From NCBI GenBank assembly GCA_016871055.1, contig VFZW01000026.1:1-32608 (forward strand): a stretch of 32,608 nucleotides of DNA, in the 5' to 3' direction. The stretch comes from Acidobacteriota bacterium. GTDB lineage: Bacteria > Acidobacteriota > Terriglobia > Bryobacterales > Bryobacteraceae. The stretch's first letter is position 1; each line of letters begins with the position of its first letter. The translations under genes were made by a program, and so were the position numbers. Below the pieces are notes generated by a model, which ran no database searches, was not told where the DNA came from, and saw only the letters and a list, made by a program, of their open reading frames with translations. Of this stretch, positions 1-32,608 are shown piece after piece.

Positions 1-492
1 CAGATCGAAGTGCACGCGCAGATTTTGAAAAACAAAGACGCGGTCGCCTATCTCGACGGCCAACTTGCGAAATTCGCGAAGCCGCTGTCGCTGTACACGC
101 GCATTTACAAGCGCCGCAACATGCTGACATTCACCGGTTCTCTCGCACCGGACCTCATCGTCGAAGAGACGTTGTCCTCGAAGCCTGTCGCACTATCGGA
201 ACTGAAGGGTTCGCCGGTGATGGTCTTCGGCTGGGCGCAATGGTGCGGCGATTGCCGCGCGCAGGCGGCGGCGATCGGCCGCATCCGCAAGAAGTATGAG
301 TCGCGCGGCCTGCGCATCGTGATGCTCACGCGGTTCTACGAGTCCGACAAAGCCGCCGAACGCGCGGCGATCGTGAAGGTCTGGAACGAGTCCTATCGCG
401 ATCTGGACGGCGTAGCGTCGCTGGTTTCCGCGAATAGCATGGAGCGCTACGGCGTTTCTTCGACGCCGACGTTCACACTGATTGACAAATAG
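1..492 (+). CDS. TlpA-like thioredoxin-fold protein, 5' partial, early amber stop
   Basis: A thiol-disulfide oxidoreductase of the TlpA/AhpC-TSA group. The frame is open to the left edge, so the GTG at 10 is probably an internal codon and the true start lies outside. The stretch from about 115 onward has the usual TlpA layout: a pre-fold strand (APDLIVEETL), the active-site motif W-C-G-D-C, then a cis-Pro region (SSTPTFTLID). The W-C-x-x-C motif supports redox activity; export to the periplasm is family knowledge, because the N-terminus is missing. The frame stops at TAG 490-492 directly after LIDK, but the same frame then continues as GKVAAYLPF and on to a second TAG at 565-567, which reads like the normal last strand and helix of the fold. 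The last 24 residues are therefore probably lost by a nonsense change, perhaps CAG to TAG. The substrate is unknown. Confidence 0.75.
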   Translation, partial: QIEVHAQILKNKDAVAYLDGQLAKFAKPLSLYTRIYKRRNMLTFTGSLAPDLIVEETLSSKPVALSELKGSPVMVFGWAQWCGDCRAQAAAIGRIRKKYESRGLRIVMLTRFYESDKAAERAAIVKVWNESYRDLDGVASLVSANSMERYGVSSTPTFTLIDK

Positions 493-567
493 GGCAAGGT
501 GGCCGCTTATCTTCCCTTTCGTCTGACCGAAGCGGAGTTGGACCGGCGGATCGCCGCCCTGCTTTAG
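490..567 (+). other. Orphaned C-terminal end of the thioredoxin-like gene
   Basis: After the TAG at 490-492 the same frame continues for 24 sense codons (GKVAAYLPFRLTEAELDRR, then IAALL) to a TAG at 565-567. This is a typical TlpA/AhpC-TSA C-terminal strand and helix. The next gene on the opposite strand ends exactly at 568. Such abutting gene ends occur again at 13842/13843, so 567 is the likely original gene end. Confidence 0.65.
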
Positions 568-1174
568 TTACTTGCCGAACCGCAGCACGAGACCGCCGGC
601 CACGGTTGGGTTGTGTTGACGCCCCGCGCCCGAACCCGCGTTCAATAGCGGAGAACCCGTGTAGTTGTCACGAATTTCGCCGCGCAGTCCGATCCACCGC
701 CAGCCGCGTACATCGACGCCCGCGCCATTGGTCACCGTTACCGTGTTGCTGGTGCGCGCCACTCCGCTGGCCGCACCGGCGATGTTGAGCAGGCTGTGCT
801 CGTAGACGGCCAAACCGGCGCCGGCGAACACGAACGGCGCGATCGGCGAGCCCGGCGCCAGTTTCACGCGAATCTCCGGCGTCACGTAGATCGTCGCGAA
901 ATCGCGAATCGCCAAACGATTCGCGGTCTTGACGCCGCGCAACGGACTGGCGATGAAATTCACGGCGCCATATACCGCGGCCTTGTCGCCTCCAGCTAGC
1001 CGCACGCCGTAGTTGGCGTGCAGGGACATGCCGCTTTCCAGCGATAGCGAACTCGCACCGATCTTGCGGTCTTGCTTCAACACGCCGCCGAGCAGCAAGC
1101 CCAGTTCCTGTTTCTGTGCGGCGAGGGAACCGGCGGACAGTAGAAAAACGATCGAGTTTTATCATAAGCCTCAT
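568..1174 (-). CDS. Outer-membrane beta-barrel protein, apparent frameshift in the signal peptide
   Basis: A small barrel-type envelope protein. The body (downstream of 1098) has alternating hydrophobic strands, Gly-rich turns (FVFAGAGLAVYE) and a C-terminal strand ending LVLRFGK, as in OmpA-like/porin-family beta-barrels of about 190 residues. The frame has no ATG, GTG or TTG before TTG 1098, yet it reads FLLSAGSLAAQKQ just upstream, a signal-peptide core with a cleavage site. An ATG at 1174 (MRLMIKLDRF) overlaps the upstream YHS gene's stop as ATGA and runs in the neighbouring frame up to the T5 run (A5 at 1144-1148 on the plus strand). Removing one T gives MIKLDRFLLSAGSLAAQ, an ordinary short signal peptide. 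I take 1174 as the original start, with a one-base frameshift. It is the last gene of the minus-strand operon. Ligand or function unknown. Confidence 0.6.
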
Positions 1175-1602
1175 TTGTGGAGGGTGGGCCAGTTTTTGTC
1201 GCCGGACTGAATCAGCTCAGCCATGCGCTCGGACCACTTCTGTTGGATGCTCGAGTTGTAGTTGAGATACAGTTTTCCGTCGACGATTTTCCATGCATTC
1301 GGATCGGTCGGCGCTGTGTAACCGTTGCCTACCGCCCAAGCGCAGTAGCCGCCAAACTGTGGAGCGTATTTGGCCGGATCGGCGACGAATAGATCGCGAT
1401 TCGCCGCGGACACAAATCGAAACGTCGCTTCCTTGTAATTATGCACGAACACGGGTTTGCCTTTGGCAGGCGCGCCTTGTGTAAAGAAGGCCACAGGATC
1501 ATAACCGCGGATTGCCACGCCCTTGTCATCGGCGAAGACCGGCGACACTGGGTCTTTCGCCAGCGCGGCGGCGCCAAGCATCAAGAAAATTCTTCGAAAC
1601 AT
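1171..1602 (-). CDS. YHS domain-containing exported protein
   Basis: A 143-residue protein of the YHS family. The N-terminus MFRRIFLMLGAAALA is a short signal peptide. The rest follows the family pattern closely: IRGYDPVAFFTQG, then a strand with the tract ENRDLF-like (AANRDLFVADPAKYAP), QFGGYCAWAVGNGYTA with the family's single Cys in GGYC, and WKIVDGKLYLNYN. YHS domains are thought to bind metal; the function of these stand-alone exported versions is not settled. The start ATG at 1602 is preceded by AAGAGGAAG six nt away, a good ribosome site. It lies 15 nt after the Kelch gene and overlaps the barrel gene start by ATGA, so translational coupling is likely. Confidence 0.88.
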   Translation of the reverse strand: MFRRIFLMLGAAALAKDPVSPVFADDKGVAIRGYDPVAFFTQGAPAKGKPVFVHNYKEATFRFVSAANRDLFVADPAKYAPQFGGYCAWAVGNGYTAPTDPNAWKIVDGKLYLNYNSSIQQKWSERMAELIQSGDKNWPTLHK

Positions 1603-1617
1603 GTATTCTTCCTCTTG

Positions 1618-3228
1618 TTATTCGCGGACCGTGAGGGTCGCGCTGGTTTCCGTTTCGCCGATGCGAAGGATCGCGGCGATCGTCCCGCCCGCGACACTCT
1701 CGGGAATCCGTGCATTGATTTGCAGCACGCCCGCGGTTCCCGGCGCGAGCCCGGCGAATAGAATTTCCGCGCGCTGCCCGGCGAGCCGCAATTCGACCGG
1801 CGCGATTGGCGCTGCGAACGGTTCGGCCGCCAGTTCGCCCGTCGCCGCTGGGGGATTCGTCTGGCCCGCTCCCGTTACGAACAGGGTGACGACATCCGCT
1901 GTCTTGATCGCGGAAGCGTGCGGTCCCGGCGCGGTCGGCGCGATTGGGATCGGCTGGGGATCCAAGGCGCGTCCATTCACGCTGACCGCCAGTTGTGCCG
2001 TGCCAGGCTGAATCTCGTATGGTATCTGGAAATTCAGTTGTCTCGATTGCACATAGAGCACCGGCGCCGCAACACCGGAGACCATTACCGATACGCCACC
2101 CAATTGGGTCGTCAGCCGGCCCGCGGCCGCCACACCTGTTTCCGGACCCATTCCGGCGCCGTACAACGTAACCAGGGAACCCGGCGCCACCGCTTCCTGC
2201 CGCTGCGAAAACGCATTCACCAGCGGCGGCCGCGCGACTCCCAGCGCGACCAGTTCATCGGTCTTGCGACCGTCCTTTGAGCCCCCGAAGAAGAAGACCG
2301 TTTCGATGCCGCGTGCATACGCGCCTTGCAATCGCAGCCGGGGCGAAGGCGCATTCGGAAACGAAACGCTCGACCATTGCGACGCATCCGGATCGAACTC
2401 CCACGTGTCGTTGTACAACCGGGCGCCAGAACCCGCGAACAATATCAGCCTCCGCCGGCGCTCATCGAACGCAAATCCGAAATGTTGGCGCGCGGGCGGC
2501 GAAGGAGACGTCCGGATTTCGGTCCATCGATTGGTACGTAGGTCGAAGCTCCACAAATCGCCGAGCGGGCATGGTCCAAAACCCGACGCACATCCGCCAA
2601 ACAGCAGCATCTGCGAACCCGCGCGGTCATATTCGGCGTGATGCAGGCAGCGCCTGACGGGCCGCGCGCCCTGCGGATTCAAATCGCTCCAGCGATTCGT
2701 TGCCAGATCGAAAGCCCATGTATCGTCAAAACGCCCGCGGTCGGTGAAACCGTGCGAGATGACGATGCGGTCGCGCTCGGCGTCGTAGATGCCGGAGTGC
2801 CCGTAGCGGCGGCTCGGCCCGGAGTTGTTGTCGGCCAGCATGCGCCACTCATTGCGAGCGATGTCGTAGGCCCAGACATCCGAGAAGAAACCGGCGCCCT
2901 CGCCGCCAAACAATACCGCGCTCCGCCGCACGGAGTCGTAGTTCCACGTGTGGCCGAATCGTGCCGCGGGCCGCGATCCGGCCGGACTCAATTCTTTCCA
3001 TTCGTTCCTGTCAATCGAGTAGGACCACAAGTCGTTGCGGCTGTTCGAATCGTCCGAGCCGCCGAACAGCAGCAACTGATTGCCGTCCGGGTCATAAACG
3101 ATCGTCCCGTCAAAACGCCCGCTTGGCCGCGGCCCCGCCGTGGTCAGGGTTCGATAGTCCAGTGCCTGAGCGCCCACGGCCAGTGACGCCAGCGCCAACA
3201 AAATGGCTCGCATGTCTGTTGAATCCAC
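1618..3228 (-). CDS. Kelch-repeat protein with TIGR03437-like C-terminal domain
   Basis: An exported protein of up to 536 residues. A signal peptide (MRAILLALASLAVGAQA) begins at the second possible start, ATG 3213; the longer GTG start at 3228 adds five residues and neither has a strong ribosome site. Residues about 25-330 hold Kelch repeats, each with a Gly-Gly turn and paired aromatic residues (LLFGGSDD, LFGGEGAGF, LLFGGCASG, FFFGGSKDG), which would form a beta-propeller. From about residue 335 the sequence matches the C-terminal domain common in Candidatus Solibacter secreted proteins (TIGR03437): VAPGSLVTLYGAGMG, LYVQSRQLNFQIPYE, then PGTAGVLQINARIPE. The domain's role is unknown; the propeller may bind protein or glycan. 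It sits between the FG-GAP and YHS genes in one operon. Confidence 0.87.
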   Translation of the reverse strand: MDSTDMRAILLALASLAVGAQALDYRTLTTAGPRPSGRFDGTIVYDPDGNQLLLFGGSDDSNSRNDLWSYSIDRNEWKELSPAGSRPAARFGHTWNYDSVRRSAVLFGGEGAGFFSDVWAYDIARNEWRMLADNNSGPSRRYGHSGIYDAERDRIVISHGFTDRGRFDDTWAFDLATNRWSDLNPQGARPVRRCLHHAEYDRAGSQMLLFGGCASGFGPCPLGDLWSFDLRTNRWTEIRTSPSPPARQHFGFAFDERRRRLILFAGSGARLYNDTWEFDPDASQWSSVSFPNAPSPRLRLQGAYARGIETVFFFGGSKDGRKTDELVALGVARPPLVNAFSQRQEAVAPGSLVTLYGAGMGPETGVAAAGRLTTQLGGVSVMVSGVAAPVLYVQSRQLNFQIPYEIQPGTAQLAVSVNGRALDPQPIPIAPTAPGPHASAIKTADVVTLFVTGAGQTNPPAATGELAAEPFAAPIAPVELRLAGQRAEILFAGLAPGTAGVLQINARIPESVAGGTIAAILRIGETETSATLTVRE

Positions 3229-3240
3229 GCCGCTGCTTCT

Positions 3241-4734
3241 TTATTCCCGGTAGGCGATCGTCACCCGCGCCTCGGGAGCCGTCACCGTGCGAGCCGCGCC
3301 GAACGGAGGCGTCATCGTGATCGTGAACGGCCCCTTCGCGGCGCCCAGTCCGATGTGCGCCACCGGCTCGCACGAGCTGACGTATCCACATGCCGATTCC
3401 ACGCGAAAGGCGTCTTTCCTCCCGGCCAGTCGAACCCGTGTGCCCAGCGGCGCACTGACGCGCAGCCAGCCGTTTTCCTTCGGCGCCGCGCCCCAGATGA
3501 CGATCGGTGATTCGCCGAGCCGCGACACCACTACATCCAACGCGCCGTCTTTGTTCAGATCGCCCGTCGCCGCGCCGCGATGAAACGCCGGCGCGCCGAC
3601 ATCAGTGGCCTCGAACCGGCCTCCTGCGTTGCGCAGCACGAGATTCGGCTGCTTCGAAGCGCCCTTTCCAAAGGCTTCCGCGTTGTCGTTGACATCGCCG
3701 TTGGCCGTGAAAAGATCGGTCCTTCCGTCGTTGTCGAAATCGCCCGCCAGGATGCTCCATCCGCTTCGTGTGCGAGTCAGCGCTCCCAATCGCCACGCGA
3801 ACGTCCTGTCGGTGAACAGCCCTTTCCCCGACCCAAAAAACACGGGAAATGTTTCACCCATCAACGCCGTGTAGGCAATGTCTTCACGCCCATCGCCATC
3901 GAAATCCGCCGCCGCCGCGCCCATGGCCGAAACCGGTTTCCCGGCATCCGGCAGCGCCACGCCAGCCAGGAGCGCGGATTCCTCGAAGCGTTTCCCTTCG
4001 ACGTTTCGAAAAAGGAACGACGGCTCCGTGTCGTTGGTAACGAACACATCGGTCCATCCATCGTCGTCGAAGTCGAGAAACGCCAGACTCATCCCCTTGC
4101 CTTTGTGCGCCGCGATTCCTGTTCGCGAGCTCACATCCTCAAACGTCCCATCGCCGCGGTTGCGATACAACATGTTTGCTTGTGCCGCGTAAAATCTCGG
4201 ATGACAGTATTGCCGCAGCTTTCGCGCCGGATCTCCGCAGAACCGTTCCTTCGCGGGATCCCACTCGACGTAACGCACGACAAACAGATCCAACTTCCCG
4301 TCACGGTCGTAGTCGAACCAGCCGCCGGCGACGCTCCACGGCTTTCCCGGCGAGGGCAAGCCCGCCACCTTTGTCACGTCGCGGAATTGCATTTTTCCGT
4401 TGTTGTGGAACAGATAATCCTGGTGAACTCCGGCTACGAAGAGATCGATATTTCCGTCGCCGTCATAATCGCCCGCCGCCAGCCCAACGGCGTAGGCCGA
4501 TACCGAAAGCGCCGTTCGGCCTTCGAACTTCGGGCCTCGGAACACCGCGACTCCGCCTGCGCCGTTGGCGAACGCGGCGTCGAGCGAGCCATCGTTGTCA
4601 AAGTCGGCCAACGCAACGCCTCCCGGCATCGTTTCGATCAGGTGTTTCTCGGCGGTCGGCGCATGATCCAGCTTTGCTGGAAACGGCGAGTCGACCGCCG
4701 CCGCGGCGAGGAGCAGTAGTGTTCGAAGCAACAC
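3241..4734 (-). CDS. FG-GAP/VCBS repeat protein with UnbV-like C-terminus
   Basis: A 497-residue exported protein. The start is GTG 4734, with AAAGAG shortly upstream overlapping the kinase stop; MLLRTLLLLAAAAV is the signal peptide. Seven calcium-binding loops of the D-x-D-x-D-G-x-x-D type can be read, for example DFDNDGSLD, DYDGDGNID, DYDRDGKLD, DFDDDGWTD, DFDGDGRED, DFDNDGRTD and DLNKDGALD, spaced as in an integrin-like beta-propeller. The end (VESACGYVSSCEPVAHIGLG) resembles the ASPIC/UnbV domain found in the CRTAC1-like family, here short. Such proteins are plentiful in Acidobacteria and Planctomycetes; binding to surfaces, proteins or polysaccharides is inferred only. It is cotranscribed with the upstream sensor kinase (7 nt gap). 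Confidence 0.88.
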   Translation of the reverse strand: MLLRTLLLLAAAAVDSPFPAKLDHAPTAEKHLIETMPGGVALADFDNDGSLDAAFANGAGGVAVFRGPKFEGRTALSVSAYAVGLAAGDYDGDGNIDLFVAGVHQDYLFHNNGKMQFRDVTKVAGLPSPGKPWSVAGGWFDYDRDGKLDLFVVRYVEWDPAKERFCGDPARKLRQYCHPRFYAAQANMLYRNRGDGTFEDVSSRTGIAAHKGKGMSLAFLDFDDDGWTDVFVTNDTEPSFLFRNVEGKRFEESALLAGVALPDAGKPVSAMGAAAADFDGDGREDIAYTALMGETFPVFFGSGKGLFTDRTFAWRLGALTRTRSGWSILAGDFDNDGRTDLFTANGDVNDNAEAFGKGASKQPNLVLRNAGGRFEATDVGAPAFHRGAATGDLNKDGALDVVVSRLGESPIVIWGAAPKENGWLRVSAPLGTRVRLAGRKDAFRVESACGYVSSCEPVAHIGLGAAKGPFTITMTPPFGAARTVTAPEARVTIAYRE

Positions 4735-4741
4735 GACTCTT

Positions 4742-6712
4742 TCACGATCGCACAGGCCGGCGGACCGATTCGATCTCCCGCAGCAGATCCATCTCCCGCA
4801 GCGGTTTCGTCAAATATCCGTCCATGCCCGCATCGGCGCATTTTTCGCGATAGCCCTCCACCGCATGCGCCGTCAGCGCAATGATGGGGACGCGTCCGCC
4901 AAGATTCTCCTCGCTGCGAATCATCCGAGTTGCCGATAGTCCGTCCATCTCCGGCATCTGCAAGTCCATCAACACGATGTCCGGCCGCGCCCGCCGCCAT
5001 TGCTCAACCGCTTCGATCCCATTGCTCGCGCCGACGACTGTCACGCCGCGCCGTTCCAACAAACGCGTGACGACTTTCATGTTCACCGCGTTGTCTTCGG
5101 CGACCAAGATGCTAAGCCCGTTCAAGTCCTCGCCGCACTGCACAAAGGCTTCCGCGATTGGCTGCCCGGCCGGTACGGACGCAACGCAGGGCACGCGGAA
5201 GAAGAAGCGGCTGCCTTCCCCCGCATGGCTGACGACGCCGATTGTCCCCTTCATTTCTCGGACGATCCGCGATGCGATCGGGAGTCCCAGGCCCGTTCCT
5301 CCATATCGCCGCGTGATCGACGTGTCCGCCTGCTCGAACGGCTGGAAAATCAACTCGCGGCGAGATTGCGGAATGCCGATACCGGTGTCTTCCACTTCGA
5401 CCTCCAAGGTCGAGCCGCTTTCAATCAATCGGACGCGAAGCGCCACTTGCCCGACCGGCGTGAACTTGATCGCGTTGGCGATTAAGTTGTGAATTACTTG
5501 CCCAAGGCGCGCGGAATCGGAAACGATCCAATCCGGCACATTGGCCGCGACCTCGGTCCGCAACCGCAAACCCTTGTTGCCCGCGCGGCCTTCGAACAGC
5601 CGTTGTGCGCGCGACACCAAGGCCCGCACCGACACCGATTCTTCGATCAAGATCAGTTTGCCCGCTTCCATTTTCGACAAGTCGAGCACGTCGTCGAGTA
5701 ATCGGAGTAGCTCTCTGGCCGAGTCGTCCGCCGACGTCAGCGCTTCTCGTACCTCATCGAGCGATTCGGCGCGCCGCGCCAGTTCGATCATGCCGCTCAC
5801 GCCGTTCATGGGCGTCCGAATCTCGTGGCTGATGTGCGCGAGAAATTCGCTCTTCGCTTGATTCGCTGCTTCCGCCGATTCCTTCGCCTCTCGTAGCTCT
5901 TTGGTCTGCTTTCGGACGCGGACGCGGAGCGTCCACACCCAGGCTAGGAAAGCGATAACGAGTCCTGACAAGACACCGATCGCCGGTAGCACGGAAATCC
6001 CTTGCCACCACGGCGCCTTGCGTACAATCTGCACCTCGGCCAACGACTGCACCATCAACCGGGCATTCCGCCGCTCTGGAGTCAGCGGATCGGCGACGAG
6101 TCGTAGCACCCCTCTTGCCCGAACCAGATCGCCGATCGAAAATCGTTCGAGATCGGCCGCGCCCGCATTCTCGACGAACACTGGCAGCCAGACGTCGCCT
6201 TCCGACCGCAACGATAAGGCCAATCTCGGCGGCCGGATAGCCTTCCGGTTGTCGCCATCGAAAACACCGTCAATCTCGACCAGAACGCCGGAGTTGTGCG
6301 GCGATCGGATTGCATTGCCGCTCAACCGCATGGCTTCCGGCCGTTTTTTCGCCTTTTCCAACAACGCGACTTCCGCCTCGCGAAGGACCGGAAATCCGTC
6401 GACCATGCCAATGACGCCTCTGCTCTCAATTAGATCCCCCGTCGAAATATCGACAGGTTCCGCCGGCTCCACCGGCAGTCCGCGATCTTCCTCTTGCACA
6501 AAGAGGCTCTTCTTATTCAGCAACAGCGTCGCGGTCCCCCGGACTCGCACCCGCTGCCCAGGCTTGGCGCGATTGGCGAAGCCAAGCAGGTCGGCGATGG
6601 CTACTTGTGGCTCGACGTCCCCGACGCGAACCACGCGGGTCATCACCAAACAAGCCGCGGCGCCACACATTTCGACGTGGCCATCGATTCGAACGCGGTC
6701 ACCCATTCGCAC
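4742..6712 (-). CDS. Hybrid sensor histidine kinase/response regulator (main fragment)
   Basis: A 656-residue reading frame. Residues 1-230 form an extracytoplasmic sensor made of OB-fold-like segments ([35 protein letters not shown]). A membrane segment lies at about 238-260, followed by the basic stretch RVRVRK and a coiled coil. The HisKA box has the phospho-His at H296 (HISHEIRTP); the ATPase has N413 in the N box, D442-TGIGI and GGTGLGL at 471-477. The receiver domain has acidic E539/D540, phospho-acceptor D583, T614 and K636. All catalytic residues are present. The frame continues directly upstream through an in-frame TAA (6713-6715) into a fragment with a signal peptide, so this is probably the bulk of a longer gene. 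The GTG at 6712 gives a protein with no signal sequence, and its sensor part may not reach the periplasm. A His-containing phosphotransfer partner is not seen nearby. Confidence 0.88.
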
Positions 6713-6937
6713 TTAGTCGAGCGATGCGCCACCGGCAGTTCGCGCGCGTACGGTCTGATCGCCGTCTTTCAGCGAAGCGACGCGCCTCTCCGAGTCCACA
6801 AAGGTGACCGTAGCTTCCAATCGCGCAGCAGGCTTCGCCCCCGCCTCTTCTCTGGATAGCGTTCGCAACGATCGGAGCGAATCCACCGGTTCGCCAACGG
6901 CAGTGGCGACCAGGCAAGTCCAGAGAGAAACAGACAT
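6713..6937 (-). CDS. N-terminal fragment of the hybrid histidine kinase (signal peptide + start of sensor)
   Basis: A 74-codon piece starting at ATG 6937 (MSVSLWTCLVATAVG, a signal peptide). A TTG at 6949 would add MRIP and give it a positive charge, with AAAGAG 10 nt before it. It continues LRSLRTLSREEAG and then LEATVTFVDSERRVASLKDG, the opening strands of the OB-like sensor domain that precedes many acidobacterial kinases. It ends at TAA 6713-6715, and the next codon in the same frame is the GTG of the kinase fragment ([11 protein letters not shown]). The strands on both sides of the stop form a natural continuation, so I read the TAA as a nonsense change, possibly from CAA (Gln), within one gene of about 730 residues. 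An independent small exported protein is possible but less likely. Confidence 0.6.
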   Translation of the reverse strand: MSVSLWTCLVATAVGEPVDSLRSLRTLSREEAGAKPAARLEATVTFVDSERRVASLKDGDQTVRARTAGGASLD

Positions 6938-6971
6938 CGGAATCCGCAATGCCAGTTGTCTCTTTGTCTTG

Positions 6972-6994
6972 AGTATACGCCAGCCCGGTATAAT
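6972..6994. promoter_or_regulatory. Overlapping divergent promoters for the kinase operon and the lipoprotein operon
   Basis: TATAAT at 6989-6994 faces right and ends 6 nt before the lipoprotein GTG at 7001. TATACT (plus-strand AGTATA at 6972-6977) faces left, about 22 nt before TTG 6949. The -35 region of the right-facing promoter (weak TTGTCT at 6964-6969, 19 nt spacer) overlaps the left-facing -10, so the two would compete. Recognition by the housekeeping sigma factor is inferred from the hexamers. Confidence 0.55.
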
Positions 6995-7000
6995 TTTCTT

Positions 7001-7405
7001 GTGACCTATCGGCCCGCATATCTCTTTCTTCTCGCCCTCGCTTCGTGCGTGACGAAGCCCACGCAATCGCAAGACGCCGTCCGGCAGGCGATTGTTGATC
7101 ATCTCGGCAAGCGCTCCGACATGCTGGCCTCTTCGATGAGTGTGTCGGTTGTTTCCGTCAATTTTCGAGGCGACGAGGCCGATGCCGTTGTTTCCGTCGC
7201 GCCGAAAGGCGGAGGAGGCGGAATTCAAATGTCCTATACACTCACTTCCGAAAACGGCAAGTGGAGTGTGAAGAAGTCTGGCGCGGCGTCGGGCGCGCCT
7301 CACACCGGCACTTCCGGTGCGCCGCACCAAGTCGCGCCGCCGGCGGGTGGTGTACTGCCCGCCGGACATCCGCCTGTCGGTGGAGTTCCCAAAGGCCATC
7401 CGTGA
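7001..7405 (+). CDS. Small lipoprotein with Gly/Pro/His-rich tail
   Basis: A 134-residue hypothetical protein. I chose GTG 7001 because it gives TYRPAYLFLLALASC, a lipoprotein signal with the lipobox L-A-S-C, whereas the longer frame adds an unlikely N-terminus. After the Cys comes a region (DAVRQAIVDHLGKR, then VSVVSVNFRGDEADAVVSV and MSYTLTSENGKWSVKK) that resembles small alpha+beta lipoproteins with a helix packed on a sheet. The last 35 residues are low complexity, rich in Gly, Pro, Ala and His. Its TATAAT lies 6 nt before the GTG, so the mRNA may be leaderless. The end overlaps the next gene by GTGA. Function not recognised. Confidence 0.75.
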   Translation: MTYRPAYLFLLALASCVTKPTQSQDAVRQAIVDHLGKRSDMLASSMSVSVVSVNFRGDEADAVVSVAPKGGGGGIQMSYTLTSENGKWSVKKSGAASGAPHTGTSGAPHQVAPPAGGVLPAGHPPVGGVPKGHP

Positions 7406-8538
7406 GGCGAGTCGCTGTTATCGGCGGCGGTCCCGCCGGTGCAATGGCTGCCCATGAACTCGTGCAAGCCGGCGTTGAAACCGTGCTGATCGACGAGAAA
7501 TTAGCTTGGGAAAAACCCTGCGGCGGCGGCGTTACGTTCAAGGCCTACGAGCAGTATCCGTTTGTGAAAGACGCGCCGCACCGTTCGGTTGCGCATTCGA
7601 TCATCGCCATTGAGGATGCTGGTGGCGTTGCGCTCGACCTGAACAAACCGCTGCTGATCTTCGCTCGCAAGGACCTCAACCAACTGCTCCTCGACCGCGC
7701 CGTGCGCGCCGGCGCGCGCATCGAAAAAGCGCGGGTCACCGAGGCCCGGCCCGGAAACGCGTGGTCGCTTGCAACGAGTGCGGGCGGGAAAATCGAAGCT
7801 GATTTTGTCGTCGTCGCCACGGGCGCCCGAAATCCGCTGCGCTCACTCGGCACGCAGTTCCGCGCCGGCGACACAATGACCGCGCTTGGCTACTACACGC
7901 GCGTGGCGCGGCCTGACATCGACATCCAATTCTTTCCGGGCTTCGAAGGCTACATCTGGAATTTCCCACGCCACGATCACGCCTCGGTCGGCATCTGCGG
8001 CAAACGCGAATGCGTACACGCGATGCGCGGGCGGCTGGAAGCGTACATGGCGTCGAACGGCATTCCTCGCGGCCAGTTCTACGCGCACGTGCTGCCCTCT
8101 CTCGAAACTCCGTCGTGGCGTGAGAATCGCGTCGCCGGCAACGGATGGCTCGCCGTCGGCGACTCCGCCGGCCTCGTCGATCCCGTCACCGGCGAAGGCA
8201 TCTATTACGCCATGCGGTCCGGTAAACTCGCCGGATCGTTGATCGCCCAAGGTAAGGTTCATCAATACAAACAGGCCATCGACGCGGAGTTCGCCGACGA
8301 CCTTGCCTACGCCTCCACGCTCGCGCACCGCGTTTTCACAGGCCGTTATTTCTTCAGCGCCAACACGCGGCGGCTCATCCAATTCCTCCGCCACAGCCCG
8401 CGCCTTCGCGGTATAGTCCAGGAACTCTTCGCCGGGACGCTCCCCTACGTCGAACTCCGCCGCCGTATCAAATCGACGCTGCGTGCCACGCTCGCCGAGA
8501 TCGCTGTGAACGGATTCCTCCGGCGCGTGGTGCAATAG
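7402..8538 (+). CDS. FAD-dependent oxidoreductase, geranylgeranyl-reductase family
   Basis: A 379-residue flavoprotein. The start is the GTG at 7402, overlapping the lipoprotein stop by GTGA; it gives VRRVAVIGGGPAGAMAAHEL, the Rossmann dinucleotide motif at the very N-terminus, so longer starts are unlikely. KPCGGGVT follows the family's conserved Cys-Gly-Gly after the FAD site. YIWNFPRHDHASVGI matches the Y-x-W-x-F-P signature of geranylgeranyl reductases, and WLAVGDSAGLVDPVTGEGI is the second FAD motif (GD). Family members saturate isoprenoid chains of quinones, chlorophyll or lipids, or oxidise other lipophilic substrates; the substrate here is unknown. Reduction of a quinone or polyprenyl chain is a reasonable guess. 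It is followed 12 nt later by hemL. Confidence 0.85.
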   Translation: MRRVAVIGGGPAGAMAAHELVQAGVETVLIDEKLAWEKPCGGGVTFKAYEQYPFVKDAPHRSVAHSIIAIEDAGGVALDLNKPLLIFARKDLNQLLLDRAVRAGARIEKARVTEARPGNAWSLATSAGGKIEADFVVVATGARNPLRSLGTQFRAGDTMTALGYYTRVARPDIDIQFFPGFEGYIWNFPRHDHASVGICGKRECVHAMRGRLEAYMASNGIPRGQFYAHVLPSLETPSWRENRVAGNGWLAVGDSAGLVDPVTGEGIYYAMRSGKLAGSLIAQGKVHQYKQAIDAEFADDLAYASTLAHRVFTGRYFFSANTRRLIQFLRHSPRLRGIVQELFAGTLPYVELRRRIKSTLRATLAEIAVNGFLRRVVQ

Positions 8539-8550
8539 AATTTTCTGAAA

Positions 8551-9813
8551 ATGACGACAACGAAATCGGAAGCCCTTCTCGCCCGCGGCCAGCGCATCGT
8601 TCCTGGCGGCGTCAATTCCCCTGTTCGCGCCTTTCGCGGAGTCGGCGGCACGCCGCGCTTTATGGCCAAGGCCAACGGCGCGCGCCTCACCGACGCCGAC
8701 GGCAACGAATACATCGACTACATTGGCTCCTGGGGGCCAATGCTGCTCGGCCATCGCCATCCCGAAGTGCTCGCGGCGATCGAGGACGCTCTCACCATCG
8801 GCACCAGCTTCGGCGCGCCCACCGAGCGCGAAATCGAACTCGCAGAAGAGGTCCAAGACGCGGTGCCGTCGATGGAGATGATCCGCCTCGTCAACTCCGG
8901 CACCGAAGCCACGATGTCGGCTTTGCGTGTCGCGCGCGGCTTTACCGGCCGCGATCTCACCATCAAGTTCGAAGGCTGTTATCACGGCCACGTCGATTCG
9001 CTGCTCGTGAAGGCCGGTTCGGGCATGGCGACGCTCGGAATCGCCGACACAGCGGGCGTTCCGAAGGCGTTCGCCGATACAACCATTGCGCTTCCCTACA
9101 ATGACGTGCCCTCGCTTGAAGCCGCATTCGCGTCGCACGGCGCGTCGATCGCAGCGGTGATTTTGGAGCCCGTCGTCGGCAACATGGGATGCGTCACTCC
9201 AACTCCCGCCTTCCTTGAAGCCCTGCAAGCATTGACGAAAAAGCACGGCGCGCTGCTCATCTTCGACGAAGTCATGACCGGCTTCCGTGTCGCCCGCGGC
9301 GGCGCGCAGCAACTGTTCAACATCAAGCCCGATCTCTCGACATTCGGTAAAATCATCGGCGGCGGACTTCCCATCGGCGCCTACGGCGGCCGGGCGGAAA
9401 TCATGCACCGCGTAGCCCCGGTCGGCAATGTGTATCAGGCCGGCACGCTCTCCGGGAACCCGCTCGCGGTCTCCGCGGGTCTCGCGATGCTCCGTCACAT
9501 CCGCGCCAACACCGGTCTTTACGATCAACTGGAAATCAAGGCCGCCGCGCTCTGCGCCAATCCTCCCAAGGGAGTCACGGTCAACCGCGTCGGTTCGATG
9601 TTCACGTTCTTCTTCACCGAGACGAAGGTCGTCGATTACGAAACCGCAAAGACTTGCGATACGGCTCGATTCGGCAAGTTCTTCCATCACTTGCTTGCGA
9701 ATGGTGTCTACTTCCCGCCCGCGCAGTTCGAGGCGGCGTTCCTATCCACGGCGCACACCGATGCCGACATCGCGCATACGCGCGCGGCAGTCCACGCCTT
9801 CTTCGACGCGTGA
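8551..9813 (+). CDS. hemL: Glutamate-1-semialdehyde 2,1-aminomutase
   Basis: A 420-residue PLP enzyme that converts glutamate-1-semialdehyde to 5-aminolevulinate, the last step of the C5 route to tetrapyrroles, in the cytoplasm. The family signatures are clear: [14 protein letters not shown] near the N-terminus, [35 protein letters not shown], and the PLP-binding lysine K267 in [28 protein letters not shown] is also typical of hemL rather than of other class III aminotransferases. The length is normal. The ribosome site before ATG 8551 is weak, but the ATG is 12 nt after the flavoprotein stop, which suggests coupling. Other heme genes are not in the window. Confidence 0.96.
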
Positions 9814-9832
9814 TAGGCTAACACCAATTCTG

Positions 9833-10993
9833 ATGTCCGCCGCTTCTATCCTTTTCGCACTCGCGCTCTCGGCGCCGCCGGAGCGCGTCTTCGACAAGGT
9901 ATGGGCGACAGTGGGTGAGGACTACTACGACGCCAACTACAACGGCGCCGATTGGCCCGCCGCTCGTAAAATGTATCGGGCGAAGGCCGCGGCCGCTCGC
10001 GACGACGATGAACTCTACAAGACGCTGAACGAAATGTTGCGCCGGTTGAACGATCGCCATACCAGCGCGATCCCGCCAAGCGTGGTCAAGCAAGAGCGCA
10101 GCCGCTCGGTGCTGCGAATCGGATTCGGCTTGCAACTGGTCGAGGGCCGTTGGGTCGTTAAAGCTGTCGATCCCAACTCGTCCGCGTACGAAGAGGGCGT
10201 CGCTCCTGGCTGGTTGCTCGAAAAAATGGGCGGCAAACCGATGCCCCAGCGCACCGGCGAGATGGCGGCGTTCGACGAGTCGATCCAATACCGCGCGCGC
10301 TGCGACGCCGGTGATCCCATTCCGGTTGCGTTGCGCGATCCCAATGGCGCGCCGCGCGAAGTCTCCGTCACCTGCCGCAAGTTATCCATCACGCCGAAAC
10401 ACGAGGTGAAGATACTCGACGGCGGTGTCGTTTATCTTCGCTTCGATGAGTTCGCGCCAAACTCGCACCGCTGGATGGAGGAAGTGCTCCAAGCCAATAA
10501 AAAGGCCGGCGCCGCGGTTATCGACCTTCGCGAAAATCGAGGCGGACTGCTTGATACACTCCACGCCATTCTCCCGCTGCTTTTCAAGACGAAAGTCCCC
10601 TTCGGTCAAATCACGACCCGATCTAATCGCCAAACTCAACGCACCGCGCGCGCGGGAGGCGTCAAAGCCTTCGATAAGCCCATCGCCGTGTTGATCGATT
10701 CGACCACCGCCAGCGCATCGGAAATCCTGGCCGCCGTGGTCCAGGAGTCAGGCTGCGGGAAAATCTACGGCTCTACGTCGGCCGGCGTCGTACTCTTCTC
10801 TGTCCGTGAAGATCTCCCTGGCGGCGGCGAGCTACAACTCAGCGTTTGGGACTACAAGACTCCCAAGGGACGCCGCCTCGAAGGCGCGGGCGTTGTGCCC
10901 GACGTCAAGATCGAGCCCGCTCTTGCCGACCTTCGCCATCGAAAAGATCCCGTACTGGAGGTCGCTCTTCATGACCTGCAAAATCGCCGCTAG
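9833..10993 (+). CDS. S41-family peptidase (tail-specific/IRBP-like), no catalytic lysine at the usual place
   Basis: A 386-residue probably exported protease. ATG 9833 gives MSAASILFALALSAPPERV, a short signal peptide, and lies 19 nt after hemL. The N-terminal helical part (DKVWATVGEDYYDANYNG, LNEMLRRLNDRHTS) is the usual S41 start. A PDZ-like region follows (residues about 90-180), then the core with VVYLRFDEF, IDLRENRGG and DSTTASASEILAA. The nucleophile by alignment is S294 (S-A-S-E). In CtpA/Prc enzymes a Lys sits 25 residues later in G-K-G; here the position is V319 (GSTSAGVVLFSV). This looks more like the IRBP/tricorn-like branch of S41, where the base is different. The substrate is unknown. 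The end overlaps the next gene by 23 nt. Confidence 0.88.
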   Translation: MSAASILFALALSAPPERVFDKVWATVGEDYYDANYNGADWPAARKMYRAKAAAARDDDELYKTLNEMLRRLNDRHTSAIPPSVVKQERSRSVLRIGFGLQLVEGRWVVKAVDPNSSAYEEGVAPGWLLEKMGGKPMPQRTGEMAAFDESIQYRARCDAGDPIPVALRDPNGAPREVSVTCRKLSITPKHEVKILDGGVVYLRFDEFAPNSHRWMEEVLQANKKAGAAVIDLRENRGGLLDTLHAILPLLFKTKVPFGQITTRSNRQTQRTARAGGVKAFDKPIAVLIDSTTASASEILAAVVQESGCGKIYGSTSAGVVLFSVREDLPGGGELQLSVWDYKTPKGRRLEGAGVVPDVKIEPALADLRHRKDPVLEVALHDLQNRR

Positions 10994-11846
10994 TTTCATC
11001 GCCGCCGCCGGCTTTGCGCAAGACCCCGTCGTCTGGGTCAATCGTCCTAAACCCGGCCAGCAGTTGCCTGCCGGCGTCACGCACCACGTCTATCGCAGCA
11101 AAGCCATGAACGTCGACGTCGGCTATCTCATCTACCTTCCTCCGGCCTACGCGAACGATGCCGCGAAGCGCTTCCCTGTGATCTATAACCTGCACGGCGC
11201 CGGCGGCAATGAGTTGCATGGCTTCGAAGAAGCGCGCCTGCTCGATCAAGGCATCCGGGAAGGGAAGTGGCCCGCGATGATCATGGTCTTCGCCAACGGC
11301 GGCGCGCGCACGATGTACAAGGATTCCGGCGATCGCAAGACGCTCGCCGAAACGACTGTGGTCAAGGAGTTGATCCCGCACATCGATGCGGCCTTCCGGA
11401 CAATCGCCGAACGTAAAGGCCGTGCGATCGAAGGCTTTTCCATGGGCGGCCGCGGTTCGACGCGCCTTGCGATGAAATATCCTGAGCTGTTTACCTCGCT
11501 CTTCAATCAAGCGGGCAATGTCATGCGCGTTGCGACAACACCGCGCAACGATTACCTTGGCGACGACCGCGCCAACTACACCAACAACGACGCCTACCTG
11601 CTTCTCAAGAAAAATCTCGCCAACATCAAAGGCAAAATGCGCATTCAAATCTGGTGCGGCACCAAAGACGACGGCCACATCGCAACCATCCGCGAGTTTC
11701 ACAAAGCGCTGCTTGACGAAGGCGTCGACCACTCGTATTTCGAAATCGAAGATCTCGCGCATCAGCGAACCGAGATGGTGAAGCGCTACGCCAATATTTG
11801 GTTCGACTATCACGTCGAGTCGTTCCGTCGCGCCGGAGCGCTGTAA
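10971..11846 (+). CDS. Esterase of the alpha/beta-hydrolase fold (esterase D/PF00756 type)
   Basis: A 291-residue exported hydrolase. ATG 10971 lies inside the end of the S41 gene and has GGAGG nine nt upstream; it gives MTCKIAASFIAAAGFAQD, a signal peptide. The fold shows in VGYLIYLPPAYAND, FPVIYNLHGAGGNE (oxyanion loop), and the nucleophile elbow GFSMGGRGS. The acid and His are probably in the segment IWCGTKDDG and near FEIEDLAHQRTE. Relatives include feruloyl and acetylxylan esterases and mycolyl transferases, so an ester of plant or envelope material is a possible substrate. It lies in a row of three exported hydrolases. Confidence 0.86.
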   Translation: MTCKIAASFIAAAGFAQDPVVWVNRPKPGQQLPAGVTHHVYRSKAMNVDVGYLIYLPPAYANDAAKRFPVIYNLHGAGGNELHGFEEARLLDQGIREGKWPAMIMVFANGGARTMYKDSGDRKTLAETTVVKELIPHIDAAFRTIAERKGRAIEGFSMGGRGSTRLAMKYPELFTSLFNQAGNVMRVATTPRNDYLGDDRANYTNNDAYLLLKKNLANIKGKMRIQIWCGTKDDGHIATIREFHKALLDEGVDHSYFEIEDLAHQRTEMVKRYANIWFDYHVESFRRAGAL

Positions 11847-11850
11847 CGTC

Positions 11851-13842
11851 ATGATCCCGCTCCTCGCCCTCATCTCCCTCCTTCCCGCCGACCCGCGCCT
11901 CGAAGTCAACGGCCTCCCGTGGCTCGCTGAAAACAAGGGCGAACTCATCCGTCTTCCCAACCGCCTGAAAGACCAGCTCCCGCCCGCGGTATGGAATCTC
12001 GGACTACAGCCCAGCGGCGGACGCATCCGGTTTCGCACCGATGCGACCCGCTTCGCCATCAAGCTCGAATATCCGTCCAAGCCGAACATGGCCAACATGC
12101 ACGCTTTCGGACAAACCGGTGTTGACCTCTACATCGACGGCGTCTATGCCTCCACCGCCATCGCACCAACCACCGCCGAAAAAGGAAAAATCATCGATCA
12201 CACCTTCTTCGACAACCTGCCGAAACAAGACCGCGAGATTACACTGTACCTCCCGCTCTACAAGCCCGTCGCCGTTCACGCGATTGAGTTGAACGATGAC
12301 GCCAAGCTGGCGAAACAGCGCCGCTTCGCCGCCTCCAAGCCTGTCGTTTTCTATGGCACGTCGATCACGCAAGGCGGCTGCGCCAGCCGCTCCGGCCTCA
12401 GTTATCAAGCCATCCTCTCGCGCCAACTCAACATCGATTTCGTCAACCTCGGATTCTCCGGCAACGGCAAGGGCGAGCCCGCCGTTGCCAACATGGTCGC
12501 CGAGATCGAGGCCTCCGTGTTCGTCCTCGACTGGTCGCAAAACAATCCCGATCTCGCTTCACTCACCGCCGTGTACGAGCCGTTCCTAAAGACCGTCCGT
12601 GCCAAACATCCCAACACGCCAATCATCGCCATCACGCCGATCGCCGCCTCGCGCGAGACCGCCAAGTGGCCGCAGTTCCGCGCGTACATCACCGAAGTTG
12701 TGACGAAACACATAGCCGCCGGCGACAAGCGCCTCACGCTCATCGATGGCCTTACGCTGCTCGGCCCCACGCAGTACGACGGTCTCGTCGACGGCGTTCA
12801 TCCCAACGATCTCGGGTTCCAGTGGATGGCCGACGGCCTCGCGCCGCACCTCGCAAAGGTTTTGAACCTGCCGCCGCCGAAGCTGGTCGACGACCGCGCC
12901 ATCACCGTCACGAGCGCCGCCACCGCGCAAATCAAGCGCGAGCAAATCATCAGGTACATCTGGGGCGCCGCCGGTTTTCCGAAAAATACGAAGCCAGCGT
13001 CAATCGAGAAGAACGCCAAATCTCCCATCGCCAAACTGAAGAACGCCAAGTTCATCGAGACCTACACAATCAAGATGGAAGCAGGCCAGGAAAACACGAC
13101 GCACCACTTTACCCCCGCCAAGCCGAACGGCAAGTTGATCGTGCTGCACCACGGCCACGCCTGCACCTTCGATGACGCCGATGACCCGCGCGGCGGCGGC
13201 ATGGGCGAAGCGGTCGATCAACTCCTCGCCGGCGGCTTCGGCGTACTCGCCGCCTACATGCCGCACATGCGGCCAACGCAGTGCCGGACGATGTCGCACG
13301 CCGATCTCTTCGAACTCAAGATCAACGAAGGCAGCGCGCTCAAGTTCTTCCTCGAACCCGTAGCCATCAGCCTCTACGCGCTGCGCCCGCGTTATAAAGA
13401 GGTGCACATGGCCGGGCTCTCCGGCGGCGGTTGGACAACGACGCTCTACGCCGCGATCGACACGTCGATACGCACCAGCTATCCGGTCGCCGGAACGATC
13501 CCGCTTTATCTCCGCATCGGCGGTTCGGTCGGAGATAAAGAGCAGTACCTCGACGAGTTCTACAAAATCGCCGGCTACCCTGATCTCTACATGCTCGGCG
13601 CGATGGGACGCAAGCAATTGCAGATTCTAAATCGCAAGGACGACTGCTGCTTCGGCGAAGCGCAGCATCACGCCCGCCGCGTAGGCGCGCCCTATCACGC
13701 AGCGCTGCGCGTCTACGAAAAGGACGTAAAGAGGACCCTCGGCGCTAACGGCCGCTTCGAACTCATCATCGACGAAACCGCCCCGCGCCACATGATCTCA
13801 CCGGAAGCCGTCAAGATCATGTTGCGCGAGATGCGGCAATAG
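11851..13842 (+). CDS. Two-domain hydrolase: SGNH esterase fused to an alpha/beta hydrolase
   Basis: A 663-residue protein starting 4 nt after the esterase stop. A short hydrophobic N-terminus (MIPLLALISLLPADP) looks like a signal peptide. Residues about 20-150 are a beta-sandwich domain (RIRFRTDATRFAIKLEYPS) often placed before SGNH esterases. Residues about 165-335 are an SGNH hydrolase: S171 in GTSITQGG, G204/N205 in GFSGNG, and D314/H317 in DGVHPND. After a charged linker, residues about 400-663 form a second hydrolase: LIVLHHGHA (oxyanion region), nucleophile S524 in GLSGGGW, and a late His (H647 in APRHM). Both sites look complete. A substrate carrying two ester types, or two successive deacylations, is inferred. 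The stop abuts the end of the TonB gene on the other strand. Confidence 0.88.
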   Translation: MIPLLALISLLPADPRLEVNGLPWLAENKGELIRLPNRLKDQLPPAVWNLGLQPSGGRIRFRTDATRFAIKLEYPSKPNMANMHAFGQTGVDLYIDGVYASTAIAPTTAEKGKIIDHTFFDNLPKQDREITLYLPLYKPVAVHAIELNDDAKLAKQRRFAASKPVVFYGTSITQGGCASRSGLSYQAILSRQLNIDFVNLGFSGNGKGEPAVANMVAEIEASVFVLDWSQNNPDLASLTAVYEPFLKTVRAKHPNTPIIAITPIAASRETAKWPQFRAYITEVVTKHIAAGDKRLTLIDGLTLLGPTQYDGLVDGVHPNDLGFQWMADGLAPHLAKVLNLPPPKLVDDRAITVTSAATAQIKREQIIRYIWGAAGFPKNTKPASIEKNAKSPIAKLKNAKFIETYTIKMEAGQENTTHHFTPAKPNGKLIVLHHGHACTFDDADDPRGGGMGEAVDQLLAGGFGVLAAYMPHMRPTQCRTMSHADLFELKINEGSALKFFLEPVAISLYALRPRYKEVHMAGLSGGGWTTTLYAAIDTSIRTSYPVAGTIPLYLRIGGSVGDKEQYLDEFYKIAGYPDLYMLGAMGRKQLQILNRKDDCCFGEAQHHARRVGAPYHAALRVYEKDVKRTLGANGRFELIIDETAPRHMISPEAVKIMLREMRQ

Positions 13843-16173
13843 TTAGAACGTAATCTTTCCCGCTAAAAACGCGGCGCGCGAGTTCGATTGGAACGCCAGA
13901 TCCGGCCGCAGGAATGTCGCCGTTCCCGGAATCAACATCTGCGTTTCACCGCCGCCGGTGCGGCTGCGGAGATTCGCCGCTGACGGAAAGCCCGGCGTGT
14001 ACTGTGCCACGTTCAACGCGTTATACATCTCCGCGCGAAACTCGAACTTCCACCGTTCCGTGATGTTGATGTTCTTCGAGATCGACGCGTCGAGATTGCT
14101 GATTCCCGGCATCCGCACCGTATTGCGGCCAGCCGTCGGCATCACGCCCGCGCCTGCCACGATCCACTTCGCCGCCGGATTGTTTGCCAGATAGCCAACA
14201 ACCTGCCCGCGCGAATTGTTCAGCGCCGTCACGCCGCTGCCCAGCTTCGGATCGCCGGCATTGTTTACCCAAGTCCGATCGCCCGCGGCATCGCCGTTAC
14301 GATTCGAATCGACGTTTGAGCGCAGCGTCGCCCACGAGCCCGTCTGCGAGGTCCACGTTCCCGAAAGCGCCCAGTTGCCAATCAGGTTCTTCATCGCCCA
14401 GTTGTTCGAGTTCCGCCACCAGGACGATTCGTAGATCATGTTCAGCGTGAACCGATGGCGGTGATCGAGCGCCGCCGACGCCCGTTCCGGCCGCAAATTG
14501 TCGAAGTCCTGCGGACGCCGAGGCGTAGTCACCGTGCTGTTCAACGCCGCCGTCGAATCGTCGATGTTGTGCGACCAGGTATACGCGCCGACAAATTGAT
14601 AGTTCCGCGCGAAGCGCTTGTTCACCTGCGTCGCCAATCCGTGATAGGTCGAGTTGCCCTGCGGAGTAAACGCCGTGATCGCATTCGGGAAGCCCGCGTC
14701 GAACCAGCGGCCATACGAGTTTCCGATCGGCAGCATCGTTAGGTTCGACGTCAGTGCGTCAAGTTCCGCTTGCGATGGCCGCTGCAAATACGTCGGCAGC
14801 GTCCGATTCGGCTGCACGATCGCCGGCCGGTTCGTGTTGATCTGGTACGGAAGATGCACGCCGCGGTTGCCGAGGTAGCGCACCTCAACCGTGTAGTCGT
14901 CGCGCAACACGCGCTGCACTCCGAGATTCCATGCCACCGAATAGGGCCGAACCTGATCGGGAATGTAGGACGTCGTGCGAGCCCTCGCGACGGTTGCACT
15001 CGAGTTCGCGCCCGTTGTCGTTCCCGGAATGCCGCCGTTACGAAGGAAATTCGGCGCGTTCGGGAACAGATCCTGGGCATTGACCGTCGTAAAAAACTGC
15101 GGCGGCAACGAGTTCGCGCCCAGGTTCTGATACACCTGGTCGTAGCTCATGCCGAAGCCGCCGCGGATCGACATCTTGCCGCTCTGCCCGGGTGAATAGA
15201 CCACGCCAACACGGGGCATCCAATCGTTCTTGGTCGAGCGAGGTTCGCGAAAATCGACCAATCCGGGTACGGAAGAAATCGCATTCAACGCCTGTTGGCG
15301 AGAACCCGTCGGCACGCCGACGTATTCGTAGCGAACACCGATGTTCACCGTAAGATTCGACCGCAGGCGGAACTCGTCGTTCACATAAAACGCATGCTGC
15401 AGCGCGTTGCCGACAAACGGGAATCCGCCGACCGACCGCTGCCCCTGCTCCGGCGCGATGTCGAGCAGAAATCGCTCCAGCGTCCGGTACTGATACTCGC
15501 CGCGCTCGCGCTGCACAAACCGGCTCGAAATGTTGAACTTCTTTCCGTCATAGCCCGTCTTGAACGTGTGCCGGCCGTGCGTCCAGCTCAAGTTGTCGAC
15601 GAGTTGGAAAGTGTTGTTGCGGCTGCCCTGCGGATAGCTCTGGTTCGGCCCAAGAATCAAACTCAAGTCCGCGAACTCGAGATTCGGAAACGCATCGAGC
15701 CCTTGGAACTTATAGTCCCCAACCGGCCGTTCATCGCGCCGCCGGTTATAGGCCGCGCGTAGTTCGTTCGTCACGTTGGGCGAGAAAATGTGCACGTGCG
15801 TGATCGACGCCAAATGCGCGCCGTACTTGACCGGCGTGTAAAAATCGGGGACTTGAATACCCGTCGTGAAAATCGAATCCTGCGTCTGTAGCAAATACCG
15901 CATGCGCAGTTGATCTTTGTCGGAGATGTTGTAGTCGCCCGACGCGACATAGCTGTAGTTGTTGTTGAACGCCGGCCCTTGCGCCCGCAAAATGCCGATC
16001 GGAATCTGTCGGCCCTGCACCGCGATCGTGTTGGTCTGTGTTGCCGCCGGCGGTGCATAGCGCTTCAGTACCTCGAGATTCGTCTTGCTGAGATTCGGAA
16101 TCGAGTCCAGTGTTGAGTACCCCGCCGCTGTCGGCACAAACGCCGCTCCCGGCGCCGTCGCGTCGAAGCCCAC
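13843..16173 (-). CDS. TonB-dependent receptor, C-terminal part (barrel)
   Basis: A 776-residue frame for the outer-membrane barrel of a SusC/OAR-like receptor. It shows repeated aromatic beta strands with NTFQLVDNLSWTHGRHTFK, RSNLTVNIGVRYEY, MPRVGVVYSPG, VAWNLGVQRVL and KRFARNYQFVGAYTWSHNID, and a late ERWKFEFRAEMYNALN, which are usual for acidobacterial receptors of about 1,100 residues. The frame is continuous upstream through GATLGGPVIKNKIFYFGNFEY, as expected after the plug, to a TAG at 16285-16287. Beyond the stop lies the N-terminal part. A GTG at 16173 is only the first start codon after the stop, so this piece would not reach the outer membrane by itself. The receptor probably imports or binds oligosaccharides or metal chelates; the substrate is unknown. 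Confidence 0.85.
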   Translation of the reverse strand: MGFDATAPGAAFVPTAAGYSTLDSIPNLSKTNLEVLKRYAPPAATQTNTIAVQGRQIPIGILRAQGPAFNNNYSYVASGDYNISDKDQLRMRYLLQTQDSIFTTGIQVPDFYTPVKYGAHLASITHVHIFSPNVTNELRAAYNRRRDERPVGDYKFQGLDAFPNLEFADLSLILGPNQSYPQGSRNNTFQLVDNLSWTHGRHTFKTGYDGKKFNISSRFVQRERGEYQYRTLERFLLDIAPEQGQRSVGGFPFVGNALQHAFYVNDEFRLRSNLTVNIGVRYEYVGVPTGSRQQALNAISSVPGLVDFREPRSTKNDWMPRVGVVYSPGQSGKMSIRGGFGMSYDQVYQNLGANSLPPQFFTTVNAQDLFPNAPNFLRNGGIPGTTTGANSSATVARARTTSYIPDQVRPYSVAWNLGVQRVLRDDYTVEVRYLGNRGVHLPYQINTNRPAIVQPNRTLPTYLQRPSQAELDALTSNLTMLPIGNSYGRWFDAGFPNAITAFTPQGNSTYHGLATQVNKRFARNYQFVGAYTWSHNIDDSTAALNSTVTTPRRPQDFDNLRPERASAALDHRHRFTLNMIYESSWWRNSNNWAMKNLIGNWALSGTWTSQTGSWATLRSNVDSNRNGDAAGDRTWVNNAGDPKLGSGVTALNNSRGQVVGYLANNPAAKWIVAGAGVMPTAGRNTVRMPGISNLDASISKNINITERWKFEFRAEMYNALNVAQYTPGFPSAANLRSRTGGGETQMLIPGTATFLRPDLAFQSNSRAAFLAGKITF

Positions 16174-16284
16174 TGGAGTGTACTCGAAATTTCCAAAGTA
16201 GAAAATCTTGTTTTTGATGACAGGCCCGCCCAGCGTCGCGCCGAGGCGGTTGATGTCGCTCCGAGGCGGGCGCGACCGGTTCCC

Positions 16285-17103
16285 CTACCGCTTGAACGCC
16301 TCGTCGATCGACGTCAATTCGCGGTTCTGATGATACTCGTAGAGCGACCCATGCAACTCATTCCCGCCGCGCTTGATGATCGTGTTGAACTGCCCGCCCG
16401 AGGAATGCCCGAACTCGGGCGAAAACTGATTCTGCTGGACCGTGAACTCGGCGACGGCTTCATTGGACACGGCGATTTGCACGCCCGTCGTTGAGCGATT
16501 GTTGTTGTCGACGCCCTCCACCATGAAGTTGTTGTTGGTCGGACGCTGGCCGCCCACCGAAGGGCCCGTGCCGTACCCCGCGCTGCCCGAGCTGGTCACA
16601 CCCGCGTTCAACAGCGAAAGATTGATTACGCCTAACGCCGTCGGCCCAACGCCGACGCCGAACATCGGAATGCGTTGTACCTGTTTACCTTCGAAGGTGT
16701 TGGTGACATGCGCAGTTGTGGTGTCGATTACCGCGCTGGCTTCTTTTACTTCAATCGTGCTGGCCACCGAACCAACTTCAAGCGTCACGTTGATCGCCGC
16801 AGTCTTGTTCGTTTCGATGCGTACGTTGTTGACTCCGAAGGCCGTAAATCCCGTCATCGTCGCGGTCAACTTATAGTTACCCGCTAAAACGTTATTAAAT
16901 CGATACGCGCCGATCTCGCTGGAAGTCGTCGTCGATTTGACGCCCGTGGCGATGTTCTCAATCGTCACTGTCGCTCTCCCGACCGCCGCTCCGCTGGCGT
17001 CCGATACGATTCCAATTAGGTTCCCGTCCATGGCTTGGCCGAATCCGGGTAAGGACGTGGCGGCCAGAAATGCAAGTGTAGTGAGTGTTTTTGAATAAGT
17101 CAC
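16285..17103 (-). CDS. TonB-dependent receptor, N-terminal part (signal peptide, CarboxypepD_reg-like domain, plug)
   Basis: A 272-residue piece. GTG 17103 is the best start: it has AGGGGGAT just upstream and gives TYSKTLTTLAFLAATSLPGFGQ, a signal peptide. Then comes a carboxypeptidase-regulatory-like domain (GIVSDASGAAVGRATVTI, YRFNNVLAGNYKLTATMTGF) and the start of the plug (IEVKEASAVIDTTTAHV, GGQRPTNNNFMVEGVDNNN, GHSSGGQFNTIIKRGGNELH). The text ends ELTSIDEAFKR-stop at TAG 16285-16287. In the same frame the sequence continues GNRSRPPRSDINRLGATLGGPV, the expected continuation (homologues have a residue such as Gln here). A CAG-to-TAG change would break the gene at codon 273 of about 1,086. 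As it stands, no functional receptor is made unless the stop is suppressed or is an assembly error. Confidence 0.8.
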   Translation of the reverse strand: MTYSKTLTTLAFLAATSLPGFGQAMDGNLIGIVSDASGAAVGRATVTIENIATGVKSTTTSSEIGAYRFNNVLAGNYKLTATMTGFTAFGVNNVRIETNKTAAINVTLEVGSVASTIEVKEASAVIDTTTAHVTNTFEGKQVQRIPMFGVGVGPTALGVINLSLLNAGVTSSGSAGYGTGPSVGGQRPTNNNFMVEGVDNNNRSTTGVQIAVSNEAVAEFTVQQNQFSPEFGHSSGGQFNTIIKRGGNELHGSLYEYHQNRELTSIDEAFKR

Positions 17104-17106
17104 GGT

Positions 17107-17132
17107 TGATCCCCCTGAATGATCCCCCTGAA
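17107..17132 (-). repeat. Perfect 13-nt tandem repeat carrying the Shine-Dalgarno of the TonB gene
   Basis: The unit TGATCCCCCTGAA occurs twice head to tail (17107-17119 and 17120-17132). On the mRNA strand each copy reads TTCAGGGGGATCA, so the purine-rich ribosome site AGGGGGAT is duplicated, the nearer copy directly before GTG 17103. Confidence 0.75.
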
Positions 17133-17144
17133 GGCAGGTTTCGG

Positions 17145-17173
17145 GCCTAGCGCACCGGCGAAGTGCGCTAGGC
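17145..17173 (-). promoter_or_regulatory. 11-bp perfect stem-loop in the TonB receptor leader
   Basis: GCCTAGCGCAC (17145-17155) is followed by a 7-nt loop and the exact inverted copy GTGCGCTAGGC (17163-17173). It lies between a TATACT -10 (17188-17193) and the ribosome site, so it would be in the first half of the 5' untranslated mRNA. No T run follows on either strand, so it is not an ordinary intrinsic terminator. It could be an RNA control hairpin or a dyad operator for a regulator. Confidence 0.6.
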
Positions 17174-17187
17174 GCGAGTTCAACCAA

Positions 17188-17193
17188 AGTATA
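17188..17193 (-). promoter_or_regulatory. -10 element for the TonB receptor gene
   Basis: TATACT on the minus strand, about 85 nt before GTG 17103. No clear -35 is visible. The start point it predicts leaves a leader of roughly 75-80 nt holding the stem-loop and the tandem repeat. Confidence 0.45.
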
Positions 17194-17256
17194 GGGACCA
17201 ACCGCACCAACCACGGAGTGGGTTGGGGCGAACTGCTGACGGAGTGTGGCGAGTAG

Positions 17257-18102
17257 CTACTTCCCGATGTGTTTACCTGAACCGTGGGGTAGAACGTTAC
17301 TTAGAAAAGCTCGGTGCGACTCAGGTTCCGGGCTGTAACCGAAACACGCCGTCGTTCCGCCATCGACCGCCAGCACTTGCCCCGTCACATAGCTAGACGC
17401 GTCCGATGCAAGAAAGACAATCGGTCCATCCAACTCTTTCAACTCCCCGGTCCTCTGCAGCGCCGCGCTGCCCATCGCGAACTTCCGATAGTCCGGATTC
17501 TTCAAAACCGGTTCCGACATCTCCGACGGAAACCACCCCGGCGCGATCGCATTCACCCGTACGCCTCGATCCCCCCAACTCGCCGCCAGATTCCGCGTGA
17601 TCTGAATCACCGCGCCCTTCGACGCCTGATACCCCGTCGGTCCATCCGGCCATCCGTTAATGCCCGCAATCGAGGCGATGTTGACGATCGATCCCCCCTT
17701 GCCATCGGCCAGCATTCGCGCGCCGATCTCCCGGCAGCAATACCACAGCCCCGTGACGTTCACCTGAATCGTCTGCGCGAACGCATCATAAGGGATCTTC
17801 TCTGGTGTTGGCCCGCCGTCGGCTGCGATCCCCGCGGCGTTCAGCAATATGTCGACGCGCCCCATCTGATCCCATGCCTCGGCCATCGCCGTACGCACCG
17901 ACTCTTCACTAGCGACATCGCACCCGATCGCCAGCGCGCCGTTCCCAATCCGCGAGGCGAGATCGGTAAGCCGTTCCTTCCGCCGCGCCAGCAGCGCCAC
18001 CCGCGCTCCCGCGCGCGCCAGCACCTCCGCCATCTGCGCGCCGATGCCCGACGACGCACCCGTAATCACCGCGTTTCGCCCGCTTAAGTCGATAGTGAAC
18101 AT
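17257..18102 (-). CDS. Short-chain dehydrogenase/reductase (FabG-like SDR)
   Basis: A 281-residue classical SDR acting on an alcohol/ketone pair with NAD(P). The cofactor motif T14-GASSGIG, NAAG at 88-91, N115, and the active site S144, Y158, K162 (YQASK) are all present. CDVASEESV and the C-terminal SDASSYVTGQVLAVDGG are typical of FabG-like/gluconate-5-dehydrogenase-like enzymes. ARR after strand 2 suggests NADP preference, which is inferred. About 30 extra residues follow the usual end (YSPEPESHRAFLSNVLPHG). The ATG at 18102 is 9 nt after the stop of the DUF5615 gene, so it may be cotranscribed with the small pair upstream. Substrate unknown. Confidence 0.9.
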   Translation of the reverse strand: MFTIDLSGRNAVITGASSGIGAQMAEVLARAGARVALLARRKERLTDLASRIGNGALAIGCDVASEESVRTAMAEAWDQMGRVDILLNAAGIAADGGPTPEKIPYDAFAQTIQVNVTGLWYCCREIGARMLADGKGGSIVNIASIAGINGWPDGPTGYQASKGAVIQITRNLAASWGDRGVRVNAIAPGWFPSEMSEPVLKNPDYRKFAMGSAALQRTGELKELDGPIVFLASDASSYVTGQVLAVDGGTTACFGYSPEPESHRAFLSNVLPHGSGKHIGK

Positions 18103-18111
18103 CTGTCCAGT

Positions 18112-18489
18112 CTACTGCGAAACGTTGCCGTGCAGCCTCCGGATTCGAATCCGAGTTTCGTCGATGATGCAGGGCCATTCCTCATCCGGCACGTTGTCCA
18201 ACAGTCTCGCGAGAGCTTCTGGCGTACGCTTCGGCGATGTCGGCCAGACGCGCAGCCGCACAATGCCCGCGTGAGTGCCCAAGGGAAACGTACGTGCATC
18301 GGCGAAGTCCTCGTCGAATGTAACGACGATTGCTCCGGTTCGCTGCGCCCACTCAAAAACCTGAATGTCCGTGGCACGGTTCAAACCCAACTCGCGCGTA
18401 TGCTGAACGGTCCACTCCGGCCTTCGTTCACGTAGGAAACCAAGAGCCTCAAGGACGACATTCTGGTCAAGCAGAATCGACAGTTTCAA
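18112..18489 (-). CDS. DUF5615 PIN-like protein, probable toxin partner
   Basis: A 125-residue protein. It opens with LSILLDQNVVLEALGFLRER, the D-x-N motif of the PIN-like DUF5615 (Mut7-C-like) family, followed by TDIQVFEWAQRTGAIVVTFDEDFAD, with acidic residues placed as in PIN nucleases. The remainder (HAGIVRLRVWPTSPKRTPEAL) also fits. It overlaps the upstream DUF433 gene by ATGA. This gene order is the known DUF433-DUF5615 arrangement and is taken to be a toxin-antitoxin module; cleavage of RNA by this protein has not been shown here. Confidence 0.85.
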   Translation of the reverse strand: MKLSILLDQNVVLEALGFLRERRPEWTVQHTRELGLNRATDIQVFEWAQRTGAIVVTFDEDFADARTFPLGTHAGIVRLRVWPTSPKRTPEALARLLDNVPDEEWPCIIDETRIRIRRLHGNVSQ

Positions 18490-18701
18490 TGGGCGATGAC
18501 TTGTTCCCGATCGATCACCTGAGGCGCGTACTCCAATGCAGACTCCACATCTTCGCGTTCTAAGTCTGGATAGGAATGAAGAATTTGATCAACGCTGCAC
18601 CCGGCCGCGACCATTCCAAGGATATTTCGAACCATGATTCGCGTCCCCCGAATCACGGGCTTCCCGCTGCAGATCTCTGGATTGATTTCGATTCGGCCCA
18701 T
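18486..18701 (-). CDS. DUF433 protein, probable antitoxin
   Basis: A 71-residue protein with the DUF433 signature: IEINPEICSGKPVIRGTRI, then a helix-turn-helix (MVRNILGMVAAGCSVDQIL) and YPDLEREDVESALEYA. The start is ATG 18701, decided by a full AGGAGGTG ribosome site at 18705-18712; the GTG at 18707 lies inside that site. It overlaps the DUF5615 gene by four bases and would bind its own promoter DNA and the toxin, by analogy. Confidence 0.88.
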   Translation of the reverse strand: MGRIEINPEICSGKPVIRGTRIMVRNILGMVAAGCSVDQILHSYPDLEREDVESALEYAPQVIDREQVIAH

Positions 18702-18704
18702 ACT

Positions 18705-18712
18705 CACCTCCT
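18705..18712 (-). promoter_or_regulatory. Consensus Shine-Dalgarno of the DUF433 gene
   Basis: AGGAGGTG on the minus strand, an eight-base match to the anti-SD, 3 nt before ATG 18701. It is the strongest ribosome site seen in the window and fixes the start. Confidence 0.8.
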
Positions 18713-18715
18713 ATC

Positions 18716-20119
18716 CTACCGCTCCTTACACGCAAAATTCGCCGCGTCGTTCACGCTCCCCGAACCCCTGTAAACCGCCACCTTCGGATACGGACACAAC
18801 GGCCTCGTCATATCGACGACGCCATTCCCCACCCGTGCCGCCACAATCGATTCCGGCGCCACGCCCTCCTCCCGCCACCGCTCCATCGCCGCCAGCGCGT
18901 TGAACTGATTCGGTCCCGATCCCCCGCCGCAATGCGCCATCCCAGGGATCATGAACAGCCGCACCCAGTCTCTGCCAACAGGCTTGATCTTGCCGTAGTA
19001 GTCGATCGAATTCAGCGGCGAAATCGCCCCGCCCGAGCCCCCATCGCTCCACCCGTGATAGATCAGCAGCTTCCCGCCGCGCGCCTTGAACTTCGAAAAA
19101 TCGGCATCGCGCGCCTCAATGAATCCAGCCTTCTCCTGCGCCATCGCCACATCGCGTTCGATATCAAACGTCTTCCAGTCCCAAGCCGGATCCTGCCGCG
19201 ACACATCCCGAAACATCCCCAGGTCGATCGAGCCAGGTTCTTTCGCCGCGCCTGGAAGCAACCACCCGCGTTCGCCCCCGCGCACCAGCCCCGGGTAGAT
19301 CAACGAGCCATCCTTGCGCCGCGCATCCGAGTACGCCATCCGCACCGTCGCCAGTTGGCCCGCGGTCAGACACGAATCGCTATCGCCGTTCTTGCACAAC
19401 AACGCCGCCGGATCGTACGAACACTTCCGTGGATCGTCGAGCAGGCCATCGATCACGCCGTCGATCCCATCGCAAGCCGCAATCACCGCGTCGTTCAACA
19501 ACGCCGTCTTCACCGCCGGCAGCGCCCGCGCCGGATCCTTCAACACCGCAACCATAATGTCCATCCGCCAGCCGCACAGTTCGATCTGATTATTTGCCGG
19601 CGCTCCCGCAATCATGCCGTCGAAGTCTTCCGGATACCGTAGCGCCGACATCAATCCTTGCCGCCCGCCGGTTGAGCAACCCTGCCAATATGCCAACCGC
19701 GCCGCCCGTCCATAATGCGCCACGATCAACGACTTTGCCGCGACCGTCATCTCATGCACCGCGCGATACGCGAAGTCGATGACCTTCTCGGGGTGCCCGA
19801 TCGCAAACCCCGTGCCGCCGCCCTCATGCCCCGTATCGGTCGAGGCCGCGGCATAGCCCTCGCGCACTCCCGCCGCCAGGCCATTGCGGTTGATCGAGCC
19901 GACAAACCCGCCGCCTCCAACGCCCAGAAACTTTCCGTTCCACCGCACCGGCAGCCAGACTTCGGCCTTGATGATGGAATCGGCCGCCGGCGTCAGCGTC
20001 ACCGCCACCCGGCAATGCGTTGGCAGCGATTCCACCGCGGTAACAAACGGCATTCGAATCGACTCACAAGGCGTCTGCGCCAACGCCGCGGACGAAAGCA
20101 GCAGTAGAAACCGTTTCAT
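18716..20119 (-). CDS. Tannase/feruloyl esterase family hydrolase
   Basis: A 467-residue exported esterase (signal peptide MKRFLLLLSSAALAQ). Tannase-family enzymes split ester bonds of gallate or ferulate in plant polyphenols. The full CS-D-HC catalytic set can be seen: C148-S149 in GCSTGGRQG, D359 in YHGWSDGG, and H396-C397 in GMAHCGGG, with C148 and C397 able to form the disulfide next to the active site. DGIDGVIDG at about 217-225 is the calcium loop of the lid domain. The length is about that of single-domain bacterial members. A TATACT lies only 8 nt before ATG 20119. The gene stands between two small toxin-antitoxin pairs. Confidence 0.93.
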   Translation of the reverse strand: MKRFLLLLSSAALAQTPCESIRMPFVTAVESLPTHCRVAVTLTPAADSIIKAEVWLPVRWNGKFLGVGGGGFVGSINRNGLAAGVREGYAAASTDTGHEGGGTGFAIGHPEKVIDFAYRAVHEMTVAAKSLIVAHYGRAARLAYWQGCSTGGRQGLMSALRYPEDFDGMIAGAPANNQIELCGWRMDIMVAVLKDPARALPAVKTALLNDAVIAACDGIDGVIDGLLDDPRKCSYDPAALLCKNGDSDSCLTAGQLATVRMAYSDARRKDGSLIYPGLVRGGERGWLLPGAAKEPGSIDLGMFRDVSRQDPAWDWKTFDIERDVAMAQEKAGFIEARDADFSKFKARGGKLLIYHGWSDGGSGGAISPLNSIDYYGKIKPVGRDWVRLFMIPGMAHCGGGSGPNQFNALAAMERWREEGVAPESIVAARVGNGVVDMTRPLCPYPKVAVYRGSGSVNDAANFACKER

Positions 20120-20127
20120 GGCCGATG

Positions 20128-20166
20128 AGTATATCGCGCGCGCCGTAACAACCTGAGTGGTACTAT
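20128..20166. promoter_or_regulatory. Divergent -10 elements for the tannase and the RHH antitoxin
   Basis: TATACT (minus strand, 20128-20133) ends 8 nt before tannase ATG 20119. TACTAT (plus strand, 20161-20166) ends 11 nt before antitoxin ATG 20178. Start points about 7 nt after each hexamer would leave leaders of 0-5 nt. No good -35 is visible for either. Confidence 0.45.
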
Positions 20167-20177
20167 GAAATCACACT

Positions 20178-20471
20178 ATGAATGTGCCTAAATCGGCAAC
20201 AAGCCGAGCCCATGTAGTCCTCCCGGTCGATCTCGTTGCCGCCATCGACGAATTGGTCGGCAAGCGCGGCCGCAGCGCATTCCTCACCGAAATCGCGCAG
20301 CGCGAAATCAAGATTCGCCGCCAGCGGCAGGCGATCCGGGAGGCCGCTGGTTCGTGGGATCTGGCCGCGCATCCCGAACTTGCGCAAGGCGGCGCGGCAT
20401 GGGAACGCCGGATCCGCGCGCTGGACAACGCTCGGATCGAAAAATTGGAACGCTCACGGAATCGAAAGTGA
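20178..20471 (+). CDS. Ribbon-helix-helix-type antitoxin
   Basis: A 97-residue protein. The N-terminal HVVLPVDLVAAIDELVGKRGRSAFLTEI has the pattern of a ribbon-helix-helix DNA-binding domain (strand, helix, a Gly-rich turn with R-S-x-F, helix). The C-terminal half (REAAGSWDLAAHPELAQGG) is the toxin-neutralising type of tail. It overlaps the following PIN gene by GTGA, the usual order for vapBC. It probably represses its own promoter, which is short and close. Confidence 0.82.
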   Translation: MNVPKSATSRAHVVLPVDLVAAIDELVGKRGRSAFLTEIAQREIKIRRQRQAIREAAGSWDLAAHPELAQGGAAWERRIRALDNARIEKLERSRNRK

Positions 20472-20866
20472 CGTACCTGATCGACACAAACGTATTGATC
20501 GATGTCGTCACGGGCCGGAATGGCCGCGCGGAACTCCTCACGCAGTTCTCCTGGCGGAACATCCTACTCGCATGTTGTGCGATCAATGTCACGGAAGTAT
20601 TTGTGGGTATGCGCCCCAAGGAAGAAGCGAAAACGGCCGAGATTCTGCGAAGCCTGGAGTTTTTCCCCATTACTTGGGAAGTCTCTCGCCTCGCGGGTAA
20701 CCTCTATCGCCAGTGGCGCCGCAAAGGCCATACGCTCGGTCTCGCCGACGTTACAATCGCGGCCGTCGCTATCTCCCACGGCCTGGTTCTGGTGACAGAG
20801 AACCACAAACACTTCCCCATGCCGGAAATTCAGCTTCACAAACTCGCCGCCGCAAGCCGCGGCTAA
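20468..20866 (+). CDS. vapC: VapC-like PIN-domain ribonuclease toxin
   Basis: A 132-residue PIN protein starting at GTG 20468, which overlaps the antitoxin stop. The acidic active-site residues are in place: D6 in YLIDTNVLID, E43 in INVTEVFVG, D94 in LGLADVTIAA, and the late motif LVLVTENHKHF. VapC toxins cut specific RNAs and are held by the partner antitoxin. Length and motif spacing are normal. It looks intact. Confidence 0.9.
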   Translation: MTYLIDTNVLIDVVTGRNGRAELLTQFSWRNILLACCAINVTEVFVGMRPKEEAKTAEILRSLEFFPITWEVSRLAGNLYRQWRRKGHTLGLADVTIAAVAISHGLVLVTENHKHFPMPEIQLHKLAAASRG

Positions 20867-20869
20867 CGA

Positions 20870-21217
20870 ATCCAGCGTTCGCGTGAGCCCATCGTGGATG
20901 CGGGCCGTGGACCCTTCGCGGAGCGGCAGAAGGCTCTCGCCTGGGGCAAGATCGCACAAATTTACGCCGCTCGCGGCGACTATCGCACGGCGATCAACGT
21001 TCTAGAATCCGAAGTCGTGCCCGTGGCCATTAAACTTGGTGACGAAACCAACCTCGTCGGTCACCGCGCCCAACTCGCGATCTGGCTCTACGATCAAGAC
21101 TCCGCCCGCGCCACCACCCTCTTCCAGCAATCCCTCACCGCGGCTCGCCGAATGCGGCCGCCGGTCGTTCCGCAAATCGAATCCCTCATGAAAGAACACG
21201 GCATCCCAATCGAATAG
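20870..21217 (+). pseudogene. TPR-like remnant
   Basis: The frame after the VapC stop reads about 115 residues without ATG start or ribosome site (a GTG is at 20894): ALAWGKIAQIYAARGDYRTA and then VLESEVVPVAIKLGDE, LAIWLYDQDSARATTLFQQSL. The A-G-x-Y and W-L-Y-D-Q patterns resemble tetratricopeptide helices. It is too short for a stand-alone TPR protein and starts abruptly, so I read it as the tail of a larger gene removed when the toxin-antitoxin pair came in. It could also be a small translated protein. It ends 3 nt from the PQQ dehydrogenase stop. Confidence 0.5.
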
Positions 21218-21220
21218 CCG

Positions 21221-22792
21221 CTACTCCACCCCAAACACCAACAGCACATGCCGCGCCGAGATCGCCACATACTGCTTCCCATCCACCTTGTAGGTGATCG
21301 GATTCGCCACGATCCCGCCGCCCGCCTCGAACCGCCACAGTAGATCCCCCTTCGAGGCATCGAGCGCAAAAAACGACGTCCCGTTCGACCCAAACACTAA
21401 CCCCCCAGCTGTTGTCATCAAGCCCGCGTGCGACGGCACATGCAGCCGGTACTCCCACTTCATCTCGCCGGTGACAACATCCAAAGCCCGCACCGCGCCC
21501 CATGGCTGCTCCGCCTTATTCGGCCTTTGTCCGCCGCCATTGAAGAACGACCCGGCTTTGAACTCCGCCGCGCCTTTGATGTAGTACGCGCCTTCCTCTT
21601 TCGCGTTGACATAATAAAGCCCCGTTTGCGGACTAAACGTCGACGCATACCAATTCGACCCGCCCCCAAGGCTCGGATACAGCAACACCCCCGCTTCTGT
21701 CGGCGTCGTATTCGGCAGCCGCATCGGCCGCCCCGATTCATCGAGCCCGCTCGCCCACGTCTGCTTCACGAACGGCCGCCCCGCGACGAACTTACCGGAA
21801 ACTCGATCAATCGAATAATAAAATCCGTTTCGATTCGCCAGCACCACTAACTTCCGCTTTTGCCCGCCAACCACGCCATCCGCCAATATCGGCGTCTGCG
21901 TGGAATCCCAGTCGTTCACATCGTGCGGCGTATATTGAAAATGCCACTTCAACTTACCGGTTGACGGGTCCAACGCCACTAAGCTGCTGGAATACAAGTT
22001 ATCGCCTTTGCGCCCATCGCCATTCCAATCCGGTCCCGGATTCCCTGTCCCCCACAGCAGTGTATCGGTCTCGGGATCGTACACGCCAGTTACCCAAGTC
22101 GTCGCCGCGCCCGTCTTGTAACTCTCCCCGGCCCACGTCTCCGCACCCGGCTCGCCTTTGTCGGGTATCGTGTAAAACCGCCATGCGCGTTTGCCGGTCT
22201 TCGCGTCATAGGCGTCGATAAACCCACGCACGCCGAACTCTCCGCCCGCGATGCCGGCGATGACTTTGTCTTTCACCACCAACGGCGCGCCGGTTCCAGA
22301 AAAACCAACCTTTGGATCGGCCATCACGACATCCCATCGCACCGCGCCGGTATTCGCGTTCAACGCCACCAGGTGCGCGTCGATACTCCCGTAATAAACC
22401 GTGTCGCCGAGGATCGCCACCCCGCGATTTACCCTTCCGCAGCATCCGCGAAAGTCGTTGCCGATCTCCCGTCGATAAGTCCACAGCACACGCCCAGTCT
22501 TCGCATCCAGAGCCTCGACAATATTCGGCGGCTTGGTAATGAACATCACGCCATCGGCCACAATCGGCGACGCCTGCACCGTCTCCGTCTCGTTGGCCTG
22601 ATTCATCCACGCCACCCGCAACTTACTCACATTGCCGGTATGGATTTGATCGAGCGGCGAATATCTTTGCCCCGAATAGTTTCTCGAGTACGTCAGCCAG
22701 CTCCCCGGCTCGGCATCGGCATTCAGAATTCGCTCGTACGGCACATTCACCTGCGCCAGCAATACCGGAGTTAAGAACAATAGCAGTCTCAT
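21221..22792 (-). CDS. PQQ-dependent alcohol dehydrogenase (quinoprotein), D-x-D type
   Basis: A 523-residue periplasmic quinoprotein. ATG 22792 overlaps the cytochrome stop by ATGA and gives MRLLLFLTPVLLAQ, a signal peptide. The eight-bladed propeller shows in W-docking repeats such as ALDAKTGRVLW, AYDAKTGKRAW and ALDPSTGKLKW. C117-C118 is the vicinal disulfide of the active site; E185 and N251 (GTGNPG) fit the metal site; D294 is the catalytic base in TPHDVNDWDSTQ. D296, two residues later, matches the extra Asp (D-x-D) that marks lanthanide-dependent enzymes, where calcium enzymes have a small residue. The alcohol substrate is unknown. Electrons probably go to the diheme cytochrome encoded just before it. 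PQQ synthesis genes are not in the window. Confidence 0.92.
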   Translation of the reverse strand: MRLLLFLTPVLLAQVNVPYERILNADAEPGSWLTYSRNYSGQRYSPLDQIHTGNVSKLRVAWMNQANETETVQASPIVADGVMFITKPPNIVEALDAKTGRVLWTYRREIGNDFRGCCGRVNRGVAILGDTVYYGSIDAHLVALNANTGAVRWDVVMADPKVGFSGTGAPLVVKDKVIAGIAGGEFGVRGFIDAYDAKTGKRAWRFYTIPDKGEPGAETWAGESYKTGAATTWVTGVYDPETDTLLWGTGNPGPDWNGDGRKGDNLYSSSLVALDPSTGKLKWHFQYTPHDVNDWDSTQTPILADGVVGGQKRKLVVLANRNGFYYSIDRVSGKFVAGRPFVKQTWASGLDESGRPMRLPNTTPTEAGVLLYPSLGGGSNWYASTFSPQTGLYYVNAKEEGAYYIKGAAEFKAGSFFNGGGQRPNKAEQPWGAVRALDVVTGEMKWEYRLHVPSHAGLMTTAGGLVFGSNGTSFFALDASKGDLLWRFEAGGGIVANPITYKVDGKQYVAISARHVLLVFGVE

Positions 22793-23526
22793 TCGGAATC
22801 CTTCAACGACGCCAGGTAGGCGACAACATCGGTCAACTCGTCTTCGGAAAACGTGCCGCGGTACGACGGCATCGGCGACACTCCTCGCTGCTTCCGCAAC
22901 TCCGCCAACTCTGATTTCCAATACGAATGCACTTTCCCAGACGCATCCCGGACCTGAATCGAAAACGAGTCCTCATTCACCCGCACACCCGTTACGTTCC
23001 CGCCGCTTCGAGGCACAGCCGTGACCAACAGATACCCGTCCGGCACCGCCGATTCCGGTGTCAGTAACGCTTCGCGCAAATACACCGCGCTACGCCGCGA
23101 GCCAACGCCCTGCAACGCCGGCGCCGTAAATCCAGCGTCATGACAACCCGCGCAACCGCCTTTTGTCCGATACAACTCCGCGCCGCGCGCTGCATTGCCC
23201 GGTACCGGTTTAATAGCCACGCGCCCCAACGTCCGGGCATAAGCCGCCGTCTGCCGGATCTCGCGCTCCGACATCGAATGCGCCCCCAGCATCTCCGTGC
23301 CGCCAATGCCGTGTTCGATCACGCGGACCAGCGCGGCGTCGTCGGCAGCCCGCGCAAACCGGGGTTTCGTCAACACCGGCCCTCGTCCGCCTTCGCCCGT
23401 CTGCCCATGACACAGCGCGCACTGATTCTCATACAACTTCCGGCCCGCCGCCAAATCCGCGCGGCCAGTCGGCAACTTCACAACCTCGGCCGCCAGAACC
23501 ACCGCGCCAAAAAGTGCAAGTTTCAT
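22789..23526 (-). CDS. Diheme cytochrome c, partner of the PQQ dehydrogenase
   Basis: A 245-residue periplasmic cytochrome starting at ATG 23526 (signal peptide MKLALFGAVVLAAE). Two heme-binding motifs are present: C36-A-L-C39-H40 and C125-A-G-C128-H129. A likely distal Met is in GTEMLGAHSM for the first heme and in SPMPSYRG for the second. The middle part (VTGVRVNEDSFSIQVRDASG, KSELAELRK) is the domain found between such hemes in acidobacterial proteins next to PQQ enzymes. The end FSEDELTDVVAYLASLK is a typical cytochrome c helix. It is the first gene of a two-gene operon and probably takes electrons from the dehydrogenase toward a terminal oxidase. Confidence 0.93.
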   Translation of the reverse strand: MKLALFGAVVLAAEVVKLPTGRADLAAGRKLYENQCALCHGQTGEGGRGPVLTKPRFARAADDAALVRVIEHGIGGTEMLGAHSMSEREIRQTAAYARTLGRVAIKPVPGNAARGAELYRTKGGCAGCHDAGFTAPALQGVGSRRSAVYLREALLTPESAVPDGYLLVTAVPRSGGNVTGVRVNEDSFSIQVRDASGKVHSYWKSELAELRKQRGVSPMPSYRGTFSEDELTDVVAYLASLKDSE

Positions 23527-23535
23527 CCTGCAAAG

Positions 23536-23565
23536 ATTGTATCCTCGCGTCGATCTCCCTGTCGA
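23536..23565 (-). promoter_or_regulatory. Promoter of the cytochrome c-PQQ dehydrogenase operon
   Basis: TCGACA (minus strand, 23560-23565), an 18-nt spacer, then TACAAT (23536-23541). The -10 ends 9 nt before ATG 23526, so transcription would begin 0-3 nt before the start codon. Confidence 0.55.
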
Positions 23566-23600
23566 AGCCGCAGGATGCGACCGGCCCCTCATCCCGTTGC

Positions 23601-23606
23601 TATACT
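23601..23606 (+). promoter_or_regulatory. -10 element of the ispH-hopanoid operon
   Basis: TATACT at 23601-23606, 14 nt before ATG 23621; the predicted leader is about 7-8 nt. No convincing -35 is seen. It is the only candidate promoter for eight genes, because no later gap exceeds 5 nt. Confidence 0.45.
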
Positions 23607-23620
23607 GAGATTTAACACCT

Positions 23621-24604
23621 ATGGCATCAGGGACCGCCACCGTAACGGCTGAAAAGAAGATCGTACTGCTCACGCCCCGCGGCTTCTGCGCTGGCGTCGT
23701 GCGGGCGATCGACGTCGTGAAAATCGCGCTCGACACCTTCGGCGCGCCCATCTACGTCCGCAAGGAAATCGTCCACAACAAACACGTCGTCGACGAACTG
23801 CGCGAACTCGGCGCCATCTTCGTCGACGAACTGGTCGAGGTGCCCAGCGGCGCGCGCGTCATCTTCAGCGCCCACGGCGTCTCTCCGGCGGTCCGCGCCG
23901 AAGCCAAAACGCTCGATCTCAAAGTCATCGACGCCACCTGCCCGCTCGTCACCAAGGTCCACCTGGAAGCCGTGAAGTTCGCGCGCCAGGGTTACACGAT
24001 CGTCTTGATCGGCCACGAGAACCACGACGAAGTTATTGGTACTCTGGGCGAAGCCCCGGACGCTATGGTCCTCGTGCAGACCGTCGAAGACGTCGATAAG
24101 TTGCAAGTCGCGGACGAGTCGAAAATCGCATTTCTTACGCAGACGACCTTGTCGCTTGACGAAACCAGCCACATCGTCGCCCGGCTTCGCGAGCGCTTCC
24201 CGCTCATCAACGGTCCGCATTCGCAAGACATCTGCTACGCCACGGAAAACCGTCAGGTGGCCGTCAAAGCCGTCGCGCCAATGACCGAACTCCTTCTCGT
24301 CGTCGGCTCGAAGAACTCGTCCAACTCGCAGCGCCTTGTGGAAGTCTGCCGCAAGGAGGGCCGCCCGGCGTACCTCGTTGACGACGAATCGGACGTCCGT
24401 TCGGAGTGGCTGAATGGCATCAACTCCGTTTCGGTCACCGCCGGCGCTTCGGCGCCCGAGCACCTCGTCGATAGTCTCATCGCCTTCCTGCAGCGCAGCG
24501 GCTTCGGCGATGTCGAAACATTGGAAGTGAAGGAAGAGGACGTTCGCTTTTCCTTGCCCCCGGAGTTGAATTCCGCGCGTCTGACGCAGATCCGTACCGC
24601 GTAG
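23621..24604 (+). CDS. ispH: 4-hydroxy-3-methylbut-2-enyl diphosphate reductase
   Basis: A 327-residue iron-sulfur enzyme, the last step of the MEP pathway, giving IPP and DMAPP. The three cluster cysteines are C23 (TPRGFCAGV), C107 (IDATCPLV) and C205 (DICYATENRQ). FSAHGVSP and GHENHDEVIGT hold the substrate-site His and Glu residues. Some 12 residues before KIVLLTPRGFC are extra, but ATG 23621 is the only ATG before the conserved core. It is 3 nt from the squalene-hopene cyclase gene, so precursor supply and hopanoid formation share a transcript. Confidence 0.96.
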   Translation: MASGTATVTAEKKIVLLTPRGFCAGVVRAIDVVKIALDTFGAPIYVRKEIVHNKHVVDELRELGAIFVDELVEVPSGARVIFSAHGVSPAVRAEAKTLDLKVIDATCPLVTKVHLEAVKFARQGYTIVLIGHENHDEVIGTLGEAPDAMVLVQTVEDVDKLQVADESKIAFLTQTTLSLDETSHIVARLRERFPLINGPHSQDICYATENRQVAVKAVAPMTELLLVVGSKNSSNSQRLVEVCRKEGRPAYLVDDESDVRSEWLNGINSVSVTAGASAPEHLVDSLIAFLQRSGFGDVETLEVKEEDVRFSLPPELNSARLTQIRTA

Positions 24605-24607
24605 AAA

Positions 24608-26524
24608 ATGAGCCCGACCTTGCAGATGACGGATGCGGGCGCAGCCGGAGCGGCGTCGGCCATTCGGCGCGCTTCGGAGTGGTTGCTCTCGCAGCAGAGC
24701 GAAAAAGGCTACTGGTGGGGAGATCTCACCGCCGACACCACGCTCGAGTCCGACTACATTTACTTGCAGCTTTGGCTGTATGAACCGAACGAGCGCGGCT
24801 GGAATCCGCCCACCCGCCCGCAAATCGACCGCGCAGCCCGCTCGATCCTCGCGCGCCAAAACGCAAGCGACGGCGGCTTCTCTATCTATCCTGGCGGTCC
24901 CGCCGATGTTAGCGCTTCGGTAAAGGCGTACTTCGCGCTCAAAGTCGCCGGCATCGATCCCGCTTCGTCCGAAATGACGCGTCTGCGGAACTGCATTCTG
25001 TCACTCGGCGGACTGCAAGCCTGCAACAGCTACGTCAAAATCAACCTCAGCCTATTCCGCCTCTATCCGGCCGCCGACGTGCCCTCGGTGCCGCCCGAAA
25101 TGATTCTCATGGGCGACATGCTCTACCACATGAGCGCGTGGGCGCGCGCTATCGTCGTGCCACTTGCCATCGTGCAATCGATGCTCCCGGTGAAGGCGCT
25201 CCCGCCTGGGTTTTCGCTCGACGAAATCCTGGCGCCGGGTGTATCCACGGCCTTCCCGAACCCTGATGGACCGCTTTCGAAAAAGGGCTTTTTCCTCGCT
25301 CTCGACAAATTGTTCAAAGTCTGGGAACGGCACGGTTCGGACATGTTGCGCGGCAAGGCGATCGCCAAGTGCAAAGACTGGGTGCTGACGCGCACGCAAC
25401 ACTCCGACGGCCTCGCCGCCATCTACCCGCCGATGATGTACACCATCATGGCGCTCGATGTCATGGGCCACGATGAGAACGATCCCGCCCGCATCGAAGC
25501 CGAACGCCACCTCGACGATCTCATGGTCGACGACGGCAATCGCTTCTTCTTCCAGCCCTGTTTCTCGGTCGTCTGGGACACGGCAATCGCCATGCACGCG
25601 CTCGCCGAAGCCGGCACGGCGCCGCCCGAACGGCTGCAACTCGCCGCCGATTGGCTCATCTCGAAAGAGGTTCGCCGCAAGGGCGATTGGTCCAAGCACC
25701 GCCCGAACACCGAGCCCTCCGGCTGGTACTTCGAATTTGCCAACGAGTTCTACCCCGACATCGACGACACCGGCATGGTGATGATCGCCCTCGGCCTCGT
25801 CAAAGGCCGCGACGCTGCCGCTCACGGCGCAACTTCCAAACGCGCCGTGCAATGGTTGTTCGACATGCAGGCCTCGGACGGCGGCTGGGCGGCCTTCGAT
25901 GTCGATAACAACTGGCCCGCGCTGACCCACGTTCCATTCGCCGACCACAATGCAATGCTCGATCCCACCTGCCCCGATATCAGCGGCCGTGTGCTCGAAT
26001 GCCTCGCGCTGCACGGCGTCGATGTGAATCACGCGGCGATGCGCAAGGGTGTCGAGTATCTGATCCGCACGCAAGAACAGGACGGCAGCTGGTTCGGCCG
26101 CTGGGGCGTCGACTACATCTACGGCACCTACCTCGCGCTGCGCGGCCTGCGTGCCGCTGGGGAAAGCGATCGCGAAGTGCACACGCTTCGAGGCGGCGAA
26201 TGGCTGCGCTCGATTCAGAACGCCGATGGCGGTTGGGGCGAGAGCTGCGAAAGCTACGCCAAGAACACCTACGTCAACGCACCCTCGACGCCGTCGCAAA
26301 CCGCTTGGGCCATCCTCGGCCTGCTCGCCAGCGGTGACGATCGCAGCGATTCACTCGAACGCGCCGCCGACTACCTGGTCAAAACCCAGCGCCCGGACGG
26401 CACATGGGACGAACCGCAGGCCACGGGCACCGGTTTCCCGCGCGTGTTCTATCTCAACTACCATATGTACCGGAACTCGTTTCCGCTGCTCGCGCTCGCG
26501 GCGTTCCTGAAAACGCGGGCGTAA
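24608..26524 (+). CDS. shc: Squalene-hopene cyclase
   Basis: A 638-residue class II triterpene cyclase that folds squalene to hopene and diplopterol at the membrane. The catalytic acid motif D384-I-D386-D387-T388 (FYPDIDDTGMV) is intact. QW repeats run through the sequence, for example DGGFSIYPGG, DGGWAAFDVDNNW, QEQDGSWFGRWGVDYIYGT, NADGGWGESCESY and RPDGTWDE. The end (FYLNYHMYRNSFPLLALAAF) is the usual C-terminus. It could be called hpnF in hopanoid nomenclature. It is 3 nt after ispH and 1 nt before hpnA. Confidence 0.97.
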   Translation: MSPTLQMTDAGAAGAASAIRRASEWLLSQQSEKGYWWGDLTADTTLESDYIYLQLWLYEPNERGWNPPTRPQIDRAARSILARQNASDGGFSIYPGGPADVSASVKAYFALKVAGIDPASSEMTRLRNCILSLGGLQACNSYVKINLSLFRLYPAADVPSVPPEMILMGDMLYHMSAWARAIVVPLAIVQSMLPVKALPPGFSLDEILAPGVSTAFPNPDGPLSKKGFFLALDKLFKVWERHGSDMLRGKAIAKCKDWVLTRTQHSDGLAAIYPPMMYTIMALDVMGHDENDPARIEAERHLDDLMVDDGNRFFFQPCFSVVWDTAIAMHALAEAGTAPPERLQLAADWLISKEVRRKGDWSKHRPNTEPSGWYFEFANEFYPDIDDTGMVMIALGLVKGRDAAAHGATSKRAVQWLFDMQASDGGWAAFDVDNNWPALTHVPFADHNAMLDPTCPDISGRVLECLALHGVDVNHAAMRKGVEYLIRTQEQDGSWFGRWGVDYIYGTYLALRGLRAAGESDREVHTLRGGEWLRSIQNADGGWGESCESYAKNTYVNAPSTPSQTAWAILGLLASGDDRSDSLERAADYLVKTQRPDGTWDEPQATGTGFPRVFYLNYHMYRNSFPLLALAAFLKTRA

Positions 26525-26525
26525 C

Positions 26526-27488
26526 GTGAAGCCTGTTCTCGTCACAGGCGCGTCGGGATTTGTCGGCTGGCACGTCGCGCGGCTTTTGTCCGAACGCGGG
26601 TTCGCCGTCCGCGCGATGACCCGCGGTATTAACCCTGTACCCGAGCTGAATGTCGAAGTCGTCAAGGCGGATCTCACCGATCGCACTTCGCTCGAAAAGG
26701 CCGTCGAAGGCTGCTCCGCCGTCTTTCATGTCGCCGCCGACTATCGTCTCTGGGCCAAGGATCCTCGCGAGCTGTATGCGTCAAACGTCGACGGTACACG
26801 CGCGCTGTTCGAAGCCGCCCGCGCCGCGCGGGTTGATCGCGTCGTCTACACCTCCACTGTCGGTTGCATCGGTTTCATCGACGGCGGACTCGGCGACGAA
26901 ACCACGCCCGTATCGCTCAACGACATGACCAGCCACTACAAGCGTTCGAAGTTTCTCGCCGAGCAAGTTGCGCTCGAATTCGCGGCCTCGGGTTTGCCGG
27001 TCGTCATCGTCAATCCCACCGCGCCCGTCGGCGACCACGACTTCAAACCGACCCCGACCGGCCAAACCATCGCCGATTTTCTCCGAGGCAACATGCCCGC
27101 CTATCTCGACACCGGCCTCAATATCGTCGATGTCCGCGACGTCGCGCTTGGCCATCTGCTCGCATTCGAAAAAGGCCGCCCCGGCGAACGCTATATCCTG
27201 GGATCGGAGAACCTGACGTTAAAACAAATCTTTGAAGTTTTGTCTTCTCTCAGCGGAGTCAAGGCGCCGTCGATCGAAATCCCGTACTTCGTCGCCTGGC
27301 TCGCGGCGGCTGCGGGCGGCGCGATATCGTCGTTCACCGGCAAGCCACCCCGCGCCCCCATGGAAGGCGTACGCATGGCGCGCAAGAAGATGTGGGTCCG
27401 TCATGACAAAGCCGCGCGCGAACTAGGCTTCTCTCCACAGCCTGCCCGAATCGCGTTGCAGAATGCCTACGAGTGGTTTCGGAAATGA
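26526..27488 (+). CDS. hpnA: Hopanoid-associated NAD(P)-binding sugar epimerase/DFR-like protein HpnA
   Basis: A 320-residue extended SDR. GTG 26526 follows the cyclase stop after one base and gives KPVLVTGASGFVGWHVARLL, the G-x-x-G-x-x-G cofactor site. The active site is T-S-x-x-Y-K-x-S-K (MTSHYKRSKFLAE). VVIVNPTAPVGDHDFKPTP and GERYILGSENLTL follow the HpnA family (dihydroflavonol-reductase-like). HpnA is a regular member of hopanoid loci; its reaction is not established. The gene overlaps hpnG by ATGA. Confidence 0.92.
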   Translation: MKPVLVTGASGFVGWHVARLLSERGFAVRAMTRGINPVPELNVEVVKADLTDRTSLEKAVEGCSAVFHVAADYRLWAKDPRELYASNVDGTRALFEAARAARVDRVVYTSTVGCIGFIDGGLGDETTPVSLNDMTSHYKRSKFLAEQVALEFAASGLPVVIVNPTAPVGDHDFKPTPTGQTIADFLRGNMPAYLDTGLNIVDVRDVALGHLLAFEKGRPGERYILGSENLTLKQIFEVLSSLSGVKAPSIEIPYFVAWLAAAAGGAISSFTGKPPRAPMEGVRMARKKMWVRHDKAARELGFSPQPARIALQNAYEWFRK

Positions 27489-28093
27489 AAACCATTGTCG
27501 CCATCGCCTCCGAGCCCTTCGAATTCAAACCGTGGATCAAGCGCAATCGATCCGTCCACGCCTTCGCCGAAGGCCCCGGCCCGCGCCTCGCGCAACGATC
27601 TCTGCAAACCGCCATCGATCAACTCGGCAAGATCGATGTCCTTCTCAGCATTGGCCTCTGCGGCGCGCTCGACCCCAATCTCCAACTCAACGACATCGTC
27701 AGCGCCACCTTGGTAAACGAGTGGCCCGCCGAGCCGCTCCCCAACGCCAAGAGCGCAAAGCTACTCTCGATCGACCGCTTCCTCGGTAACAAAGAAGAAA
27801 AGCAGAACTTCCACCGGCAGGGCTACGATATCGTCGAGATGGAAGCCGTGGCCCTCGCAAAATGGGCGGCCGAAACAAACACGAAATTCCACGCGGTCAA
27901 GGTCGTCAGCGATCTCGCCGGCGAAGAGTTCGCGCTCGACTTCAACGCCCACCGCGACCCCGATGGCCGCTTCAAGAAAGCGTCAATCGCGCTGGCGGGA
28001 TTGGTGCATCCGCGTGATCTATATCGCATGGCAAGCAGAGGAAGCGCCGCATCGGCGAAACTAGGAGAGTTCCTTTCGAAATATGAGTTCTAA
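27485..28093 (+). CDS. hpnG: Hopanoid nucleoside phosphorylase-like protein HpnG
   Basis: A 202-residue member of the nucleoside phosphorylase superfamily (ATG 27485, ATGA overlap with hpnA). VLLSIGLCGALDPNLQLND is the phosphorylase Gly loop, and YDIVEMEAVALAKWA and VVSDLAGEEFA are the base- and ribose-binding parts. HpnG removes adenine from adenosylhopane, giving (phospho)ribosylhopane, in established pathways. The gene is shorter than many nucleoside phosphorylases, as usual for HpnG. hpnH, which makes the substrate, is not in the window. It overlaps the next dehydrogenase gene by 11 nt. Confidence 0.9.
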   Translation: MKTIVAIASEPFEFKPWIKRNRSVHAFAEGPGPRLAQRSLQTAIDQLGKIDVLLSIGLCGALDPNLQLNDIVSATLVNEWPAEPLPNAKSAKLLSIDRFLGNKEEKQNFHRQGYDIVEMEAVALAKWAAETNTKFHAVKVVSDLAGEEFALDFNAHRDPDGRFKKASIALAGLVHPRDLYRMASRGSAASAKLGEFLSKYEF

Positions 28094-29159
28094 CGGGGTC
28101 ATGCGCGCGGCGGTGTACCGCGGCAACAATCAGGTAGTCGTCGAGGAAGTGCCGGTTCCCGAAATCGGCCCCGGCGAACTGCTCGTCAAAGTTCACTCCT
28201 GCGGCATTTGCCACACGGATTTGAAGAAGGTCGAATACGATCTGCTTCCGCCGCCGCGCATCTACGGCCACGAGACGGCTGGTGTCGTCGTGCGTGTCGG
28301 CGCCGGTGTGACGAAGTTCAATGAGGGCGATCGCGTCGTCGCCTTTCATCACATTCCGTGTGGAAAATGTTTTTACTGCGCGCGGCGTCTCTACGCCCAA
28401 TGCGCGGTTTACAAGAAGGTCGGCATCACCGCCGGCTTCGAACCCGCCGGCGGCGGCTTCGCGCAGTACATCCGCATCATGGATTGGATCGTCGACCGCG
28501 GCGTCGAGCTCATCCCCGACGGCGTGTCCTTTGACACCGCCTGTTTCGTCGAACCCGTCAACACCTGCGTCAAAGCCGTGTGGATGGCCGATCCCCGTCC
28601 CGATGAACTCGCCGTAGTCATGGGGCAAGGCCCCATCGGACTCCTCTTCACGATGCTGCTCAAGCACAAGGGTATCCGCACTGTCGCTACCGACACCATG
28701 CCCGAACGCCGCGCCTTTAGCCAACACTTCGGCGCGTCGGCGTGCTGGGATCCGCGCACAACAGACGTCGCCGCCGAGTGCGCCGCGCTCACCGAAGGCC
28801 GCGGCGCCGACATCGTTTTCATCGCCGCGTCCGCGCCCGGAATCGTCGAACAGGCCATCCGCTGCACCCGCCCCGGGGCGAAAATTCTGCTCTTCGCGCA
28901 GACCTCCGACAAGGAAAGAATCGAACTCTCCGGCAAGGACATCTGTACGGGGGAACGTATGGTTTTCGGTTCGTACAGCGCCGATGTGGACTTGCAGCGC
29001 GTTTCCGCCGATCTTGTATTTAGCGGCGCGATTCCGGTCGGCGAGCTGGTCAGCCACCGTTTTCCGCTTGACGAAATCAGCGCGGGTTTTGACCTGGCGT
29101 TGCATCCGTCGCCAAAATCGCTCAAAATTGTTGTTTGGCCTCAGGGACACGACAAGTGA
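28083..29159 (+). CDS. Zinc-type medium-chain dehydrogenase, first of a pair in the hopanoid operon
   Basis: A 358-residue alcohol/polyol dehydrogenase. ATG 28083 gives SSNGVMRAAVYRG; ATG 28101 is an alternative. The catalytic zinc site is C40 (SCGICHTD), H63-E64 (GHET); the structural zinc is held by C93, C96, C99 and C107 (CGKCFYCARRLYAQC). GQGPIGLL is the NAD(P) loop. The family includes sorbitol and threonine dehydrogenases, and also TarJ-like ribulose-5-phosphate reductases. Its place straight after hpnG, with overlapping starts, suggests a role in processing the ribose-derived side chain of hopanoids (inference). All residues needed for activity are present. Confidence 0.88.
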   Translation: MSSNGVMRAAVYRGNNQVVVEEVPVPEIGPGELLVKVHSCGICHTDLKKVEYDLLPPPRIYGHETAGVVVRVGAGVTKFNEGDRVVAFHHIPCGKCFYCARRLYAQCAVYKKVGITAGFEPAGGGFAQYIRIMDWIVDRGVELIPDGVSFDTACFVEPVNTCVKAVWMADPRPDELAVVMGQGPIGLLFTMLLKHKGIRTVATDTMPERRAFSQHFGASACWDPRTTDVAAECAALTEGRGADIVFIAASAPGIVEQAIRCTRPGAKILLFAQTSDKERIELSGKDICTGERMVFGSYSADVDLQRVSADLVFSGAIPVGELVSHRFPLDEISAGFDLALHPSPKSLKIVVWPQGHDK

Positions 29160-30196
29160 CGCAAAAGATGCAGGCCGCCGTCCTGTATGGCAAGGAAGAC
29201 GTTAAGGTCGAATCGGTAGAAGTGCCGAAGATCGGGCCGGGCGACGTTCTCGTTCGAGTGAAAGCCGCGCTCACCTGCGGCACCGACGTGAAGGTCTTCC
29301 GCCGAGGCTATCATGCGCGCATGATCCAACCGCCCGCGCTGTTCGGCCACGAACTGGCTGGCGATATTGTCGCCGCCGGATCCGCCGTCTCGAAGTTCCG
29401 CGCCGGCGATCGCGTCGTCGCCGCCAACTCCGCGCCCTGCGGCAACTGCTTCTACTGCAAGAAGCATCTCGAAAATCTCTGCGACGACCTGCTCTTCAAC
29501 AACGGCGCTTACGCGGAGTTCATTCGCATCCCGAGCCGCATCGTTGAAAAGAACACGTACCGCATTCCGGCGCATGTCGACTACCAAGACGCGGCCCTCG
29601 CGGAACCGCTCGCCTGCGTGCTCCGCGGCCTCGAAGAATCGCACGTCCGCCCTGGTGACACTGTCGTGGTCATCGGCCTCGGCCCGATCGGACTCATGTT
29701 CGTTCGCATGGCCAAAGTGATGGGCGCTCGCGTCATCGCCATGGCGCGCCGTCATGAGCAACTTGAAGACGCAAGGCGCATGGGCGCGGCGCATCTCGTC
29801 TGCCTGCCGGAGTCCGACGATCCCGTCGGCTTGGTGCGCGGCTTGACCGATGGCCGGGGCGCCGACGTCGTCATCGAAGCCGTCGGCAAACCCGAAGTCT
29901 GGAATCTCTCCGTGCAACTGCTGCGCAAGGGTGGCACGGTGAATTTCTTCGGCGGCTGCCCGAACGATACCCGCGTCGATCTCGACACCAACATGCTCCA
30001 CTACTCCGAGATCACCTGCAAAGCGAGCTTCCATCACACGCCCGGACTGATCCAGGACGCACTCGAAGCCGTCTCCCGCCGCGACATCTGCGCCACCGAT
30101 TTCATCGCCGGTCAAGCGCCGCTGTCCAGTCTCCGCGACGTCCTCCGCATGCTCATGAATTCCAGCGGCCGCCTGAAGACCGCGATCATTCCGTAA
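29156..30196 (+). CDS. Zinc-type medium-chain dehydrogenase, second of the pair
   Basis: A 346-residue paralogue of the previous gene (GTG 29156, GTGA overlap). Catalytic zinc residues C41 (TCGTDVK) and H65-E66 (GHEL) and structural C95, C98, C101, C109 (CGNCFYCKKHLENLC) are kept; VIGLGPIGLMF binds NAD(P). The two proteins share layout but are clearly diverged, so a hetero-oligomer or two successive steps are both possible. Like its neighbour it sits between hpnG and hpnC, a position that suggests work on hopanoid side chains. Confidence 0.88.
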   Translation: MTQKMQAAVLYGKEDVKVESVEVPKIGPGDVLVRVKAALTCGTDVKVFRRGYHARMIQPPALFGHELAGDIVAAGSAVSKFRAGDRVVAANSAPCGNCFYCKKHLENLCDDLLFNNGAYAEFIRIPSRIVEKNTYRIPAHVDYQDAALAEPLACVLRGLEESHVRPGDTVVVIGLGPIGLMFVRMAKVMGARVIAMARRHEQLEDARRMGAAHLVCLPESDDPVGLVRGLTDGRGADVVIEAVGKPEVWNLSVQLLRKGGTVNFFGGCPNDTRVDLDTNMLHYSEITCKASFHHTPGLIQDALEAVSRRDICATDFIAGQAPLSSLRDVLRMLMNSSGRLKTAIIP

Positions 30197-30201
30197 CCGG
30201 A

Positions 30202-31116
30202 ATGCTGGCGCCCAAGGATTTCGTCGAAGACCGCTCCGCCATGGAGCGCGCGTGGCCATTGGAAGAAGCGCTTGCCTACACTCGTTGGATCGCTACGTCA
30301 CACTACGAGAATTTTCACGTCGTCAGCTTCCTGCTGCCCAAGCGCCTTCACCAGGACTTTTACAACGTCTACGCCTTCTGCCGCTGGGCGGACGATCTCG
30401 GCGACGAAATCGGCGACACCGCCGAGAGCCTGCGTCTCTTAAACTGGTGGCGCGCCGAACTGCATCGTTGCTTCGACGGCGCCGCAACACACCCCGTCTT
30501 CGTCGCCCTCGGCCCAACCGCCCGCAAATACAATTTGCCTCGCGATCCCTTCGACGATCTCATCACCGCCTTCGAACACGACCAGCGCGTGATTCGCTAT
30601 CAAAACTGGGACGAAGTCGTCGCTTACTGCAAGAACTCGGCTAACCCAGTCGGCCGCCTTGTCCTTGGCTTGTGTGGATACAACGATGCCGCACGCTGTG
30701 CCTTGAGCGACGCCACCTGTACCGCGCTCCAACTCGCCAACTTCTGGCAGGATGTTTCGGTCGACCTCGAGAAGGACCGCATCTATCTGCCCCTCGATGT
30801 CCTCGCCAAACACGGCGTCTCGGTCGAAGATGTCTACGCGCGCCGCTTCACGCCCGCCTTTGCCTCGGCGATGCAAGAGGTCTGCGGAGTCGCCCGAGAA
30901 CTCTTCGAAAAAGGCCTCGCTCTGCCGCCGATGCTCGACCGCCGCCTCGCGCTCGACATCACGCTCTTCTCGCGCGGCGGCCTCCGCATCCTCGATAAGA
31001 TTGCCTCACAGGGCTACGATGTGCTCTCCGCCCGCCCGCACATCTCAAAGAGCGAACGCGTCGCGCTGCTGCTCAAAACCCTCGTCCAATTCACCTTCGC
31101 CCGAGCCGCGGCATGA
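30202..31116 (+). CDS. hpnC: Squalene synthase HpnC (hydroxysqualene synthase)
   Basis: A 304-residue member of the trans-isoprenyl (squalene/phytoene) synthase family. The two Asp-rich motifs are D64-D65-L-G-D68-E69 (FCRWADDLGDE) and NFWQDVSVDLEKDRIYLP. The N-terminus (YTRWIATSHYENFHVVSFLLPK) is typical of HpnC. In the three-step bacterial route HpnD makes presqualene diphosphate, HpnC turns it to hydroxysqualene, and HpnE reduces this to squalene. It starts 5 nt after the second dehydrogenase and overlaps hpnD by ATGA. Confidence 0.93.
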   Translation: MLAPKDFVEDRSAMERAWPLEEALAYTRWIATSHYENFHVVSFLLPKRLHQDFYNVYAFCRWADDLGDEIGDTAESLRLLNWWRAELHRCFDGAATHPVFVALGPTARKYNLPRDPFDDLITAFEHDQRVIRYQNWDEVVAYCKNSANPVGRLVLGLCGYNDAARCALSDATCTALQLANFWQDVSVDLEKDRIYLPLDVLAKHGVSVEDVYARRFTPAFASAMQEVCGVARELFEKGLALPPMLDRRLALDITLFSRGGLRILDKIASQGYDVLSARPHISKSERVALLLKTLVQFTFARAAA

Positions 31117-31961
31117 TCACCGTCGCCGAGTCTTACGTCTACTGCCGCGAAACCGCCCGCGCTCGCGCCAAGAATTTCTACTATTCCTTCGTCCTCCTTC
31201 GCGACGACCAATGCGACGCCATGTGCGCCATGTACGCCTTCATGCGCTACTGCGACGATCTCAGCGACGAAACCGACACCTCAACCGAAGAAACCATGGA
31301 CGAATGGCGCGCCGATCTGGCCAGCGCGCTAAACGGCAAATACGCCGATCACCCCGTCTGGCCCGCCTTCCACGACGCCGTCAAACGTTACAATATCCCG
31401 CACGAATACTTCCACGCCATGATTGATGGCGTCTCAAGCGATTTGAAGCCCCGCACCATCCACACCTTCGACGATCTTTATCAATACTGCTACCGCGTCG
31501 CCTCCGTCGCTGGACTGACAATCGTTCACATCTTCGGCTTCAAGGACCGCCGCGCACTCGAACTCGCCGAGAAGTGCGGCATCGCCTTTCAGCTAACCAA
31601 CATCCTCCGCGATGTCCGTGAAGACTTCGAAATGGGCCGCGTCTATTTACCCGCCGAGGATCTCGACCGCTTCGGTGTCTCGCCGTCAAATCTTGCCTAC
31701 ACGCCCGATTTCGTCGAACTCATGCGCTTCGAAGCTGCGCGCGCTTTCGACTACTACAATCAATCGATGCCGCTTATCCGCATGGTCGACAAAGACAGCC
31801 GCGCCTCGCTCTGGGCGTTGATTCAAATCTACTACCGCCTCCTGCAACGCATCGAAGCCCACCAATACCGCGTGCTCGATCGCCGCGTGCGGCTATCAAC
31901 GTTTGAAAAGGTGTGGCTTGTGCTGCAAGCCGGAGGCCGCAAACTCGTCGGCGCGTATTAG
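31113..31961 (+). CDS. hpnD: Presqualene diphosphate synthase HpnD
   Basis: A 282-residue squalene/phytoene synthase family enzyme that condenses two farnesyl diphosphates to presqualene diphosphate. Motifs: D48-D49-L-S-D52-E53 (YCDDLSDE) and LTNILRDVREDFEMGRVYLP. Start ATG 31113 overlaps the hpnC stop. It is the last gene of the operon; the stop at 31959-31961 overlaps by 4 nt the end of the opposite HEPN remnant. The expected partner hpnE does not follow. Confidence 0.94.
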   Translation: MITVAESYVYCRETARARAKNFYYSFVLLRDDQCDAMCAMYAFMRYCDDLSDETDTSTEETMDEWRADLASALNGKYADHPVWPAFHDAVKRYNIPHEYFHAMIDGVSSDLKPRTIHTFDDLYQYCYRVASVAGLTIVHIFGFKDRRALELAEKCGIAFQLTNILRDVREDFEMGRVYLPAEDLDRFGVSPSNLAYTPDFVELMRFEAARAFDYYNQSMPLIRMVDKDSRASLWALIQIYYRLLQRIEAHQYRVLDRRVRLSTFEKVWLVLQAGGRKLVGAY

Positions 31962-32418
31962 GGCCGTCGCTCCTTGAGCAGGAGCGTTACAAGAAAATTC
32001 TGCGCCAGCGGCGTCTCGCGGATGAACTCCCAACTCACGAAAGCGGACTGGACGTATTTGAGCTGCTCGAATACGTCGCTTCGCGCCTATTCAACGGAAC
32101 TGTCGTAGTCCGCGGTATGCCGGTTCCCCATCATACGTACAAACACCTCGGAAATATTCAGCAGGTGTTTCTCAACCGCAACGGCGGGATCACCAATGCT
32201 TCGCGTATTGAAGAACGTCCTCAGGTCGTCGCGCCGTTTCGTACAAACCTTCGCCATCAGCGTGTGTTCGAACATTCGAGCGAGTGTCGGCCGTTCCTCG
32301 ACGCGCTTCCAATTCTTGGCCGTTTCCGAAATCAAAAGATGGAACAAAGCGTAGTAGCCGGTTGAAATCGCCCGGCGTAAGCTCGCTTGTTTGGGGCGCT
32401 TCAGCTCCCTTCGCGCTA
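31958..32418 (-). pseudogene. HEPN-like protein gene, 5' truncated and with an internal stop
   Basis: Read on the minus strand, the frame from 32418 gives LARRELKRPKQASLRRA, ISTGYYALFHLLISETAKNW, then RHTADYDSSVE, a TAG at 32087-32089, and in the same frame ARSDVFEQLKYVQSAF, SWEFIRETPLAQNFL, VTLLLKERRP and TAA at 31958-31960. R-x-x-x-x-T-x-Y-Y-A-L-F-H is the HEPN-fold core; these proteins often act with nucleotidyltransferases or as RNases. No start codon is left: the frame is blocked by TGA just upstream, where sequence of an IS630-like element begins after a TA. Homologues carry a Trp or similar residue at the TAG, so TGG to TAG is likely. Function lost. Confidence 0.65.
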
Positions 32419-32608
32419 GTGTCCTGTCTCATATAACTATGTACATATAGGCAGAGTTGCCTCATACTGGGTCATGTTCACCCCAGCAGCTCCCTTGGCG
32501 GTAGAAGCGAGCCAACGGGAGCAACTCGAAGCCTTGCTCCGGAACGGAAGCTCCCCCCAGCGTGTGGCGCTACGCTGCCGGATTCTCCTGTTGGCGGCGA
32601 AAGGCGTC
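32419..32608 (+). mobile_element. Left end of an IS630-like insertion sequence, cut by the window edge
   Basis: The element is recognised from its transposase. Its end is placed after the TA at 32417-32418, where the HEPN frame breaks, because IS630/Tc1-mariner elements insert at TA. The first bases would be GTGTCCTGTCTCATATAAC. A palindrome TATGTACATA lies at 32438-32447. The right end and the second TA are not visible, so the exact boundary is inferred. Confidence 0.55.
32474..32608 (+). CDS. IS630-family transposase, N-terminal 45 residues
   Basis: ATG 32474 opens a frame to the right edge: SQREQLEALLRNGSSPQRVA, then LRCRILLLAAKGV. This is the usual N-terminal helix-turn-helix of IS630-family transposases, with R-E-x-L-E, the S/T-P-Q-R turn and R-x-R-I-L-L-L-A. 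The catalytic DDE part lies outside the window. Whether it is intact cannot be told. Confidence 0.78.
   Translation, partial: MFTPAAPLAVEASQREQLEALLRNGSSPQRVALRCRILLLAAKGV

Follow-up and report, generated by a model that had tools for sequence, protein, structure and literature searches.

C35 hopanoids give rise to the hopane molecular fossils that serve as a record of ancient bacterial life. A 2025 survey of Alphaproteobacteria (PMC12583986) describes the enzyme responsible for making bacteriohopanetetrol (BHT) as not yet established, and the initial annotation of the locus analysed here held the same view. Two genes, ug1 and ug2, had already been seen in acidobacterial hopanoid clusters by Sinninghe Damste et al. 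in 2017 (PMC5462960); these authors noted that ug2, of about 350 aa, is “often annotated” as a Zn-binding alcohol dehydrogenase, and they proposed HpnA for the conversion of ribosylhopane into BHT. In their clusters ug1 stands after hpnA-hpnG (cluster C) and ug2 before hpnC-D-E (cluster A; PMC5462960), the positions of the two zinc dehydrogenases MDR1 and MDR2 studied here, so that ug1 is probably MDR1 and ug2 probably MDR2. The passages of that paper dealing with these genes give neither their paralogy nor their cofactor types; both were found here. Beyond the works cited, we found no published link between these dehydrogenases and hopanoids in the open-licence literature.

The closest PDB profile relatives of the two proteins include a ketose reductase as well as sorbitol, xylitol, arabinitol, galactitol-phosphate and threonine dehydrogenases. 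Sorbitol dehydrogenase and NADP(H)-dependent ketose reductase (1e3j, 1pl6) are among the best PDB relatives by both profile and structure; at the cofactor column, the alignment shows a small residue and then Arg in 1e3j as in MDR2. However, 1e3j and 1pl6 are only 24–29% identical to MDR1 and MDR2, and the operon context here suggests a lipid-bound polyol. TarJ-type ribulose-5-phosphate reductases, the precedent named in the initial annotation, exemplify MDR chemistry on a five-carbon sugar; TarJ by name is absent from the NCBIfam and PDB matches listed for MDR1 and MDR2.

A hopanoid operon with two zinc dehydrogenases

The window, that is, the whole stretch of 32,608 nucleotides that was analysed, carries on its + strand a run of genes in the order ispH-shc-hpnA-hpnG-MDR1-MDR2-hpnC-hpnD. 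The run opens with ispH (HMBPP reductase, 23621..24604), which passes the cut-off of its NCBIfam equivalog, followed by shc/hpnF for squalene-hopene cyclase (24608..26524; TIGR01507, 615.5 bits, cut-off 431) and by hpnA for a hopanoid-associated SDR “sugar epimerase” (26526..27488; TIGR03466, 445 bits, cut-off 368). The next gene, hpnG (27485..28093), codes for a putative adenosylhopane phosphorylase/nucleosidase that is divergent and short (202 aa), lacking about 20 residues in its N-terminal half when aligned with 12 other acidobacterial HpnG-like proteins. It scores 88.8 bits against TIGR03468, whose cut-off of 187.1 is passed by none of the 297 Acidobacteriota genomes. After MDR1 (28083..29159) and MDR2 (29156..30196) come hpnC of the squalene branch (30202..31116; TIGR03464, 339.8 bits, cut-off 250) and hpnD for presqualene diphosphate synthase (31113..31961; TIGR03465, 267.8 bits, just under the cut-off of 278.6). 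No hpnE was seen 3′ of hpnD before the end of the contig at 32608, and hpnH is absent from the window and found on another contig (C113).

The coordinates confirm the tight packing between hpnG and hpnC that had been described initially: hpnG (ATG at 27485, stop at 28093) overlaps MDR1 (ATG at 28083) by 11 nt, and MDR1 overlaps MDR2 by 4 nt with the GTG start at 29156, an overlap that hinges on this GTG since the in-frame ATG at 29168 would instead leave a gap of 8 nt. Both products exceed the Pfam cut-offs for ADH_N and ADH_zinc_N and, as judged from these domains, are members of the medium-chain zinc dehydrogenase/reductase (MDR) superfamily. They are paralogues, 31% identical, and in each the polyol/TDH-type Cys-His-Glu catalytic zinc ligands and the four-Cys structural zinc lobe are complete, which bears out the earlier view of two paralogous, catalytically complete enzymes. 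To follow these residues we used the best 80 of at least 583 loci matching an alignment whose first sequence is the MDR1 of G221, in which neither shc nor hpnH is matched. Within this set, MDR1 retains the catalytic ligands C43, H63 and E157 in 80/80 loci and the structural cysteines C96, C99 and C107 in 80/80, with C93 in 79/80; MDR2 retains C41 in 70/72, H65 and E150 in 72/72, and all four structural cysteines in 72/72.

The two proteins differ at the end of beta-2, where the cofactor column holds Asp (NAD type) in all 80 MDR1 sequences and Gly, Val or Ala (NADP type) in 71 of the 72 MDR2 sequences from the same best 80 of at least 583 loci. In the window these are Asp204 of MDR1 and Ala197-Arg198-Arg199 of MDR2. 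The division recurs in a second phylum, with the NAD type in 20/20 MDR1 and the NADP type in 19/19 MDR2. We thus predict a pair split between NAD(H) and NADP(H), with an acidic residue in one partner and a non-acidic residue followed by basic residues in the other. This split, absent from the initial annotation, makes its idea of a reduction combined with an oxidation, or of an epimerisation, more specific.

Structure models of each protein alone reached pLDDT values of 93.2 (MDR1) and 92.5 (MDR2). The top match of the MDR2 model is the NADP-bound putative zinc-binding dehydrogenase 4ejm of S. meliloti (Z 44.6, rmsd 1.5, 334 aligned residues, 33% identity), and that of the MDR1 model is 4ej6, a putative dehydrogenase from the same species (Z 41.1, rmsd 2.3, 338 aligned, 29% identity). 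The best NCBIfam matches of MDR1 and MDR2 score 154–172 bits but have cut-offs of 450–458. L-threonine 3-dehydrogenase (TIGR00692; 155 and 172 bits against 458) and scyllo-inosose 3-dehydrogenase IolM (NF041097; 154 and 172 bits against 450) were both rejected as identities.

Linkage to hopanoid genes and occurrence elsewhere

MDR1 occurs in 46 of the 297 Acidobacteriota genomes (matches of at least 342 bits, 46 of 53 listed places), and MDR2 (at least 351 bits, 48 of 64 listed places) is present in all 46. MDR1 adjoins hpnA (<2 kb) or hpnG (<300 nt) in 44/46 genomes, which are related and not independent draws, and hpnH co-occurs in 42/46. These counts rest on 76 of 80 listed places for hpnA, the other four being under the family cut-off, and on 34 of 107 for hpnG, namely those sharing a contig with an MDR1 match; hpnG matches on other contigs in nine MDR1 genomes were excluded, as linkage was counted and not hpnG presence. 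In the named genome collection, the loci of 75 of the best 80 of at least 583 relatives include a hopanoid gene. Both counts go beyond chance. Among close relatives in Acidobacteriota the pair is not found mainly away from hopanoid genes, an outcome that the initial annotation would have held against its proposal, but 14 of 20 second-phylum loci have no hopanoid gene near the pair. MDR1 is missing from 34 of the 76 Acidobacteriota genomes with hpnH.

Three of these 34 (G096, G123 and G165, all from f32) have 3.7 Mb on 2 contigs each and, in size and replicons, resemble Chloracidobacterium, for which BHT derivatives have been reported (work cited in PMC5462960). The one MDR1-free operon inspected, that of G108, has no dehydrogenase among the two genes after hpnG, which belong to luciferase-like and PLP decarboxylase families. 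Another genome, G273, without hpnG or MDR1 match, was given no weight because its hpnA contig stops about 500 bases past hpnA. G007, from which hpnA, hpnG, MDR1 and MDR2 are all absent, was dropped as a natural experiment, as it has no hpnD match either and as its contig, soon after hpnH, reaches a transposase-like ORF and stops.

The pair is split in 19 genomes, and there MDR1 stays within 300 nt of hpnG in 19/19, with MDR2 directly 5′ of hpnC in the 7/7 examined. This tie between MDR2 and hpnC is compatible with squalene synthesis as much as with the side chain. The direct 5′ neighbour of MDR1 is hpnA, not hpnG, in 12/12 genomes of f28. The other five of the 80 loci are not part of a hopanoid cluster, and in four of the genomes concerned shc is unmatched. 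Neither shc nor hpnH is matched in five genomes that carry the pair, namely G221 and those of L116, L117, L118 and L139. A gene of the proline dehydrogenase family precedes the pair in G066, G221, L116 and L117, and Vicinamibacteria-like genomes hold both such proline-dehydrogenase-linked pairs and solitary ones. A plasmid-borne relative of MDR2 (46%) adjoins a sugar kinase and a class II aldolase.

The second-phylum sample comprised 22 genomes with an MDR1 relative of at least 48% identity; 20 loci were examined, that of L132 was looked at apart, and G488 (match cut by a contig end) and five weaker matches were excluded. The pair lies 5′ of hpnC-D-E or hpnD in 6/20 loci, and HpnC is over its cut-off in the single locus scored. 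The Armatimonadota MAG G297, the one second-phylum genome checked for hpnH, has the pair together with an shc-hpnH-hpnA-ispH-hpnG cluster on another contig. In trees with the weaker MDR pairs of f45, f25, f32, f60 and f77 as outgroups, the pair appears to predate its linkage to hopanoid genes.

A possible role in finishing the C35 side chain

We propose, with a probability of roughly 0.45 and thus a little short of even odds, that MDR1 and MDR2 are a co-inherited polyol-type pair of opposite cofactor types that processes the C35 side chain in one hopanoid branch. HpnH would produce adenosylhopane, from which HpnG would strip adenine. The zinc of MDR2 would then bind the carbonyl of the open-chain ribose, which MDR2 would reduce with NADPH to BHT, and MDR1, with NAD+, would act on the neighbouring secondary hydroxyl at C34, which corresponds to C2 of a polyol, setting its oxidation state or configuration; alternatively, MDR1 may be a partner subunit of MDR2. 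HpnA, an SDR, would probably act in the same set of steps. Such a role implies that other hopanoid lineages must have a different reductase. The linkage to hpnG/hpnA and the co-occurrence with hpnH are as expected of a ribosylhopane reductase, and presence in every genome capable of making C35 hopanoids is not found, the 34 of 76 hpnH genomes without MDR1 leading us to reject a universal BHT reductase. The candidate BHT-reductase reading of the initial annotation is thus partly supported, not as a general answer. We consider it less likely than not that, in one branch of Acidobacteriota and in some Armatimonadota, MDR2 partnered by NAD-linked MDR1 turns the ribose tail into BHT and fixes the C34 configuration, with an unrelated enzyme doing this in other hopanoid makers; MDR2 would then be the first ribosylhopane reductase to be identified genetically.

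Sorbitol-type MDRs act mostly on secondary hydroxyls and ketones, not on C1 aldehydes, which counts against the reading that we favour, as do the carriers without shc or hpnH, the second-phylum loci away from hopanoid genes and the place of hpnA before MDR1 in f28. The use of the C2 of polyols by sorbitol-type enzymes and the conserved opposite cofactor types would suit a two-step stereo-inversion in which MDR1 with NAD+ oxidises a BHT hydroxyl, most simply that at C34, and MDR2 with NADPH reduces the ketone from the other face to give a BHT stereoisomer, ribosylhopane being reduced by another enzyme. Such an inversion would account for the many hpnH genomes without the pair, and BHT as 34R and 34S, poorly separated by LC, appears in the survey of Alphaproteobacteria (PMC12583986). 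We nevertheless hold it unlikely: the pair is also present in genomes without shc matches, no acidobacterial BHT stereochemistry was found in the open-licence literature, and the 2017 survey relied on degradation to hopanols (PMC5462960), by which C34 would be lost. Modification by the pair and HpnA of a sugar or cyclitol head group on BHT would agree with scyllo-inosose 3-dehydrogenase as the best NCBIfam match of MDR2, with the sugar-epimerase SDR family of HpnA and with the presence of hpnI and hpnJ without hpnK in SD1 and SD3 acidobacteria (PMC5462960), but has little probability in our view, since that match stays at 172 bits, far under the IolM cut-off of 450.

A role at the squalene stage near HpnC, HpnD and HpnE, for example on hydroxysqualene, is quite improbable, even though MDR2 of split pairs keeps its place before hpnC, part of the second phylum has hpnC-D-E or hpnD just after the pair, G221 and G298 (the genome of L118) have hpnC/D/E-like genes without an shc match, and L118 itself adjoins polyprenyl synthase and lycopene cyclase-like genes. 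It is at odds with the constant position of split MDR1 by hpnG, with the polyol-dehydrogenase-like character of both proteins and with the genomes of L116, L117 and L139, which have the pair and no hpnD match at 1e-30; moreover, squalene requires no more than HpnD, HpnC and HpnE (Pan 2015, as cited in PMC5462960). The apparent age of the pair, its proline-dehydrogenase-linked and solitary copies in Vicinamibacteria-like genomes and its other neighbours at most second-phylum loci might instead indicate general polyol or amino-alcohol dehydrogenases of another pathway that are simply carried along in the operon. We give this little credence: adjacency is kept at two separate hopanoid loci within a single clade and is also found in part of the second phylum, so that a chance passenger is judged unlikely.

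The side-chain role that we favour suggests that the enzyme of the BHT step, or that determining C34 stereochemistry, may differ by lineage, which matters for the use of BHT isomers as biomarkers. The pair also reaches named strains: in Edaphobacter, MDR1 lies 3′ of hpnG at L163, L164 and L168, and the NAD/NADP-type pair in these hopanoid clusters is a candidate for the unassigned tail-finishing enzymes.

Paired dehydrogenases and a predicted cofactor split

At its right end, the window carries on the forward strand, in this order, ispH (23621-24604), shc (24608-26524), hpnA (26526-27488), hpnG (27485-28093), the dehydrogenase genes MDR1 (28083-29159) and MDR2 (29156-30196), hpnC (30202-31116) and hpnD (31113-31961). 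As the contig stops at 32608, hpnE may merely have been cut off. The 11- and 4-nt overlaps noted in the initial annotation are right, provided that the GTG at 29156 is the start codon of MDR2. Upstream of this run, on the opposite strand (21221-23751), lie genes for a PQQ-dependent dehydrogenase of the methanol/ethanol type and for a c-type cytochrome. The encoded HpnG is short (202 aa): relative to the HpnG proteins of the family sisters G187 and G289, its N-terminal half lacks ~20 residues; no HpnG exceeded the NCBIfam cut-off in any of 297 Acidobacteriota genomes. Unlike the sister loci L075 and L076, the window has no hpnH between shc and hpnA. The hpnH of this genome lies on a separate contig (G000:C113:5217-6311, locus L074; assembly of 7.14 Mb in 713 contigs), scores 527 bits against 413-422 in the sisters, and is followed by a 134-aa ORF in place of ug3 (a correspondence by position); transfer, replacement or a binning error are possible.

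Both MDR1 and MDR2 combine ADH_N and ADH_zinc_N domains, share 31% identity and retain the catalytic Cys-His-Glu ligands and an entire structural zinc lobe, in agreement with their initial description as paralogous, catalytically complete zinc dehydrogenases. None of the NCBIfam equivalogs fits them (best scores 154-172 bits, cut-offs 450-458). PDB profile matches include an NADP(H)-dependent ketose reductase (1e3j), 4ej6, sorbitol, xylitol, arabinitol and galactitol-1-phosphate dehydrogenases, and threonine dehydrogenase. The AlphaFold2 models (mean pLDDT 93.2 for MDR1 and 92.5 for MDR2) both align best with 4ej6/4ejm, the latter NADP-bound (MDR1: Z 41.1, rmsd 2.3 over 338 residues; MDR2: Z 44.6, rmsd 1.5 over 334 residues), a common fold of predicted models that is no proof of function. 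In one MDR2 (L184, 9223-10269), Asp replaces the catalytic zinc Cys, a change seen in 2 of 72 MDR2 sequences.

The main new observation, made on sequences, is a conserved split in predicted cofactor use. At the end of the second Rossmann strand, 34 of 35 MDR1 orthologues bear Asp and the remaining one Glu, and 35 of 36 MDR2 orthologues bear Gly, Val or Ala; the next MDR2 position is Lys, Arg or Asn, and the one after it usually Arg. A named-genome set, partly overlapping the orthologue set in genomes, gave Asp in 80/80 MDR1 and one of the same three small residues in 71/72 MDR2 (exception L140); Armatimonadota gave Asp in 20/20 MDR1 and Gly in 19/19 MDR2. In this fold, an acidic residue at that column usually denotes NAD(H), and a small residue followed by a basic one NADP(H). 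MDR1 is therefore predicted to be of the NAD(H) type and MDR2 of the NADP(H) type, the latter with a pattern like that of 1e3j in the alignment.

Linkage to hopanoid genes in Acidobacteriota

MDR1 scores across the 297 scanned Acidobacteriota genomes fall into two classes, with at least 342 bits in 46 genomes and 226 bits as the next score down. MDR2 was present in all 46, adjacent to MDR1 in 27. All but two (G066, G221) have hpnA and/or hpnG beside MDR1: in 42, hpnA lies on the same strand no more than 2 kb away, and in 31 an hpnG match lies within 300 nt. Genome-wide, 45 of the 46 carry hpnA and 42 hpnH; an hpnH match was absent from G211, G113, G282 and G221, the first and third of which are less than 90% complete. 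Fisher tests associate MDR1 with hpnA (p 7e-32) and hpnH (p 2e-25), in related genomes whose counts are not independent. The earlier proposal that the pair follows hpnG and hpnH across genomes is supported in part, by the linkage to hpnA or hpnG (44/46) and by hpnH among carriers (42/46), but fails in the other direction, MDR1 being missing from 34 of 76 hpnH genomes. Some of these, including the f32 genomes, encode a weaker relative of MDR2 (43-46% identity); the two f32 copies inspected (L098, L099) adjoin no hopanoid gene.

The order shc-hpnH-hpnA-hpnG-MDR1-MDR2-hpnC-hpnD occurs in G187, G289 and G095 (family f50). Nineteen of the 46 genomes, each a member of family f2, have MDR2 apart from MDR1; MDR1 remains within 300 nt of hpnG in all 19, and hpnC directly follows MDR2 in 7/7 split genomes inspected. 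Family f28 shows ispH-hpnA-MDR1-MDR2-hpnD in eight of nine loci inspected (then shc in G113 and G274) and shc-hpnH-hpnA-MDR1-MDR2-hpnC-hpnD-hpnE in G188, with no hpnG between hpnA and MDR1 in any of the nine. Several f28/gp18-type loci (L120, L140, L158, L169, L085, L089) have hpnD near the pair, some also shc, and no labelled hpnC or hpnE, some being cut by contig ends; L134/L088, with hpnC-D-E, is the exception. Frame length (~640-660 aa) and score suggest an hpnC-hpnD fusion at L156:10184-12115, L170:10131-12101 and L190:4076-6019; such a fusion is reported for SD2 acidobacteria in PMC5462960.

The gene neighbourhood itself is already known: ug1 and ug2 of PMC5462960 would be, by position, MDR1 and MDR2. 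In that paper, Sinninghe Damste et al. (2017) proposed HpnA for the bacteriohopanetetrol (BHT) step. The present analysis adds that the two genes are paralogues with a split in predicted cofactor, that the pair extends to a second phylum and that some carriers gave no shc match; no earlier statement of these points was found in the open-licence literature, including text passages of PMC5462960.

Possible role of the pair

According to passages of PMC12583986, HpnH and HpnG yield ribosylhopane, whose polyol tail then undergoes a carbonyl reduction by an enzyme not yet established. The fold, zinc site and predicted cofactor of MDR2 would suit reduction of ribosylhopane, and MDR1 would share this type of chemistry, with the other of the two predicted cofactors. 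We tentatively favor action on the side chain, with MDR2 wholly or partly responsible for reducing ribosylhopane, at a probability of roughly 0.45. NAD+-dependent oxidation beside NADPH-dependent reduction is a classic route to inversion of a hydroxyl. The known occurrence of BHT as both 34R and 34S isomers (PMC12583986) likewise agrees with the pair catalyzing a pure inversion, a rather unlikely alternative that nonetheless comes next after side-chain reduction. Action at the squalene stage seems improbable, and a part in head-group chemistry slightly more so. We give equally low credence to the pair being a passenger in the operon: that each dehydrogenase keeps its own hopanoid neighbor once the pair is split speaks against it.

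Armatimonadota and pairs outside hopanoid loci

A genome_contigs scan, its query an alignment led by the MDR1 sequence of G221 (a genome without an shc match), retrieved at least 583 relatives; among the best 80, the locus contains a hopanoid gene in 75 and MDR2 in 72. The five loci without a hopanoid gene belong to Vicinamibacteria (L116, L118, L139), an unplaced acidobacterium (L117) and a Chthonomonadales MAG of Armatimonadota (L132). The genomes of the first four, of unstated completeness, gave no shc or hpnH match at 1e-40; that of L132 carries shc-hpnH-hpnA-ispH-hpnG on a different contig.

At E 1e-60, MDR1 relatives occur in 27 of 201 Armatimonadota genomes; identity is at least 48% in 22, among them the genome of L132. 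Both dehydrogenases are present in 19 of 20 further loci of this closer set that were examined. The pair precedes hpnC-D-E in G338, G457, G377, G433 and G384 and hpnD alone in G332. A single gene separates MDR1 from MDR2 in G457 and G433, and G384 and G332 have a gap of ~0.8-0.9 kb; HpnC exceeded its cut-off in the single locus tested. No hopanoid gene was found near the pair in the other 14. Three of them (G359, G428, G473) share a neighborhood that includes radical SAM genes, whose scores against the HpnH model are 30-43 bits; in G359, these genes belong to other families. Two operons with hpnC-D-E have a 282-aa gene between MDR1 and MDR2 (L229:9749-10597, L234:7776-8624); the L229 product has no Pfam or NCBIfam match.

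MDR1 and MDR2 show largely matching branching patterns in phylogenetic trees. The acidobacterial hopanoid-linked MDR2 copies cluster together (98 SH-aLRT), separate from f39/Vicinamibacteria copies and more distant pairs; the MDR1 tree lacks the resolution to show this grouping. The pair therefore probably predates its place in the operon of Acidobacteriota. The hpnC/D-linked Armatimonadota loci are scattered over their branch, so that this linkage is either old and often lost or was gained more than once.

Directly upstream of the pair, four acidobacteriote genomes carry a proline-dehydrogenase-family gene (L092:5581-8617, L093:6056-9276, L116, L117), three of them without an shc or hpnH match. 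At L118:4487-7610, in a genome without an shc match, the pair adjoins a gene for a protein with a polyprenyl synthase domain and a second gene that is lycopene cyclase-like.
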